Shown: in pieces, positions 1 to 64,000 of the stretch
Layout of the letters: each line of letters begins with the position of its first letter
Numbering within the stretch: the stretch's first letter is position 1
From: Polyangiaceae bacterium
GTDB lineage: Bacteria; Myxococcota_A; Polyangia; Polyangiales; Polyangiaceae
Direction of reading: 5' to 3'
Assembly: GCA_009781005.1 (NCBI GenBank)
Contig: WQYX01000007.1
Coordinates: forward strand, 1 to 64,000
DNA: 64,000 bases
Notes under the pieces: generated by a model
Told to the model about the DNA's origin: nothing
The model's database searches: none
Seen by the model: only the letters and a program-made list of their open reading frames with translations
Program-made: the position numbers and the translations under genes

Positions 1-124
1 AGCCCGCGAAAGCGTACTTGTCGTACGTGCGCAGGCACCGCAGCGCCCACCTGAGGTCCCGCCGCAGGCGGGCCGACAGCGCCGAAGGCGCCATCGAAGC
101 GAATCGATTCGCGCAGCAGGCTGG
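1..124. repeat. Palindrome-rich dispersed repeat, copy 1
   Basis: Positions 1-48 are the reverse complement of 58255-58302 with one mismatch. Positions about 101-124 match the reverse complement of 58224-58247 (the cagcctgctgcgcgaa block). Copy 1 carries about 50 bp extra between these blocks, containing short hairpins (CCCGCC/GGCGGG and AGCGCC/GGCGCC with 3-nt loops). The window edge may cut the element. It lies just upstream of the first lipoprotein gene. Confidence 0.75.
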
Positions 125-203
125 TAAACATGCTCTAAGCACCGCATGCGCAGCGATAAAACTTGCGGGATCGGCAAGGCGGACATGCTACGCGTTGCCG
201 CGC

Positions 204-491
204 ATGCGATGGTCCCTCGTCCTCGTCGCTTTTGTTGCGCTTGGCACTCTTTCCTGCGGCCGGAAAGCAACACGCGAAGATTGTGAGGTCGTTGTCGACC
301 GCAACGTCGAGGTTCAGATGAAAGCGCTCGGGATCACCGACCCTGCCGCGATCGAGAAAAAACGGCAGGAGATGCACGCATCCATGAGCGAGGACATTGA
401 CAAGTGCGTGGGCAAACGCGTCACCGACGCGATGATAGCGTGCGTGAAGGATGCACCGACGACCGACAAGATCGACAAGTGCTTCCGATGA
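204..491 (+). CDS. Small Cys-containing lipoprotein, paralogue of next gene
   Basis: A 95-aa protein. I start it at the internal ATG at 204, not at the ORF-track start, because a signal peptide (MRWSLVLVAFVALGTLSC) begins there and the upstream ORF is repeat DNA. The lipobox-like end (TLSC) is not a perfect match. The mature part has spaced cysteines (EDC, DKC, IAC, DKC) and is predicted helical and charged. It overlaps the next gene by ATGA, and the two proteins share the pattern of a Cys near the N-terminus, a CE/CD followed by hydrophobics, and a C-terminal KC. They look like tandem paralogues, translationally coupled. Function unknown; probably periplasmic, tethered to a membrane. Confidence 0.7.
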   Translation: MRWSLVLVAFVALGTLSCGRKATREDCEVVVDRNVEVQMKALGITDPAAIEKKRQEMHASMSEDIDKCVGKRVTDAMIACVKDAPTTDKIDKCFR

Positions 492-796
492 ACCGACTTC
501 AGACGCTCGCCGTCGTTCTCAGTTTTTTTACGCTGCTCCCGATGCTTGCATCATGCACCAAAAAGGCGTCGCAACAGCAGTGCGACGAGCTGCTCGATCG
601 ATTCGCCGAACTGGTCGTCAAAGAACGTTTTGCCGACGCGGGTGCGGACGTGATGGCAAAGGAGCAAGCTCGCGAGCGCAGCGACGCCAAAGGCGACGAT
701 GCATTCAAGAACTGCACGTCCGAAGTCCAGCTCGACGAACACGCGTGCGCCATGAAGGCCGCGACGTCAGCAGCGCTGATTAAGTGTCTCGAATAG
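488..796 (+). CDS. Small Cys-containing lipoprotein, second copy
   Basis: A 102-aa protein starting at the ATG (488) that overlaps the TGA of the preceding gene. It has a signal peptide and a good lipobox (MLASC at about residues 19-23), then a mature region with QQCDELLDRF, KNC, HAC and KC cysteines that echo the upstream paralogue. Its last about 30 bp overlap the convergent NRDE gene end (767). No known domain recognised; a soluble periplasmic lipoprotein is the safest description. Confidence 0.7.
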   Translation: MNRLQTLAVVLSFFTLLPMLASCTKKASQQQCDELLDRFAELVVKERFADAGADVMAKEQARERSDAKGDDAFKNCTSEVQLDEHACAMKAATSAALIKCLE

Positions 797-1519
797 GGAA
801 GATAAATCGATGGCGGTGAAAGGCGTGGTGCACGGTGCACCTTCTGCCCAAAGCATCGTGCGACGGTCCTTGCCGAGCGCGAGCACCATGCTGCTGCGTG
901 TTGCGTAGTCGATGTTGGTGAGGTGCAGGCACGTTCCGCTGAAGGGATCGGTGGGATCGTGCTCGGCGAGCACGCCCGTGAGTCTTGCAACGTCGAGTGA
1001 GTGCTCGCCGGGCCGCGGACCAAGACGCGACCACGCAGCCATGGCGCGCCGAACGCGCGCGCGCTCGTCGCCCGCACCGAAGCTTCGTTCGGTCACGACG
1101 TGTACGCCCGAACCAAGCGAGAGCTGCGCGAGGTGCTCGCCGTCGGAGATGGTTGCCAGCACTTCGCGCTCGTCGGCGTAGACGAGGTGAAAGCCGTTGT
1201 GGCTCTTTGCCTGCAACGCTGCCATTTTCGTGTGGATCTGGCGCGCGGAGGGCTCTTCGAGAGCACTGACGACGATGGCCCCGCGTGAGGTGCGCGCGGC
1301 ATCCTGCGGGCCGAGGTGGCGGTTCGTGATGCCAACGAAGACGCCGTGCCGATTGATGCCGAGCCAGGTGCCGTGCGCAAGCTCGTCGCGCGGCGCGATG
1401 AACCCAGCCGGCCAGAGTTGCGGCGGCAACGATGGGCGAGCCATGCGCTCATCGCGATTGGCAACGACCACGAGCTCTGCGCCCGCGATCTTGCTGGTGG
1501 CAACGAGCAGCGTGCACAT
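767..1519 (-). CDS. NRDE / TANGO2 family protein
   Basis: A 250-aa protein of the NRDE (transport and Golgi organisation 2, PF05742) family. It starts MCTLL, with the Cys2 that gives the family its presumed Ntn-type nucleophile, and carries the diagnostic NRDE tetrapeptide at residues 21-24 followed by RMARP. Further family-like blocks are GTWLGINRHGVFVGITNR and the SRGAIV stretch. The eukaryotic homologue is linked to haem and lipid metabolism; bacterial function is not established. It lies 17 bp downstream of glyQ on the same strand and is probably co-transcribed. Confidence 0.9.
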   Translation of the reverse strand: MCTLLVATSKIAGAELVVVANRDERMARPSLPPQLWPAGFIAPRDELAHGTWLGINRHGVFVGITNRHLGPQDAARTSRGAIVVSALEEPSARQIHTKMAALQAKSHNGFHLVYADEREVLATISDGEHLAQLSLGSGVHVVTERSFGAGDERARVRRAMAAWSRLGPRPGEHSLDVARLTGVLAEHDPTDPFSGTCLHLTNIDYATRSSMVLALGKDRRTMLWAEGAPCTTPFTAIDLSSLFETLNQRC

Positions 1520-1536
1520 GTGCGAGCGCGAAGGCG

Positions 1537-2424
1537 TCAGGGCTTGAGCAGCGGAAAACCGAGCGCTTCGCGCTGTGCGGAATACGCCTCGGCGACGCTC
1601 TTTGCGATGGCGCGGACGCGCCCGATGAAGCGCGCGCGCTCGGTTACGCCGATGGCGCCGCGCGCGTCGAGCACGTTGAACTGGTGGGCCGCCTTCACGA
1701 CGAAATCGTAGGCTGGCAAGACGAGTTTCTTCAGAGGATCGTCCGAGAGCGCGAGAAGTCGCTTGGCTTCTTTCTCGTCATGATCGAACGCGGCGAAGTG
1801 CGCGGCGACGTCGGCTTGCTCGAAGTTGTACGTTGACCATTCCCATTCGGCGCGCTTGAAGACTTCGCCGTACGTCACGCCGGGTGCCCAGGCGATGTCG
1901 AACATGGTCTCGACGTCCTGCAGGTACATCGCGATACGCTCGAGGCCGTAGGTGAGCTCTCCTGAAACGGGGCGGCAGTCGATACCGCCGACCTGCTGGA
2001 AATACGTGAATTGGCTAATCTCGAGTCCGTCAATCCATACTTGCCAGCCGAGGCCCCACGCGCCGAGCGTCGGTGATTCCCAATCATCTTCGACGAATCG
2101 CACGTCGTGCTGCTCGGGGCGGGTACCGATGGCGAGGAGCGATTCGAGATATTGATCTTGGATATCGAGTGGCGAGGGTTTGAGGATGACTTGGAACTGG
2201 TGAAACTGCTGGGTGCGATTCGGATTGTCGCCGTAACGGCCGTCGGTGGGGCGGCGCGAGGGCTCGACGAACGCGACGTTCCACGGCTCGGGACCGATGG
2301 CGCGGAGGAACGTGGCTGGGTTGTAGGTTCCAGCGCCGACTTCGGAGTTGTACGGCTGAACGAGCAGACAACCGCGTTTGGTCCAGAACGACTGAAGCGA
2401 GAGAATGAGCTCCTGAAAATACAT
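1537..2424 (-). CDS. glyQ: Glycyl-tRNA synthetase alpha subunit
   Basis: A 295-aa (ATG at 2424) or 302-aa (GTG at 2445) protein with the full signature of GlyQ, the catalytic subunit of the bacterial alpha2beta2 glycyl-tRNA synthetase: [10 protein letters not shown] at the N-terminus, then [44 protein letters not shown] and the [11 protein letters not shown] block. Together with GlyS it charges tRNA-Gly in the cytosol. The length fits the family (E. coli 303 aa). The beta subunit glyS is not adjacent in this window; the downstream gene is the NRDE protein. Divergent from the uracil-DNA glycosylase gene. Confidence 0.97.
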
Positions 2425-2489
2425 CGCAGCCGGTGTTGCTATCACGTTGCGGACGTTGCTTGAATGCGTGCCGTGCTAAGTGCGCGCCG

Positions 2490-3128
2490 ATGGCGCAACA
2501 TCCCCGAGTCGCATCGTTGAAGAAGCTGCATCTCGAGCTCGACGCATGCTGTACTTGCCCGAAAATGCAGCGACCGGTGGTGCACGGCCCCCCGGTGTTC
2601 ACGAAGGTCTTTCTTTTGGGGCAGGCGCCTGGTCCACACGAGGGCAAAGTGGGCAAGCCCTTCGCGTGGACCGCGGGCAAGACGATGTTTCGCTGGTTCG
2701 AGACGTCGATGGGCATCACGGAAGACGAGTTCCGCGCGCGCATCTACATGGCGGCCGTTGCGCGCTGCTTTCCCGGCAAAGCGAACGGCGGCGGCGATCG
2801 CAAACCCGATACCGACGAAGTCGCTCGATGTCGCACGTTCCTGGAACGTGAAGTCGCGATTCTCCAGCCTGAACTCGTCCTCGCGGTCGGCACGCTCGCG
2901 ATTGGCGAGGTGCTCGGTGCGCGCGTTCTCGGTAAAAAGCTCGACTCGATTGTCGGACAGAGCTTTCGCACGACGTGGCACGGCGTCGAGAGCGACGTCG
3001 TCCCGCTGCCGCATCCGAGCGGCGCGTCGCCCTGGCACCGAATCGAACCCGGAAAAACGTTGCTCGGCAAAGCGCTCGGCCTCATCGCGCGCCATCCCGC
3101 GATGCACGCCGTTATCCATGATGCGTGA
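2490..3128 (+). CDS. Fe-S cluster uracil-DNA glycosylase family protein
   Basis: A 212-aa protein; I use the ATG at 2490 because the upstream residues in the ORF are not family-like. It has the four cysteines typical of the family-4/5 iron-sulfur uracil-DNA glycosylases: a CTC pair near the N-terminus, RCFPG and RCRTFL. Motif A is LLGQAPGPHEGKVGKPF and the C-terminal motif is PLPHPSGASPW, so the family-4 catalytic GEAPG/HPA residues are changed and closer assignment (UdgB-like or UdgX-like) is open. Expected role: removal of uracil or other deaminated bases from DNA at the start of base excision repair. A hairpin at 3150-3172 follows the stop. Confidence 0.88.
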   Translation: MAQHPRVASLKKLHLELDACCTCPKMQRPVVHGPPVFTKVFLLGQAPGPHEGKVGKPFAWTAGKTMFRWFETSMGITEDEFRARIYMAAVARCFPGKANGGGDRKPDTDEVARCRTFLEREVAILQPELVLAVGTLAIGEVLGARVLGKKLDSIVGQSFRTTWHGVESDVVPLPHPSGASPWHRIEPGKTLLGKALGLIARHPAMHAVIHDA

Positions 3129-3149
3129 CGATCACGGCCGTCCGTCGCG

Positions 3150-3172
3150 CAACTTGACCGCTTTCAAGTTGA
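3150..3172. terminator. Hairpin after the glycosylase gene
   Basis: CAACTTGA and TCAAGTTG form a perfect 8-bp stem around a CCGCTT loop, 22 bp after the stop. There is no clear T-run, so it may be a rho-independent-like pause or simply the end of the repeat element that starts at 3157. Confidence 0.4.
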
Positions 3173-3433
3173 CGCGAGGTTTGGAACCCCTCGGAGGTTG
3201 CTCCCGTCGTCTTTTTGCCGATTTGCGTCGCATCGCTTCGTTGCTCCTCCTCAAGCTGCAAAAGCAGCTCTCGTCGGAGCGCCTCGCGCTGCTTGCAACT
3301 CGGCCAAAATACTCGGTCCGCAACCTGCTCGGGGTTCGCGGCGGGGCCGAGGAGCGGACCGGAACAGCCTTGTATGGCTTTGAGGACCGCACCGCAGGCC
3401 CCAACGATGAGATCGCGGCAAATCGAAAGCGGT
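3157..3433. repeat. Imperfect-TIR palindromic element, copy 1 (277 bp)
   Basis: The left end accgctttcaagttgacgcg and the reverse complement of the right end (accgctttcgatttgccgcg) form imperfect terminal inverted repeats of about 20 bp. The inner block from about 3334 (gcggggccgaggagcggacc) to 3420 is nearly identical to 60361-60440. Copy 1 has about 157 bp that copy 2 lacks (about 3181-3337). Both copies sit between convergent genes, and the right end here touches the stop codon of the kinase gene (3433-3435). Confidence 0.8.
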
Positions 3434-4563
3434 CAATGCATGAAGTACTTCACCAACATCATCACCATGACGGCGAGTGCTGCACCAATCATGAGAAGCG
3501 CCGCCACCGCGAGCAAACCGATGGATGATCGTTTGATTGAAGACCGAAGGTTGAGCCGCGGCCCAGAGTGCGGCAGCGACTCCATTGGCAATGGCTGTCG
3601 CGCGCTTCCCGGCGCGAGAATCGGTTGATCGCTCGCAGGATTTGGCGTGGAGCTCGGGGCAGCGAAGGATGGCAAAACCGTTGCCCCAAGGAGCACCGCG
3701 TCGAGGGCGCGCGCGAATTCGCCGGCAGACGTGAAACGATCCTCGATGTTCTTGGCGAGCGCCTTCTCGAGCACCGTCCACAAGAGCGGAGGAAACGTTT
3801 TTCCCGGAACGCGTTCGTTGATGGGCACTGGTGCTGTGGTTGCGTGCAGCTGAATGTACTCCGCCGAGTTACTGCCATCGAACGGCAGCTTGCCCGTGAG
3901 CACTTCGTAGAGAATGACCGCGAGCGAGTAGATATCGCTTGCGGGTGTGAGGATTCTCCCTTGCGCTTGCTCGGGGCTCATGAACTCGGGAGTACCGAAG
4001 ACCATGCCCTCCTGCGTGAGAACGACGGAACCGGGGCGCATTTCGCGCTCGGTAACCTTCGCAAGGCCGAAATCGAGCACCTTTGCGTAATCACGAGCGT
4101 TACCTCGCCGGCAGAGGAAGATGTTCTCCGGTTTGAGATCACGATGGATGATTCCGGCGCGGTGGGCCTCGTCGAGTGCGCTGCAAACCTGGATAAGGAT
4201 GGGCAGTCCACGCTCGAGCGGCATGGGGCCTTCGGTGCGCACAGTTTGATTGAGATTCTTGCCCTCGAGAAACTCCATGACGATGTAAAGCGAACCGTCT
4301 TCGAGTTCGCCATAGCGGTACACCTTGACCGTGTTCGGGTGCAAAAGATGGCTCATGGCGCGCGCTTCTCGGCTGAAGCGCGAGACGAGATCCTTGCGAT
4401 TTGCAAGTCTCGGATGGAGGATCTTGACGGCCACCATCCGGTTTGCAGCAGGCTCGAACGCTTTGTAGACGTCGCCCATGCCGCCCGAACCAATCTTTTG
4501 CAACATTCGTAACTGGCCATTCAGAATTTCACGGCCAATGAATGGATCCAGCGGGCGAGCCAT
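3433..4563 (-). CDS. Ser/Thr protein kinase with C-terminal membrane anchor
   Basis: A 376-aa PknB-like kinase. The kinase domain spans about residues 18-290: Gly-rich loop GSGGMG (25-30), VAVK with catalytic Lys47, the HRDLKPEN catalytic loop, the DFG motif (VLDFGLAK) and APE-like GTPEFMSPEQ. A Pro/Ser-rich linker of about 60 residues leads to one transmembrane segment (about 352-372, LLAVAALLMIGAALAVMVMML), so the N-terminal kinase should face the cytoplasm with almost no extracytoplasmic part. No sensor domain is visible, so activation may depend on partners. No neighbouring phosphatase or FHA protein is present. Substrate unknown. Confidence 0.95.
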   Translation of the reverse strand: MARPLDPFIGREILNGQLRMLQKIGSGGMGDVYKAFEPAANRMVAVKILHPRLANRKDLVSRFSREARAMSHLLHPNTVKVYRYGELEDGSLYIVMEFLEGKNLNQTVRTEGPMPLERGLPILIQVCSALDEAHRAGIIHRDLKPENIFLCRRGNARDYAKVLDFGLAKVTEREMRPGSVVLTQEGMVFGTPEFMSPEQAQGRILTPASDIYSLAVILYEVLTGKLPFDGSNSAEYIQLHATTAPVPINERVPGKTFPPLLWTVLEKALAKNIEDRFTSAGEFARALDAVLLGATVLPSFAAPSSTPNPASDQPILAPGSARQPLPMESLPHSGPRLNLRSSIKRSSIGLLAVAALLMIGAALAVMVMMLVKYFMH

Positions 4564-4629
4564 TGCAGGTCATACGATATCACGAATCGCGGCCGTCGGC
4601 TTCGTGGCCACCATGCTATCGCGACGGCG

Positions 4630-5346
4630 ATGAGTGCGCGCGTGTTGTCGTCGAATGTGCTTTCCCAGGCGAGGTTCGCGCACGGATTTTCGACGCGCGA
4701 CGGGGCCGACCCGCGGCGCCTCGGTGCGGCCATTGGATTCGACGAAAGGAAGCTTCACCAAGTGGAGCAAGTGCACGGGAGCAGAGTGGTCGTTGCCCGT
4801 GGCGACGTCGACGGCATGCGTGCGTGCGAAGCCGACGCCATCGTGGCCGAACCGAAAAGCATGCATGCTGCAGGTGTGCGCGTCGCCGATTGCGCGCCGT
4901 TGCTCGTTGCAGACAAAGCGAGCCGGCGCGTCGCAGCGGTGCACGCGGGCTGGCGAGGCGTCGCCTGTGGGATCGTGCCCGCGGCAGTTCATCACCTTCT
5001 CTCTGCAGACAACGCGGGACGCGCGGCGGATTTCGTGGCCGCCATCGGGCCGTGCATCGGCGCGTGTTGCTTCGAGGTCGGCGACGACGTGGCGGCGAAG
5101 ATCGTCTTGGTCTCGGCACCCGAAGTCGTCGTTCGTCGCGACGTGGAGCGCGGGAAGGCGTACGTCGATCTGCGTCGCGCCCTTCGATGGCAGCTCCGCG
5201 CAGCGGGAATGTTGGACGAGGCAATCGACGACGTGCCGGGGCACGGACGCATGGCGTGCACGCACTGCAACGGCGACGTCTTCGACTCCTATCGTCGTGA
5301 CGGCCGCGCGAGCGGGCGCATGATCGCCGTCATCGTCGCAGGTTGA
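4630..5346 (+). CDS. pgeF: Peptidoglycan editing factor PgeF (YfiH, laccase domain)
   Basis: A 238-aa protein of the YfiH/PF02578 family. Motifs seen: QVEQVHGSRV, VRVADCAPLL, VHAGWRGVACGIV (zinc-binding Cys/His region), IGPCIGACCFEVG, and a C-terminal CTHCNGDVFDSYRRDG. Members were first called multicopper polyphenol oxidases; in E. coli the protein removes muropeptides carrying L-Ser instead of L-Ala, guarding peptidoglycan composition. Length matches the family. It stands alone between the divergent kinase gene and the convergent mutH homologue. Confidence 0.93.
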   Translation: MSARVLSSNVLSQARFAHGFSTRDGADPRRLGAAIGFDERKLHQVEQVHGSRVVVARGDVDGMRACEADAIVAEPKSMHAAGVRVADCAPLLVADKASRRVAAVHAGWRGVACGIVPAAVHHLLSADNAGRAADFVAAIGPCIGACCFEVGDDVAAKIVLVSAPEVVVRRDVERGKAYVDLRRALRWQLRAAGMLDEAIDDVPGHGRMACTHCNGDVFDSYRRDGRASGRMIAVIVAG

Positions 5347-5358
5347 CCTGCGCCAATT

Positions 5359-6036
5359 TCATTCGGGTTCTGCGGAGGGATCGACGAGGAGTGCGCCGGT
5401 GAAGCGCGTGCGAAGGTAGAAGCCGCGAGGCACGGTGGCGATGGCCTCGCCGTCGCTGCCTCGCACGACGGTGCGCACGCGCCCGTGCGCTGCCTTCGGT
5501 CGAACTTGCATCCATCGCCCGAAATGCGCCGTCAGCTCCTCGATACGCCCCACACCGACGAGTCCAACGATCTCGTCGAAGTCGTTGCGCAATACATCTT
5601 CCTGGTTCCTCGTCGGCGTCCAGAGCACGGGGGACGCAACGCGCCGCGATCGCCACGACGTACCTTCTTTCGTGACGAGAGGAACGAAGAGCACGCGTGA
5701 GAGCTTCGCGCGCACCCAGGATGTCTCCCATTCTTGATCTTCGGCGTCGTCGAGCGAGAACGTGCAGACGTACGTCGACTCGATCGGCGTGCCGCGACTA
5801 TCGACGGGGATCGTCTTCAGCTCGACGGCGAGATCGGGAAAATCGAGGACCATCGCGCTGCCCCCCGTTGCGCCGAGCGCGCGCTCGACGATGCCTCCGG
5901 GCACACCTTTCGTGCGCACGGCCGATCCCCCCGTATCGACGCCGAGCGCCGCAGCAAGATCGCCGATCTGCGTGCCGGCGAGCGCGTGCGCGCGCGCCAT
6001 GAGCTCCTCGCATGACGTTGGCGGCGGCGCCCGCAT
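5359..6036 (-). CDS. mutH: MutH-family DNA mismatch repair endonuclease
   Basis: A 225-aa protein (ATG at 6036; a GTG two codons upstream is possible) that aligns by eye with E. coli MutH over its whole length: GTQIGDLAAALG, the VERALGA segment holding the first acidic residue, DFPDLAVELKTIPVDS with the catalytic Asp and the E-x-K triad (ELK), WETSWVRAKLSRVLFVP, SPVLWTP, FGRWMQVRPKAA and PRGFYLRTRFT. All presumed catalytic residues are kept. MutH nicks the unmethylated strand at hemimethylated GATC in the Dam-MutSL pathway; homologues also include Sau3AI-type restriction enzymes. No methylase, mutS or mutL lies nearby. MutH is mostly gammaproteobacterial, so transfer or a distinct role is likely. 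Confidence 0.92.
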   Translation of the reverse strand: MRAPPPTSCEELMARAHALAGTQIGDLAAALGVDTGGSAVRTKGVPGGIVERALGATGGSAMVLDFPDLAVELKTIPVDSRGTPIESTYVCTFSLDDAEDQEWETSWVRAKLSRVLFVPLVTKEGTSWRSRRVASPVLWTPTRNQEDVLRNDFDEIVGLVGVGRIEELTAHFGRWMQVRPKAAHGRVRTVVRGSDGEAIATVPRGFYLRTRFTGALLVDPSAEPE

Positions 6037-6129
6037 GTGCACGAGCGTCTATTGCCAGTGATGTTGCGCCGCAGCAAGGAAGTCCGCGAAGCTTGCACGA
6101 AACAAGGTCGGCATCGTATCCCGGTCTTC

Positions 6130-7515
6130 ATGATGCACGGAGCGCTCGAGGACATCACGAAGGCCGTTGGCGAGACTCCCATCGTCCGTCTCCACCGCGT
6201 GACCGAAGGTTTGCCGCCGGACATCGAGATCTACGTCAAATGCGAATTTTTGAATCCGGGCGGCAGCCATAAAGATCGCCTCGCGTGGAATCTGGTTCGG
6301 CGCGCCGAAGAAGCCGGCCTCCAGCCTGGTGGCACGATCGTGGAGGCAACGAGCGGCAACACGGGCGCCTCGCTGGCGCTCCTTGCGGCGATTCGCGGCT
6401 ACAAATGCGTTTTCGTCATGCCGGACAAGATGAGCACGGAGAAGGTCGCGAACCTCCGTGCCTTCGGCGCGAAGGTCGTCATATGCCCCACCGCCGTGGA
6501 CGCCGACGATCCGCGTAGCTATTACAAGGTTTCGCGCCGTATCGCGGACGAAACACCCAATTCATTTTACGCGGATCAGTATCACAATCCGGCGAATCCC
6601 GAGGCACATTATCTTTGGACGGGGCCCGAGATTTGGAAACAAACGAAAGGCGACCTGGACGTCTTCGTGGCGGGTCTCGGCACGGGTGGAACGGTCAGTG
6701 GCACCGGTCAGTACCTCAAGGAAAAGAAACCCGAGATGACGATTCTCGGCGTGGATCCCGTGGGTTCCCTTTACTACGATTTCGTCAAGACGGGCCGCAT
6801 TACCAAGCCCTTTTCGTACAAGGTGGAAGGCATTGGCGAGGATTTCTTCCCAACCACGATGAACCTCAAAATCTTGGACGATATCGTCCGCGTCGACGAC
6901 AAAGAATGCTTTCGTATGACGCGCGACCTGACGCGCCTCGAAGGTCTCTTCGTGGGCGGTTCGGGGGGCGCCGCCGTGGCGGGCGCCATCAAGTGGGCAA
7001 AAGCCAAAAAAGGCCCGCTCAAGATTCTCGTGTTCCTTTGCGACGGGGGCGGCAAATACGTTTCGAAGATCTTCAATGACGATTGGATGCGCGAGAACGG
7101 CTTTCTCGACGAGGAGCCCGGCATTGGCACGGTTGCAGACATCTTGCGCATGCGTGAAAAGCAGGAGATTGTCACGACGACTCCCACTGCAAAAGTCAAA
7201 GATGTCATTGCCACGTTCAAGCAACTCGGTATCAGCCAGCTCCCCGTCGTCGACAAGGGCAAGCTCCTTGGCGTCATCGCGGAGGTCGATTTGCTCCGGC
7301 ATATGGTATCAGGCTCGCGCTCGGCCAATTCGACCATCAGAGATCTTATCGAGAGCGATTATGCAACGGTGACACCCGAGACGAAACTCGAGCTCGTGCA
7401 GGGCGTTCTGGCAGAGGCTCGCGCGGCCATCGTGACCGCGGACGACGCCGTCGTGGGTATCGTCACGAAGATTGACCTGATTGATTATCTCGCAACGAAA
7501 GCAAGCGATCGTTAA
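6130..7515 (+). CDS. cbs: Cystathionine beta-synthase with CBS domain pair
   Basis: A 461-aa protein; ATG at 6130 (or 6133) fits the family N-terminus (ALEDITKAVGETPIVRL). It is a PLP fold-type II enzyme: NPGGSHKDR carries the PLP lysine (about residue 48), TSGNTGASLA binds substrate, and GTGGTVSGTGQYLKEK holds the phosphate cup. The C-terminal about 130 residues form two CBS motifs (ISQLPVVDKGKLLGVI and AAIVTADDAVVGIVTKIDLIDYL), as in eukaryotic-type CBS, which may bind adenine nucleotides or SAM. Reaction: serine + homocysteine to cystathionine (transsulfuration), although activity as an O-acetylserine sulfhydrylase cannot be excluded. Its stop overlaps a hairpin and the end of the convergent methyltransferase. 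Confidence 0.95.
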   Translation: MMHGALEDITKAVGETPIVRLHRVTEGLPPDIEIYVKCEFLNPGGSHKDRLAWNLVRRAEEAGLQPGGTIVEATSGNTGASLALLAAIRGYKCVFVMPDKMSTEKVANLRAFGAKVVICPTAVDADDPRSYYKVSRRIADETPNSFYADQYHNPANPEAHYLWTGPEIWKQTKGDLDVFVAGLGTGGTVSGTGQYLKEKKPEMTILGVDPVGSLYYDFVKTGRITKPFSYKVEGIGEDFFPTTMNLKILDDIVRVDDKECFRMTRDLTRLEGLFVGGSGGAAVAGAIKWAKAKKGPLKILVFLCDGGGKYVSKIFNDDWMRENGFLDEEPGIGTVADILRMREKQEIVTTTPTAKVKDVIATFKQLGISQLPVVDKGKLLGVIAEVDLLRHMVSGSRSANSTIRDLIESDYATVTPETKLELVQGVLAEARAAIVTADDAVVGIVTKIDLIDYLATKASDR

Positions 7516-7544
7516 GAGGCCCTACCCGCCGAGGGCTCTTTAAC
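7511..7544. terminator. Bidirectional hairpin between convergent genes
   Basis: GTTAAGAGGCCCT and AGGGCTCTTTAAC pair to give a stem of about 12 bp around a short C/G loop. It overlaps the stop codons of both cbs (+) and the methyltransferase (-) and so could stop transcription in both directions. Its left arm also resembles the dispersed TTAAG..GCCCYATCCGCC motif found at three other sites. Confidence 0.5.
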
Positions 7545-8201
7545 AGCGATAAGCATCTGTTGCGCACCCAGCACAATGCGACGCAGGTGAGGTTCGAGAT
7601 TGCGACAAAAGGCAAGCGCCTTTGGAAAGAAGACGATGTAATCAAGCCGAACGGCTTCAAAACCCGCACGACGAAGCAGACGGCGAGCCTCCCACGGCCA
7701 AAGGAGGATAGCATCATCGTCGAATGGACACGTTGCTACGGCATGACGCGTCAGCGGATTTAAGGGGTTGTGTTCGAATACAACGACGCGCCCACCTGGC
7801 CGAAGCGTGCTTCGTACAATTTCAAGAACATCATCTCGTTTGCATGGCGGAATGTGGTGAAGGACACCTGAGAGTATGACTGTCGAAAAATGCGAGCGTG
7901 GTAGTGTTGACACCTCGGAATGGAGTTTCGCGGAGGGTGCACGCTCGTGAGCCACCGCAAGACTCTCCGTTGAAGGATCGTAACCGTGCACTTCCTGCAG
8001 CTCGCCAAGCAAACCTTCGAATCTTTCCGTAAGATTGCCAATGCCGCAGCCATAATCGAGGAGTGCTCCACGGAGTAGACCTTCACGGCGGAGGCAGTTG
8101 ATCTTGTAGTCGTGGAAGTACGCCGGATCCTCCCCACTTGCCGCAACGCTGTTGCGGTGCATGCCTTCATAGGACTTGGTGTAGTTATCGAATTTCGACA
8201 T
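7512..8201 (-). CDS. Class I SAM-dependent methyltransferase
   Basis: A 229-aa protein starting at the ATG before SKFDNYTKSYEGMHR (8201). Motif I is LLDYGCGIGN, followed by an acidic end of strand 2 (VHGYDPSTE), motif IV-like VILSGVLHHIP and RPGGRVVVFEHNP, the layout of the methyltransferase type 11/12 families. The WPWEARRLLRRAGFEAVRLDYIVFFPKAL C-terminus resembles methyltransferases acting on small molecules or lipids/sugars, but the substrate cannot be told. Convergent with cbs; the next upstream gene on the same strand is the NHL lipoprotein. Confidence 0.88.
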   Translation of the reverse strand: MSKFDNYTKSYEGMHRNSVAASGEDPAYFHDYKINCLRREGLLRGALLDYGCGIGNLTERFEGLLGELQEVHGYDPSTESLAVAHERAPSAKLHSEVSTLPRSHFSTVILSGVLHHIPPCKRDDVLEIVRSTLRPGGRVVVFEHNPLNPLTRHAVATCPFDDDAILLWPWEARRLLRRAGFEAVRLDYIVFFPKALAFCRNLEPHLRRIVLGAQQMLIAVKEPSAGRAS

Positions 8202-8252
8202 TGATTTATCTTCGTGATCGGATTGCGGGAAGCATTCCCCCAAGCGCGGGCT

Positions 8253-9413
8253 TCATTCGAGTTTACGGATTTTGTTGTTCAAGCTATCGGCAATGTAGAT
8301 AGTGCCAGCATTCATGGCCACGCCTTGGGGGCAATGGAATGTGGCGGTGTCGGCTGGGCCGTCGTTGTCGCCGGCTACGCCTACATTGGATGCTGCACGT
8401 TGCCCTGCAATCGTTGTGACTTCGCCGGTCGGCGAAACCTGACGCACTGCATTGTTGTAGGTGTCACCCACCAAGAGGTTACCGTTTGCGTCGATCCTTA
8501 TACCAAACGGACTGGCGAACGATGCATCGGTCCCCGTACCATCGATCAACGGTCCCCTGGCACCCGAGCCGGCGAGCGTGGAGACCTGGAGGTCGGACGT
8601 AATCATTCGGATATCGTTGTTCCGGTACTCGCTCACGTACAGAGTACCTCCTGCATCCACGAGGATTCCCCACGGGTAATTGAAAGTTGCATTCACCGCC
8701 CGGCCATTGACGTTACCCGCAGTGCCAGTACCCGCATAGGTGCTGACGGCGCCGTCCCGCGTCACCAATCGGATCTTGTTGCTGCGTGAATCCGCAACAT
8801 AGATATTGCCGCTGGCGGCATCCAGCGTCAGACCCACCGGATAATTAAAGCTTGCTGCTGTACCCATGCCATCGGAAGCGCCGGGGTTGCTTGGGCCCGC
8901 GCCAGCCAGCGTGCTGACCCAGCACGTTGGTGTAGGGATGATCTTGCGGATCGCGTGGTTTGCGTAATCGGCTACGTAGACATAACCGGCCGGGTCCACG
9001 GAAATGCCGTAAGGCGAATTGAATGTTGCATCCGCGCAGTTGCCGTCGGCAAGTCCTGCGTTGCCATTGCCTGCGTAAGTACTGACCGTACCGTCAGCAG
9101 CGATTTTGCGGATCTTGTTGTTGTATTGGTCGGTGACGTAAAGGCTACCGTTTGGTCCGAGTGCAATCCCTGCCGGATTGTTGAAAGTCGCCTGCAAGGC
9201 GGGGCCGTCCTGAGCACTCGCTTCGCCCGTGCCGGCCAGTGTTGAGACGGTATAGGTTTTCTTGGGTTGGGAGACATCCGGCTCGCCCGTCAGCCCACCG
9301 TCTGATACCGATGCGTCTGACGCATCTAGGTTGTCTACAGCCGTGAAGTGCGCACAAGCCATGACGCCCACGAGCCCAATCAGCAGCAGGCATCTTTTCA
9401 TCATGTTTCTCAT
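8253..9413 (-). CDS. NHL-repeat beta-propeller lipoprotein
   Basis: A 386-aa protein read from the ATG at 9413 (MRNMMKRCLLLIGLVGVMAC), which gives a short signal peptide and lipobox (GVMAC). After an Asp/Ser/Gly-rich linker come about six NHL repeats, each with the pattern ATFNxPxGIAxDxxGNLYVADxxNxxIRKI and VSTYAGxGxAGxxDG, which should fold as a six-bladed propeller. It is a paralogue of the gene at 33714-34865. NHL propellers bind proteins, RNA or ligands; here export suggests an outer-surface or periplasmic binding role. No enzymatic motif was seen. Confidence 0.9.
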   Translation of the reverse strand: MRNMMKRCLLLIGLVGVMACAHFTAVDNLDASDASVSDGGLTGEPDVSQPKKTYTVSTLAGTGEASAQDGPALQATFNNPAGIALGPNGSLYVTDQYNNKIRKIAADGTVSTYAGNGNAGLADGNCADATFNSPYGISVDPAGYVYVADYANHAIRKIIPTPTCWVSTLAGAGPSNPGASDGMGTAASFNYPVGLTLDAASGNIYVADSRSNKIRLVTRDGAVSTYAGTGTAGNVNGRAVNATFNYPWGILVDAGGTLYVSEYRNNDIRMITSDLQVSTLAGSGARGPLIDGTGTDASFASPFGIRIDANGNLLVGDTYNNAVRQVSPTGEVTTIAGQRAASNVGVAGDNDGPADTATFHCPQGVAMNAGTIYIADSLNNKIRKLE

Positions 9414-9539
9414 TCGGTGGTGGTTTCCGGCGAGTTTGCAAAAAGCAGTTGACTGGGAAGTTGGCATGTACCGCAAGGACATGTGATCTTCAATTCAATC
9501 TTGTTCAAATGCAATCAACGCGTGCGTCTTTGAGTCGCA

Positions 9540-9707
9540 GAAACTCGAGGCGCGATTCTCATAAAGATACAATTCGAACGTGCGCGAAGAACGGCCGCCG
9601 CGCCAAATGCTTACGCGGCTCTGCGAGAGGCGCACGTGCGACGGTAGCGCAGAAGCGCCATCGCCTCCGAAACGATTGTCGGTGACGAACAGAACGTGCT
9701 CGGCGCG
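9540..9707 (-). pseudogene. Duplicated fragment of the GT39 gene 3' end
   Basis: This 168-bp block is a direct repeat of 10456-10623 with a few substitutions. It encodes the same last residues of the glycosyltransferase (AEHVLFVTDNRFGGDGASAL.. to ELYLYENRASSF), followed by a different tail (CDSKTHALIAFEQD) that stops at 9495. It lacks a start codon and signals of its own, so it is a gene fragment. Either copy could carry the ancestral C-terminus. Confidence 0.8.
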
Positions 9708-9787
9708 CCGTCTCGGTCCGGAATCTAGAGACACGCCCTAATAAAGATAAAAGACTGTTGCCGAAGTCCGACACGAGCGCATGAAGT

Positions 9788-9881
9788 TTCCCCGACGATC
9801 TTCGAAGCTTCCCTGATGGGAAGGAAGCTTCCCCGACGATCTTCGAAGCTTCCCTGATGGGAAGGAAGCTTCCCTGACCGA
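9788..9881. repeat. 41-bp tandem repeat, about 2.3 copies
   Basis: The unit ttccccgacgatcttcgaag.. continuing cttccctgatgggaaggaagc starts at 9788, 9829 and (partial) 9870. The core GAAGCTTCCCTGATGG recurs in inverted orientation at about 9979-10012, so the region can form long-range inverted repeats. No coding role is apparent. Confidence 0.85.
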
Positions 9882-10014
9882 AAATTTGCTTAGAAAGACG
9901 CACTTTCGAGCTTGGGATGCCCGGACGCGGGCTTCCAGATCGAAAATTTAAGCCAAAATCCGGTCTGGGAGACTCCGCGGCCCATCAGGGAAGCTTCGTG
10001 GCCATCAGGGAAGG

Positions 10015-10362
10015 TTAGAGAGCGTCTGTTTTCGCGGGGTTTTCGACCTCGGACCCGTCGGCGGCCGGAGCTTCGTCTCCCTTGGACTTGGACGACTTTC
10101 TCTTCGCGAGGCCGAGCGTGATGAGCGACGCGCGCTTCTTGATCACGCTGTGCGCCGTGACAGACCAATCCTTGTCCCATGCATAGAGCTTCACCAGATC
10201 CTTGGTGTGCGAGGGATCAGGCACGACCGGCGGTGCCTCAGACTCGGCATCACCCACGTCGCGCGCGACGTCGACGAGCGCGCGCAGGCACCTCCCAAGG
10301 TTCCATGTCCGCATCTGTTGGCGCGACGGTGCGGGCAACCCCACGAACCTTCCCGGGCCCAT
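10015..10362 (-). CDS. Hypothetical protein between duplicated blocks
   Basis: An ORF of 115 aa (frame open about 18 codons further upstream, no good start or ribosome site). The central part (DLVKLYAWDKDWSVTAHSVIKKRASLITLGLAKRK) looks like real protein sequence with a basic helix, and the C-terminus is an Ala/Glu/Asp-rich tail. I recognise no domain. It sits between the two 168-bp copies of the GT39 3' end and next to the 41-bp repeats, so it may be a passenger or a remnant brought by an insertion or rearrangement. An internal ATG at 10314 (MRTWNLGRCL) is another possible start. Confidence 0.4.
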   Translation of the reverse strand: MGPGRFVGLPAPSRQQMRTWNLGRCLRALVDVARDVGDAESEAPPVVPDPSHTKDLVKLYAWDKDWSVTAHSVIKKRASLITLGLAKRKSSKSKGDEAPAADGSEVENPAKTDAL

Positions 10363-10407
10363 CTGTATCGGCAGCGGTCGCTTCTTCGGAATCGGGCTCT
10401 TCGCGAC

Positions 10408-11958
10408 TCAATGAAGTGCGGTAGGGGCGAAGCCATGGCGGATGGGGCTCCTTAAGAAACTCGAGGCGCGATTCTCATAAAGATACAATTCGAACGTGCG
10501 CGAAGAACGGCCGCCGCGCCACATTCGGACGCGGCTCTGCGAGAGGCGCACGTGCGCAGGCAGCGCAGAAGCGCCATCGCCTCCGAAACGATTGTCGGTG
10601 ACGAAGAGGACGTGCTCGGCGCGTTGCCATGCTGCGCGCGGCAACCACGTATCGAAATCATCCGGGATGGATGTTGCGCAGCCGACGCGGACCCCCGGAA
10701 AGCCCGCTTGGAGCTGCGCGCAAATGGTCCAGTGCGCTCCAACGAGGACGATCTCGTGCCCTTGTGGATCGTACGGCGTGGCAACGACCGCCATCTGGTC
10801 GCGAACGGCACCGAACACCGCGGGCCACCCATAAAGCTCGCTCGCGATATCGAGTTTTGGATCCGCCGAGACTGGTAGAAGGCGCGCGGACGAGGGAACG
10901 AGCGCCCACGCGTGCGCGCCGATCGTGAACAGGCCCGCGACGAGCGTTGCTGCAAGATACATGCGTTTGGACACGGACCGCGCCGGGTTCTGTGAGGACC
11001 GTCGCGCCGCATCGACGGGCAAGACCAGAAGCGCCGGAGCGATCCAGTGCGGTTCGGCCACGCGGCTCCAGAGCGCGAAGAGAACGAGCGGCACGAACGG
11101 AATCGCGAACAGATAAAAGAAGAGGCGCGCCGTGGCATCTTCGTTACGTGCGCGCACCAGATCGCGCGCGGCCTTTACCGCAATCCACAGGATGATCGGC
11201 GAGAGGTAGAGAAGCTGCCCGCCAACGAACGCGCCGAGGTTTCGTAGTGCGAACCCGGCACCCGCCTGCGTTGCGACGAGGCGGTGCTGAAGCATGGGAA
11301 AGCCGAGTTTCTTTTCGTAGAGAACGATCGGCGCGAGGATGACGGCGCCCGTGGCAAGTCCTGCCCACGGCCAGAGCGTGCGCGCGGCTTTCGACTCGGG
11401 GAATTGCGACCGTGCGATGGAGACGTACGCGACGGCGAGGCCGAGCACGAGGAGCACTCCGGGAGCTTTCGCTGCGCAAGCGATCCCCGCGAGGAGGCCC
11501 GCGCCGACGAAGGCTGACGCCGACCGCGTCTGGTTCGGCGTTGCGCGAAGCCCGATGCACGCGAGCGCAACGGCGCCGATCCAGAGCGGCGCGAGCAAGA
11601 GATCCGGTGTCATGGCGAAGAGCCCGACCGAGATCTCCGGAACCACGGCAACGAGGAGCGCCGCAAGCATCGCGGGCCGCTTGTTTGCCGAGGACGCGCG
11701 CGCGGCCGCGTACACGACGAAGGGCACCAGCGTGGCTACAACGGACGTGACGACGTGGGCGCCGAGCGGCTTCGGGACCGATCCATCGCCGAGGACGCGC
11801 GCGAACAGGCCGATGAGCCCCGGATGATCGAGGTACGCGGGCTGCGGGTGAATGGCCCACGACGCGTAGAGCGCCTCGCTGTCGCCGAAGCCGACGCGCG
11901 TGGCGGCGTAGAGTCGAACGAGCAAGAGGAGCGAGGAGACGACGACGAGGGGGATCAT
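10408..11958 (-). CDS. GT39-type integral membrane glycosyltransferase
   Basis: A 516-aa protein started at the ATG (11958) that overlaps the lpxB stop (ATGA). The N-terminus is a membrane segment (MIPLVVVSSLLLLVRLYAA) followed by GFGDSEALYASWAIHPQPAYLDHPGLIG, with the acidic pair and the PxYxDHP stretch typical of the PMT/ArnT superfamily (PF13231). About ten further hydrophobic segments follow, then a soluble C-terminal domain. Such enzymes use polyprenyl-phosphate sugars on the periplasmic side; being coupled to lpxB suggests lipid A or another envelope glycan as acceptor (inference). The final about 15 residues (LRSPIRHGFAPTALH) are encoded by a dispersed repeat, so the natural end may have been altered. 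Confidence 0.88.
   Translation of the reverse strand: MIPLVVVSSLLLLVRLYAATRVGFGDSEALYASWAIHPQPAYLDHPGLIGLFARVLGDGSVPKPLGAHVVTSVVATLVPFVVYAAARASSANKRPAMLAALLVAVVPEISVGLFAMTPDLLLAPLWIGAVALACIGLRATPNQTRSASAFVGAGLLAGIACAAKAPGVLLVLGLAVAYVSIARSQFPESKAARTLWPWAGLATGAVILAPIVLYEKKLGFPMLQHRLVATQAGAGFALRNLGAFVGGQLLYLSPIILWIAVKAARDLVRARNEDATARLFFYLFAIPFVPLVLFALWSRVAEPHWIAPALLVLPVDAARRSSQNPARSVSKRMYLAATLVAGLFTIGAHAWALVPSSARLLPVSADPKLDIASELYGWPAVFGAVRDQMAVVATPYDPQGHEIVLVGAHWTICAQLQAGFPGVRVGCATSIPDDFDTWLPRAAWQRAEHVLFVTDNRFGGDGASALPAHVRLSQSRVRMWRGGRSSRTFELYLYENRASSFLRSPIRHGFAPTALH
10426..10455 (-). repeat. Dispersed TTAAG..GCCCYATCCGCC motif
   Basis: Read on the minus strand this is ttaaggagccccatccgccatggcttcgcc. 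It matches 14893-14922 and 27725-27754 on the plus strand and, more weakly, 7512 onward. It abuts the 168-bp duplication exactly (10456) and encodes the last residues of the GT39 protein. Confidence 0.7.
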
Positions 11959-13127
11959 GCGGAAGCTCGCGTGTTGGCGAGCCACGGCTCGAGCATGCGC
12001 GCCACGTGTTGCGACGTCGCCGTTGGGCCGCGCAACACGGTCGTGATCTCGGCGCACGCCGCCGTGAACGCTTCGCGATTGTCGAGCAAGCTCGCGAGCG
12101 TTTCGGAGATGCGCGACGCGTTTACGTTACGCTGCAAGAGTTCCGGGAACGCCGCGCGATCGAGCAGGACGTTGGGTAAGGCCAAAAAGCGTGTCGTCAT
12201 GAGCAGCCGTGCGCCAAGTTCGGTTGTCCAGCCAACGCGATAGCAGATGATGGGCACCGCACCTGCGAGCGCGCATTCAAGCGAGGCCGTGCCGGACGCC
12301 GTGAGCGCGGCGTCGAAGGCCGGAAGCGCATATGCAATGCCGGCGCGCGCGTCGACGTGGACGATCTCCGCGCGGTAACTCGACGCCACCGCGTGCGCCC
12401 ACGTGCGCGTTCTCTCATCCAGGCTTGGTGCGAGCAGGATGCGCGCGTCGACGCTGGCTCGATCGCGACGTACGAGCTCGTACCCTGCGAGCATGGGTTC
12501 GAGCATTTTTCGCACTTCGTGCGGGCGGCTTCCCGGCAAAATGGCGACCGTCCAGGCGCGCTCGGTCAGGCCGAGCAACGCGCGCGCTGCTCTCCGCGCC
12601 TCGTGCTTCGTGGGATACGTTTCCGAGACGCGTCGACTCTCCTCGAGGGACGGATGGCCGACGTAGCGAGCGTCGACTCCGATGGCGCGCCAGAGCGGCT
12701 CTTCGAATGGGAGCATCACGGCCATGCGGTCGACGTGCTTCCGAAGGGCGTTGCCGCGCCTGCGCCGCCACGCCCAGATCTGCGGAGCGCCGTACCAGAG
12801 CACGCGCGTGCCCATGTTCGAGAGCGTCTTGGCGAGCACCGTGTTGAATTCAGTGTAATTTACAAGTAATGCCGCGGCCGGTCGTCGCTTCACGCACACC
12901 GCGCGCAGTCGCGCGTAAGCGAGGCCCACGTTCCACGCGCGCGCCGCGACCTCCGCGATGCCGAGCGCCGTCGAGTTGCGCAAGTCGCTCGTGAGCTCGA
13001 CGCGTTCGCTCGCAAGCGCTTCTCCGCCCATGCCAAAGGCGCGCACGCCAGAGAGGTGCGAGAGGACTGCGGCCGCCGCACGATCCCCGGAGGCTTCGCC
13101 GGCAACGACGAGGAGCTCGCCCGTCAT
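11955..13127 (-). CDS. lpxB: Lipid-A-disaccharide synthase
   Basis: A 390-aa GT19 protein of family-typical length. Conserved blocks: VVAGEASGDRAAAAV at the N-terminus, YTEFN, YGAPQIWAWRRRR, MLPFE, GHPSLEES, ILPGSRPHEVRKML (nucleotide-sugar binding) and ALTASGTASLECAL. It joins UDP-2,3-diacylglucosamine and lipid X at the inner membrane during lipid A synthesis. The start overlaps the rnd stop and the stop overlaps the GT39 start, both as ATGA, so the three are translationally coupled. The usual lpxD-fabZ-lpxA-lpxB cluster is absent here. Confidence 0.96.
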   Translation of the reverse strand: MTGELLVVAGEASGDRAAAAVLSHLSGVRAFGMGGEALASERVELTSDLRNSTALGIAEVAARAWNVGLAYARLRAVCVKRRPAAALLVNYTEFNTVLAKTLSNMGTRVLWYGAPQIWAWRRRRGNALRKHVDRMAVMLPFEEPLWRAIGVDARYVGHPSLEESRRVSETYPTKHEARRAARALLGLTERAWTVAILPGSRPHEVRKMLEPMLAGYELVRRDRASVDARILLAPSLDERTRTWAHAVASSYRAEIVHVDARAGIAYALPAFDAALTASGTASLECALAGAVPIICYRVGWTTELGARLLMTTRFLALPNVLLDRAAFPELLQRNVNASRISETLASLLDNREAFTAACAEITTVLRGPTATSQHVARMLEPWLANTRASA

Positions 13128-14296
13128 CCCTCGGTCTCCTCCGCGAGGAGCACGGCGAGAAGCGCTGCACCGTCACGCTCGACGCGGAAGCGCCCGATGC
13201 CCGGCACCGCCGCGATGGCATCGAGGGACGGCAAGGAAAGGCTCGCGAGATCTTGCAAGCAGTGCCCCGGCAGAACGACTTGATCGTCCACTGCGCGCCG
13301 CTTGGCCACGTCCTTCCGCCAGCACATCAAGCGCCGTTCGCGCGCTCGCCTTGCGCGCACGACGGCGTTCGGAAGACTCGGCCGCACGAGCATCGCGCGA
13401 TCTTCTTCAGGGATCGCGCCATCCCGAACGCCGTCTTCCACGGCGCGCAAGATCTCTCGCGTGAGACTCCGTGCACGGCCCGCTGCAGCGCCCGAGATGC
13501 ACTCGAGATCGTCTGGCGTCTTCGGTTTGTTCTGCGCGATCGCGAAGAGGACGTCGGGGCCGAGCACCTTGTAAGGGGGCACGTCGAGCTCGCGCGCGCG
13601 CGCTTCGCGAAGCTCGGCGAGGCGGCGCAAGATGGGCAAGTCTGCGGCATCCGCTCGATCGATCCCCTTGAGTCGTAGATACGGTGGTCGTCCGTCGTTC
13701 ATCTTCGCCGAGCCCGCTGCCTGCGCGAGTCTGTAGCGCGTTTCTTCTTCGACTTCGTCGTCGATGTGGCACGCATGAAGGAGGGGCCAGAGTTTGCTCT
13801 CTAGCGCGTGCAGATGGACGACGTCGCACGCGAGGTAGCCGAGGGCTGCGTCATCGAGCGGGCGCTTGCCCCAATCGTGTTGCTGCATGGACTTGTCGAT
13901 GCCGACGCCGACCTCGGACAGAAGAAGACTTGCGAGTCCCGTGGCCGTGCGTCCGAGCATACGTGCCGCGATGGACGTGTCGTGCACGTTCGCGAGCTCG
14001 GCACCCGCCTCGGCGAGGAGGCGCGCGTCAAAGGCAACGTCGTGCACGATCTTGAGGACATCGCTCGAACGGAGCAGCGGCTCGAGTGGCCTGAGCGACG
14101 TCGCGAGCGCATCGACGACGAAGATCGCATCCGTGGTCGCAAGTTGCACAATGCATACTTTGGCGCGATACGCGAAGAGGCCGTTCGCCTCGAGATCGAA
14201 CGCGATGCACGCGGCCCTTTCGAGGTGCGCCACCGCGCGTGCGAGCTCGGTCTCGTTCGTGACGAGCAGCGGAAGAGCGGCCGCGACAGGCTTCAC
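13124..14296 (-). CDS. rnd: Ribonuclease D (DEDD exonuclease with HRDC domain)
   Basis: A 390-aa protein. The ORF-track start is too long; I use the GTG at 14296, which overlaps the stop of the upstream gene as GTGA and gives the family length (E. coli 375 aa). The 3'-5' exonuclease domain shows ExoI FDLEANGLF, ExoII IVHDVAFDARLL and ExoIII YLACDVVHLHAL, the DEDDy set. A C-terminal HRDC-like helical domain follows (LRRLAELREARARELDVPPYKVL). It trims 3' ends of tRNA precursors and other small RNAs. Mid-operon position with lpxB looks incidental. Confidence 0.92.
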   Translation of the reverse strand: MKPVAAALPLLVTNETELARAVAHLERAACIAFDLEANGLFAYRAKVCIVQLATTDAIFVVDALATSLRPLEPLLRSSDVLKIVHDVAFDARLLAEAGAELANVHDTSIAARMLGRTATGLASLLLSEVGVGIDKSMQQHDWGKRPLDDAALGYLACDVVHLHALESKLWPLLHACHIDDEVEEETRYRLAQAAGSAKMNDGRPPYLRLKGIDRADAADLPILRRLAELREARARELDVPPYKVLGPDVLFAIAQNKPKTPDDLECISGAAAGRARSLTREILRAVEDGVRDGAIPEEDRAMLVRPSLPNAVVRARRARERRLMCWRKDVAKRRAVDDQVVLPGHCLQDLASLSLPSLDAIAAVPGIGRFRVERDGAALLAVLLAEETEG

Positions 14297-14886
14297 TTTG
14301 GATGCAGGCGCTGCCACGCCGATGCAACCTCGTGTGCAGCATCGTCGAGCGTGCGCTCGTGCAAAACGTCTGCGGCGAGCCGCACGTTTCCCGCGGTCTT
14401 TGCCGGAAGCACAGCGCCCGTGCGTGCAGAGTGCACGATTTTTCGAATCTTCGCTGTGCTGTCGACGACGACGGGATACTGGCCCTGCGCGCGCGCCGTG
14501 ACCTCCCACGTGCCGCCGGCCTTCCACTTGCGGAGGAAAACCATCGAGCTTTCGCCGGGCGTGAAGACAGCCTCACCTTCCACGAGCTGACCAATCTTGT
14601 CGACGACGCCACCCATCGTGCGGACCCAGCCATCCGATCCCGAGGTCAGCGCACCGGCCACACTCTGCTCGGTCTTCACGTGCGTGTACGTGTAAATGCG
14701 GCCGTTCTCCCAGACGCTCTTCTTCTCGATCGGCGTGACAACGGCAATCGCCTCTGCGCCGCTGACGAGCGCATCGAACGCGACCGCGGTGGACACCGAT
14801 GCACACGCGTCGCTCGCGACGAACACGCCACCCACCGGAGCCGCGGCGAGCACGAGCGCGAGTACGTACTTTCGAGCATGCTTCAT
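14293..14886 (-). CDS. Exported protein of unknown function
   Basis: A 197-aa protein with a clear Sec signal peptide (MKHARKYVLALVLAAAPVGGVFVASDACA). The mature part (STAVAFDALVSGAEAIAVVTPIEKKSVWENGRIYTYT, then VGALTSGSDGWVRTMGGVVDKIGQLVEGEAVF) reads like a small beta-sandwich domain seen in myxobacterial exported proteins; I cannot name it. It is first in the run rnd-lpxB-GT39 and overlaps rnd by 4 bp (GTGA). The promoter probably lies within the 150-bp divergent region upstream, just beyond a dispersed repeat that starts 6 bp before its ATG. Confidence 0.85.
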   Translation of the reverse strand: MKHARKYVLALVLAAAPVGGVFVASDACASVSTAVAFDALVSGAEAIAVVTPIEKKSVWENGRIYTYTHVKTEQSVAGALTSGSDGWVRTMGGVVDKIGQLVEGEAVFTPGESSMVFLRKWKAGGTWEVTARAQGQYPVVVDSTAKIRKIVHSARTGAVLPAKTAGNVRLAADVLHERTLDDAAHEVASAWQRLHPK

Positions 14887-14892
14887 GCGCTG

Positions 14893-14922
14893 TTAAGTAG
14901 CCCCATCCGCCATGGCTTTGCC
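14893..14922 (+). repeat. Dispersed TTAAG..GCCCYATCCGCC motif
   Basis: ttaagtagccccatccgccatggctttgcc differs at only a few positions from the copies at 10426-10455 (minus strand) and 27725-27754. Here it lies 6 bp upstream of the start of the exported-protein gene, not at a gene end. Confidence 0.7.
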
Positions 14923-15036
14923 ACGTCTGCGTTCTTCCGGACATCAAGCCGATTGCATCCCACCAGGACTGAGGTGAGAATTACTGTATTTTCGTGGCGT
15001 ATGCCATCTCACACGTTCGCCAACTGGGAGGCTCAG

Positions 15037-15843
15037 ATGAATTACGTGCGCAGTTTTGCTTTTTTGGCGCTGCTCGGCATGGGGTGCACCGGGTTCGACC
15101 TTCAGCCGTTGGACGTGTCAGATGCAGATGCCGCGGACGCTGCAGGCGCGCTGGGGCAAGACACAGGACTCCCGGACGCGGACGCTACCGAAGCTAGCCG
15201 AAGAGACAGTGGCCCTGCGGACAATGCTAACCCGTCAACATCCGCACCCGATTTCACTACGTCAACGAAGACATTTGCTGACACCATAGCGCGCGCCGGT
15301 GGAGCGATTCTTCCGGGCGATGTCCTCACGTACACCATCGTTGTGCCGAACACGGGTACCGTGGACTCGAAGAATACGGTGCTCACCGACGTATTGCCTG
15401 ACGGTGTGACTTACGTCCTTGAGTCGATTACGGTCGACGGGGCCTCGAGGTCTGACGCCACGGGTGACGATCAAGCGCAGTTTGACGCCAACACCGTGAC
15501 CGTGTGGCTTGGTTCTGGTGCTGGTCCAAACCAAGGGGGTGGTCTCGCAGTGGATGCTACCACTACGGTTACCTTTCAGGTCACCGTGAACGCGAATGCC
15601 AAGGGCAACACGATCTCCAATCAGGCAACGATTTCTGCCAATGGTGCGACCGATCCGGACGGCACGCCGGCGACGGAAACCAAAACAAGTAGCAATCCCG
15701 CCAATCTGGGATCATCGACGAATACCATTGTCGATGAGTGCAGCGACAATTCCCAGTGTTCGGTGCCAACGGGGGCAACACCGATATGCCAGACAACAAC
15801 GCACCCATACACTTGCGCGTGGGTTCAGGTTCAGGTGCTGTGA
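15037..15843 (+). CDS. Truncated DUF11 lipoprotein (mosaic, decaying)
   Basis: A 268-aa ORF started at the ATG (15037) with a strong GGGAGG ribosome site. Residues 1-21 are a lipoprotein leader (lipobox LGMGC) like those of the NHL and delta-60 lipoproteins, followed by an Asp/Ala-rich linker. Residues from about 70 (APDFTTSTKTFADTIARAGG) are almost identical to the DUF11 domain of the 40145-42691 protein, including PNTGTVDSKNTVLTDVLP. After HPYTC the frame is lost and it ends AWVQVQVL. It seems to be a chimera: a lipoprotein leader joined to a DUF11 fragment. If expressed it would be a lipid-anchored DUF11 module without the C-terminal membrane tail. Confidence 0.75.
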   Translation: MNYVRSFAFLALLGMGCTGFDLQPLDVSDADAADAAGALGQDTGLPDADATEASRRDSGPADNANPSTSAPDFTTSTKTFADTIARAGGAILPGDVLTYTIVVPNTGTVDSKNTVLTDVLPDGVTYVLESITVDGASRSDATGDDQAQFDANTVTVWLGSGAGPNQGGGLAVDATTTVTFQVTVNANAKGNTISNQATISANGATDPDGTPATETKTSSNPANLGSSTNTIVDECSDNSQCSVPTGATPICQTTTHPYTCAWVQVQVL

Positions 15844-16018
15844 TACCACCAAGGTGTGGAAGATGGTTGCCGCGGACAAGGTGGCAACACCGCGCGGGCA
15901 GGGAGGTCTGGAACCGTGTTGGAGCAGCAATGCGAACGTGTGGATAGCTGGCGCCGTTGCAGCGGTGATGGTTGCATCGCAGCGGCGCAAGAAGGGCGAG
16001 AGGAGCGAGAGGGTCTAA
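15844..16018 (+). pseudogene. Frameshifted remnant of the DUF11 protein C-terminus
   Basis: Downstream of the stop the DNA still encodes, in other frames, pieces of the Cys-rich region (CDTTKV; EDGCRGQGGN) and then an intact-looking tail SNANVWIAGAVAAVMVASQRRKKGERSERV. The tail matches the end of the 40145 protein (GAVAAVMVASRRRKKGERSERV). At least two frameshifts plus internal deletions separate these parts. The tail stop (TAA at 16016-16018) lies 2 bp before the end of the convergent fabH-like gene. Confidence 0.8.
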
Positions 16019-16019
16019 T

Positions 16020-17078
16020 CTACAACCGGACGAGGGCGCAGCCCCAATGGATGCCTGCACCCAGGGCGAGCATCATGGCAAGGTGTCCCTTTTGGAGCTT
16101 TCCTTCGCGTGTCACTTCGTCGATGAGAATGGGCAGTGTGCCTGCGCTCGTATTGCCAAATCGATCGATGTTCATTGGCATTTTCTCCGGCGGGACACCG
16201 AGTTGCTCGCGTACATAATTATTGATGCGTGCATTGGCTTGGTGTGCGAGAAACCAATCGATCCGTTCAATGGGCGTATTCGTCTCGGCAGCGAGCGCGC
16301 GCGCCGTTTGCGGGAGTTTCGTCACGGCGAACTTGAATAGCTCCCGTCCGTCCATCCGCGGGATATGCGCCTGCTCGTCGAAGTGGCTCGCCTTCCAATA
16401 CGGGCGAGTGCGAAAGCCTCCGCCAGGGACGTACAGCGTCTCGGCGTACCGGCCGTCGGTATGCGCCTTCGAAGCAATGAGCCCCGCATCGCGATCCGTT
16501 GCACGAAAAACGAGCGCACCCGCGCCGTCACCGAAGAGCACGGCGAGCGCGCGGTGATCGTTCGCGCGCGCGAGCGCGCTTGGCGCAACCTCGTGGTTGC
16601 TCGTGCCCTCGACGATGTCCCAGTCTTCCCACGGCATGAAGCCAGCATGCGCTTCGGCACCGACGTACAAGATCGTCTTCGCGACGCCGGCCTTGATGAG
16701 TCCGTCGATGAGCTGCAAACCGTAGATCATGGCCGCGCACTGCTGGCGTACGTCGAGCGCCGGGACGCCGGCGATCCCGAGCTTCGCGCCGAGCACCGCG
16801 CCCGAGCCGGGAAAGATGTAGTCCGGCGTCATGGTCGTAAAAATGATGTAGTCTACATCTTTTGGGCTGATTCGCGCTGCTTCGAGCGCGCGCTTGCTTG
16901 CTTCGAGCCCGAGATCGCTCGCGCCCTGACCTTCACCGGCGAAGTGGCGCTGACGAATGCCCGAGCGCTGGAAGATCCATTCGTCCGATGTATCCATCAC
17001 CCGGCTGAGAGCCTCGTTCGTGATGGGTTTGCCCGGGACGTAATGGCCAGTGCCGATGATTTCGAAGCCCATCATCAC
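16020..17078 (-). CDS. fabH: 3-oxoacyl-ACP synthase III family protein (FabH-like)
   Basis: A 352-aa thiolase-fold synthase. The N-terminus has ITNEALSRVMDTSDEWIFQRSGIRQRH, typical of KAS III. The catalytic triad is present: Cys in DVRQQCAAMIYGLQ, His in FLAHQANARINN and Asn in RFGNTSAGTLPI; the substrate loop includes GDGAGALVF. KAS III condenses an acyl-CoA with malonyl-ACP to begin fatty acid synthesis. It is slightly long (E. coli 317 aa) and stands alone, not in a fab cluster, so a role in secondary metabolism or special lipids is possible. Confidence 0.92.
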   Translation of the reverse strand: MMMGFEIIGTGHYVPGKPITNEALSRVMDTSDEWIFQRSGIRQRHFAGEGQGASDLGLEASKRALEAARISPKDVDYIIFTTMTPDYIFPGSGAVLGAKLGIAGVPALDVRQQCAAMIYGLQLIDGLIKAGVAKTILYVGAEAHAGFMPWEDWDIVEGTSNHEVAPSALARANDHRALAVLFGDGAGALVFRATDRDAGLIASKAHTDGRYAETLYVPGGGFRTRPYWKASHFDEQAHIPRMDGRELFKFAVTKLPQTARALAAETNTPIERIDWFLAHQANARINNYVREQLGVPPEKMPMNIDRFGNTSAGTLPILIDEVTREGKLQKGHLAMMLALGAGIHWGCALVRL

Positions 17079-17186
17079 GGCATTAGTGTGCCCTTTTTCT
17101 TTCGTCGACCATTTTTCCGCTGCGGTCGAGTGCCATGACGCAATTGCTCATTGCGTCATTCGTATCCCGCAGTTTCCGGATGGAAA

Positions 17187-18107
17187 CTACGTGCGCGGTT
17201 TCTTGGCGAGGCCGAGCACAGTGAGGCGCTCTGCACTCCGACGCATCACGAGGACGTCGCCGATGGTCACGGCGTGAACGATGCGATGACCGTCGACGAA
17301 GACTTTGGCCTCACGCATTTTGCTGCGAATGACGAGCTCGCCATCCTTGTCGAGCAGCCCCATGCGCAAGCGCAGGCGGCCGCCCGCGGGTGTGTAGGGT
17401 TCGCGCACGACGTACTGAATGCGCGCCGACGCGAGAGGAAGGACGTGGCCGCCCGCGCTTCGCTGCGCGGCCGTGGAACCTGCGGCAGGGCCGATCCAGA
17501 GGCCGCTCGAGCGCTGGTCTTCTTCCGCAAAGCGTCCTGACGTTCGTTCGACGCGCAAGATGTAATGCGATGTTGCGGCGGGCGTGGCATGGCAGAAGAG
17601 GGCTTCGTTGAGCACGCGCCCGTGCAAAAGTTTGCCGTTTAGTTCCACGCGCATGCGCGACAGCTCGGTGGCAGGCAGAGTGCCTGCGAGTGCCCGCCGG
17701 AGTGCCGCTTTGACGTTGCCCTTCTTTGCGCCACAGAAAAACCCGACGGATGTTTCGGGCGCGCTGTTGATACCGAGCAAGGGAACGCCGTCGCCAATTT
17801 GATGCGAGGCCGTGAGCAGCGTTCCGTCGCCGCCGACGGTCACCACGAGATCGACGCGGTTCGGGATGCGCGCGCGTACTCCTCCGCGAAACACGACCTG
17901 GGCGCCGAGCGCGCCCAGCGCGTCGTCGACTTCACGCACGGTTTGCTCGTGCGCCTCGTGCGAGCTCTTGACACTTGCCACCGTGGGATCGCGCGCGCGC
18001 AGAAGCCGCGCCATGAGAGGATCGTGTTCATCGACGACGAACCTCCGGTACGCCGTCGTCTTGAGAACGATCGCGACTCTCGGTCCGGAGTTCGTGCGCT
18101 TTCGCAT
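17187..18107 (-). CDS. nadK: NAD kinase
   Basis: A 306-aa protein of the ATP-NAD kinase family. It carries the signature GGDGTLLTASH (about residues 93-103), a PLLGINSAPETSVGFF block and the SSGLWIGPAAGSTAAQRSAGG segment equivalent to the substrate loop. It phosphorylates NAD+ to NADP+ in the cytosol. It lies 18 bp downstream of a Nudix hydrolase on the same strand, so the pair is probably one transcription unit dealing with NAD-type nucleotides. Confidence 0.93.
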   Translation of the reverse strand: MRKRTNSGPRVAIVLKTTAYRRFVVDEHDPLMARLLRARDPTVASVKSSHEAHEQTVREVDDALGALGAQVVFRGGVRARIPNRVDLVVTVGGDGTLLTASHQIGDGVPLLGINSAPETSVGFFCGAKKGNVKAALRRALAGTLPATELSRMRVELNGKLLHGRVLNEALFCHATPAATSHYILRVERTSGRFAEEDQRSSGLWIGPAAGSTAAQRSAGGHVLPLASARIQYVVREPYTPAGGRLRLRMGLLDKDGELVIRSKMREAKVFVDGHRIVHAVTIGDVLVMRRSAERLTVLGLAKKPRT

Positions 18108-18125
18108 GATGACGTCCGGTCGCTC

Positions 18126-18791
18126 CTATAGCTTTCCAGAGAGGACGTCGGCATAGCGCCGGAGCGCGAGCTCGGTTTTCGCGTCGCGGATCTGCCCTCG
18201 CCGGGCAGCGTCGAGTGCGGTCTCGAGCGGGACGCTCACGATGACGGAGTCTCTCTCGAGCGGGCTTCCGTCGCCCCCGGGGATCTTGCGCGCGAGCGGA
18301 TCGACGTGCACGTGGAAGAAGTGGTGCAGCTCGCCGATGAAGCCAGGAGCCGGCACCATGAAGGAACCGAGCGGCGATAGTTCGCCTCTATCGACGTGGA
18401 AACCGAGCTCCTCCTCGAGCTCGCGCGCGGCTGCATCGACCTCGGTCTCTCCTCGTTCGACGAGCCCGGCCGGAAGTTCCCACTGCACGACGTCCACCTG
18501 CGACAGATGCGGAGGACGGCGAGCCACGGGCGGGCGCACGCAACTCAGGAGCCACACGTGAGCAACGGATCCCACGTGATGGTGCGCGACGATCACGCAG
18601 GCATCGAGGGCATCGCGATCGATGATCTCGTACATGAACGGCGCCGAGCGAGTGCCCGCGCGCTCGAGGGTGAGCTCGAGTCGTCGCACGCGAAGAAAGC
18701 CATCGTGCTTGACGAGATCCTCGCGCAAGGTCACGAGCTCGACGTGGGGAAGCTCAGGCAGCCCCTCGGAAGTTGAGCGAGTTGGCACCAC
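18126..18791 (-). CDS. Nudix hydrolase (ADP-ribose pyrophosphatase-like)
   Basis: A 221-aa protein with a GTG start. The Nudix box is complete: GLVERGETEVDAAARELEEELGF fits Gx5Ex7REUxEExGU. The layout (strand-rich N-terminus, box in the middle, then the APGFIGELHHFFHVHV segment) resembles ADP-ribose pyrophosphatases that hydrolyse ADP-ribose to AMP and ribose-5-phosphate. The substrate is inferred from this similarity and from the adjacent nadK, not proven. Divergent from the MoxR/Bat operon. Confidence 0.9.
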   Translation of the reverse strand: MVPTRSTSEGLPELPHVELVTLREDLVKHDGFLRVRRLELTLERAGTRSAPFMYEIIDRDALDACVIVAHHHVGSVAHVWLLSCVRPPVARRPPHLSQVDVVQWELPAGLVERGETEVDAAARELEEELGFHVDRGELSPLGSFMVPAPGFIGELHHFFHVHVDPLARKIPGGDGSPLERDSVIVSVPLETALDAARRGQIRDAKTELALRRYADVLSGKL

Positions 18792-18859
18792 GCGGTCGCA
18801 TGCTAGTGCCTTACAGTTAACCGGGGAATGAAAACGCGAGGCTTACGCGTAGTGCTACG

Positions 18860-20926
18860 GTGACGGCAATTTTGTCGCTTGCAGCGATTGAGAAACCCGC
18901 GCGCACAGCCGAGCGCCGCCTTCGACTGGCTCGCGTGGTCGCTTGGGCGAGCAAGGCGCTCGCCGGCGGGCTCACGGTCGCGATCATCTTGCTCGCCGGC
19001 TTCAAGCTTCGCGTGATCGGCATGCGTGCAACGGTTGCCGGCATCGTGATCGCGACGGCGATCGTTCTCGTCGTTGCCGTCGTGGCCTACGTGCGGCGTC
19101 TTCCGCGTTACGCGGGCGCGGCGGCGCTCGACAAATTCCATGGGCTGTCTGATCGGCTGTCGAGCGCGCTGTCGTTCGGCGAGCTGCCCGAAGCCGAGCG
19201 CTCACCCATGATGATCGTGGCGATGGAAGATGCGCTCGCGCATCTCTCCGCGGTCGATCCAAAGAAGGCCGTGCGGGTGCCGCCGCCGCGCGAGTGGCCC
19301 TTCGTGGCGGGCATGATCGCCGTCGTCGCAGGGCTCGTGTTCGTGCGCGGCTACCAAAAACCGAGTCACGTGCCTCCAACTGCCAAGACCATCGAAGCGG
19401 TCGACGTTGCGCAGGACGATCTCGATGCGATGCGCGAGTTCTTGCGCGAGGTCGACCAGCGACTCCAGACCGACGAGGCCAAAGCAGCGACGCAGGAGTT
19501 CAACCAACTCATCGAAGATCTCGCGAACAAGCGGCTCGATCGAACCGAGGCATTCCGCCGGATGCAGCAGCTCGAAGACAAGCTCCTTGCGGGCCGCGAA
19601 GTGGACGCCAAGGCGCTCGAAGAAGCGCTGAAGAAGATGGGCGAGGAGCTCAAAAAAAGCGAGATGAGCAAGCCCGCAGGCGAGGCGCTCGAGAACAAGA
19701 ACCTCGCCGAGGCCGAGCGCGCGATGAAAGATCTCGCGAAGAAGTTACGCGAGAAGGGCGGTGACAAAGCGCAGCTCGAGAAACTGCGTGCCGCGCTCAA
19801 GAGCGCGAGCGAAGATCAAGCCAAACGCGCCGAGGCGATCGCGGCGCGACGAGAAGAACTGAAAGAGCAGCTTCTCAAGCAGAAACAAGCGATGGGGGAC
19901 GGCGGCGCGAGCGAGCAAGACAAGAGTCTTTTGCAGAAGCGAGAGCGCGAGCTCGAAAGGCTCGATCGCGACGGCGAACAGCAGCAGAAGGCGCAGCGCG
20001 AGCTCGAAAGGCTCGATCGAGAATTGGAGAAGGCCGCCGAAGATCTCATGAAAGACATGGGGCTCTCGGCGCAGGATCTCGAGAACGCCGCTGAAGACAT
20101 CAACCGCATGAGCAAACAGGAGATGACGCAGGAGGAAAAAGAACAACTGCGTCAGAAGCTCCAGGAGCTGCGCGAAACGATGCGCCAGCAAGCGCAAGGC
20201 GGGCAGGGGCAGATGTCACGCATGCGCATGTTTCAGACTCGCGCGCGCGGCCAGGGCGGACAGAGCGGCCAGCAGCAACAGGGACAGCAGCAGCAAGGAC
20301 AGGGACAGGGGGGACCGCAAGGTCAGGGCGGTCAGCAAGCGGGCGACGGTCAGCAAGCGGGCAACGGTCAGGGCGGCCAGCAAGCGGGCGCCGGCGAAGG
20401 CCAAGGCCAAGGTCAAAATCAGGGACAAGGCCTTGGACAAGGCAGCGGCGGCGAAACGTGGATCCTTGGTCCGAACGGCGAAAAATTGATGATGATCACC
20501 GCAAGAAAAGCCCCTGGTACGGGTTCCGGATCGGGACAAAACAGCGGTCAGTGGCAAGGACAAAATGGCGGTCAGAATCAAGGTCAGAAGGGACCTGGTT
20601 GGGGCACCGGACACGATCCCAACGTGCAAGGCGGGGCAACGAACCTAAAGGGGGCCACGCAGGATACGCAGGTCGCGGGGAGCGACACCGGCCAAGGCGG
20701 CAGCCGGAGCGAGGTCATTCTCGGCGCATCGGAGCGCGGTTTCGCGTCGCGCGGCTACGAGAAAGTCTTCCGCGAGTACCACACGGTGGCCGAAGAAGCG
20801 CTCGACAGGGACGAGATCCCGGGCGGCTATCGTTTCTATGTTCGGCGATACTTCCAGCTCATTCGCCCGCGCGACGAAGGCGATTCTTCGTCGGCACCCG
20901 CGCCCTCCGCGCCGAGCACACCGTGA
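18860..20926 (+). CDS. Membrane coiled-coil protein with Gln/Gly-rich region (Bat operon, gene 1)
   Basis: A 688-aa protein with a GTG start. Two membrane segments lie near the N-terminus (about residues 33-52 and 60-80) and a third at about 148-164, so most of the chain is likely on one side of the inner membrane. Residues about 180-450 are a long charged coiled coil (LEEALKKMGEELKKSEMS, LERLDRELEKAAEDL). Residues about 460-630 are very rich in Gln and Gly (GQQQQGQGQGG repeats). The C-terminal FREYHTVAEEALDRDEIPGGYRFYVRRYFQLIRP is a compact conserved end. The layout resembles DUF4175-type proteins found beside moxR. It may be a scaffold for the downstream AAA+/VWA proteins (inference). Confidence 0.85.
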   Translation: MTAILSLAAIEKPARTAERRLRLARVVAWASKALAGGLTVAIILLAGFKLRVIGMRATVAGIVIATAIVLVVAVVAYVRRLPRYAGAAALDKFHGLSDRLSSALSFGELPEAERSPMMIVAMEDALAHLSAVDPKKAVRVPPPREWPFVAGMIAVVAGLVFVRGYQKPSHVPPTAKTIEAVDVAQDDLDAMREFLREVDQRLQTDEAKAATQEFNQLIEDLANKRLDRTEAFRRMQQLEDKLLAGREVDAKALEEALKKMGEELKKSEMSKPAGEALENKNLAEAERAMKDLAKKLREKGGDKAQLEKLRAALKSASEDQAKRAEAIAARREELKEQLLKQKQAMGDGGASEQDKSLLQKRERELERLDRDGEQQQKAQRELERLDRELEKAAEDLMKDMGLSAQDLENAAEDINRMSKQEMTQEEKEQLRQKLQELRETMRQQAQGGQGQMSRMRMFQTRARGQGGQSGQQQQGQQQQGQGQGGPQGQGGQQAGDGQQAGNGQGGQQAGAGEGQGQGQNQGQGLGQGSGGETWILGPNGEKLMMITARKAPGTGSGSGQNSGQWQGQNGGQNQGQKGPGWGTGHDPNVQGGATNLKGATQDTQVAGSDTGQGGSRSEVILGASERGFASRGYEKVFREYHTVAEEALDRDEIPGGYRFYVRRYFQLIRPRDEGDSSSAPAPSAPSTP

Positions 20927-20945
20927 CGTTCAACTGGAGCTTTTG

Positions 20946-21980
20946 ATGACAGCCGATGCTTCTCTCGTTCGCGCCGAAGTCGACCAATTTCGCGCCTCCG
21001 TTGCAACGCTCAAGAGCGAGATCGCCAAGACGATCGTGGGTCACGCGGCCGTGGTCGACGGCGTGCTCACGTGCCTGCTCGCGGGCGGCCACGCATTGCT
21101 CGAAGGGGTGCCGGGTCTTGGCAAGACCATGCTGGTGCGAACGCTCAGCGAAGCGCTGAATCTGAACTTCTCGCGCATTCAATTCACGCCCGATCTCATG
21201 CCCGCCGACATTCTCGGCACCACCGTCATCGACGACACGCAGGCAGGCGGGAGAGTCTTCGAGTTTCGCAAGGGCCCCGTGTTCGCGAACGTCGTCCTCG
21301 CCGACGAGATCAACCGCGCCACGCCGAAGACGCAGAGTGCGTTGCTCGAGGCCATGCAGGAGCACCGCGTGTCGGTTGGAAGATCCACGCATATTCTCGA
21401 CGAGCCGTTCGTGGTTCTTGCCACGCAAAATCCGCTCGAGAGCGAAGGCACGTATCCTCTGCCCGAAGCGCAGCTCGATAGGTTTTTCTTCAAGCTTCAT
21501 GTTCCGTTTCCGAATCGCGACGAGCTCCATAGGATCGTGGATCTGACGACGGGTGACGCGCACGTCGAGCGCAGCGCCGTGCTCAATCGCGAAGACATCT
21601 TGCGCATGCAGCATCTGGTGCGGCGCGTGCCCGTGGCTCGTCACGTCCAGGATTTCGCGGTTCGCGTCGTTCAGGCAACGCATCCGGACGGACCCGATGC
21701 ACCCGAGATCTGCAAGCGCTTCGTTCGCTTCGGCGCAAGCCCGCGCGGCGCGCAAGCCACGCTTCTTGCCGCGAAGATTCGCGCGCTGTTCGAGGGACGT
21801 TTCGCCGCGAGCATCGACGACGTGCGTGCGGTCGTTCTGCCGGCCTTGCGCCATCGCGTGCTCTTGAATTTCGAAGGCGAGGCCGAGGGCACGAAAACCG
21901 ATCAGGTCATCCTAGCCATTCTAAAAGCGATCCCCGAGACGAAGGCGGGCAATACGGAGGCCCAGGTTGGGCCTTCTTGA
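20946..21980 (+). CDS. MoxR-family AAA+ ATPase (Bat operon, gene 2)
   Basis: A 344-aa protein; ATG at 20946 preceded by a GGAG ribosome site, 19 bp after the previous gene. Walker A is EGVPGLGKTML, Walker B VVLADEINRATPK, with MQEHRVSVG, sensor-1 VLATQNPLESEGTYPLPEAQLDRF and a C-terminal lid, all typical of MoxR (AAA_3). MoxR ATPases act as chaperones that remodel or insert cofactors into VWA-domain partners, and two VWA proteins and a DUF58 protein follow directly. Cytosolic. Confidence 0.95.
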   Translation: MTADASLVRAEVDQFRASVATLKSEIAKTIVGHAAVVDGVLTCLLAGGHALLEGVPGLGKTMLVRTLSEALNLNFSRIQFTPDLMPADILGTTVIDDTQAGGRVFEFRKGPVFANVVLADEINRATPKTQSALLEAMQEHRVSVGRSTHILDEPFVVLATQNPLESEGTYPLPEAQLDRFFFKLHVPFPNRDELHRIVDLTTGDAHVERSAVLNREDILRMQHLVRRVPVARHVQDFAVRVVQATHPDGPDAPEICKRFVRFGASPRGAQATLLAAKIRALFEGRFAASIDDVRAVVLPALRHRVLLNFEGEAEGTKTDQVILAILKAIPETKAGNTEAQVGPS

Positions 21981-22911
21981 CACCGTCCTCGGCGCGCTCG
22001 GCACCCGGCGAGCGGCGCCAAAAGCAGCGCCGGACGACGATCTCTTCGACGACGACTTCCAGCGCAAACTCGAGACCCTCGCCCTGCTCAGCAAACGCGT
22101 ATTCGCAGGGCGCATGCGCGCCGAGCGGCGCACGAAAAAGAGTGGCTCCGGCATCGAATTCGCCGACCATCGGGATTACCAAGCAGGCGACGATTTTCGT
22201 TATCTGGATTGGAATGTTTATCAGCGTTTCGACCGGCTCCTCGTGCGTCTTTATGAAGAGGAAGAAGATCTCGCCATTTACTTCATCGTCGACGCGTCGC
22301 GCTCGATGGGATTCGGCAATGGCAAGAAACTGAAATATGCCAAGCGCGTTTGCGCGGCGCTCTCGTACGTGGGCCTCGCGAACCTCGATCGCGTGAGCAT
22401 CACGTCGACCGCGGACAAGATCACCGATCGCATGCCCGCAACGCGCGGCAAAGCGCGCATCTTCAAGGTGCTGCGCTTCCTCCGCGAGCTCGAGGCCGCG
22501 GGGCAGACGAACCTGGAAGATGCGATGAAGGCGTTCGTCGCGCAAAACAAGCGCCGAGGCCTCGTCGTGCTCGTGAGCGATCTCTACGATCCGCACGGCT
22601 TCGAGCGCGGCATCAACGTGCTCCGCTACAACAAATTCGATCCCTTCGTCGTCCACGTGACGGACGAAGGCGATGCGAAGCCAAAGCTCGCAGGGGACGT
22701 GCTCCTCTACGATTGCGAAACGGGCGACGAGCGCGAGGTGACCGTGACGGCAAAGGTGCTCGACCGCTTTGCGCACGCGTATCGCGATTACCTCGCCGAG
22801 ATCGAGCGCTTCTGCGCGTCCAAGCAAGTGCCGTGCATCCGGGCGGACGTGAGCGTGCCGTTCGACGAACTCATCTTGCGCTTGTTCCGCCGCGGAGGCT
22901 TTCTCCGGTGA
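21967..22911 (+). CDS. DUF58 domain protein (Bat operon, gene 3)
   Basis: A 314-aa protein with a TTG start inside the end of moxR (14-bp overlap). It contains the DUF58 signature GIEFADHRDYQAGDDFRYLDWNVYQRFDRLLVRLYEEEEDL, followed by a VWA-like fold with a partial MIDAS (IYFIVDASRSMGFG) and FEDAM-like TNLEDAMKAF. No membrane segment is visible, so it is likely cytosolic, as usual for DUF58 partners of MoxR. The stop overlaps the next start as GTGA. Confidence 0.93.
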   Translation: MGLLDTVLGALGTRRAAPKAAPDDDLFDDDFQRKLETLALLSKRVFAGRMRAERRTKKSGSGIEFADHRDYQAGDDFRYLDWNVYQRFDRLLVRLYEEEEDLAIYFIVDASRSMGFGNGKKLKYAKRVCAALSYVGLANLDRVSITSTADKITDRMPATRGKARIFKVLRFLRELEAAGQTNLEDAMKAFVAQNKRRGLVVLVSDLYDPHGFERGINVLRYNKFDPFVVHVTDEGDAKPKLAGDVLLYDCETGDEREVTVTAKVLDRFAHAYRDYLAEIERFCASKQVPCIRADVSVPFDELILRLFRRGGFLR

Positions 22912-24824
22912 TTCTCGCGGGCCTCTTGCTCACGCAACTGCTCGGGATCTTCGGCGCCGCCGCGGTGTTCGCAACGGCTCTCTATCTTCTCAAGCTGCGG
23001 CGGCGCACGACGGCCGTGCCGTTCTCGAAGCTCTGGGAGAGGATCCTTCGCGACAAAGAGGCAACGAGTCTCTTCTCGCGCCTGAAGCGGCTCCTGTCGC
23101 TGTTGTTGCAGATTGCACTTATCGCGCTCCTCGCTTTTGCGCTCGGCGATCCTCGCGCAAGAACCGCGCTCCTCAAGGGACGCAATCTCGTCGTGCTCGT
23201 CGACGCGAGCGCGTCGATGCAAGCCGTCGACGTGGGCACGAACCGGCTCGGGGTAGCCAAAGACGAGGTGAAGAAGATCATCCGCGGTCTCGGCGGCGCC
23301 GACCGAATGCTCGTCGCGCAGATGGACGCTGCGATCACGCCCCTCGGTCCGATGAGCGGCGACACGTCGGAGCTCGAACGCGCCCTCGATGGCATCAAGG
23401 CCACCGACGCTCCCGCGGATTTTCCGCGCGCGCTGCGCTTCGCGATCGACTCGCTGCGCGGCTTGGACAACGCCGAGATCGTCGTCGTCTCCGATGGCCG
23501 GCTCGGCGACGCGGTGGATGCGTCGGGCAAGGTGCATCTCGGCGACGACGTAGCGCTCACGTACCTGCCCGTCGGGGCGAGCGCGCGCAACGTCGGCATC
23601 ACCGAGTTCTCGGTCCGGCGCTACCCGCTCGACAGGAGTCGCTACGAAGTGATGCTCGAAGTGACGAACACCGGGCCCGAGCAAGAGGACGTGGAGCTCT
23701 CGCTCTTTGGCGACGGTGCACTCGTGGATCTCACGAAGCTGCGGCTCAAACCCGGCGAGCGGCTTCCGCGTTTCTATCCGAATTTGTCGGGCGCGAGTCG
23801 CACGCTCGAAGCGAAGATCCAGCCGCTCGAAGGAAGCCGCGACGAGCTCCCAGCGGACAACCACGCTTATGCGCTCTTGCCGGAACGGCGCCGCGCAAAG
23901 GTCCTCGTCGTCACGCCCGGCAACACGTACCTCGAAGCGGCGCTCTTGCTCGACGAGTACCTCGACGTCTCCCTCGTCTCGCCGAAGGACTACGCCGGCA
24001 ACGTCGGCGCCGTCGCGGCCCAGAGTGACGTCATCCTCTTCGACGGCGTCACGCCGGCTTCTCTGCCGCGCGCGAATGCAATCTACATCGATCCGCGCGG
24101 GCCAGGCTCGCCGGTCAAATCCGAAGCGGAACTCAAGCAACCCGGATTCGACAAGATCGATCGGAAGCATCCCATCGTGCGTTGGACCGCGCTCGACGAC
24201 GTGAACATCGCGCGCGGCCATAAGCTCGTGCCGGAGCCCGGGGACAAGGTGGTTGGCGCGAGCAACGAGGGACCCATCCTCGTTGCGGGGCAGAGGAACG
24301 GCTTCAAGTTCGTCGCCATGGGTTTCGACGTGCGCGACAGCGATCTGCCGCTTCGCGTGGCATGGCCGATCCTGCTTTTGAACAGCATCAACGAATTCAC
24401 CAACGAAGATGCACAATACATCTCGAGCTTTCGCACGGGCGAGGTGTGGCGCGTGCCGGCCTCCTCGCAGACGGGGCAAGCGCTCTTGAAGTCCCCCGGC
24501 GGCGCCGAGCTCGTCGTTCCCGTGCACGAAGGACGCGCCGTGTACCTCGGCGAACGTGCCGGCTTCTACGAATTGACCGGCAGCAACACGAGTAACACGA
24601 ATGTTGAAAATCGTGTTACGACGCATTTCGCAGCGAACCTGCTCGACGCGGGCGAGAGCGCCATCGAGCCCGCCAAAGAGCTCGTCGTGGACGGCAAGAA
24701 AGCCGGCGCTCTCTCGGGCTTTCAAATCGGCGTGCGGCGCGAAATCTGGATCTATCTCTTGCTCGCTGCCGTGATCGTGACGGCCATCGAGTGGTTCACG
24801 TATCACCGGAGGATCACGGTATGA
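22908..24824 (+). CDS. BatA-like membrane VWA protein (Bat operon, gene 4)
   Basis: A 638-aa protein from the GTG at 22908, which overlaps the DUF58 stop. The N-terminal about 80 residues form the BatA N-terminal module: one membrane segment, then LKLRRRTTAVPFSKLWERIL and a second membrane segment. A VWA domain follows with MIDAS DASASM (about residue 96). The middle is a beta-rich region with cell-surface-like repeats and a second Rossmann-like part (RAKVLVVTPGNTYLEAALLLDEYL). A final membrane helix lies at about 610-630 (IWIYLLLAAVIVTAIEWF). It is probably an inner-membrane protein with a large periplasmic domain. Confidence 0.92.
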   Translation: MILAGLLLTQLLGIFGAAAVFATALYLLKLRRRTTAVPFSKLWERILRDKEATSLFSRLKRLLSLLLQIALIALLAFALGDPRARTALLKGRNLVVLVDASASMQAVDVGTNRLGVAKDEVKKIIRGLGGADRMLVAQMDAAITPLGPMSGDTSELERALDGIKATDAPADFPRALRFAIDSLRGLDNAEIVVVSDGRLGDAVDASGKVHLGDDVALTYLPVGASARNVGITEFSVRRYPLDRSRYEVMLEVTNTGPEQEDVELSLFGDGALVDLTKLRLKPGERLPRFYPNLSGASRTLEAKIQPLEGSRDELPADNHAYALLPERRRAKVLVVTPGNTYLEAALLLDEYLDVSLVSPKDYAGNVGAVAAQSDVILFDGVTPASLPRANAIYIDPRGPGSPVKSEAELKQPGFDKIDRKHPIVRWTALDDVNIARGHKLVPEPGDKVVGASNEGPILVAGQRNGFKFVAMGFDVRDSDLPLRVAWPILLLNSINEFTNEDAQYISSFRTGEVWRVPASSQTGQALLKSPGGAELVVPVHEGRAVYLGERAGFYELTGSNTSNTNVENRVTTHFAANLLDAGESAIEPAKELVVDGKKAGALSGFQIGVRREIWIYLLLAAVIVTAIEWFTYHRRITV

Positions 24825-27724
24825 ACGTGCCGGCGCTCCTGACCGGAGTCGTTACGGCCGGTTCTATCTTCGTCATCGCGCGATCGCTCTTCGACTTCGC
24901 CCTCGCGGTGCGCGGGCGTCGCGAGCTCGAACGCAGCAAGTTCGCCTTCGGGATCGCGGGCGGAGCCGTGGGACTCGTATGCGCGTGGCTCTATTGGCGG
25001 TTCGTCCTGCATCTCGGCGCCGCAACGCTCGCGTGGAGTCGCGGCGGCGTCGATTACGAGTTGCTCTCGCCGAAGATGCTCGGCTTCGTGCTGCTCGCGC
25101 CGTTCTTCCTCTGGATGATCGGGCGCTCGCTGGCCGATCTGCCGCTGCCTCAGCGCATCCTGTCGGTTGTATTGCGCATGCTTTTCGTGGCGCTGCTGGC
25201 TCTCGGGCTCGCCCGCCTCGCGCGCACGGCAACCACGCAGAAAGTCTGCACCGTCTACCTCGTAGACGTCTCCGAGTCGGTGCCCGACGCTGCACTTCTC
25301 GACGCGCGAGAAGAGATCAACAAGGGCCTCAAAGACAAACCCGAGGATGCACTCGTGCGCATCATCACGTTTGCCAAGAGGCCGCACGTTCTACCGATGG
25401 CCGACGACGCGAAGGAGGCGCCCGTTCTTGAGCGTCATGATCTGCCGGCGGATAAAACGGGAACGCGCACGGGTCTCGGTGCTGCCACCGATCTCGCGAG
25501 CGCCATGCAACTCGCATATGGCCAATATCCCGCCGGTTACTTGCGCCGCGCCGTGATCCTGTCCGACGGCGTGCAGACGGACGGCGACATTCTCGCGGAG
25601 ACGAACCGCTCGAGAGAATTCGGAGTCAAGATTTTCACGATTCCCTATAAGCGGCCGGTACCAGGTGAAGTTGCCATTCGCGATCTGCGCGTGCCGGATA
25701 AAGTGCGCGTGGGCGAGCCATTCAATCTACACGCAAATATCTTTTCGAGCCGTCCGCAAAAGGTAAAGGCAACCCTCAAACAAGGTGAAGCCATCAACGG
25801 ACTCGATGGCATTCGCACGCTCGATTTGAAGCCGGGCGACAACGACGTCACCTTCAAGAGCGTGGTGCGCGTGGCTGGGGACGTGACGTACGCGCTCGAT
25901 TTGTCGGATATCCCCGAAGACCGTTTCAAGGAAAATAATCGATTTTCGGTGTCTGTTGCCGTGCCCGGGCGGCCGTCCGTCCTCTACGTCGAAGGCAACG
26001 CCGCGCGCGCAAGTTATCTCGCATCGGCGTTGAGCGCGCAGGAGCTCGACGTCGACGTGCGCGCGCCGCGCGAGCTCCCTTCTTCGATCCGCGAGCTCGA
26101 ACGCTATGACTTCGTCATCCTCTCGGATACGCCCGCAGAGGCCGTGAGCCTCGCGCAGCAGGACGCCATCGAGAGCTACGTGCGGGATCTCGGCGGCGGT
26201 TTTCTGTTTGCTGGAGGCGAGTCGGGGTTCGGCCTCGGCGGCTGGTACCACACGACGATCGAGCGCATTTTGCCGGTGCGCATGGACGCCGAGAAGCGGC
26301 GCGACGAGCCGCAAGTCGCGATGTGCCTCGTCATCGATCGATCGGGATCGATGAGCGGCATCGCCATCGAAATGGCCAAAGCGGCCGCAAAGGCAACGGC
26401 GGACACGCTTGCTTCTGACGATCTGCTCGAGGTGATCGCGTTCGATTCGACGCCCACGCGCATCGTGCGCATGACGCCGGCAAAGCACCGCGCGCGCATC
26501 CAGAACGATATCTCGCGCATTCAGGCGAGCGGCGGCACCGAAATCTTCAGCGCGCTCGACGCTGCATACCAGTCTCTCACGACGACGCGCGCGCGGCGAA
26601 AGCACGTCTTGCTCTTGACGGATGGCCGTTCGCCGTCGACCGGCATCCGAGATCTCGTGCAGTCGATGGCAGCCGAAGGCATCACGGCAACCACCGTGGG
26701 TCTTGGCAGCGACATCGACGAGCAGCTCCTGCGAATGATCGCCGACATCGGCGGCGGCCGCCTCTACAAGGTCGCCGATCCGCAGCAGCTTCCGCGCGTC
26801 TTCACGCGCGAGACGGAGATGGTGAGCCGCAATGCGGCCGTCGAAGAGTACTTCCGGCCGAAGGTCGTCTCGCCTGCCGACTTCCTTCGCGGCGTCGACA
26901 TCAACGCCGCGCCGTTCCTTCACGGCTACGTCGCAACGAAGATGAAGCCGCCGCCTGCGCAAGAGATCCTCGAGAGCGAAGTCGGAGAACCCATCCTCGC
27001 GCGATGGCACGTGGGTCTCGGCTGGTCGCTCGCGTGGACGAGCGACGTCAAAAACCTCTGGGCCGTCGAATGGCTGCGCTGGCCGGGCTACGGTCAATTC
27101 TGGGGGCAGCTCGTGCGCGAACACATGCGCCAGAAGAAACGCCAGCAATACGACATGCGCGCTGATATCGATTCAGCGACGGGGCTCGTGAAAGCGTCGA
27201 TCGACGCCATGGGTGCCGACGATCGCTTCCAGAACGGTCTCGACGCCAAGCTCACCATTGTCGGCCCGCACGCAGGAACTCCGTCGAGTGGCGACAAGCG
27301 CACGGAAACGATGAGGCAGACCGCACCCGGTCGCTACGAGGCGAATTTCCCGCTCGAGCATTTCGGCTCTTTCGTGCTCCACGCGAGCCTCGAAAAGAGC
27401 GTGGATGACGGCAGGGGTGGTCAGAAGAGCGTGCAAGTTGCAGAGAGCTTTGGGCACGTGACGAATCCGTACCCACGCGAATATCTCGCGCTCGCGCCGG
27501 ATCTCACGACGTTGTCGCGCACGGCGCTCGTGACGGGTGGACGGATGGATCCGGACGCGAAGACCGTCTTCGATCCTGCTGGTGAAACGATCCACTATCA
27601 CCAGGATCTCTGGCCTCGCTTCGTCAGCGCGGCACTCATTATCTACTTAATGGATCTCTTGATCAGGCGCGTCCGTATCTTCGACCGCAAGAAGACGGCA
27701 AAGCCATCCATAGCTCACACCTAA
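24821..27724 (+). CDS. Large membrane protein with two VWA domains (Bat operon, gene 5)
   Basis: A 967-aa protein; ATG (24821) overlaps the previous stop as ATGA and is preceded by GGAGGAT. About four membrane segments occupy the first 140 residues. A first VWA-like domain follows (VYLVDVSESVPDAAL, then RRAVILSDGVQTDGD). A glutamine-amidotransferase-like fold comes next (VLYVEGNAARASYLASAL, GGGFLFAGGESGFG), then a second VWA domain with a perfect MIDAS (VIDRSGSMSG) and LTDGRSPSTG. A membrane helix lies near the end (AALIIYLMDLLI). This matches the DUF1194/Bat-type large VWA proteins. With MoxR, DUF58 and BatA it should form a membrane complex; the client is unknown. Confidence 0.92.
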   Translation: MNVPALLTGVVTAGSIFVIARSLFDFALAVRGRRELERSKFAFGIAGGAVGLVCAWLYWRFVLHLGAATLAWSRGGVDYELLSPKMLGFVLLAPFFLWMIGRSLADLPLPQRILSVVLRMLFVALLALGLARLARTATTQKVCTVYLVDVSESVPDAALLDAREEINKGLKDKPEDALVRIITFAKRPHVLPMADDAKEAPVLERHDLPADKTGTRTGLGAATDLASAMQLAYGQYPAGYLRRAVILSDGVQTDGDILAETNRSREFGVKIFTIPYKRPVPGEVAIRDLRVPDKVRVGEPFNLHANIFSSRPQKVKATLKQGEAINGLDGIRTLDLKPGDNDVTFKSVVRVAGDVTYALDLSDIPEDRFKENNRFSVSVAVPGRPSVLYVEGNAARASYLASALSAQELDVDVRAPRELPSSIRELERYDFVILSDTPAEAVSLAQQDAIESYVRDLGGGFLFAGGESGFGLGGWYHTTIERILPVRMDAEKRRDEPQVAMCLVIDRSGSMSGIAIEMAKAAAKATADTLASDDLLEVIAFDSTPTRIVRMTPAKHRARIQNDISRIQASGGTEIFSALDAAYQSLTTTRARRKHVLLLTDGRSPSTGIRDLVQSMAAEGITATTVGLGSDIDEQLLRMIADIGGGRLYKVADPQQLPRVFTRETEMVSRNAAVEEYFRPKVVSPADFLRGVDINAAPFLHGYVATKMKPPPAQEILESEVGEPILARWHVGLGWSLAWTSDVKNLWAVEWLRWPGYGQFWGQLVREHMRQKKRQQYDMRADIDSATGLVKASIDAMGADDRFQNGLDAKLTIVGPHAGTPSSGDKRTETMRQTAPGRYEANFPLEHFGSFVLHASLEKSVDDGRGGQKSVQVAESFGHVTNPYPREYLALAPDLTTLSRTALVTGGRMDPDAKTVFDPAGETIHYHQDLWPRFVSAALIIYLMDLLIRRVRIFDRKKTAKPSIAHT

Positions 27725-27754
27725 TTAAGTGGCCCTATCCGCCACGGCTACGCC
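27725..27754 (+). repeat. Dispersed TTAAG..GCCCYATCCGCC motif
   Basis: ttaagtggccctatccgccacggctacgcc directly follows the stop of the VWA gene and matches the copies at 10426-10455 (minus) and 14893-14922. In this copy the end of the motif forms the left arm of a hairpin. Confidence 0.7.
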
Positions 27755-27835
27755 GTGGCCGGCTTCCCCTGGGCGGTGCTCGTCAGGCGCGCCTGTTTTT
27801 CGGCGCCTTCCTGCGCGCCGCCGGGGAAGCCCCGC
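27741..27835. terminator. Nested hairpins after the Bat operon
   Basis: First a perfect 8-bp stem GCCACGGC-TAC-GCCGTGGC (27741-27759). Then a larger structure: GGCTTCCCC pairs with GGGGAAGCC, continuing with GGCGG/CCGCC, and encloses GGCGCGC/GCGCGCC around a T-rich loop (ctgtttttcgg). There is no terminal T-run, but the position suggests transcription termination or mRNA protection. The rest of the gap up to 28113 contains an AT-rich presumed promoter for the next gene (about 28040-28090). Confidence 0.5.
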
Positions 27836-28113
27836 TGCACCCCACGCAAGACCGCGCTCATACTTTTCATCTTTATTGTGCCGCTGCCGGCGAAGCCGTG
27901 CGTAATCTAACTTAGCCGTCAATTGCTCGGTAAATGGCTCTGAACGTGTGGATCCGTCATCAATTCAGGAGGAGCTCTGCAGGGTAAAGCAAGCTCTGTC
28001 AATCGATGAATGGATCCTTTGATCCATCTGGGCGAATTGAATACATTTAGAAATGACAATGTTAGTGTTGACCAATTTTTGCGGTTGCACGAAAATTGCG
28101 ACCGAGGTCGGCC

Positions 28114-30096
28114 ATGCGTTTTCTCAATATCGCTTTGGGGTGTCTTTCGATTGCTCTTCTCGCTCCTGCCTGTTCTGGCAAAGGGGGATCATCGCCTCCC
28201 CCGCCGCCCTACGAGGATGCGGGCACGTGCACAAATGACGAGGAATGTCCTTCCGGCACGCGGTGCGCCGAAGAACGATGCGTAGCTGCTTCCTGCATGG
28301 ACGGCATCCGAAATGGAAGCGAGACGGATATCGATTGCGGTGGCGCGTTGTGTCCGCCTTGTGCAGATACCAAGGCGTGTACTGAATCAACCGATTGCGC
28401 GAGCAAGCATTGCGGAGACGGCGCGTGCATTCCCGCAACCCACGACGACAACATCCAGAACAGTGATGAAACCGACGTCGACTGCGGTGGTTCCGCTGTG
28501 CTGAATGGTTCCACTGCGCCGAGATGCGAAGTTGGACAGGGTTGTGTGACCAACGACGATTGCGATGCTCTTGCCTGTGATGTTGGCAATACGAATCTGT
28601 GCTTGCCCCCGTCCCACAGCGACGGCGTGAAGAACCTCGACGAGACCGGTATCGACTGCGGCGGGCCCAGCGTGTCCACGCGGTGCCCTCCCGGCCAAGG
28701 CTGCAAGGGAGACTCCGACTGCGATCATGTCTTGTGCGATGTTGGAGGGACGAATCTTTGCCTCGAACCTTCATCTTCTGACAAAATCCAGAACGGCACG
28801 GAAACGGATGTCGACTGCGGTGGTGGCGCCCCCACCAACGCGCCCCGATGCGATTGGAATTTCAAGTGTCAGGCGGATTCGGATTGCACGTCCAACGCGT
28901 GTTTGAGCGGGCGATGTTTGACGGGGCCGAGCTGCAAAGTCCAGGACGGAGGGCACACCTGCGGTCTGAATGGCAACGAAGAGTGCTGCCGTTCTTTGCC
29001 CGTGACGAACTATCCGCAGGTCAACGGTCAAACGGTCTACCTCGACAAATACGAGATTACGGCCGGGCGCATGCGGGCGTTTATTAATGCCGTGGTCACC
29101 AGCCAGGGCGGCAACCCCAATGGTCCCGTCACTCAGAACGATCAGTATTATGACGTGAAGAGTTACATGGCTGCGCACCGGCCCGCGCGTTGGAATATGC
29201 AATGGGAGGCCGTGCTTCCTTCGGCGTATTATGACAATCAGCCCGCGGTCGTGTATCAAATCAAGAATCCAACACCAACGCCTGCACAGTCCGATCCTCT
29301 CGGATTGTACGGATATCTCTATCCGGGGCCAGACGTTGTGCCTGGCAAATTATACAATCTCGATGCATCGCCGATGACGGTCGGTTCTCTTTCAATCTAC
29401 CCTGGTATCTTCGAGACCTTCGGCGAACAAGACTTTTTCCCCGAATACACGGCCGATAGTGCGTACGGAGCAACCCATAACCTCAATTGTTCAAATGCTG
29501 CGGGCTCGTACGGTTTCGGCACGTATTGGCTTCCTGCGGGTGGAAACATCAACAGGGGATTTCCCCAAGCTGACATGGACAGTCGAGCCCTCAATTGTAC
29601 GACCAACGCCATGTTCGCGGCGTTCTGCGCATGGGACGGGGGTCAGCTCGTCACGGAGGACGTGATGACATACGTTGTGGGTGGGACAACATGGTCGCCC
29701 AGTGCGGGCGGAGGGTCTGGTTATACCTGTACGGGTGCGACGTGTCGAATTGGTGCTCCCGGCGCGGATTGCAATGGTTACAACCTGAAATCAGACAGTG
29801 CTGGAGCTTGCACTGCGCTCCCTCCCTATGAGGGAAACGGCACTACAACGGACGACTCGGGACGGATCTTTCCACCTGGAAGTATTGCGGCCGACGTTGT
29901 CCGAATCGTGAACACGGACGAAGGCTGGTATGACCTCAAAGGGAATTTGCTCGAGATGGTCGTTTCCGCCGACGACCGGTTCGCGTACAATGGTTATGGT
30001 ATTGGATATGCGAGTATCACCCATCACCGCGGCCAGGTTGTGACAGCTCGCTTCAAAGAAGGTTCTACTGGCGCGCGGTGCATGCGCCTCAAGTGA
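28114..30096 (+). CDS. FGE/SUMF1-like lipoprotein with Cys-rich repeats (1)
   Basis: A 660-aa protein from the ATG at 28114 (GAGG ribosome site). It has a signal peptide with lipobox (LLAPAC), then about five Cys-rich units of the pattern DGxxNGxETDxDCGG..CPPC/CxxGxxCxxDxDC, which probably form small disulfide-knotted modules. The C-terminal about 330 residues resemble the formylglycine-generating-enzyme/sulfatase-modifying-factor fold: YLDKYEITAGRMRAF, NCTTNAMFAAFCAWDGGQLVTEDV, GWYDLKGNLLEMV and a final GARCMRLK. The copper-binding Cys pair of true FGE is not evident, so enzyme activity is doubtful; binding is more likely. A near-copy follows in tandem. Confidence 0.88.
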   Translation: MRFLNIALGCLSIALLAPACSGKGGSSPPPPPYEDAGTCTNDEECPSGTRCAEERCVAASCMDGIRNGSETDIDCGGALCPPCADTKACTESTDCASKHCGDGACIPATHDDNIQNSDETDVDCGGSAVLNGSTAPRCEVGQGCVTNDDCDALACDVGNTNLCLPPSHSDGVKNLDETGIDCGGPSVSTRCPPGQGCKGDSDCDHVLCDVGGTNLCLEPSSSDKIQNGTETDVDCGGGAPTNAPRCDWNFKCQADSDCTSNACLSGRCLTGPSCKVQDGGHTCGLNGNEECCRSLPVTNYPQVNGQTVYLDKYEITAGRMRAFINAVVTSQGGNPNGPVTQNDQYYDVKSYMAAHRPARWNMQWEAVLPSAYYDNQPAVVYQIKNPTPTPAQSDPLGLYGYLYPGPDVVPGKLYNLDASPMTVGSLSIYPGIFETFGEQDFFPEYTADSAYGATHNLNCSNAAGSYGFGTYWLPAGGNINRGFPQADMDSRALNCTTNAMFAAFCAWDGGQLVTEDVMTYVVGGTTWSPSAGGGSGYTCTGATCRIGAPGADCNGYNLKSDSAGACTALPPYEGNGTTTDDSGRIFPPGSIAADVVRIVNTDEGWYDLKGNLLEMVVSADDRFAYNGYGIGYASITHHRGQVVTARFKEGSTGARCMRLK

Positions 30097-30303
30097 CGAT
30101 CGTGTGAGCGAACGGATGCGGCGCAGTGGCCGGCGAGGATCCTCCCGCTCGGAGGAGATCTCGTCGGCCAATTTCTTCGCGGTGGGCGGTGTGGCTGCAA
30201 GGACCGTCGATCCGGTGACAGATCAGTGAGGGCGTCGATGGGGTTCGATTGCCTATTGATCAATTCCCGTGGTCGTACGAAAGTCGCGCTCGAGGTGACA
30301 ACC

Positions 30304-32019
30304 ATGCATTTCTTCAATATCGCCTTTGGGTGTCTTTCGATTGCTCTTCTCGCTCCTGCCTGTTCTGGCGGTGGGGGATCGTCACCTGCCACGCCGAATT
30401 ATACGGACGCGACCCCGTGCACCAGCGACGTGGAGTGCGCCTCTGGCACGCGGTGCGCCGGAGAACGATGTGTAGAGGCTACCTGTGCAGATGGCACCCA
30501 AAATGGAAGCGAGACGGATATCGATTGCGGCGGCCCGTTGTGTCCGCCCTGCGCGGATACCAAAGCATGTACTCAATCAACCGATTGCGCGAGCACGTCT
30601 TGCGTAGAAGGTGTGTGCGGGACCTACTGTGCGCAAAATTCTGACTGCACCAATGTCTTGTGTAATATCGAAACGAATCTTTGCCTTCCGCCCTCCTCTT
30701 CTGACGGAATCAAGAACGGCACTGAGACGGATATCGATTGCGGCGGTGGCGCCCCCACCAACGCGCCCAGATGCGATTGGGATCGCACGTGCGTCGAGGA
30801 TGCAGACTGTACATCGAACGCGTGTTGGAACAACCGCTGTTTGACGGGGCCAAGCTGCAAAGCCCAAGACAGTCAAAACGGACGGCACACCTGCGGCTTG
30901 AACGGCGCGTCGGATTGCTGCCGCTCCTTGCCCGTGACGGGCTACCCTCGAGTCAATGGCAAAACGGTCTATCTCGACAAATATGAGATTACGGCCGGGC
31001 GCATGCGCGCGTTCATTGATGCCGTGACGACCGCCCAGGGTGGGGTCCCTGATGTCAAGAGTTATATGGCCGCGCATAAGCCTGAACGTTGGAATCCAGC
31101 ATGGGGCGCTGTACTCCCTTCGGCGTATTCGGCGGATACTGGTCAGCCTGAAGTCACATATGAAATTGAGAGTCCAACGCCGGATCTTGCATACTCCGAC
31201 CCTCTCGGATTGTACGGGTATCTCTATCCGGGGCCGGACATCGTGCCGGGTTCCTTGTTCAACATCAATCCGGCGATGGCGACCGGTCCGCAGACAATCC
31301 AGCCTGGCATCTTCGAAACCTTTGGCGAGGAAGATTTTTTCCCCGAGTACTACGATTCGTACGCAAGAGACCATAACGTCAATTGTTCAAATGCCGCGGG
31401 CTCGTGGGGTTTCGGTACGTACTGGCTGCGTCCGAGTGGAGACATCGATCGACAATTCTCTCAAGCTGACATGGATAAGCGAGCCCTTAATTGTACGACC
31501 AACGCCATGTTCGCGGCGTTCTGTGCATGGGATGGGGGTCAGCTCGTCACGGAGGACGTGATGACATACGTTGTGGGGGGGACCACGTGGTCGCCCAGCT
31601 CGTACGGCGGGACCGACCTATACTGTACGGATAGGGACACGGGAGAGACCTGTCGAATTGGCTCTTTTTTTGATATGAGTTCGGATTGCGACGGCCTTAA
31701 TCTGAAATTCGACAGTGCTGTTGGAGGAGCTTGCAGCAACCTCGATCCCTATGTGGAAAGCGGCAGCGACAAGGATGACTCAGGACGTATCTTTCCACCT
31801 GGAAGTATTGAAGAAGATGTTGTCCAAATCGTGAATACGGACGAAGGCTGGTATGACCTCAAAGGAAATTTAATCGAGATGGTTGTTTCCGACGACAACC
31901 GGTTTGCGTACAATGGTTATGGCATTGGATATAGTAGTACCTCGTGGCACCGCGCCGAAGTTGTGACGGCTCGCTTCAAAGAGGGATCGGCGGGTGCGCG
32001 GTGCATGCGCCTCAAGTGA
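30304..32019 (+). CDS. FGE/SUMF1-like lipoprotein with Cys-rich repeats (2)
   Basis: A 571-aa tandem paralogue of the preceding gene, from the ATG at 30304 (GAGGTGACAACC upstream). The leader is nearly identical at DNA level (tgtctttcgattgctcttct continues for about 40 bp), and the match continues past the stop codon for about 25 bp, so the duplication is recent and included the 3' flank. It has fewer Cys-rich units than copy 1 and several indels. The FGE-like domain keeps YLDKYEITAGRMRAFIDAV, CAWDGGQLVTEDVMTYVVGGTTWSP and GWYDLKGNLIEMV. Outer-membrane or periplasmic lipoprotein of unknown role. Confidence 0.88.
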   Translation: MHFFNIAFGCLSIALLAPACSGGGGSSPATPNYTDATPCTSDVECASGTRCAGERCVEATCADGTQNGSETDIDCGGPLCPPCADTKACTQSTDCASTSCVEGVCGTYCAQNSDCTNVLCNIETNLCLPPSSSDGIKNGTETDIDCGGGAPTNAPRCDWDRTCVEDADCTSNACWNNRCLTGPSCKAQDSQNGRHTCGLNGASDCCRSLPVTGYPRVNGKTVYLDKYEITAGRMRAFIDAVTTAQGGVPDVKSYMAAHKPERWNPAWGAVLPSAYSADTGQPEVTYEIESPTPDLAYSDPLGLYGYLYPGPDIVPGSLFNINPAMATGPQTIQPGIFETFGEEDFFPEYYDSYARDHNVNCSNAAGSWGFGTYWLRPSGDIDRQFSQADMDKRALNCTTNAMFAAFCAWDGGQLVTEDVMTYVVGGTTWSPSSYGGTDLYCTDRDTGETCRIGSFFDMSSDCDGLNLKFDSAVGGACSNLDPYVESGSDKDDSGRIFPPGSIEEDVVQIVNTDEGWYDLKGNLIEMVVSDDNRFAYNGYGIGYSSTSWHRAEVVTARFKEGSAGARCMRLK

Positions 32020-32347
32020 CGATCGTGTGAGCGAACGTACGCGGCGCCAGACGGTGTGAGTTTTTTGTTCGTGGCGCAAAGGCAAACTCGGGTTATAAGG
32101 ACCAACCGCCCTAAGTCCGGATCATTATGACGACTCCACTCAGACGTGCCGATCCTCTTGCTGCGAAGGACATACGGCTTTTGTCGGACCTGCGGCGTAC
32201 GTACAGTACGCCTCGGTCCTGCGATACGGCGTGCGCCCTTCTCGCTGCGGTCTCGGCCGTCTGCAGAAATCGCGTCATGAATTCTCCGGGCTAGAAACGG
32301 GCGGAGGCAGGGCAACCTTTGCGCACGTAACAGCATCCAAACCCCGA
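32020..32347. other. Intergenic region before gshA
   Basis: 328 bp with no convincing gene. It contains an imperfect hairpin at 32186-32219 (GGACC, GGCGTAC/GTACGCC, GGTCC) and a 55-codon ORF from 32127 that looks non-coding. The first about 25 bp are the 3' end of the tandem duplication. The promoter of gshA is presumably here, but I cannot place it. Confidence 0.5.
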
Positions 32348-33733
32348 ATGGCGACCGTGGTGATTTCTCCAGGCCAAGACGAAAAGCCGATCTCGTCGTA
32401 CGACGAGCTCCTGTCGCCGTTTCACGCGGCCATCAAACCTCCGTCGGCGTTTCGTTGCGGTGCGGAGATGGAAAAATTCGGTGTTCTGTCGAACGGTGTG
32501 CCCATCGGTTACGAGGGCAGCCACGGCGTTCGCGCGTTGATGGAGGAGCTCGCCGCGAACAAGGGCTGGGTGCAGGAGACCGAATCAGAGGGTAGCCCGC
32601 TGATTGCGCTCTTGCGCAACGGTGCCAGCATCACGCTCGAACCTGGCAGCCAGTTCGAGCTTTCGGGCACCGCATTTGACAATTGCCACCAGATCCGTGA
32701 CGAGCTCGAAGAGCACCTCGCCGAGCTCGGACCGTTTTCTGAGCGGCATGGCATCCGCTGGCTCGGCGTTGGCTTCCATCCTTTTGCGCGCCGCGGTGAT
32801 TACACCAGCATTGTTCCCAAACAGCGTTACTCGATCATGCGCGAGTACTTGCCCACACGCGGCAGCCATGCGCTGGACATGATGCTTCGCACGGCCACGG
32901 TGCAGGCAAATTACGATTACTCGTCCGAACAAGACGCCATGACGAAGATGCGCGTTGCGCTGCGTCTTTCGCCGCTCACAACAGCAATATTTGCAAATTC
33001 CCCATTTTACGAAGGCATGCCATTCGGCGGAAAGAGCTATCGCGCAAAGATATGGCTCGATACCGATCCCGACCGTTCCGGTCTCGTTCCTGCGCTCTGG
33101 AAGAAGAGCGCCACGTTCGTGGACTACGTGGAGTGGGCGCTGGATGTGCCTATGTTCATGTTCCTACGCAATGGCCAGAAGGTGGCCAACACCGGCCAGA
33201 CCTTCCGCTCTTTTTGGAAGAGCGGCTTTCGGAACCATCGCCCCACGCTATTTGATTGGCTAACGCATCTAAATACGCTCTTTCCGGAAGTTCGATTAAA
33301 GAAAACCATTGAGGTACGCGGTGCCGACTCGCAGAGTATCGAGCTCTCGTGTGCGCTGCCCGCGCTCTATACCGGCATTTTTAACGACGCACGGGCGCTT
33401 GCGGAGGCCGATGCCTTCACGCAAGATTGGACACTCGACGAAGTTACCGCGTTGCGCAAAGAAGTCTGGCAAAAGGGGCTTTTTGCGCGATTCCGTGCCG
33501 GCACGCTCGTCCCACTTGCAGAGAGGCTCATCGAGATTGCCGAGGGTGGTCTCGAGCGCCGCGCAATCTTGTCACTCGTAGGCAAAGACGAACGTGTGCA
33601 TCTCGCGCCGTTGAAAGACCTTGTTAGTCACGGGCAGACACCGGCGGACCGGCTCATCGAAGGACTCGATCGCGCGGCTGATATGCGAGCCGAAATCCTC
33701 GTGCGCACCGATCTCATTGGTAGATCGGTGTGA
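32348..33733 (+). CDS. gshA: Glutamate-cysteine ligase (plant/alphaproteobacterial type)
   Basis: A 461-aa protein; ATG at 32348 (MATVVISPGQDEKPI). It belongs to the GCS2-type glutamate-cysteine ligases: RCGAEMEKFGV (metal-binding Glu), GASITLEPGSQFELSGT, GFHPFARR, PKQRYSIMREYLP, MMLRTATVQANYDYSSEQD, NSPFYEG and TIEVRGADSQ. It catalyses ATP-dependent formation of gamma-glutamylcysteine, the first step of glutathione synthesis, in the cytosol. No gshB is adjacent. Its 3' end overlaps the convergent NHL lipoprotein gene by 20 bp. Confidence 0.95.
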   Translation: MATVVISPGQDEKPISSYDELLSPFHAAIKPPSAFRCGAEMEKFGVLSNGVPIGYEGSHGVRALMEELAANKGWVQETESEGSPLIALLRNGASITLEPGSQFELSGTAFDNCHQIRDELEEHLAELGPFSERHGIRWLGVGFHPFARRGDYTSIVPKQRYSIMREYLPTRGSHALDMMLRTATVQANYDYSSEQDAMTKMRVALRLSPLTTAIFANSPFYEGMPFGGKSYRAKIWLDTDPDRSGLVPALWKKSATFVDYVEWALDVPMFMFLRNGQKVANTGQTFRSFWKSGFRNHRPTLFDWLTHLNTLFPEVRLKKTIEVRGADSQSIELSCALPALYTGIFNDARALAEADAFTQDWTLDEVTALRKEVWQKGLFARFRAGTLVPLAERLIEIAEGGLERRAILSLVGKDERVHLAPLKDLVSHGQTPADRLIEGLDRAADMRAEILVRTDLIGRSV

Positions 33734-34865
33734 TCTGGCGGATCTTCTTATTGCCTGAATCGGCAACGTAGATCACACCATGAGAATTTACGGCCACGCC
33801 CACGGGCATGTTGAAGGAGGCCTTGTCGCTTGGGCCGTCATCAGCGCCGGCTATGCCTTCATTTGTATGCGGCGCGCGCTGTCCCGCAATGGTCGTGACT
33901 TCGCCGGTTGGCGAGACTCTGCGTATTGCGTTGTTTCCAGTGTCAGCTACATAAAGATAGCCGTCCGCGCCAATTGCTAGACCCGTTGGATTGGAAAAAG
34001 TGGCGCTGGTGCCCACGCCGTCGTTCAAAGTCCCCCCGGTTCCCGCGCCGGCCAGCGTGGTGACCTGACCGTCGGGCGTCATCTTGCGAATGTCGTTGTT
34101 GCCACTCTCGGACACGTAAACGGTGCCCTCCGCATCCACCGCAATGCCCCACAGCCCATTGAATTCTGCGCTTAAGGTTGGGCCGTCAACGTGGCCATCG
34201 TTAGGTTTGCCTCCGACGACGATTTGCCCCGCAATGACGGCGATGTTGCCGTCGGGATCCATTCGTAGGACCACGCTATGGCCGCCGTCGGCAATGTACA
34301 GATCCCCCGAAGCATTCACCGTCAACCCGTTCAAAGCACGATACGATATCGGCACGGCACTGCTGCTGCTCAGCGGCGAGGTGACTTGGCAATCCGTCGC
34401 CGTAACGGTGATCTGGCGGAGACCGTTCATCCCGTCGGCCACGTAAACGTTTCCGGATTTGTCCACTGCGACGCCGCTGGGACCGTAGAAATGCGCACTT
34501 GCGCAAGGACCGTCCTGCGCGGCAACTGCCCAGGCGCCCGCAAGCGTGGTGACTGTATTCTGCACGGGGTCGATCTTGCGGATGTTGTTGTAAGGGTCAC
34601 CGTCGATGACATAAACGAAGTCGTCCGGTCCAACCGCGACCGCGGTTGGATTACAGAAAGTCGCGCGCGAGCCGAGGTCATCGTCGTCGCCGCATTCGCC
34701 GGTGCCGGCCAGTGTTGAGACCTCGTAGCCTACAAGTTGTTTGGGCTGGTTGACATCATCCGATGCATCCGCTGCGTCTGCACCACCATCCGGTCCAACC
34801 GCGGTGGAGAGGGAGCACCCAGCAGCGAGCAGCGCGAAAAGAGCAAATGTACCGATAGTACGCAT
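33714..34865 (-). CDS. NHL-repeat beta-propeller lipoprotein (2)
   Basis: A 383-aa protein from the ATG at 34865 (MRTIGTFALFALLAAGC, lipobox LAAGC), chosen because the same leader starts the delta-60 genes nearby. The ORF track extends 30 residues further. The mature part is an Asp/Ala-rich linker and about six NHL repeats (NPTGLAIGADGYLYVADTGNNAIRRV; GEVTTIAGQRAPHTN). It closely resembles the 8253-9413 protein, including the GEVTTIAGQRA block near the C-terminus. Probably exported and lipid-anchored; ligand unknown. Confidence 0.9.
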   Translation of the reverse strand: MRTIGTFALFALLAAGCSLSTAVGPDGGADAADASDDVNQPKQLVGYEVSTLAGTGECGDDDDLGSRATFCNPTAVAVGPDDFVYVIDGDPYNNIRKIDPVQNTVTTLAGAWAVAAQDGPCASAHFYGPSGVAVDKSGNVYVADGMNGLRQITVTATDCQVTSPLSSSSAVPISYRALNGLTVNASGDLYIADGGHSVVLRMDPDGNIAVIAGQIVVGGKPNDGHVDGPTLSAEFNGLWGIAVDAEGTVYVSESGNNDIRKMTPDGQVTTLAGAGTGGTLNDGVGTSATFSNPTGLAIGADGYLYVADTGNNAIRRVSPTGEVTTIAGQRAPHTNEGIAGADDGPSDKASFNMPVGVAVNSHGVIYVADSGNKKIRQITPIYQ

Positions 34866-35283
34866 GGGATATCCAGGTTGGTTTGCATTCATGCTCGATT
34901 CCATCGGACCGTTCCTCCCCGTGGTTGCTAAAAACCACTTTGTTCGCTTTCGCACGCACGAGGTCCTGCACGCGCGCGATCGCCGGAACCGGTTCGATCT
35001 AGCGTACTGCGGTTCGTCGTTTGCGCCTATGCGGTCGGGACGCGCGCGCGAAAGACGGACCCGCCTCAGTCACGTTTGGGCAATCGCGCTTTTGGACGCC
35101 ACGAGTGAACGACAAGAAAGTGAGAAATATCAAGCAGATGGAGATTGTGGCTCGTTGTACGGCCGAGGTGCCTCGACAAGCCGCATCGATGCCGATTAAA
35201 GTCACTTTTCGAGCAACTCCCGGGAACGACAGCCCGATGGAGTGAGCGTGAACGCAATGAATACAAACCACTCAGGAGGCCAC
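34866..35283. other. Divergent intergenic region
   Basis: 418 bp between the NHL lipoprotein (-) and the first delta-60 lipoprotein (+). It holds a GAACCGGTTC palindrome (near 34990) and no convincing ORF. The last about 30 bp (atgaatacaaaccactcagg..) are similar to the region before 34865 on the other strand and before 36875: a shared untranslated leader ending in AGGAGG. Confidence 0.5.
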
Positions 35284-36825
35284 ATGCGCTGCATCGGTAA
35301 AATGGCTCTTTTCGCGTTGTTCGCCACAGGGTGCGCGAAGTTTGGCGTTTCTGACCCGGGTGACGCGGGCCCGATCATTGACCAGAGCCAGGACGAAGCG
35401 TTCTCGATGGAGGTGGGCACGCCATCGCCGGTTGTGCAGGGTCAAACGGTGACTGTCCCCGTAACACTCACGCGAAGCGGATCCACCAGGAGCGACGTAG
35501 CCATCACCATCACGGGTGCGCCGTCGGGCGTTGCCTCCAGTGAGCTGGTCATTACTCAGTCAAGGGACACGGGAAATCTGGTGATCGCCGTTGACGGCTC
35601 GGTTGCTCAAGGACCAATAAATGGCATTACCGTCCAAGCGCATGCAATCTACGGCGGGATGGCAACAGCGAGTACGAGCCTGCCACAGCTCTTCGTGCGC
35701 GGTCCAGCAGGTAGTCTGGATACGACCTTCGGGACCGGCGGCCGGACTATCCTGCCTGGAGTGCCAGCAAGGTCGTACAACATATTCGTATCGGCTGACG
35801 ATAACATCTTCGTGTACGGTTCGTGCTCGGGCGCTATGGGTCCAATCTGCGCCTCGCGGCTTACGCCGAATGGCATCCCTGACACAACGTACGGAGTTGC
35901 TGGGGTCGCAAAATTGGCCGACTTGTCTATTCCGTATAGTAGCGGTAGTGCTGCCATACTCCGTCCAGATGGGACCATGGTCGTCGGAGGCGGAGGGCCC
36001 GCGTATGGTGTGATTCCCCCTGACGGGAAAAACATCGGAGCGGCCATTCCTCTCAGCACTTTTAACACCGCCGGTATTCAACTGACTGGTAGTGTTGGTT
36101 CAATGGCGCTTGCTCCTGACGGTGGCATTGTCATGGCCTTCGGTTCCACGATCAGTGGAAACAGCGTAATCGGGATCGCGAAACTCACAAGCACCTGGCT
36201 TCCTGACACTGGGTTTGGCACCGGCGGCTTCACCAGCGTGGGTCCCCAATACGTCAGCTCAATGGATGTGGCCGTGCGGCCAAATGGCAAGATTGTGATC
36301 GGCGGCAGTTGGTACAGCCCAACGGCGAACTATATGCTACAGCTCGATAGCAAAGGGGCACCTGATACGACTTTTGGAATAAATGGGCAAGTAACGACTT
36401 CTAGTTCGCCAATAAATTTGCTGATCTTGCCTGACGATCGAATCATCGTGCCAACAGGTGGTGGGATTACTGCTTATACTGCGAATGGAGGCATTGACGG
36501 GACGTTTGGCACTGCTGGCAACCTGACCGTGACCCAGTCGTACCCAGAGGTCTTCCTCGACGATCAAAATCGCCTCCTTATAACCACCGTCACCACGGGC
36601 TCACTCGAATCCGTCTGGCGCTACTTGAACACAGGTGTACTGGACACCTCATTCGGCATGAACGGTTGGGCAACATTCCCACCTCCGACGGACTTCAAGC
36701 CGAACACCTCAGGGGAAGGAACCGCCGCCGCACGCGTGCAGAAAGACGGGCGGATTATCCTCCTCTGCGTGGGTATTGGTGGAGAAGGTGCGGCCGGTGC
36801 ACTTGTCTCACGTCTCTGGAATTGA
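35284..36825 (+). CDS. Delta-60 repeat lipoprotein (1)
   Basis: A 513-aa protein from the ATG at 35284, preceded by a strong AGGAGG site. Lipobox FATGC, then a beta-sandwich segment (VTVPVTLTRSGSTRSDVAITITGAPSGV) and about seven delta-60 type repeats (LDTTFGTGGRTIL, LTPNGIPDTTYGVAGVAKLA, LDSKGAPDTTFGINGQV) that probably form a beta-propeller or solenoid. It is paralogous to the next gene with matching domain order. Exported; function unknown. Confidence 0.88.
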   Translation: MRCIGKMALFALFATGCAKFGVSDPGDAGPIIDQSQDEAFSMEVGTPSPVVQGQTVTVPVTLTRSGSTRSDVAITITGAPSGVASSELVITQSRDTGNLVIAVDGSVAQGPINGITVQAHAIYGGMATASTSLPQLFVRGPAGSLDTTFGTGGRTILPGVPARSYNIFVSADDNIFVYGSCSGAMGPICASRLTPNGIPDTTYGVAGVAKLADLSIPYSSGSAAILRPDGTMVVGGGGPAYGVIPPDGKNIGAAIPLSTFNTAGIQLTGSVGSMALAPDGGIVMAFGSTISGNSVIGIAKLTSTWLPDTGFGTGGFTSVGPQYVSSMDVAVRPNGKIVIGGSWYSPTANYMLQLDSKGAPDTTFGINGQVTTSSSPINLLILPDDRIIVPTGGGITAYTANGGIDGTFGTAGNLTVTQSYPEVFLDDQNRLLITTVTTGSLESVWRYLNTGVLDTSFGMNGWATFPPPTDFKPNTSGEGTAAARVQKDGRIILLCVGIGGEGAAGALVSRLWN

Positions 36826-36874
36826 CTGTGCCCACACTTCTGGCTCGATGAGTACAGAACATTTAGGAGGCCAT

Positions 36875-38452
36875 ATGCGTAACATTGGTACAATTGCTCT
36901 TTTCGCGTTGCTCATCACGGGATGCGGCGGCAGCTCCCATGCCACGGATGATGCCGGATCCACCGGGTCAATCGTCACCCCATACGATGGCGAAGCATTT
37001 ACCATTGAGGTGGACACACCACCAACCATCATGCAGGGAACAACGGTAACCCTTCCCTTAACACTCGTGCGGACGGGACCTACCAGGAGTGACATAAATA
37101 TTACCATCACGGGCGCACCGGCGGGCATTGCCGCCAGTGTGCTGATGATTCCTGCCTCGGAGGACACGGGAAATCTGGAGATCACCGTTGCAGGAACGGT
37201 TGCTCAAGGACCTGTGAACCTGTACATCCAGGGACACGCAGTTAACGACTGGCCAGTGGCAACAACCACAACAGTTCCATTCTTCGTGCGGGGGCGGCCG
37301 GGCAGTTTGGATACAACCTTTGGGGCAGGCCAGACAATCCTAACCGGACAGCCAGCAAAAGCGTTCAACGCGTTCGTATCGGCCGATGACAACGTCCTCG
37401 TGTTCGGCCAGTGCAATAACCCCAACGTTGCAACGTGCGTCGTGCGGCTGACGCCAGACGGCGCGATCGACACAACCTACGGCGTGGATGGCGTTGCAGT
37501 GCTGGCCAACTTGGACGCAACTACCGCCGTACTTCTTCCGGATGGCAGCACGGCTGTAGGAGGCGCAACCGTAGACGAAGCGCAGACTGCGTATGGCATC
37601 ATCTCCACTGACGGGAAGAACGTCGGATCGGCCATTACCCTTACCAAAACCTTCAACACCAACGATGTTCAACCAGCCGGTTACGTTAATTCCATGACAC
37701 TTACGCCCGACGGCGGCCTTGCCATGAGCTTTGGTGCAGGCAACAACATCATCGGAATCGCGAAACTTACAAATGCCGGGTATCCAGACGCAGGGTTCGG
37801 AACCGGGGGCTTCACCAGTGTGGCGGGTACACAGGCCATCAATACTTGGTCGCCCAGCACGAGTGGCACTGCCGTATGGCCGAATGGCAAAATTTTGATT
37901 CTTAGCAATTCCAGTATCTTGCAGCTCGATACCAAGGGCGCACTTGACACGTCTTTTGGATCCGGCGGGCAAGTGATTACCTATGGATCGGGCGGGCAAG
38001 GGGCTGCCACTCCAGTGGGTATGCTTCTCATGCCCGACGGGCGAATCATTGTGCCAATAGGTTCAAGTAACAGCTACTCGATCGGTGCTTTTGTCGCGAA
38101 CGGAGGCATTGACAAGACGTTTGGTAGCTACGGCTACATAACATCCGTGAGTAGCTATGGCGTGCCTCCAAATCTCTTTCTTGATGACCAAAACCGCCTT
38201 CTCGTGACCACCGGCATCACTGGTCCGCTTCAGTCCGTTCGGCGCTATTTGAACACAGGAGCACCCGATTCATCTTTTGGCATGAGTGGGAACGGCTGGG
38301 CAACATTCACACTCCCTGCGGACTTCCCACCTACCACTGAACAGGTAGCCACCATTGCAGCGCGCGTGCAGAAAGACGGGCGGATCATCGTTCTCTCCGA
38401 AAGTTTGGCGGACGGGTCGAACGACGTCGTTGTCTCGCGCCTCTGGAATTGA
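36875..38452 (+). CDS. Delta-60 repeat lipoprotein (2)
   Basis: A 525-aa tandem paralogue of the preceding gene, 49 bp downstream, from the ATG at 36875 with AGGAGG. The leader MRNIGTIALFALLITGC is nearly that of copy 1; the sandwich domain (VTLPLTLVRTGPTRSDINITITGAPAGI) and delta-60 repeats (LDTTFGAGQTIL, LTPDGAIDTTYGVDGVAVL, LDTKGALDTSFGSGGQV) are in the same order. Both end VVSRLWN or similar. Likely co-transcribed with copy 1. Confidence 0.88.
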   Translation: MRNIGTIALFALLITGCGGSSHATDDAGSTGSIVTPYDGEAFTIEVDTPPTIMQGTTVTLPLTLVRTGPTRSDINITITGAPAGIAASVLMIPASEDTGNLEITVAGTVAQGPVNLYIQGHAVNDWPVATTTTVPFFVRGRPGSLDTTFGAGQTILTGQPAKAFNAFVSADDNVLVFGQCNNPNVATCVVRLTPDGAIDTTYGVDGVAVLANLDATTAVLLPDGSTAVGGATVDEAQTAYGIISTDGKNVGSAITLTKTFNTNDVQPAGYVNSMTLTPDGGLAMSFGAGNNIIGIAKLTNAGYPDAGFGTGGFTSVAGTQAINTWSPSTSGTAVWPNGKILILSNSSILQLDTKGALDTSFGSGGQVITYGSGGQGAATPVGMLLMPDGRIIVPIGSSNSYSIGAFVANGGIDKTFGSYGYITSVSSYGVPPNLFLDDQNRLLVTTGITGPLQSVRRYLNTGAPDSSFGMSGNGWATFTLPADFPPTTEQVATIAARVQKDGRIIVLSESLADGSNDVVVSRLWN

Positions 38453-38525
38453 CCATACTCCGCTCAATGAGCCGCAACAATCTAAGGTATTTTAATTGAA
38501 GGAGCCTTCTAGGAGAAACATAGCC

Positions 38526-40013
38526 ATGAAACGAATTCTTTTTGGTTTAGGCGCAGCAATTTTCTTGGTCGGCTGCTACACCTTTAGAGCAGTAGGGCCT
38601 GACGCCTGCGATGGCTCCGAATGCCCCTCACCCGATACGGAAACGGAAGACGAAGGCGGCGTGACGGTACCCGCGACCTGCGATACAACCCAAGCTCCCA
38701 CGAACGTTTCTGAAGACAACGGCGTCTTCGTGAACGCTGGCATCGACGCCGCGGCGGCGTCCGATGGATCGAGGAACAAGCCCTTCAAGGCCATCGGTCA
38801 AGCGCTCGCAAACCTCTCAGGCCGCTCCAGCGTCTTCGTCTGCGCTTCTGCAAGCGCGTACGCGGAAGCTGTGACTCTTCCTGCTAACGTCTCGCTCTAC
38901 GGAGGTTTTGAGTGCACAAGTTGGGTGTATACATGCGAGCGCCCGAAGGTGGCTCCCGACCAACCGGGAATCGCTCTCAACATCGCCAGTTCGACCGGTA
39001 CCACCATCGCAGATATGACATTTGTCGCCAAAGATGCATCTCTTGCTGGGGACTCATCCATCGCCATCTTTATCGCCAATTCGGAGGTGGCGCTCCGTCG
39101 GGTGACGGGCGTATCAGGCAACGGTGTGGCAGGTAAGAAAGGCGATGTTCCGGGATCCAACTACTCCTCCGATACGCAAGGTATCGCCACCACTACGGGC
39201 ACAGGAGCGCCTGCCAAGACCTGCACGTGCCAAGACGGCACCAGCAGCACCGGAGGAGCAGGAGGTAACGTGGGCAACGCGCCAATAGCTGGTGCCGGCT
39301 CCGCCTCGCCCATGCCGACAAACGCAAGTTCCAGCGCCGGCGCTGGAGGGACTGGCTCATCGAACAGTTGCACCAGCGGTGGCACTGGCGCCAGTGCCAA
39401 CATTGGTGGTACGGGAGGCCTGGGAGCCTCCACCCTTGGCATTCTCTCCTCCACTTACTGGACCCCGGCTCCCGGATCACTTGGCTCCAACGGCAACCCC
39501 GGTCAGGGAGGTGGTGGCGGCAGTGGCGGCTCTGGCGGTGGTGGCGGAGGAGGGTGTGGAGGCTGTGGGGGATCCGGAGGTCTCGGCGGTCAAGGAGGCG
39601 GAGCGAGCATCGCCATCGCCCTCTATGAGAGCACACTCCAGCTCGATACCTGTACCCTCCAGACCAGCAACGCTGGTAAAGGCGGAGACGGCAGCGCAGG
39701 ACAAGACGGATTAACCGGAGGAACAGGAGGAACAGGAGGAGGCTGTTGGGGAGGCTATGGCGGATGCGGCTCTGGTGGCGGTGGCGGTGGCAGTGGAGCT
39801 GGAGGCATCTCCGTGGGTGTCTTATCTTCCTCCGGGAGTACACTCCATCAGGTCACTGCCATGGCCATCACCTTAGGAGCCGCAGGACAGGCGGGCGATC
39901 CTGGTACAAGCGGTGCCGGAGGCTCCTCACAGCGCGGAACCGGAGCTTCAGGTGCAGTAGGCAATCAAGGTCACGATGGCGTTGCCCAAGCCACCTTGCA
40001 GCTAGACCGATAG
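38526..40013 (+). CDS. Gly-rich lipoprotein (PGRS-like)
   Basis: A 495-aa protein from the ATG at 38526 (TAGGAG upstream). Lipobox FLVGC. Residues about 75-215 look like the start of a right-handed beta-helix (DGSRNKPFKAIGQALANLSG, SLYGGFEC, GTTIADMTFVAKDAS). From about 215 the chain is dominated by Gly, Ser, Ala and Thr (GGGGGSGGSGGGGGGGCGGC), similar in style to myxobacterial and mycobacterial Gly-rich surface proteins. Scattered CxxC pairs suggest disulfides. Probably a surface-exposed structural lipoprotein; no enzyme motif. Confidence 0.85.
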   Translation: MKRILFGLGAAIFLVGCYTFRAVGPDACDGSECPSPDTETEDEGGVTVPATCDTTQAPTNVSEDNGVFVNAGIDAAAASDGSRNKPFKAIGQALANLSGRSSVFVCASASAYAEAVTLPANVSLYGGFECTSWVYTCERPKVAPDQPGIALNIASSTGTTIADMTFVAKDASLAGDSSIAIFIANSEVALRRVTGVSGNGVAGKKGDVPGSNYSSDTQGIATTTGTGAPAKTCTCQDGTSSTGGAGGNVGNAPIAGAGSASPMPTNASSSAGAGGTGSSNSCTSGGTGASANIGGTGGLGASTLGILSSTYWTPAPGSLGSNGNPGQGGGGGSGGSGGGGGGGCGGCGGSGGLGGQGGGASIAIALYESTLQLDTCTLQTSNAGKGGDGSAGQDGLTGGTGGTGGGCWGGYGGCGSGGGGGGSGAGGISVGVLSSSGSTLHQVTAMAITLGAAGQAGDPGTSGAGGSSQRGTGASGAVGNQGHDGVAQATLQLDR

Positions 40014-40081
40014 AGATTGGCATGTTCGATTGGAGGGTAGCCGCAAGGTCGCCCGTGCCCCTCCTGCCAATGACAAAGAAA

Positions 40082-40115
40082 AAGGGCAGTCGCCGATGGC
40101 GACCGCCCTTCTTTT
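40082..40115. terminator. Bidirectional rho-independent terminator
   Basis: AAGGGCAGTCGCC-GAT-GGCGACCGCCCTT forms a 13-bp stem with one mismatch and a 3-nt loop, followed by CTTTT on the plus strand and by a T-rich run (TTTTTCTTT) on the minus strand. It separates the Gly-rich lipoprotein gene from the convergent DUF11 gene. Confidence 0.88.
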
Positions 40116-40144
40116 GAGGCGATGCGAAGTCGAGTAGGTGGATT

Positions 40145-42691
40145 TTAGACCCTCTCGCTTCTCTCGCCCTTCTTGCGCCGACGGGATGCAACCATCACGG
40201 CTGCAACAGCACCGGCTGCCCAGAGCGTGGAGTTCGCATCGCTCGACTCCGGGCCTGCCGCACAGTTGAAGATGCCGTTCCCTGAACCACGGATATCTCC
40301 AACACCTCTCTCAACGCTGCCACCGATTCCGCAGGTGCCAATGTCCGTCGTCAGTGACGAACAGGCTTCTCCACCTGCGCAACCATTGCCGCCTTGTCCG
40401 CGGCAACCGTCTTGGCACACCGGAACCTGGAGGGTACTATTACATACTCGCCCACTGTTGACATCGCCGCAATCGGTGTCGTGATTGGCTGGATCGCATG
40501 GTTGCCCAGGCTTGCAATCACCCACCTCCGCTGTTGCGGATGAGCAGACCTGTTCACTTGGGCAATGGTTGCCGCCTACTCCACGGCATCCATTCTCGCA
40601 TGTTTTAGTGGTATCGCTACACACCCGCCCGCTGTTGGCTTCGCCGCAATCACTGTCCTGCGTGCACGGTTGCCCACCAGGACCGCAAGTACCAATGGCC
40701 GCTGTTGTTGACGAGCAAACTTCACCACCCGGACAGCCATTGCCACCTTCTCCGCGGCAACCGTCCTCGCACATCTTGGTGGTGTCATCACACACACTCC
40801 CACTGTTAACATCACCGCAATCGCTATCTTGATTGCAGGATTGCGGCTGTCCGCATGTATGTGTGTCCTGATGGCATGAAGGTCCGGCTGCGTTCCCTAC
40901 GCAATCGGAGTTGTGCGCACACTCCACACAGGTGTATGGATGCATCGATGTCTGGCATACCGGCGTTGGCGCCGAGCACTGGGAATTGTCGCTGCACTCG
41001 TCAACAGGCGGCGTGTCCGTCGGCAATCCCGGGGTGGCAGGATCGCTAGTGGTGGGGGTATCCACTGGCAGTGTGCCATCCGGATCTGTCGCGCCATTGG
41101 CGCTGATCGTTGCCTGATTGGAGATCGTGCTCCCTTTGGCGTCTGAATTCACGGTAACCTGGAAAGTCACCGTAGTTGAGGCACCCACCGTGATAATGCC
41201 TCCATTAGTGGCATCCGCGCCGGTGCCAAGGCGCACTGTTACCGTATTTGCGACGAACTCAGCCTGGTCGATGTCAACGTCATCGGTTTTGGCTGCGCCA
41301 TCGACCGCAATTGTGTGGGGAACGTAGGTCACTCCATTAGGCAATACGTCGGTGAGCACCGTATTCTTTGAGTCCACGGTACCCGTGTTCGGCACGACAA
41401 TGGTGTACGTAAGGGTGTCGCCCGGAAGAATTGCTCCACCGGCGCGCGCCGCGACATCAGCAAATGTCTTAGTCGACGTCGTAAAGTCCGGAGCGACCAC
41501 CTCGGTCGACAGAACGAAACCACCAAGCACATAGCTGTCAGAATAGTTTGATGGACTGTCCGGATTTGCTGGATCCGGATTCACGGGAGCCGTGCTCGCT
41601 TGCAACGTCGCGGAAATATCATCAGGATGCAATTTATTCGATACATCAACAACATGGAGATCGATTCCCGACATGCTACCCGGATCGCCCGTGAACTGTG
41701 GTAAGTCTCCGTGCATACTTATAGGGGAACCGAGGTATGAATGACCCGAATTGAAAAAGTTGGTCGTCGCATTCGGATCATTGTAGTTCGCAAGAAGAGC
41801 GCCATTAAACAATAGCGAGTCACCGTTGATCGAGTTATCACCCTCCCAAGCGACCACACCTAGTTTACCAGAAACTGCCCCCTGACCCGCGCCAGGAATG
41901 TGAAATCCGCTCAAAGTCGTATTGACCGGATTACCGTTGCGAACCGAATCGAAGCCGTCATAGAGCGCAATGTTGCGCAATGGCTCATTGGGCGCCTCGT
42001 AAAGCACCACCATCCACCACCCCATAAACCTATCGTCGCTATAGATGTTAACGGGATTGACCGTATCAAAACCGCCTACGCGGTACGCGCCGGCGCCGTG
42101 GTCATGAACGAACTGCGTCACATCTGCTCGCGACTGATAGCCAAGTACGGTGTTGCTATCCCCATACCCACCGGGTAACGTTACATCCGCCGGCACTGGC
42201 GAATCAGCACCATCGCCCGGCCCCTCGATCGTGGCTGCATTGCCAGTGCCATCGACAAAAGCAACCAGCCGGCCGTTGTTATCGGGGAGTGCAATTGTTG
42301 CCGCCCAATAGAGAAAGGCGTGCGTGACAGTGGCACCATCCGGCAGTTGGAGAAACGCAGTGCTTCGCTGGGCACTGGGCCGAATAGACACATCCGCCCA
42401 CGCCGTTCCGGCCTGTGACGCACCGCTGGCAGCCGTGTCGGATTGCCAAAGAACATTCGGCGAAGTTCCGCTTGTGTTGTTTCCGCAATCGCCAATGGTG
42501 CCAGTGCCCACGGCTGGCGTACCGCCGTTAACGCAATCCTGCCCAACCGTATTGCCAATGAGAATAAAGTCTCCATGCTGCGTTGGAGACGGAACTATTA
42601 CTGGCTGAGGGTCCGCCCCCGCGGAACCGGCGCCCGCGAGCAGGCTGATGAGGCCTGCTCCGAGCGCCGGAAGAATGCGACTAGTTCGCAT
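40145..42691 (-). CDS. DUF11 surface protein with Cys-rich repeats and C-terminal anchor
   Basis: An 848-aa protein; I start it at the ATG at 42691, which overlaps the end of the upstream OmpA gene and begins a signal peptide (ILPALGAGLISLLAGAGSAGA). The N-terminal about 370 residues are a beta-rich domain (QHGDFILIGNTVGQDC, THAFLYWAA, FMGWWMVVLYEAPNEPLRNIALYDGFD) shared with the 58107 protein. Then a DUF11 domain (GDTLTYTIVVPNTGTVDSKNTVLTDVLPNGVTYV) and about five Cys-rich units (DSDCGDVNSGSVCDDTTKMCEDGCRGEGGNGC). The end is a membrane helix plus basic tail (AGAVAAVMVASRRRKKGERSERV), like MYXO-CTERM-type sorting signals. Likely cell-surface. Confidence 0.88.
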   Translation of the reverse strand: MRTSRILPALGAGLISLLAGAGSAGADPQPVIVPSPTQHGDFILIGNTVGQDCVNGGTPAVGTGTIGDCGNNTSGTSPNVLWQSDTAASGASQAGTAWADVSIRPSAQRSTAFLQLPDGATVTHAFLYWAATIALPDNNGRLVAFVDGTGNAATIEGPGDGADSPVPADVTLPGGYGDSNTVLGYQSRADVTQFVHDHGAGAYRVGGFDTVNPVNIYSDDRFMGWWMVVLYEAPNEPLRNIALYDGFDSVRNGNPVNTTLSGFHIPGAGQGAVSGKLGVVAWEGDNSINGDSLLFNGALLANYNDPNATTNFFNSGHSYLGSPISMHGDLPQFTGDPGSMSGIDLHVVDVSNKLHPDDISATLQASTAPVNPDPANPDSPSNYSDSYVLGGFVLSTEVVAPDFTTSTKTFADVAARAGGAILPGDTLTYTIVVPNTGTVDSKNTVLTDVLPNGVTYVPHTIAVDGAAKTDDVDIDQAEFVANTVTVRLGTGADATNGGIITVGASTTVTFQVTVNSDAKGSTISNQATISANGATDPDGTLPVDTPTTSDPATPGLPTDTPPVDECSDNSQCSAPTPVCQTSMHPYTCVECAHNSDCVGNAAGPSCHQDTHTCGQPQSCNQDSDCGDVNSGSVCDDTTKMCEDGCRGEGGNGCPGGEVCSSTTAAIGTCGPGGQPCTQDSDCGEANSGRVCSDTTKTCENGCRGVGGNHCPSEQVCSSATAEVGDCKPGQPCDPANHDTDCGDVNSGRVCNSTLQVPVCQDGCRGQGGNGCAGGEACSSLTTDIGTCGIGGSVERGVGDIRGSGNGIFNCAAGPESSDANSTLWAAGAVAAVMVASRRRKKGERSERV

Positions 42692-44504
42692 GATCCCCGC
42701 GATCCTCATGATGACGTGGAGCCTTCTCGAGAATCTTGAATTCAACGCGACGATTGGTCTGCCGCCCCGCATCTGTCTTGTTGTCGGCGATTGGCTGCTC
42801 AGGGCCGTAGCCATGAGTGGTCAAACGTGCCTTGTCGACGCCGCGGGAAACGAGCGCCTTCTCAACGGCGTCCGCGCGGCCCTGCGACAGCTTCATGTTC
42901 ATCTGTTTCGCACCGCGGTTGTCCGTGTGACCCTGGATTTCAACCTTGGTCACTTCCGGGTGCTCCTTCAGCACGCCCGCCACTTCGTCAAGCAGCTCGT
43001 CGCTGACCTTCCGGATGGTGGCTTTGCCGGTGTCGAACTGCACCTGCTGGAGGATCTCGATCTTGTTCTCGCGGACGCGAACGTGCTTCGGACAGCCGTT
43101 CTTTGTGGGATCCGGATCCGGCACGCCCTTCTCGAACGGGCACGCATCCACATCATCCGGAATGCCGTCGCCATCGGAATCAGGCGGGCAGCCGTTCTTC
43201 TTCGGGTCAGGACTCCTGACACCTTTGACATCCGGACATGCATCCTCGGCATCCGGAATGCCGTCTCCATCACGATCCGGCGGGCAACCGTTCAACTTCG
43301 GATCGGCGTTCGGAACACCGGGGACATCCGGGCACGCATCCACGTCGTCCGGGATACCGTCGCCGTCGCGATCCTTCGGCAGCGGGCAGCCATTCTTCGA
43401 CGGGTCGGAGCTTGCAACGCCCGGAACGTCCGGACATGCATCGTCCTTGTCCAGGATGCCGTCGCCGTCGCGATCCGACTCGGGGCAACCATTCTTTGCC
43501 GGATCGTCACTCTTGACGCCCGGAACGTCCGGACATGCATCCTCGTCATCCGGGATTCCGTCGCCGTCGCGATCACGCCGCTGCTCGGGCGTGTACGCGA
43601 GCATGAGGACGCCGCGGAAATCAGGCGTACCAATGCCGTTCGTCAGGCCCGGACCGCCGCCAATGCCGATCTCGAAATCGTGAACGACCCGCCAGCGAAT
43701 GTCCAGCATGGCCTCCAGGTTCGTGTTGCGCTTGCTGATGTCCTGCGTGGGAACAGCGAAATTGACCTCAGGGCCAATCTGCCAGTGGCGCGCAGCGCCG
43801 AGCTGAACGGCAATACCCGCGCCCGCCCGGATCATCGTGCCTTGCTTGACACCCGTAACACTGTTACCGCCGTACCACTGCTGCCTGGCGAACTCGACGC
43901 CACCAGCGAGTGACCAGATGACGCGTCCGGCTCCACCACCAAGGATAAGCTGCGGCATCCCGCGCGCCTTCCCATCACCGACGTACACATCTTTCTCCGC
44001 CGTGGGCACCCAAACATAGCCACCCACCGCGAGCTGGAAGGCATCGTGGTAGTCGCCAAGGAGGCGGAGTCGCGCGCCGAGCCGCAGATCGCCAATCGTG
44101 GCGCCACTCGGTGAATTGAAGCTCACACCGCCGACCGACGGACTGCCACCGTTTTGCGCCAACGCAATAGGGAGTTCAACGTTGAGGTTGAGGCGATTGA
44201 AGAGAGCCAGCGATGCATTCAAGTGCAAAAAGAGCTGGTCTTGGACGACGTGACCGACGTTGGAGTCGTCGCTCGTGCGCTTGAGGACGAGGGGATTATG
44301 GGCGTAATCCCCGAGCAGCATCAGGTGCGGCGTTGCCGAGCCCGCAGCAAACGGCGACTCAACACCAAAGAATCGATCGCCCGCGGGAGCGGGCTCCAAT
44401 CGATTCAATGGGAGTCCTTGCGCCGCCGCCGGACGCGCCAGCAGCGCAGCGGCGCCAATTCCGAGGATCGTTGCGATACACTTTGTGGTTCGTTTAAGTG
44501 CCAT
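42681..44504 (-). CDS. OmpA-family protein with thrombospondin type 3 repeats (1)
   Basis: A 607-aa protein with a signal peptide (ILGIGAAALLARPAAAQG). Residues about 30-300 are beta-rich with alternating pattern, suggesting an outer-membrane barrel. Then six calcium-binding TSP3 repeats (DRDGDGIPDDEDACPDVPGV). The C-terminal OmpA domain (VQFDTGKATIRKVSDELLDEVAGVLKEHP, IQGHTDNRGAKQMNMKLSQGRADAV, THGYGPEQP) binds peptidoglycan. Immediately upstream of and overlapping the DUF11 gene, so the two are one operon; a second DUF11 + OmpA/TSP3 pair is at 58107-62117. It probably anchors the DUF11 protein or the envelope (inference). Confidence 0.93.
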   Translation of the reverse strand: MALKRTTKCIATILGIGAAALLARPAAAQGLPLNRLEPAPAGDRFFGVESPFAAGSATPHLMLLGDYAHNPLVLKRTSDDSNVGHVVQDQLFLHLNASLALFNRLNLNVELPIALAQNGGSPSVGGVSFNSPSGATIGDLRLGARLRLLGDYHDAFQLAVGGYVWVPTAEKDVYVGDGKARGMPQLILGGGAGRVIWSLAGGVEFARQQWYGGNSVTGVKQGTMIRAGAGIAVQLGAARHWQIGPEVNFAVPTQDISKRNTNLEAMLDIRWRVVHDFEIGIGGGPGLTNGIGTPDFRGVLMLAYTPEQRRDRDGDGIPDDEDACPDVPGVKSDDPAKNGCPESDRDGDGILDKDDACPDVPGVASSDPSKNGCPLPKDRDGDGIPDDVDACPDVPGVPNADPKLNGCPPDRDGDGIPDAEDACPDVKGVRSPDPKKNGCPPDSDGDGIPDDVDACPFEKGVPDPDPTKNGCPKHVRVRENKIEILQQVQFDTGKATIRKVSDELLDEVAGVLKEHPEVTKVEIQGHTDNRGAKQMNMKLSQGRADAVEKALVSRGVDKARLTTHGYGPEQPIADNKTDAGRQTNRRVEFKILEKAPRHHEDRGDHAN

Positions 44505-44665
44505 TGCGGCGCGGGCCTAAGCAAATGTCGGACCAACGCGGCCGTTGCCTTTCTTACGTTATTCCCACGCCAAGTGGAGGATAACGCCGGCATTTTCGCT
44601 GCATACACGCGACAGTAACTAGCGCGTGAGCGCGACAACGGGTAAACCGTTTCGCGCCTCTGCGG

Positions 44666-46063
44666 TCAATCGTGCGCACAGCGAAAGCCAATTGCAAAGT
44701 AACCATTGGGCTGACCGCTGAACATTCCCGACCAGGAGCGCGCGCCGAGGGTCGTAGCATCATGGTCGTCCCACGACATGGTCCACACGAAGTTATATGT
44801 ACTGTCCTTAACCCACACGAGCATGTCGCCTGCCGCATCCGCGACGTCGTTCTTGTTGTTTCCCAAGGGGAAACGCCCTGGCGGCGGCACATACCAACTT
44901 GAATCCAGCACATCCCCCTTGGCGTTGAGCGGCGGCGTGTCTCCCGGATAGCCGTAGTTGTACCGGTGGCTGACCCGGTCGTCCGCCTTGGTAGTACTGT
45001 ACGTGGGCTGATTGCCCCACGGCCAGCTATCCACCCCATTGTTCGTGTAGATGTTCTTGATCTCTGCAGCGGACGGCAAACGTCCGCCATCCCACTGGCA
45101 GAATGCGGTCGCAATGTGCCAGCCCACGCAATTGAGCGTCTTCGGATCGAGATCAGCCTGCGTGAAGGGTCCCGGATCGTCCGGTGTTGGAGTTGTGTAA
45201 TACGTGTGACCATTGAACTGGCCAACGCCGCACGAGCGTTTCGTCCCATTCCAGTACGGCCCGAGCATCATGTTCGCGTCGTCGATGCTCGCCGGCACGA
45301 GGGTATTCCAAGACTGATTCCAGTTGGCAGCGGCAAGACCAGACACGTACGACACCACGTCGCCATTGAGACGTTCGATGAACGCTCGCATTCGCCCCGC
45401 CGTCACCAGATACTTGTCAATCTGGACCGTTGAACCGGAGATCGATCTGCGCTCACAGCAGCTCTCATGCGCTGCATCAGGGTTTCCAATGTCACCCGGA
45501 CCACACGTGTCACCACCGAGCTGCTGGGTGCAACTCCGACCTACAGCACACTTGTTGTCATAGGCACATCCGTCGGATTGGCAATCCGCATGAACATTGC
45601 ACGTTTTCCCTACGGCGCACTTCGGAGCACCTGTGGTGGTTCCTCCGCAATCAACGTCTGATTCATCACCATTCTGGACACCATCCGTGCCGGTCGCCAA
45701 TCGACACACATTCCCCGCACATACCTTACTCGCGCAGTCGGCCCCCTTTAGGCAGGCCTTTCCGTCACCGCACGGCTGTGCATGCTCGCCGCCGCAATCA
45801 ATATCCGTTTCATCGCCGTTCTTCACGCCATCGCTACTCGTTGCCGGTTGGCAGACGCCCGCAATGCAAACGCCAGTTGCGCACTCAGAGCTATCAGCGC
45901 ATCCACTTCCGGCACATCCTGCTTCGCCAGGATCACCGCAGTTGACATTCGCACCGTAGGTGCCAGTGTCGGAGGAATCCGGAGAACCTGATGAATTACC
46001 TCCCTTCCCGGATGAACACGCAGCGAATAAAAGCGATGCAAGAAGGATGTGGGCCGTACGCAT
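44666..46063 (-). CDS. FGE/SUMF1-like lipoprotein, second subfamily (3)
   Basis: A 465-aa protein from the ATG at 46063 with SD GGAGGCGTC. Lipobox LFAAC. A run of Cys-rich units (TSSDGVKNGDETDIDCGGEH) is followed by GRSCTQQLGGDTCGPGDIGNPDAAHESCCER and an FGE-like domain: QIDKYLVTAGRMRAFIERL, LNCVGWHIATAFCQWDGGRLPSAAEIKNIYTNNG, DAAGDMLVWV and the family-typical end GYFAIGFRCAHD. The QWDGGRLPS block and RCAHD end distinguish it from the 28114/30304 pair. Catalytic Cys residues of true FGE are not obvious. Confidence 0.88.
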   Translation of the reverse strand: MRTAHILLASLLFAACSSGKGGNSSGSPDSSDTGTYGANVNCGDPGEAGCAGSGCADSSECATGVCIAGVCQPATSSDGVKNGDETDIDCGGEHAQPCGDGKACLKGADCASKVCAGNVCRLATGTDGVQNGDESDVDCGGTTTGAPKCAVGKTCNVHADCQSDGCAYDNKCAVGRSCTQQLGGDTCGPGDIGNPDAAHESCCERRSISGSTVQIDKYLVTAGRMRAFIERLNGDVVSYVSGLAAANWNQSWNTLVPASIDDANMMLGPYWNGTKRSCGVGQFNGHTYYTTPTPDDPGPFTQADLDPKTLNCVGWHIATAFCQWDGGRLPSAAEIKNIYTNNGVDSWPWGNQPTYSTTKADDRVSHRYNYGYPGDTPPLNAKGDVLDSSWYVPPPGRFPLGNNKNDVADAAGDMLVWVKDSTYNFVWTMSWDDHDATTLGARSWSGMFSGQPNGYFAIGFRCAHD

Positions 46064-46258
46064 GACGCCTCCGCCGTACACTTTCAGTGCCATCATAGCA
46101 GGATTCTTAACTGGCGAGGTTGCGGAGAGATACCTGCCGAATGATTCCTACAGTTGTCGCGCTTGCGCGATACCTGAACATGCTACGGCTTCATTACGAC
46201 AAGCCAGTACAGCGTTCAACACGTTACCGCTTTATGTGAGTAACGCGTTACGCACCGT

Positions 46259-47650
46259 TCAATCGTGCGCGCAGCGGAAGCCGATGGAGAAGTAGCCATT
46301 TGGCGTACCCGGAAACATGCCCTGCCAGCTCGTTGAAACGAGATTCTTCGGGTGATCGGGGCCATCCCAAGCCTCCGTCGACGTGAAATTGTACGGATCC
46401 GTGTCGATCCACTCGAGCAAGTTACCCGCCGCGTCTGCGACTCCATTCCGGTTGTTACCCGATGCAAAACGCCCCGGCGGTGACACATACCAGGCAATGT
46501 CACGTACGTAGCCACTGTCATCGTCAATTTCAGGCCCTGGATAGTTGTAGTTGTACCCATGATTGACTCGGAAATCTTGTCCACCAGGGTTATACGTCGA
46601 TAAATCGTTCCACCCCCACGGCCAGGCGGTCGTGGAGTTGTTCGTGAAGATATTCGTGATCTCGTCGAGGGACGGCAAGCGACCGCCATCCCACTGGCAG
46701 AATGCGTTCGCAAGGTACCAGCTCACGCAGTTGAGCGCCTTCGGATCGAGATCATCCTGAGTGAAACTCGAGGTGTCCCCAAATTCCGGCGACGTGTAGT
46801 ACGTGTGCCCACCGTAGGAACCCGCCGCACACGAACGCTTCGACCAATATGGACCGAGCATCTCATTCGCATCCGCGATGCTTGCCGGCACGTATTGACT
46901 CCAATCGTGACCCCAGGTGCTTGTGCCGAGACCCGACACGTACGACACCACATTGCCATCGAGACGCTCGATGAATGCCCGCATCCGCCCCGCCGTCACC
47001 AGATATTTGTCGATCTGCGCTGTCGAGCCGTCGATTGGCGCGCGCTCGCAGCAGCTCTCATGCGCTGCCATAGGGTCTCCAATTTCCCCCTTGCCACACG
47101 TATCCCCACCAAGCTGCCGCGTGCAACTTCGGCCAACGGCACACTTGCCGTCATAAGCGCATCCGTCCGACTCACAATCTGCGTGCACATTGCACATTTT
47201 CCCGACAGCGCACCTCGGCGCACCTGTCGTAGTTCCTCCGCAATCCACATCCGATTCATCACCATCCTGGATACCGTCGGTGCCTGTCGGCGTTTGGCAG
47301 ATATTCGCTACACATAGCTTACCCGTGCAGTCGCTGTTCCCGGCACAACTCTTTCCGTCGGCACATCGCGGCGCTTGCGTCACCGTTCCACCGCAATCCA
47401 CATCCGATTCATCGCCATTCTTCACGCCATCGCGACTCGTTGGGGGTTGGCATATGTTCGCCAAGCAAACACCACTTGTGCAATCCGCCGCATCGGCGCA
47501 TTCCCCGCCAGCCCCGCACTGCGATCCGGACAGATTGCCGCATTTGATATCCCGCACCTGGGCGTCGGAAGACGCCACCGAGTTTTCTCCTCCCATCAGC
47601 GAACACGCACCCAGAAAGAGCGATGCGACAAATATGGCCATGGTTCGCAT
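46259..47650 (-). CDS. FGE/SUMF1-like lipoprotein, second subfamily (4)
   Basis: A 463-aa protein with leader MRTMAIFVASLFLGAC. It shares domain order and long identical stretches with the 44666 and 49235 paralogues: Cys-rich units, DTCGKGEIGDPMAAHESCCER, IDKYLVTAGRMRAFIERLDG, SWYLANAFCQWDGGRLPSLDEITNIFTNNS, WYVSPPGRFASGNNRNGVADAAGNLLEWI, GYFSIGFRCAHD. The three genes lie in tandem on the minus strand with 195-230 bp between them and probably have their own promoters. Confidence 0.88.
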   Translation of the reverse strand: MRTMAIFVASLFLGACSLMGGENSVASSDAQVRDIKCGNLSGSQCGAGGECADAADCTSGVCLANICQPPTSRDGVKNGDESDVDCGGTVTQAPRCADGKSCAGNSDCTGKLCVANICQTPTGTDGIQDGDESDVDCGGTTTGAPRCAVGKMCNVHADCESDGCAYDGKCAVGRSCTRQLGGDTCGKGEIGDPMAAHESCCERAPIDGSTAQIDKYLVTAGRMRAFIERLDGNVVSYVSGLGTSTWGHDWSQYVPASIADANEMLGPYWSKRSCAAGSYGGHTYYTSPEFGDTSSFTQDDLDPKALNCVSWYLANAFCQWDGGRLPSLDEITNIFTNNSTTAWPWGWNDLSTYNPGGQDFRVNHGYNYNYPGPEIDDDSGYVRDIAWYVSPPGRFASGNNRNGVADAAGNLLEWIDTDPYNFTSTEAWDGPDHPKNLVSTSWQGMFPGTPNGYFSIGFRCAHD

Positions 47651-47881
47651 AACGCCATTCCATACAATTTCGGCGCCAATAGAACTTTACGGGAATACTC
47701 CATTCGCGTTTCCACGATTAAGAGAAACGTTTCCAAACGGAGGGCACGTCGAACCTTCAAGAAGATTCACGAGCGCAAAAATCTCTCTGTCGCGTGAACG
47801 TTACGACTGCCGCGCTCACACGACAGCGATTGCTGCGTTACAAAAACACCATCAAACGCCGTACGTTATGCGCTTTTGTGC

Positions 47882-49235
47882 TCAGTCGTGCGCGCAGCGG
47901 ATGCCGATGGAGAAGTAGCCATTCGGCTCGTATCCCCAGATATCGGGAGCGTCGCTCGAAGCGTGATTATCCCAGTCCCCAGTCCATACGAACCCGCGTG
48001 GAGTGTTGTTATCCCATACGAGCAAGCCCCCCGCCGCGTCTGCGACTCCATTCCAGTTGTTACCCGGTGCGAAGCGCCCCGGCGGTGAGACGTACCAACT
48101 TACATCGAAAACGTTGCCTTCATTATTGAGGGGGAGATCACCAGGAAAGCCGTAGTTGAAGTTCCAGTTGACGTAGTCGTAACTCTCAGCCGAGCCCCAC
48201 CCAGGTGAGTTCCCCCACGGCCAGACCGACGCTCCGTTGTTCGTGTAGGCCTTCCTGATCTCGTCAGACGAGGCGAGACGCCCTCCATCCCACTGGCAAA
48301 ATGCGTTTGCCAGGTGCCAGCCGACGCAGTTGAGCGCCTTTGGATCGAGATCATCTTGCGTAAAGGCGGACGTATCCCCATAGTCCGGGGTCGTGTAATG
48401 TATGGCCACCGAACTGGCCCGTTGCGCATGAACGCTTCGATACGCCACCGTAGTTCGGTGCATCGTCCCAATACGGGCCGAGCATATCGTTCGCGTCCGA
48501 GACGTTCGCCGGTACGAGGCCGTCCCAACTTTGGTCCCACGTGTCTGCACCGAGACCGGATACGTACGACACCACGTCACCGTTGAGACGTTCGATGAAC
48601 GCTCGCATTCGCCCCGCCGTCACGAGGTACTTATCAATTTGCACTTCCGTACCGTCCAGCGGCGCGCGCGCACAACAGCTCTCATGAACCGCGCCCGGAT
48701 CTCCAATCTCACCTGCACCGCACGTGTCCCCACCAAACTGCTGGGTGCAGCTTCGACCAACGGCGCACTTCTTGTCGTAAGCGCACCCATCCGATTGGCA
48801 GTCCGCGTGAACATTACATGCCCTCCCAGCAGCACACCTTAGGGCACCTGTGGTGGTCCCTCCGCAGTCTACATCTGATTCGTCACCATTCTGGATGCCA
48901 TCGGTACCCGTCGCAACTTGACAGACATCCGACGTGCATACCTTACTCGTGCAGTCGTCACCCGTTACGCAACTCTTTCCGTCGGCACATGTCGGCGCCT
49001 GCGTGCCACCGCAATCGATGTCGGTCTCATCACCGTTCTTCACGCCATCACTACTTGTTGCGGCTTGGCACGCACCCTCCGTGCAGACACTGCTCGGGCA
49101 GTCTGCGGCCATGACGCATTTCTCGACTTTGGGCGTGCTTCCGTCGGAAGAGGAGCCATTCCCACCTCCACCCCCTGAGGATGAGCAGGCACCAAGCAGA
49201 AGCGACGCGAAGAGGAAGATAGGAATCGTACGCAT
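47882..49235 (-). pseudogene. FGE/SUMF1-like lipoprotein, second subfamily (5), frameshifted
   Basis: The ORF track splits one gene into 48351-49235 (N-terminal: MRTIPIFLFASLLLGAC leader, Cys-rich units, ESCCARAPLDG, QIDKYLVTAGRMRAF up to SCATGQFGGHT) and 47882-48580 (C-terminal: YTTPDYGDTSAFTQDDLDP to GYFSIGIRCAHD). By comparison with the two paralogues, 2 nt are missing near 48399-48402: GGHTYYTSP in the paralogue at 46259 is read GGHTLHDP here. Both halves are otherwise well preserved, so the change is recent, or a sequencing error, or programmed frameshifting. If real, the product ends after about 294 aa without most of the FGE-like domain. Confidence 0.82.
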
Positions 49236-49272
49236 GATGTCTCACCAATACAACTTCGGCACCAAAGACAAA

Positions 49273-49302
49273 CAGCGCGCTTCGTGTTTTGATTTCGCGC
49301 TG
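49273..49302 (-). terminator. Hairpin with T-rich tail after the Cas12-like gene
   Basis: On the minus strand CAGCGCG pairs with CGCGCTG (7 bp, 16-nt loop) and is followed by TTTGTCTTTG. It lies about 50 bp after the stop of the Cas12/TnpB-like gene and just before the start of the frameshifted FGE-like gene, so it can end the former. An RNA with this hairpin could also be a short 3' structured RNA (see findings). Confidence 0.5.
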
Positions 49303-49352
49303 ATAAGAAAAGATATCGTCAGTGTCTCGGATTCAAGGGCCCCGAGCTGCCA

Positions 49353-51230
49353 TTAAGAAGGGCTTTCTATGCTTATGACCGAGGCGTTGCCGTTTCCAAA
49401 CCACTCTGAATTATCGGACGCCCCGAAGCGCGCATGCGCATCTTTCTCGGCCCGGTGGCGCCGAGCACGCACCCAGCGACCTTCCGGCACTGGCTTGGTA
49501 TCGACGTCCGCGTGTGCCACCTCCCCACCGCAAGCATGCTCACGCCGCCAGCGCTGAAGAAGTACGAGCGCTGCGTTGCTATCTCGATCCCAGATGGCCC
49601 CGCACCCGGAACACGAGTGGTCCAGAGGTTCGACGGAATCGAATCTCTCTTTCGACCCGCACGCATGGCACGGTTGCAGGAAACTCCTCGTATCCAATAA
49701 TTCGATGCGTGCGGATCGACTTTTCGATGCATTCTGCAAACTTGCGCGTAGCTCGCTCACGGCCGCTGCTTGACGGTTGCGCCGCAGACCGCGCCATTCG
49801 ATACTCGCATCCTCTACTAAGTGGCGCTTGGCGACAACACGAAGATCGAAATCCTCGATAACGATAGAAACGTACTCCCGAGCGAGCTGCGCCGCAAAAA
49901 TGCGATAAAGCTCACGTCGCGCGCGGAGCGCATGGATCCGCTGCGAATCCTCCCACGACCAAAGATGGTAGTCGTGATATCGCCACGCTTCGAGTGCCTC
50001 ATAGGCCTTCTCGTCGCCGACGAAGCGCACGTTGCGCCATTGCTTTGCGAGCACAGCGAGGCGCGACGGGACGCGCCATTCCATGATGCCGACTGTCGCC
50101 TCACGCAGCCACTCGGGGATGGATGCGGCCGCCGCAAGCCAACCCGAAAGGGCGTCCCTGGCAGCCGCCAAGTTTCGGTCGCGAATCGAACGCAATTCTT
50201 CGACCTTCGCGAATGCGCCAAGAAGCGATGCGGGGAGACGCAATTCACCTGATCGACCGTCGGATCCAGCCCATGCAGCAACACGAAGCTCGTTGCCGAT
50301 CGCACGCCAGCCAATGTGGATCGCAACGGCGCTTTCGTTGCTATCGGTTCGCTGAACAGCAAGGATCTCGTCAGCGACATCCACAGTAATTTCAACAGCC
50401 CATTCATCACGCGGACCGCGACGACGAACACTGACCGTCGCACGCTTGACGATCGATCCCTCTGGCAACGGGCGATGCATGAGCATGGGCCATTGGGCCC
50501 AAATGGGATCACGACCTTCGGAGCCAATACGAAGTGACAGCGTCGTGCGCGACAATTGCCGACGTTCACCGCGCCGCATCGAATGCCACGCGCCAGAATC
50601 CACTGGTGCAACACGTAATCGTGCGTCGGAACCGAAAAGCGTCTCGCACGGAAAGCCTTTCTGAATCTGCACGCCAACGCGCCCCGCACCAACGAATCTG
50701 GAACATCGCGGGTTGTTGGGCTGCGCCCCGTCGTAGAGTGCAGCCGCGCGCGCACGATGGTCGGCGTCTTCGACAAGGAGATACGTGCCCCAGTAGACGC
50801 CGCATAAGGCACGAGCTCCCCGGCGGAGCCTCGCCGCGCGCTCGTTGATTTCGTCCATTGCGCGTTGTACTGCGTGATTCTCTCGGACTTCGCGGCGGCG
50901 CACTCGAAGGGCATCGAGAGCGCGCCGACTCACCTCCCGTGCGTCGCGCATACGCTGCCTGGCGTCGATTGGTTCCGATTTCGATTGCACAGTCATTCGA
51001 GCTTCGCGAGCAGCCGCGGCAGCTGCGTGCACCGCCTCATTGGCCGCCGCCGTTTCTTCTTCGAGTTCGCGCAATCCGCTTTCGGTGAGCAACCGACGAA
51101 GTGCATCGCGACGGGCGCACTCAATCTCAATAAGCGCATTACGATATCGGTGGGCTGCGCGCATTTGCTCTTTTACGAGCTTGCCATTCATTGTCGGGGC
51201 CAAAAGGCCATAACGATAGACGCGAATCAT
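49353..51230 (-). CDS. TnpB/Cas12-like RNA-guided effector with altered RuvC-I
   Basis: ORF of 692 aa (TTG at 51431). The conserved part begins at MIRVYRYGLLAP (ATG at 51230, about 625 aa), which I take as the likelier start; ATGs at 51356 and 51275 are alternatives. N-terminal helical part: KLVKEQMRAAHRYRNALIEIECARRD. C-terminal RuvC domain: RuvC-I reads AVAIHIGWR where TnpB/Cas12 proteins have I-D-x-G, so Asp is replaced by His (CAC codon, 50316-50318). RuvC-II Glu is kept (IVIEDFDL). A CxxC..CxxC zinc ribbon (PCHACG, CSGCG) and RuvC-III Asp (DRDSNAALVLL) are kept. Length and the GWR motif resemble Cas12m/type V-U1 more than typical 400-aa TnpB. No CRISPR array, tnpA or adaptation gene is near. 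Likely nuclease-impaired; DNA-binding role inferred. Confidence 0.8.
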   Translation of the reverse strand: MIRVYRYGLLAPTMNGKLVKEQMRAAHRYRNALIEIECARRDALRRLLTESGLRELEEETAAANEAVHAAAAAAREARMTVQSKSEPIDARQRMRDAREVSRRALDALRVRRREVRENHAVQRAMDEINERAARLRRGARALCGVYWGTYLLVEDADHRARAAALYDGAQPNNPRCSRFVGAGRVGVQIQKGFPCETLFGSDARLRVAPVDSGAWHSMRRGERRQLSRTTLSLRIGSEGRDPIWAQWPMLMHRPLPEGSIVKRATVSVRRRGPRDEWAVEITVDVADEILAVQRTDSNESAVAIHIGWRAIGNELRVAAWAGSDGRSGELRLPASLLGAFAKVEELRSIRDRNLAAARDALSGWLAAAASIPEWLREATVGIMEWRVPSRLAVLAKQWRNVRFVGDEKAYEALEAWRYHDYHLWSWEDSQRIHALRARRELYRIFAAQLAREYVSIVIEDFDLRVVAKRHLVEDASIEWRGLRRNRQAAAVSELRASLQNASKSRSARIELLDTRSFLQPCHACGSKERFDSVEPLDHSCSGCGAIWDRDSNAALVLLQRWRREHACGGEVAHADVDTKPVPEGRWVRARRHRAEKDAHARFGASDNSEWFGNGNASVISIESPS

Positions 51231-51479
51231 TTCGGATAACGTCCCGGCATATAAAGCCAAGAGCATGCCAAGCATGGCCGGTTCATCGATGATCCACGAT
51301 AATATCCACGGTATATTGCCGCGCAAATCGCATACCGGCGGTGGCGCGACTACCATGTCGACGCGATAGCGCGACAGGCGGTGTCGCGCACGAACAGCAA
51401 TGCGTATCCTCAGTGAGAACGCGGCGCACAACCATGAATGAGAGTGCGCCGCTACGTCCGCCGACGCGGAGCGAATTCA

Positions 51480-51676
51480 GGGACAGGCCCTAACACGACT
51501 GCCGGAACTTCGTTCCGGGCTACGCGGTTCCGCTTCGCGGAAACCCGTCGTGTTCCCTTGTCTCAAGGGGGCGCGGCGCCCCCTCTTGCCCGCTTTCGCG
51601 GGCAATTCACCCCTCCGAAAAGCCGCTCCCGCGGCTTTGCTTGCACTCCTGCCGGAATACTTCCGGCAGGAGTGCT
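51480..51676. repeat. Chain of six hairpins upstream of the Cas12-like gene
   Basis: In plus-strand order: an outer stem AACACGAC (51492-51499) / GTCGTGTT (51547-51554) encloses CCGGAAC-TTC-GTTCCGG (51502-51518) and GGTTCCGC-TTC-GCGGAAACC (51526-51545). Then follow CAAGGGGGC../..GCCCCCTCTTG (51564-51588), GCCCGC-TTTC-GCGGGC (51588-51603), AAAGCCGC-TCCC-GCGGCTTT (51619-51638) and a perfect 15-bp stem GCACTCCTGCCGGAA-TAC (51643-51675). The chain lies between the stop of the PEGA gene (51679) and the effector start, all on the minus strand. Very high structure with almost no unpaired DNA. Confidence 0.85.
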
Positions 51677-51678
51677 AA

Positions 51679-53022
51679 TCAGAAACGGCCGGTGACACCA
51701 CCACCCGCGTATCCGGGGGTAATGGCGGGCGCGAAGCTGATGTCGACCGGGGTCTTCACACCCGCCGGCTTCGGCGCTGGCGTCTCACCACCGAGACTCG
51801 ACGTCGAACGTGACGGATCATCGAAGAGGTAGAGCACGAGCCCGGCGACACCCACCGCCGCCGCACCAATACCGGTCGCGACAGCCGCGGTGGTCCAGGT
51901 AGACCGAGCATTCCGCGCGCTCTGGTAACTCGAGAGCTCTCCTGCATCCAGCGCGCGGCTATCGCGCGCATCAAGCAAGTTTTTTGCGGCATGCTGCCGA
52001 TCCATGGCAATCCCGGCAGAAACCACAGCGGCTACGCCGAGCGCTCCGGCACCAATGAAGGCGCCGTTCGCGACCTTGCGCTGGGCACTCGTACGGAGCG
52101 ACACGTTGAGGCGCTTGACCTCGTCGCGGCCGAACTCGATCTCGCGGACCTCGGGATCGTGCCCTGGCTGACTGACAGCTACAACGTGAACACCAGGCGC
52201 AACGGCCGCGGGCGACGCGAGCGGCACCTTTCCGACGAGGCGGCCATCGATCTCGACGCGGGGCCCGGCGGGTCCGTCGACGACGAGATGTGCAGGGCTT
52301 TCCCTCAGCGTGACGTCGACTGCAATGAAGGCATTCTCCACAACAACGAACTCGCGACGCTCTGCCTGAAAGCCTGGCGCCGTGACGACCGCCGCATGCT
52401 TGCCTGGTTTCACTTGCGAGATAAGGGGGGCTTCCACCGGAGACGCACCATCGAGCGAGACCATGGCTTTGTCCGACGACGATGTGCTGACCGATACGCG
52501 CGTGGCCTGATGCGTCGTCATCGCACCAGATGAGGTATTCCCACCCGATCCGGACCCAAGGCGTTCCTCCGCGGGCCCGAGCTCAGCGAGGTACTGAGCT
52601 GCATCGGCGGCACGGGGCCCACCAGGCGCTCGTTTGAGATACTCGCGATAACCGTTCGTGGCTGCGAGCAAGTGCTGCGAATTCTTGTCGATGTAGTATT
52701 GTCGCCGATGAGACTGCGCGATGGCGAACGTGACGGCGATATTCGGCGCTCTACGTTGGGCCTCTTCGAAGGCAGCAATGGACGAAAGGAAGTCGCCACG
52801 CTCGTAGGTCTGCACGCCGACGGCAAAGAAGGTCTTGGCCTCCTGACGTGAGGCAGCATCCCCATCTTGGGATGGTGCGGGTTCTGCCATGGCGGGATGC
52901 ACCGACGCAAGGCTGAGAAGTAAGGCCACGGGAATGGCTGCACGAACATTTCGTGAAAGCCGTGTTTTGAGGGTCTTCAAGCTGCACTCCAAATCGAGAA
53001 AGCCATCGTGAACTCTTTTCAA
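51679..53022 (-). CDS. Exported TPR-PEGA protein
   Basis: A 447-aa protein whose ATG (53022) overlaps the stop of the FG-GAP gene. After a basic N-terminal extension comes a signal peptide (VALLLSLASVHPAMA). Residues about 60-150 are TPR-like helices (KTFFAVGVQTYERGDFLSSIAAFEEAQRRAP). Then two PEGA-type beta domains (ATRVSVSTSSSDKAMVSLDGA, LVVDGPAGPRVEIDGRLVGKVPL) and two Gly/Ala membrane segments (ANGAFIGAGALGVAAVVSAGIAM and AVATGIGAAAVGVAGLVLYLF). This TPR-PEGA-TM layout is common next to kinases in myxobacteria. Probably an envelope protein functioning with the upstream two genes. Confidence 0.88.
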   Translation of the reverse strand: MKRVHDGFLDLECSLKTLKTRLSRNVRAAIPVALLLSLASVHPAMAEPAPSQDGDAASRQEAKTFFAVGVQTYERGDFLSSIAAFEEAQRRAPNIAVTFAIAQSHRRQYYIDKNSQHLLAATNGYREYLKRAPGGPRAADAAQYLAELGPAEERLGSGSGGNTSSGAMTTHQATRVSVSTSSSDKAMVSLDGASPVEAPLISQVKPGKHAAVVTAPGFQAERREFVVVENAFIAVDVTLRESPAHLVVDGPAGPRVEIDGRLVGKVPLASPAAVAPGVHVVAVSQPGHDPEVREIEFGRDEVKRLNVSLRTSAQRKVANGAFIGAGALGVAAVVSAGIAMDRQHAAKNLLDARDSRALDAGELSSYQSARNARSTWTTAAVATGIGAAAVGVAGLVLYLFDDPSRSTSSLGGETPAPKPAGVKTPVDISFAPAITPGYAGGGVTGRF

Positions 53023-55970
53023 GGAACCAATGCAGTACCGAGATACACCTCGGCGGCATCAGGGAAACCGATGACCATGTCATCGACGCCATCGCCATTC
53101 ACATCGCCAAAAGCCATCGACTCCACACCCCCACCACTCAGCGTGACTTGGGGTGTCTGAGTCAACACGAGAGCACCGCGCTCGACGCGATAGAACGACA
53201 CCATGTTGTTGACGGCGACGGCAAGCTCGCCTGCCGGCGTCGCGGCGAATACCTTCGCAATCCCAGGAGCCATGTTGACCGCGACGCTGCGCGCAGGGTC
53301 GAGCGTGCCGCTTCCATTGTTCAGCAGGATGCGTGCGGTTTGCGAAGAATCGGTCGACCAGACAAGGACGTCCTTGTTGCCATCGCCATCGAAGTCGCCG
53401 ACCACGAGGCGAACATTGCCAACTCCACCGAAGTCATAATTGACAAACTTGAGTTCGCCTGGACCGCTCACCGAATCTGGAAGAGGGGAGACAAATGCAC
53501 CGGGCTTCGCCGTAAGAATGCGACCTTTATCGAAGGTTGCCGACGGGATGATCGCGACAACTTCGTCGAGTCCGTCCCCATCGAGATCTACCGCCGCAAG
53601 GGCCGTTCGATTCATTTGATTGAGCAGGTCTGCGGGGCTTGCCGTGAAGTTTTTCGATTGTTCGGCAAAGGGGGTCGACGACTGCACTCGCATCGGGTCG
53701 AAGTCCGCGAGGCCAGAGGCCTGAACGAGCCAGAGCCGGCTGCTTTGTTTGACCGAACTACGATCGTCTTCCTGGCGCTCGGTGCCGAAACCAAGTGAAA
53801 CCAACGACACCGCATCGGGCTGGAGGAACTTGCCAGCAACCACCGAGAGACCGACGTCACGAATGTACGTGTTGGCCGCACTGACGAGGCCAAAACGCGA
53901 GGTGAGAGAACGATCCGCACTGCCTTGGAGAGCAGCCGCAAACGACACACCGTCAGAGGTTCGCCCGAGGGGTACAATGCTCTGAAACTGATCGGGCGTG
54001 CCAACCAAAAGCCACGAAACCTGGGCAAGCACGAGTTGCGATACGTCATCGAGACGTCCCAGGAATTTGGGCTGCTCCGGAGACCCCGTACGCCCAAAAA
54101 CCGCGTAGAGAGCGACCGTATCGAGACCGCTCGAGTCGCCGCGCACCGCAATTGCGATATCGAGCAAGCCGTCGTGATCGATATCGCCAATGGCGACTCG
54201 TGAGATCGAGCCGTCGATGGGGAACGATATACGCGAGAACGTCGGGTAAACGACGTTGTTCGGGTTTTGCGCCAGCGTCGTGCCCATATAGATATCGAGC
54301 GCCTGAGCCGACCACGCCACCACGTCGGGGGCTCCATCGCCATTCAAATCAACGATTTTCGCTCCAATCCACTTCGAATCGCCGGGCGCTCCAACCGAAG
54401 CAAGATCCCGCAAGACGCTGAGCGGAGCCGAAAGCGCGCTCGCCGCCGCTGGCTGAGCGTTGATGGCCCGATCATAGGCGGCCGTGTTGAAATGGATTCC
54501 CGTGCTGTCGACCCAGTCGATGACCGAGTCACCATTCAAATCGCCGAGGGCGAGCGGCGCTTCCCCTGCAGGCAGCACGACGGCGCCGGTGCTGGGATAA
54601 ACTCCGATACCCGGGTAGCTCGTAAGCTTGTTGTCGTTCGCGCCCGCGGGCATCGAATGCGTAGCACCCGTCCCGTCCCCGAATCCAACGGCCGCTCCAT
54701 TCACGGTCGGCACGAGAACATCAGGAATTGCATCGATCGTTACGGTGGAAGCATCGAACAAGGGCACCTGTCCAAAGCCCGGAACGACACCGTACGATGC
54801 AACATTCGCGATGGTGGCAGCGCCACCCACGGTCGTCCCCGACGGGAGCGAGAGGCGAATGCGCGGCTCCAGTGTAGCGTCGGGGCCGGGATCCGATCGG
54901 GTATCGGAGGGGCCGAGCTGATATGGATACATGTTCGGCGTGTTCGGGCCGAGGGACGCGCCAGGCGTACGCCAGTCCGCAACGGTGTGTCGCAAGCAGA
55001 GCGGCAACACCTGAACCGACGACGGATCTTGGATCGTCAAGATCATCGTCTCGCACGTATGTGCGCTGGAGTCGGCGTTGCTCAAGATGAAATGTCCAAC
55101 CGCAGGCTGCGGAATTTGCGCGGTACCCGTCCCAACCGCCGGCAATGCCGCGCCCGCCGGATTCGGCGACAGCCATTTGTCGAGTTCGGGGAGTGGGAAG
55201 ATTGGAATTGTCTCGTTCGAACCATCGTCCCGAACATCATAAAAGAGCATCGAATAGCCCTTGCCGCGCTCTCGGGTGAACGGACTCGTGTCTGCAATCG
55301 CAGCAATCTGCTGACCGACGCCGAGAAGACCGAGGCTTCCAAAGCGCGCTGGAATCGCTATCGCATCGGATACGTTGAGCGGAAAGAACGGGTAGATGTT
55401 CGGGATCACGGTCCGATCGGGGTAACCTCGATAAACGGCAAGACCGCCACCCACGGCGCCGCCCGAAAGTTCGGTATCGAGAAGGGTAATGGTCGCGAGC
55501 TTGTCCGTGGATAGGCTATCGGTGATGAAACGCCCTCGCGTGACCGGCAGGGTCGTGGTAGCCGCCAGAGCCGCCTGCGCGTTGAGGAAATTGACCCGGA
55601 GCGAAGTCTTTCCCTGAACGACGATATCCTGGCGCCCGTCGCCGTCGAAGTCCCCGAGACGAAGATCGGTGAGCTCCCCGGGAATTCGTTGCGCGGAAGT
55701 CGAGAACGTTCCCGTGGACTTTCGACAGACGGAGTCCACGCCACAGCCATAACCCGACGGACAGGCTGTCTGGCTGTCGCAAAGGAAATGGCAATCCGCG
55801 CTGCATTTGCCGGATGCCGTGGGCGCGCCGGGGTCGCATTCTTCATGCTCCTCGAGGACGCCATTCCCACATTGATTGGTGTCGATAGCAGGGAGTGTGG
55901 TGCAGGCAGCAACGCATGCCGAAACCACGAACAGGGAGGCCCAAACGGAACGGGGGGAAAGAAAGTGCAT
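53019..55970 (-). CDS. FG-GAP/VCBS repeat lipoprotein
   Basis: A 983-aa protein; the ORF track starts too early, and the ATG at 55970 begins a lipoprotein leader (SVWASLFVVSACVAAC). A Cys-rich segment near the N-terminus (NQCGNGVLEEHEECDPGAPTASGKC) resembles myxobacterial disulfide repeats. It is followed by many FG-GAP-type repeats with calcium loops (LGDFDGDGRQDIVVQ, IGDIDHDGLLDIAIAV, VDLDGDGLDEVVAI, GDVNGDGVDDMVIGF) that fold as an integrin-like beta-propeller. Middle gene of the kinase operon; the stop is coupled to the PEGA gene. Confidence 0.92.
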   Translation of the reverse strand: MHFLSPRSVWASLFVVSACVAACTTLPAIDTNQCGNGVLEEHEECDPGAPTASGKCSADCHFLCDSQTACPSGYGCGVDSVCRKSTGTFSTSAQRIPGELTDLRLGDFDGDGRQDIVVQGKTSLRVNFLNAQAALAATTTLPVTRGRFITDSLSTDKLATITLLDTELSGGAVGGGLAVYRGYPDRTVIPNIYPFFPLNVSDAIAIPARFGSLGLLGVGQQIAAIADTSPFTRERGKGYSMLFYDVRDDGSNETIPIFPLPELDKWLSPNPAGAALPAVGTGTAQIPQPAVGHFILSNADSSAHTCETMILTIQDPSSVQVLPLCLRHTVADWRTPGASLGPNTPNMYPYQLGPSDTRSDPGPDATLEPRIRLSLPSGTTVGGAATIANVASYGVVPGFGQVPLFDASTVTIDAIPDVLVPTVNGAAVGFGDGTGATHSMPAGANDNKLTSYPGIGVYPSTGAVVLPAGEAPLALGDLNGDSVIDWVDSTGIHFNTAAYDRAINAQPAAASALSAPLSVLRDLASVGAPGDSKWIGAKIVDLNGDGAPDVVAWSAQALDIYMGTTLAQNPNNVVYPTFSRISFPIDGSISRVAIGDIDHDGLLDIAIAVRGDSSGLDTVALYAVFGRTGSPEQPKFLGRLDDVSQLVLAQVSWLLVGTPDQFQSIVPLGRTSDGVSFAAALQGSADRSLTSRFGLVSAANTYIRDVGLSVVAGKFLQPDAVSLVSLGFGTERQEDDRSSVKQSSRLWLVQASGLADFDPMRVQSSTPFAEQSKNFTASPADLLNQMNRTALAAVDLDGDGLDEVVAIIPSATFDKGRILTAKPGAFVSPLPDSVSGPGELKFVNYDFGGVGNVRLVVGDFDGDGNKDVLVWSTDSSQTARILLNNGSGTLDPARSVAVNMAPGIAKVFAATPAGELAVAVNNMVSFYRVERGALVLTQTPQVTLSGGGVESMAFGDVNGDGVDDMVIGFPDAAEVYLGTALVP

Positions 55971-55992
55971 CTTAGGATTGGTGTTGGTAGCT

Positions 55993-57672
55993 CTAATAGG
56001 GGTCTTCAGGGAGTTCGTGCGACCGCGACTTTGCGGACGCAGCAGGCTTATTTGCAGGCTTGGTGGTTGGCGGAGGGCTTCGCGGTGCTTGCGTTGCCAC
56101 TGGTTTTGCGGCCACGGTGGGTGGCCCATTCGCGAGCGTACCACTTGGTGCAGTCGACGCAACGGGTGCGGTCGACGCAACCGCCTGCACGGCCATTGCA
56201 CGCGTAGGCGACGCAACGGGGGCCGCAGGTGGCGAAGCAGACACAGGGGCGGAGATAGCCGTGGTCACTGCAGCTTTGGGCAAGGTATTCTTCGGCGCTG
56301 GGACCTTCCTGAAGAGGAAGATAGCGGCAGCTACGACAACGACCACTCCCACGGCTGCCACGACCAAGACCCCCTGACGCCTTGCAACCGGCGGCGTTGA
56401 TGGGTGGGCTGACACCACGGCCGGCACCGTGCTTGCGCGGGGGGCGTTCACGTCCGTATCGACACCCGCAGAAACGGAAGCGCTCCTGCCGGCATGCTCG
56501 AGGGTTGCGGGAGCCGCGCCGTGGGTGGCAGGTGCCTCCTTGCCTTCCTGCTCCTTGCTCGCCGGGTAAACAGGCCTGCCGACAGCCGGCAATTGTCCTG
56601 AGATATGCCGTACGAGCGGGGGAACGGAACGGGTACGAGGACCCGTCATCTGCCACGTGAATCCACACGCGCGCGCAAGTTCCTCGACTGCCTGAGTCAA
56701 CGACGCAGGCCGCTGCTTCGGATCCTTCGCGAGCATTTGCAGAATGGAAGCGTCGACCTTCGCATTCAGGTTCGGATTGACCGCGGACGGACGCGGCGGA
56801 TCATGCCCAACATGAGCCATCATGAGATCCATGGCCGTGGATCCCTGAAAGGGCATCTGCCCCGTCAGGGCCTCGAAGACCATCACACCGAATGCGTAGA
56901 CATCCGTGGTCTTGTCGACCTCATACCCGGAGCATTGCTCCGGTGACATGTAGTGGGGGGTTCCAAGGATGGCCCCTACTCGCGTCGCACGGGGCGACAT
57001 GCCATTGTTGCCGAGGAGCTTTGCGATTCCGAAGTCCAGGACTTTGGCGTTCGGATACTGGTCCTCGTCAATGACGAGAAAGACGTTCTCCGGTTTCAAG
57101 TCGCGATGCACGATGCCGGCGGCATGCGCGGCGTCCATGGCACGTGCAACACCGCGAAAGATGGGAAGGGCGTCGACAGGCTCGAGGATGCCTTTTTCTT
57201 GAATGTATGCGTCGAGGGTCAAGCCTTCGAGCATCTCCATCACATAATATTGCCGGCCATCCGAGAGGGCACCAAACCCGAAGATATCGATAATTCCTTT
57301 GTGCCTAATCTTGTTCGCTGCGCGCGCCTCTTCGATGAACCGCCGTACGAACTCCGGCCACATGGAGAATTCCCGGTGAAGCACTTTCACCGCGGCGCTC
57401 TTGCCAATCACGGGATGGACCGCACGATAGACGTGTCCAAAAGAGCCTTCGCCGATCTTCGCTTGAATGACGTACTCGCCAACCAGCGTTCCGCTCGGTA
57501 CGTCGGGCGACGGATCGAGGGGTTCCTCCTCCACGGACACGACTTGCGTTTCGATGTCTTGCGAAGTCAAATTCGTGTCTTTGGCAGCGGTCACCGAAAC
57601 CCCACTTGACCCCGGCAGAGCCTTGCGGTCATTCCGATCGTATTCGTTTTCAACGCAAGCGCGCGATGCCAT
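55993..57672 (-). CDS. Ser/Thr protein kinase with transmembrane anchor (2)
   Basis: A 559-aa kinase. After about 60 residues of acidic N-terminus the kinase domain shows GEGSFGHVY (Gly loop), AAVKVLH (catalytic Lys), HRDLKPENVFLV, VLDFGIAK (DFG) and GTPHYMSPEQCSG. A Pro/Ala/Ser/Thr-rich linker (about 340-430) leads to one membrane helix (VLVVAAVGVVVVVAAAIFLF), then a second Ala/Pro/Thr-rich extracytoplasmic tail ending SRSHELPEDPY. The first gene of an operon with the FG-GAP lipoprotein (22-bp gap) and the PEGA protein. The tail could sense the envelope (inference). Confidence 0.95.
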   Translation of the reverse strand: MASRACVENEYDRNDRKALPGSSGVSVTAAKDTNLTSQDIETQVVSVEEEPLDPSPDVPSGTLVGEYVIQAKIGEGSFGHVYRAVHPVIGKSAAVKVLHREFSMWPEFVRRFIEEARAANKIRHKGIIDIFGFGALSDGRQYYVMEMLEGLTLDAYIQEKGILEPVDALPIFRGVARAMDAAHAAGIVHRDLKPENVFLVIDEDQYPNAKVLDFGIAKLLGNNGMSPRATRVGAILGTPHYMSPEQCSGYEVDKTTDVYAFGVMVFEALTGQMPFQGSTAMDLMMAHVGHDPPRPSAVNPNLNAKVDASILQMLAKDPKQRPASLTQAVEELARACGFTWQMTGPRTRSVPPLVRHISGQLPAVGRPVYPASKEQEGKEAPATHGAAPATLEHAGRSASVSAGVDTDVNAPRASTVPAVVSAHPSTPPVARRQGVLVVAAVGVVVVVAAAIFLFRKVPAPKNTLPKAAVTTAISAPVSASPPAAPVASPTRAMAVQAVASTAPVASTAPSGTLANGPPTVAAKPVATQAPRSPPPTTKPANKPAASAKSRSHELPEDPY

Positions 57673-58106
57673 GACTCTGCGGTTCTCGCAATGAAGTGAA
57701 TACTCACTCTTTTGTATTGATAAGAATAGGATTCACCACCATCGTCCTTCATCATGCCTGATGACATCGTGACATGACTCCCTGCATGGTCGGTCTTCAT
57801 CGTGGTGAATCACGCTGGCGTTGGAACCAGCCGCGCCACGCCGACAATCGCAAGGAGCATTCCACGCTTCTTTCCACGGAACACAAGGATATTTACGGCG
57901 CGCAATCGGATGATCCTCGGATGATGCGCTGTCGGTGAGGGTGATCGTGTTCACCCAAAAACGTGCTGCGTCGATGCGACATCAAACGATGCATTCGCGC
58001 GGCATCCCAATATACTGATTTACGACGAACATCACGACATGGATCACTTGGCTCGGCCTTCGAAGCGAAAACAGCCAATCCGTGAGGACCTCCGCCCTGC
58101 GATACG
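57673..58106. other. Divergent intergenic region
   Basis: 434 bp between the kinase operon (-) and the second DUF11 gene (+). Inverted repeat GATTCACCAC (57731) / GTGGTGAATC (57803) with about 60 bp between arms could be an operator or a hairpin. No gene or further recognisable site seen. Confidence 0.5.
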
Positions 58107-60290
58107 ATGGCCCAGGGGTTGCTACGGCAAAATTGTAAACTGCAACTGCAACTCCAAAGCGCATCCACAAGGAATCGAACGGTGCGAACCAAGAAATCTG
58201 TGTCCGTCTTAGAGCGTGTAGGGCAGCCTGCTGCGCGAAATCGATTCGTCGGTTGGGCGCTGCGGTGCCTGCGCACGTACGATAAGTACGCTTTCGCGGG
58301 CTCCTCGCGCTCCGCCCTAGCCTCGATTCGCTCGCGACGGCTGCCCTACACGCTCTTGGGATTGGGGCTCGTCAGCCTATCCCTATTTGTAAGCCGTGCC
58401 GCAGAGGCGGCACCTACACTTCGGGTGCAGGTAGATCAGCATGGGGACTTTGTCCTCATCGGCAATACCCTTGGTCAGGAGTGCTCCACCGCCAATCCCC
58501 CCGTGCCTGCGCCCGTGGTCGGCACCGTTGGCGCATGCGGGGCGAACACGGCCGATACGGCGCCAGACGTGTTCTGGCGGTCCGAGGATATACCCGCTCC
58601 TGGTACGGCCGAGGCAAACACCGACATCACAGCGCAAGACGCACGAAGCACCGCCGTGCTCGTGCTGCCACCAGACGCGACGGTAACTCACGCGTACCTC
58701 TACTGGTCGGCAACCGTGCCCACCGCGAATGTTGGCGGATTGTCAGCTACCTTTGAGCGGCCGGGCGATTTCATACAATCGGTGAACGCCGCGAAAACGT
58801 ATTACTCAACCATCGGCACCAACCCCGTAACGCCTGCATATCAGTCTGTCGCGGATGTCACGGCGCTCGTGAAACAGTACGGCCCTGGTGCATACCGCGT
58901 CGGAAATATCGACAGCATCGATCTCGTTGATCTCAATAACTCCACCGTCTTTGTCGGCTGGTGGATGGCAATCTTTTACGAACGTGCATCGGAGCCAGCG
59001 CGTAACCTCGCGCTCTTCGACGGTCTCGATCTCGTCCAGAGCGGTGCCGATACCACTGCAACGCTCTCGGGCTTCCTCGTGCCCCAAGCAGGTTTCGACG
59101 CGAAGCTCGGCGTCGTTGCCTGGGAAGGTGACGCCACGATTGCCGGCGACTCGCTCTATTTTGGAGGTGTCCAGCTTACGGACGACCAAAACCCAAAAGA
59201 CAATTTCTTCAACTCAACACGCTCCTACCTTGGACAACCCGTAAGCAATGTGGGTGATCTCCCGCAGCTCACCGGCACAGCCGGCAGCCTCTCGGGACTC
59301 GATCTCGACGTTGTCGACGTGACGAGCATTCTTCAACCAAACGATACGCAGGCCACCATCCTCGCAACGACATCGCAAGACACCTTCCTCCTCGGAGGTT
59401 TCATCACCTCCATTTCGACATTCAAGCCCGATTTCACCGGTTCCACCAAATCGGTCCGAGATATCAGCGGGGAAGCGGTCCTTCCGGGCGACGTACTCGA
59501 ATACACGATTGTCGCAACCAATCAGGGCAATGACGGATCGGTGAACACCGTACTTACCGACATACTGCCCGCAGGTGTCACGTTCGTCCCAGGCTCACTC
59601 GTCATTGCCGCCGGCGCCAACGCGGGCCCGATGACGGACGCCGCGGATAACGATCAAGCCGAGTACGACGCCGCAAGTCGGACCGTCACGTTCCGCCTTG
59701 GAACCGGAGCGAACGCCACGAATGGCGGCGCGCTCGCCGTAAACGAATCAACGACCGTCACGCTCCGAGTGACAATCGACGCCAATGCAGGCGACACGGT
59801 CAAGAACCGAGCCTCGATCAGCTCGTCCGGAGAGTCAGGCGCTGGCTCCACCTCGGCGTCCACCACCAGCGATACCGGAAGCCCCGGTTCCTCCACGGAC
59901 GTCATCATCGACACATGCAGGGATGCCACCAACTGCAACGAGGATACCCCTATCTGCAAGACCGACGCACACCCGTTCGTCTGCGTGGAGTGTCAGAGCA
60001 ACGCTGATTGCCCCGCACCTGGCGCCCAATGCGAGGCGAACGCGTGCACGATACACGCGCCTCGTGATGCGGGAAGCGATGCTTCGCCCGATGCAGGCTC
60101 ACCCGATGCAAGCCCGCCCGACGCAGGTCTCCCCGATGCAGCGTCCGAAACGGATGCCACCGACGTGACTGGGGTTGGCGTGCTCTGCGATGCACGACCG
60201 GGCACGCGCTCAGGCTCCGTTGCACCGTGGTTCTTCGGTCTGGCAGGAGCAGCACTCATCGCGCATCGGCGACGACGGCTCTCGCGTTGA
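58107..60290 (+). CDS. DUF11 surface protein with C-terminal anchor (2)
   Basis: A 727-aa ORF. The signal peptide (RRLPYTLLGLGLVSLSLFVSRAAEA) lies at about residues 76-100, so the first about 75 residues are unusual; codons about 39-66 are encoded by the dispersed repeat at 58224-58302, which may have altered the start. The mature part begins TLRVQVDQHGDFVLIGNTLGQEC, homologous to the 40145 protein, with THAYLYWSATVP, FVGWWMAIFYERASEPARNLALFDGLD and a DUF11 domain (GDVLEYTIVATNQGNDGSVNTVLTDILP). There is one Cys-rich unit and an Asp/Pro/Ala-rich linker (DAGSDASPDAGSPDASPPDAG). It ends in a membrane helix and Arg tail (WFFGLAGAALIAHRRRRLSR). Probably surface-exposed. Confidence 0.82.
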   Translation: MAQGLLRQNCKLQLQLQSASTRNRTVRTKKSVSVLERVGQPAARNRFVGWALRCLRTYDKYAFAGSSRSALASIRSRRLPYTLLGLGLVSLSLFVSRAAEAAPTLRVQVDQHGDFVLIGNTLGQECSTANPPVPAPVVGTVGACGANTADTAPDVFWRSEDIPAPGTAEANTDITAQDARSTAVLVLPPDATVTHAYLYWSATVPTANVGGLSATFERPGDFIQSVNAAKTYYSTIGTNPVTPAYQSVADVTALVKQYGPGAYRVGNIDSIDLVDLNNSTVFVGWWMAIFYERASEPARNLALFDGLDLVQSGADTTATLSGFLVPQAGFDAKLGVVAWEGDATIAGDSLYFGGVQLTDDQNPKDNFFNSTRSYLGQPVSNVGDLPQLTGTAGSLSGLDLDVVDVTSILQPNDTQATILATTSQDTFLLGGFITSISTFKPDFTGSTKSVRDISGEAVLPGDVLEYTIVATNQGNDGSVNTVLTDILPAGVTFVPGSLVIAAGANAGPMTDAADNDQAEYDAASRTVTFRLGTGANATNGGALAVNESTTVTLRVTIDANAGDTVKNRASISSSGESGAGSTSASTTSDTGSPGSSTDVIIDTCRDATNCNEDTPICKTDAHPFVCVECQSNADCPAPGAQCEANACTIHAPRDAGSDASPDAGSPDASPPDAGLPDAASETDATDVTGVGVLCDARPGTRSGSVAPWFFGLAGAALIAHRRRRLSR
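58224..58302. repeat. Palindrome-rich dispersed repeat, copy 2
   Basis: 58255-58302 is the reverse complement of window positions 1-48 with one mismatch; 58224-58247 matches the reverse complement of 101-124. About 50 bp present in copy 1 are missing. The element is read in frame in the N-terminal part of the DUF11 gene. Confidence 0.75.
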
Positions 60291-60297
60291 CGCATGC

Positions 60298-60329
60298 GTA
60301 GGGGCGGCCCCCGTGGCCGCCCTACTTTT
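60298..60329 (+). terminator. Rho-independent terminator of the DUF11 gene
   Basis: GTAGGGGCGGCC-CCCGT-GGCCGCCCTAC forms an 11- to 12-bp stem (one bulge) followed by TTTTA, 8 bp after the stop. The TIR element copy 2 begins 3 bp later. Confidence 0.88.
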
Positions 60330-60331
60330 AC

Positions 60332-60452
60332 ACCGCTTTCAAGTTGACGTGAGGTCGAGGCGGGGCCGAGGAGCGGACCGGAACAGCCTTGTATGGCTTT
60401 GAGGACCGCACCGCAGGCCCCAACGATGAGATCACGTCAAATCGAAAGCGGT
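60332..60452. repeat. Imperfect-TIR palindromic element, copy 2 (121 bp)
   Basis: Left end accgctttcaagttgacgtga; the reverse complement of the right end is accgctttcgatttgacgtga, giving a 21-bp imperfect TIR with two mismatches. The inner block (gcggggccgaggagcggacc to caacgatgag) is nearly identical to copy 1 (3334-3425). At one paired position both arms change together: CG in copy 1, TG/CA in copy 2. It lies between the convergent DUF11 and OmpA genes. Confidence 0.85.
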
Positions 60453-60458
60453 ATTGCC

Positions 60459-62117
60459 TCATTTCACGATGTGGAACTCGATGCGGCGGTTGTTACGCCG
60501 GCCGCCCTCGGTCTGGTTGCTGTCCACCGGCTTCTCGGAACCGAAGCCGCGACTCGACAGCCGCGATGCGGCGGCGCCGTGAGCAACGAGCCATGCGACG
60601 ACCGAGGCAGCACGATCGGCGCTGAGTTTCTTGTTGACGGCGGCACGTCCAACGTTGTCGGTGTAACCCTGAACTTCGACCTTGGCGATCTTCGGATGTG
60701 TCTTGAGGACTGACAAAACACCTTGCAGCACGTCCTCGTTCGCCTTGCCGGGCATGATTTCTTTGCTGCCCGTCTTGAACGTCACCTGGTCGAGGATCTT
60801 GATCTCGGATCCCTTCACGAACGCCTTTGGACACCCGCTGCGCGCAGGATCCGGATCCCTCGGTCCCGGCTCGTCAGGGCACGCGTCGTCAACGTTCGGA
60901 ATGCCGTCCTTGTCACGATCTGGATCCGGGCAGCCGTTCGTTGCGGGATTGTTGGTGCGGATGCCTGGCGTCTTCGGACACGCGTCCTCGATGTCGTTGA
61001 TTCCGTCGCCGTCGGTGTCGGGCGGGCATCCGTTCTTCTTCGGATCCGTGGACGGGACGCCCGGAACGTCCGGACACGCATCGTCTCGATCGACGATGCC
61101 GTCGTGATCCCGATCCCCTTGCGGAACGACGACGGGAGGAGGTGCAGGTGCACGAGGCGGCGGCGCGGGTGCATGGGGCGGCGGCGGCTTTGCTTGGGAA
61201 AATGGAGCCATCCACTCGACCGAAAGCAGCGCACGAAACTGCGGCGCGCCGATGCCTGACGCGAGCCCCGTTCCGACCCCGGCACCGAGCCGCAGCCCGT
61301 CGTCGAACGCGTAGTGCGCGCCAAGGAGCGCCTCGACGGGCGTGGTTCGTTTCGCGAAGAGATCGTCGAGGACCGTGCTTGCAAGCACCTCTGGACCGAC
61401 GAGGAGCCGTCGGTTGGCAACGCGAACTCCGAGCGAAGCGACGCCGCCGAGATCCGTTCCAAGCTTGTTTCCGCTGATTTCCTCCGAGCGCGTGCGAACC
61501 CCAACGCTCAGTTGCACGGCGTACGCCAGAATTCCGACGTCTCCGGCGATCATCGCGCGGGGGCGAAGCCTCACGGAGCCATCGCTCGTGTATTGATCGC
61601 GCGATCCCGTGGGTGCCCAGACCTGAACGCCGATCGCAGCGGTGGCGGGACCGCCATACGTACCGAACAAGCGCACGTCCCCGGCGACGCGCAAATCGCC
61701 AACGCCCTGCGAGTGAGCAGGACCGGCAAACGCGCCGATCGGCGCCGAGGTCCCGTCCGCGTAGACCTGTATGGGCAAATCGAGCGAGAGCCGGAGACGA
61801 TCATAAAGAACGACGCCGCCACCGAGATGCACGAGCATCTGATCCTTCAGCGGTTCGGCGAAGATCGTGTTGCCGCTCCGGACCACGAGCGGTCGATACG
61901 AATAATCTCCCACGACGCCGAACGCTGGCCGCACCTTGCCGCGCAGATCGAGCGACTCCCCCGCAAACCAGTCGCTCCCGCGTTCCGAAGGCTCGAAGCT
62001 GCCAACGGCAAACCCCGGCTGGGACTGCGCATGAGCACTGCGCGCGAGGGTCATCCAGACGACCGCGGCGAGACCGATCACGCCGAAGCGAAGAGAATCT
62101 TTCGAAGATTGCATCAT
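60459..62117 (-). CDS. OmpA-family protein with thrombospondin type 3 repeats (2)
   Basis: A 552-aa protein; ATG at 62117 (62114 and a GTG at 62129 are alternatives). Signal peptide (IGLAAVVWMTLARSAHA), then a beta-rich N-terminal domain, a Pro-rich linker (PPPPHAPAPPPRAPAPPP) and three TSP3 calcium repeats (DRDHDGIVDRDDACPDVPGV). The C-terminal OmpA domain is VTFKTGSKEIMPGKANEDVL, VQGYTDNVGRAAVNKKLSADRA and SRGFGSEKPV. It is the partner, at this locus, of the convergent DUF11 protein; it is shorter than the 42681 paralogue by fewer TSP3 units. Likely outer-membrane/peptidoglycan anchoring. Confidence 0.92.
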   Translation of the reverse strand: MMQSSKDSLRFGVIGLAAVVWMTLARSAHAQSQPGFAVGSFEPSERGSDWFAGESLDLRGKVRPAFGVVGDYSYRPLVVRSGNTIFAEPLKDQMLVHLGGGVVLYDRLRLSLDLPIQVYADGTSAPIGAFAGPAHSQGVGDLRVAGDVRLFGTYGGPATAAIGVQVWAPTGSRDQYTSDGSVRLRPRAMIAGDVGILAYAVQLSVGVRTRSEEISGNKLGTDLGGVASLGVRVANRRLLVGPEVLASTVLDDLFAKRTTPVEALLGAHYAFDDGLRLGAGVGTGLASGIGAPQFRALLSVEWMAPFSQAKPPPPHAPAPPPRAPAPPPVVVPQGDRDHDGIVDRDDACPDVPGVPSTDPKKNGCPPDTDGDGINDIEDACPKTPGIRTNNPATNGCPDPDRDKDGIPNVDDACPDEPGPRDPDPARSGCPKAFVKGSEIKILDQVTFKTGSKEIMPGKANEDVLQGVLSVLKTHPKIAKVEVQGYTDNVGRAAVNKKLSADRAASVVAWLVAHGAAASRLSSRGFGSEKPVDSNQTEGGRRNNRRIEFHIVK

Positions 62118-62317
62118 ACAGGTACCCACTGAAATGCGACGCGTGCAGGTAGCAAGGGCAATGCCGCCCTGTCGTCATCGCACACACAACCTCGTAAGTC
62201 GAGAAGCGAGGCTCCCACCTGCTGCGGCAGCGCAATCCAATGGAGCAGAGAAAAAGTGACAATGCGGATCAAATGCGTGCGCTCGGACGCAGCGACGGCT
62301 AAGGCTGATCGAGTCTC

Positions 62318-64000
62318 GTGGCTTCCCTTCCTCCTCAGCCCAGCAAAGCTGGTCGAAAACGTCATCTGCATCTTTCCTTGTCCACGAAGTGGACGCTCTC
62401 GATGCTGATCGTCGGACTCGTTCCGATGTTCATCCTCGGACTTGCCTTCCTCCGCCTCCAGAGAGATGGCCTGGGCCACGTCGAGAGAGAGCTCGAAGCC
62501 GCCGTTGTGGACGAGGCTTCGTCAAACGTACGCGACGTGTTCCACGGTGCCGCGGAGCTGGCGACAATCACCGCGACGACTCTCGCCGATGACACGCGTG
62601 ACGCGGACGCGCGTATACGTGATCTCCGCACGGAGCTGGCGCGCCTGCCGCAGGTGTCGTCCATCGCATTCTTCGACGACGAACGCCACTTCATCGACGC
62701 CATTGTCGCCGACAATGCGCCAACCGAAATCCCGCCGCCGGAAGGAGAGGGATTTCGCATCATCGGTTCCCCCGACGATCCGATTTTTCGATTCGAGCAC
62801 AAGATCGCCGAAGGTCCCGTCAGGTTCGTCGTGGTGACCGTCCCATCGAGTTCTCTCGGAACGCGCCTGACCGAGCTGTCGCTCACGCGCTTTGGCTCCG
62901 CGGGAGACGTTTACGTCGTCAACGATTCGAAGCGGGTCGTCGTAGGAAAAATCGAGCGCCGAGATCGACGTCCGCCGATTTTCGACGTGACCGAGTATCC
63001 AGCGGCTGCGTTTTCGAGCCCCATGCTCATGACATCCGAATTCGTGGACAACGGTGTTTCGAAGGTCGGCACCATCCGCACGCTCCCCGCGTGGCGCCTC
63101 GCCGTCGTCGTCGAGCGCCCGACCGACGAAGCCTTCGCTTCCCTTGCCAAGACTCGGCGTGCCTTCATGTGGACGCTCGGGGGTTTCGCGACCATCTCGG
63201 TCATCGCCGGGCTCATCGTCACGCGGCGTGCGCTCGGGCCCATCTCGCGGCTCATCCGCCTCGTCGGCCGCTACTCGCAGCGCGACTTTGCTGCGCGGAG
63301 CGAGGTGCACACGCATGACGAGCTCGAAGCGCTCGGAGGGTCGCTCGAGCAAATGGCCGACGAGCTTTCTGCGAGCGAGTTCGAGCTCCGGCGCCGAGCC
63401 AAGATCGAGGCGGACCTTGCACGATTTCTCCCGAGCGAGGTTGCTCAATCGGTTGCGAGCGGAAGAGGAAGTCTCGAGCTGGGCGGTGAACGAAAACGAA
63501 TCACGGTGATCTTCGCCGATGTCGTCGCTTTCACGACTTTTGCGGAGCGGACGTCGCCCGAGCACGCAGTTGCATTTCTGAATGAGCTGTTCACGATTCT
63601 GTCCGAAATCGTCTTTCGGCACGGAGGCATGGTCGATAAATTCATTGGCGACTGCATCATGGCAATCTTCGTCGACAGCAAGGACGCCGGTGGAAATCAG
63701 GTGGCACGCGCTCTGATGGCGGCCGAGGACATGCACCGTTTCGTCGAGTCGAACTTGCCTCGATGGCAAAAGGAATACGACTTTGCCGCACGCCTTGCCG
63801 TCGGCGTTGCAACGGGCGAGGCGCTCGTTGGTAACCTTGGAAGTGAAGCTCGCATGGAATACACCGCCATCGGGGATGTCGTGAACGTGGCCGCACGGCT
63901 CGAATCCCTCGCAAGTGCCCAGCGAACACTTGCGACGGCAGAAGTCGCCGCCGCGTGCCCGGACGTCGAGTTCACGTCTCTCGGAAAGCACGCTCTTCGC
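62318..64000 (+). CDS. Membrane adenylate/guanylate cyclase, class III (cut by window end)
   Basis: An ORF of at least 561 codons running off the right edge, so it is missing from the ORF track (which shows only shadows). In-frame open region from 62309; GTG at 62318 is a plausible start, ATG at 62402 an alternative. Basic N-terminus (KAGRKRHLHLSLSTKW), first membrane segment (TLSMLIVGLVPMFILGLAFL), a periplasmic sensor region of about 220 residues, second membrane segment (FMWTLGGFATISVIAGLIV), a HAMP-like linker (TRRALGPISRLIRLVGRYSQRDF) and a class III cyclase domain: RITVIFADVVAFTTFAERTSP with the metal-binding Asp, GGMVDKFIGDCIMAIF, and the second nucleotide/metal region GEALVGNLGSEARMEYTAIGDVVNVAARLE. 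Makes cAMP or cGMP in response to an extracytoplasmic signal. Confidence 0.92.
   Translation, partial: MASLPPQPSKAGRKRHLHLSLSTKWTLSMLIVGLVPMFILGLAFLRLQRDGLGHVERELEAAVVDEASSNVRDVFHGAAELATITATTLADDTRDADARIRDLRTELARLPQVSSIAFFDDERHFIDAIVADNAPTEIPPPEGEGFRIIGSPDDPIFRFEHKIAEGPVRFVVVTVPSSSLGTRLTELSLTRFGSAGDVYVVNDSKRVVVGKIERRDRRPPIFDVTEYPAAAFSSPMLMTSEFVDNGVSKVGTIRTLPAWRLAVVVERPTDEAFASLAKTRRAFMWTLGGFATISVIAGLIVTRRALGPISRLIRLVGRYSQRDFAARSEVHTHDELEALGGSLEQMADELSASEFELRRRAKIEADLARFLPSEVAQSVASGRGSLELGGERKRITVIFADVVAFTTFAERTSPEHAVAFLNELFTILSEIVFRHGGMVDKFIGDCIMAIFVDSKDAGGNQVARALMAAEDMHRFVESNLPRWQKEYDFAARLAVGVATGEALVGNLGSEARMEYTAIGDVVNVAARLESLASAQRTLATAEVAAACPDVEFTSLGKHALR

Follow-up and report, generated by a model that had tools for sequence, protein, structure and literature searches.

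In the window, the 64,000-nt stretch of Polyangiaceae DNA analysed here, a chain of compact hairpins lies between two minus-strand genes, one encoding a PEGA-domain protein and the other a Cas12-type effector (49353-51230, minus strand) that lies outside the element described below. Judged by its sequence, the effector is a Cas12m: phmmer matched it to the PDB Cas12m with E = 5.8e-80, and it shows the Pfam domain Cas12f1-like_TNB. Its start codon was placed by alignment with the homologous loci L082 and L083. The gene is single-copy in this genome (G000), with homologues in a sister species of the same genus (G009, 66-67%) and in G032 (41%). The RuvC-I motif is IHIGWR in this genome, whereas the G009 protein has IDIGWR and the G032 protein LNLGWA; the replacement of the RuvC-I aspartate by histidine found here is already known among Cas12m proteins (PMC11013384). 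In the G009 homologue, the zinc-finger region has diverged. Downstream of the Cas12m gene there are tandem paralogous lipoprotein-like genes (44666-49235, minus strand), which are also found beside the G009 homologue. Upstream of the gene, GTGGATCATCGAT, with another GTGGAT(CAT) close to it, occurs both here (51300-51330) and in the sister species (L082, approximately 210-255), and this shared sequence is possibly a promoter or operator.

The first-pass annotation had described the chain, at 51480-51676, as an outer stem enclosing two hairpins followed by four more, and RNA folding of the plus strand reproduced this layout, including the last hairpin with its perfect 15-bp stem (51643-51657/51661-51675). 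The minimum free energy was -115.1 kcal/mol, whereas 200 shuffles that preserved dinucleotides gave -75.1 +/- 4.5 (z = -8.8), none of them folding equally well. The minus strand, which is the strand that read-through from the upstream gene would give, also folds strongly (z = -7.0). The chain may plausibly be transcribed by such read-through, and the resulting RNA would be at most a generic 3'-end or 5'-leader structure. Rfam gave no matches above the gathering score in the window.

Although the hairpins are where they had been placed, the true repeat unit is 51490-51678, with borders set by aligning 21 copies together with 45-bp flanks. These borders are sharp and common to the copies, with the form [YTAR] CAC..CTGCCGGAA ... 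TTCCGGCAG..GTG [YTAR], and the flanks are unrelated between copies. The outer stem is present in the fold, but its outermost part, formed by 51480-51487 and 51557-51564, does not belong to the conserved element, since 51480-51489 is outside the unit and absent from the other copies. One arm of it belongs to the end of another repeat (family C, ...CGAATTCAGGGACAGGCC, 51455-51489, plus strand), which matches a repeat end in the flank of L015 and abuts the element at the same CTAA.

The element, named family A, is read on the plus strand. It starts with a 4-bp direct repeat, CTAA (51490-51493), where the copies begin to be alike, and ends with the same 4-mer (51675-51678), as seen by copy alignment and 4-mer comparison; these would be the target-site duplication. 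Between them is a multi-hairpin, non-autonomous body of 181 bp (51494-51674). The inverted ends, CACNNCTGCCGGAA, are located inside matching 4-bp direct repeats, mostly YTAR. On the left, the terminal inverted repeat CACGACTGCCGGAA (51494-51507) pairs with 51661-51677 (pair I3, 17 nt, 82% complementary), and this pairing is consistent in copies of three species. The body begins with a branched stem-loop (51492-51554; helices 1-3), in which the stem 51492-51499/51547-51554 surrounds the hairpins 51502-51518 and 51526-51545, and helices 1 and 2 show compensatory changes. The fold continues with an 8-bp hairpin GGGGGCGC/GCGCCCCC (51566-51584; helix 4, 98.5% of cells paired), another 8-bp hairpin TTGCCCGC/GCGGGCAA (51586-51605; helix 5, two pairs changed on both sides), an unpaired motif ATTCACCCC (51605-51613) kept in nearly all copies of the three species, and a hairpin AAAGCCGC/GCGGCTTT (51619-51638; helix 6, five pairs changed on both sides). 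The perfect 15-bp stem forms the right-end palindrome (51643-51675; inverted pair I2, helix 7), which includes the right terminal inverted repeat and is also found alone at other sites of the genome.

The first-pass annotation had left room for clustered palindromic repeats belonging to the host genome, and this was right in kind. A whole-genome search of G000 (4.77 Mb) found 20 copies of the chain of at least 151 bp, with 92-100% identity and at unrelated sites, as well as a number of incomplete copies and further end palindromes. The first-pass annotation had stated that a chain widespread away from the effector would refute its reading, and this was the outcome. Among 57 other relatives searched, the clear carriers are the sister species G009, with at least 13 long copies (81-94% identity), and G034, from another genus of the family, with four long copies that are 70-72% identical and preserve the structure; G030 and G019 contain fragments of the chain. 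With a 181-bp body (below the approximately 600 bp of MITEs), no conserved ORF and 20 long dispersed copies, the element has the size and copy number of a MITE.

Concerning the insertion sites, equal 4-mers are present on both sides in 12 of 19 full copies (5.2 expected; permutation P = 5e-5) and in five of nine solo palindromes (permutation P = 0.005), the other seven full copies being without them. The matching repeats are CTAA, TTAA, CTAG or CGAA; pairs such as CGAA/CGAA, CTAG/CTAG and TTAG/TTAG are included, and this agreement of the two sides indicates direct duplication and not inverted ends. The solo 31-bp end palindromes may derive from full elements in which a deletion joined the two direct CACNNCTGCCGGAA copies. 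In several cases the first base of the insertion falls exactly at the stop codon of a gene, which supplies TAA or TAG; one of them lies at the end of a gene that we take to be gyrB from its C-terminal sequence. In G009, the loci that correspond to the gyrB and L014 insertions are without the element, and these orthologues show its absence and not the join; no clean, exact pre-insertion site for family A was found in the DNA searched.

The mover of these copies was looked for through the ends of the element. The end pattern TARCACTACTGCCGG is present in seven of 108 genomes of the family, with 0-2 matches per genome for the reversed control. In G002, this pattern opens an insertion sequence whose ORF matches Pfam DDE_5 (3.3e-12) and the NCBIfam IS701 transposase (1.8e-15), the latter below the model cut-off, as the contig breaks off 112 codons into the frame. 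In G083, the transposase-side end of an IS701-type element is CTAG-CACTACTGCCGAGAAC, and the other side, on an overlapping contig, is CTAG-CACTACTGCCGGAAACTC, with 17 nt identical to the end of the G034 MITE. The IS701 insertion sequences of both genomes have YTAR-CACTACTGCCG ends, as in the MITE, and the left terminal inverted repeat of the element has the same consensus end. The G002 and G083 copies are truncated where their contigs stop, so that no single contig showed an intact copy with its two ends. Furthermore, G030 contains four IS701 copies with ends CACTACTCGGTCAC, preceded by TTAA, CTAG, TTAG and CTAA. For IS701, direct repeats of 4 bp and a conserved end ---YACT-Y have been described (PMC2266710), features that agree with the YTAR repeats and ends of the element. 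The IS701-type element of G083 (L191, L156; overlapping contig ends) apparently carries a gene for a 23S-rRNA-IVP-like four-helix-bundle protein as a passenger. The 23S-IVP four-helix proteins were considered as partners of the element and rejected, being absent from G000, G009 and G002.

Regarding these data, it is highly likely that the chain represents a single copy of a dispersed MITE, non-autonomous and with a 181-bp body, moved in trans by an IS701-family transposase, and that the Cas12m neighbourhood is incidental. This reading rests on the observed repetition, the defined and inverted ends, the correlated 4-bp repeats, the conserved structure, the two orthologous absences and the IS701 ends in relatives, from which we infer the IS701 transposase as the mover and its later loss from G000. 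In fact, a search at E<=0.01 gave no match to the IS701 (DDE_5) transposase in either G000 or G009; the mover is therefore deduced from the relatives and was probably lost. In G000, the interval of contig 1 bounded by end motifs at 80361 and 82740, considered as a possible autonomous partner, contained only chromosomal-looking ORFs. A DDE transposase of the IS701 family would have recognised terminal inverted repeats of the CACTACTGCCGG type and, acting in trans, transferred the short element into a YTAR target opened by a staggered cut of 4 bp, so that CTAA was duplicated; in this locus the insertion would have occurred at CTAA in the gap between the PEGA-domain protein gene and the Cas12m gene. 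No literature linking IS701 to bacterial MITEs of this form was found. The element is thus real but of an ordinary kind, and it represents a new MITE family of the IS701 type whose body is unusually hairpin-rich and structure-conserving.

This family resembles the IS701 insertion sequences in the 4-bp YTAR direct repeats, the ends beginning with CACTACTGCCG and the 13-17 nt of end common to the IS701 elements of relatives, whereas its body has no transposase, is unrelated to the observed insertion sequences beyond the end and consists of hairpins conserved with compensatory changes. The bacterial MITEs QMITE2 and MITEAba12 are likewise short, with inverted ends, direct repeats and a predicted stable folded transcript (PMC10969869), but the element described here is GC-rich instead of AT-rich, forms six separate hairpins and not one long fold, and its 31-bp end palindrome also occurs alone with direct repeats.

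Other movers have to be weighed against an IS701 transposase. The hairpin-rich body and the single end palindromes beside composite copies recall the REP, BIME and REPIN sequences, extragenic palindromes that also occur beside stop codons, and G000 has one Y1 transposase, presumably IS200-like, so that mobilisation through single-stranded hairpins by a HUH (Y1, RAYT-like) transposase was considered. We regard it as quite improbable: no Y1 transposase was found at E<=0.001 in the carrier G009 despite its at least 13 long copies, for which IS200/RAYT mobilisation was rejected, and the ends match IS701 elements. IS200/IS605-type transposition is not known to make inverted ends with correlated 4-bp direct repeats on both sides, which is the arrangement seen here. 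Moreover, REP-type palindromes are GTAG- or CGTC-tagged (PMC3733652), whereas the element has YTAR on both sides and no such tag at one palindrome foot. The mover could also be a DDE transposase of another family with the same target, such as IS5, whose duplications are also YTAR (PMC10359306), and DDE_Tnp_1 genes are present in G000, G009 and G034; however, it was IS701-type elements that carried the matching ends, and this origin seems very unlikely.

A different question is whether the structure is maintained by selection after the MITE was formed. When 19 copies of the three species are compared, pairing holds in 97.8% of cells, and 13 of the 56 pairs are changed on both sides, with 53 such cells against 16 in shuffles, which leave relatedness in. 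Sliding the partners abolished the covariation signal. These compensatory changes in the body are not required by the IS701 mechanism, and the paired stems, the least ordinary aspect of the element, could be kept by selection on folding or by palindrome repair. The two-sided changes, the conserved unpaired motif and the position of copies at stop codons would fit a multi-hairpin RNA under selection across Polyangiaceae genera, the IS701-moved copies at stop codons acting as portable 3'-end elements, for example transcription terminators or mRNA 3'-end stabilisers. Nevertheless, template-switch repair can keep palindromes paired without selection, and the YTAR target accounts for the copies at stop codons with no need of it. 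Hence, such a selected function, which is compatible with the IS701-type MITE origin, is given a low probability.

The first-pass annotation had also raised the possibility of a structured, guide-like RNA. The chain is structured and adjoins a Cas12-type gene, like the Cas12m crRNA or the TnpB reRNA; it folds strongly, shares its transcription direction with Cas12m and precedes the inferred start codon of that gene by approximately 260 bp. However, about 20 copies lie elsewhere without the effector, which is single-copy, so the chain is not specific to it, and it does not occur upstream of either homologue in the other genomes, within the 298 and 467 nt covered. In addition, Cas12m works with a single crRNA (PMC11013384), and the CRISPR array (G032) or solo repeat (G000 and G009) sits 3' of the gene, unlike the chain, which is 5'. 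As one of about 20 dispersed copies of a mobile repeat, the chain is therefore not taken as the Cas12m guide RNA, and a role for it as a guide-like or accessory RNA appears extremely improbable.

A likelier place for the Cas12m guide is the 3' side of the gene. In G032, a CRISPR array with seven 33-36-nt repeats (about GCAACAAGAGCTGCTCAGTGCTCTAAGAACTGAGAC) lies directly 3' of the Cas12m homologue (L083, 2270-2717); in the window, the repeat scan and TRF detected no CRISPR array. Just 3' of the Cas12m gene there is instead a 40-mer (49315-49354, minus strand) that is identical at 39 of 40 positions in G009 (L104, 2258-2297), where the gene is approximately 72% identical. This CRISPR-repeat-like sequence occurs once per genome, being unique in G000 and in G009, and aligns with the G032 repeats (23/36 ungapped for G009), including, by eye, both stems. 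The apparent solo repeat is thus a candidate Cas12m guide RNA, likelier than the chain. The first 9 nt of the putative spacer that follows it (ACTGACGAT) are conserved, so it is possible that Cas12m works with a fixed, perhaps regulatory, guide. No target of this putative spacer was found in 2.06 Mb of G000 or, as an exact 18-mer, in IMG/VR.

These results remove a false lead: what could be read as a hairpin array serving as Cas12m guide RNA is replaced by a mobile element with defined limits, together with the partner that probably moved it. More generally, the element illustrates how repeats at YTAR or stop-codon sites can bring large structured RNAs next to defence genes, where they resemble guide RNAs when genomes are scanned.

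Finally, several other short repeat families were observed in G000, for example in the flanks of L015, L018, L021, L013 and L017. Family B (GAGCGTGTTCGACAGCC...) has CTAA/CTGA duplications, and it is accompanied by families C (GGCCTGTCCCTGAATTC...), D (GACCGCTTTCGATTTGACGCGA..., with 79 ends counted over 2.06 Mb) and E (CCCGGATAATTCATGACG...). These families often abut each other at YTAR sites, and in L015 a family C repeat is inserted into family B at CTAG, with uninterrupted copies of B in L018 and L021.
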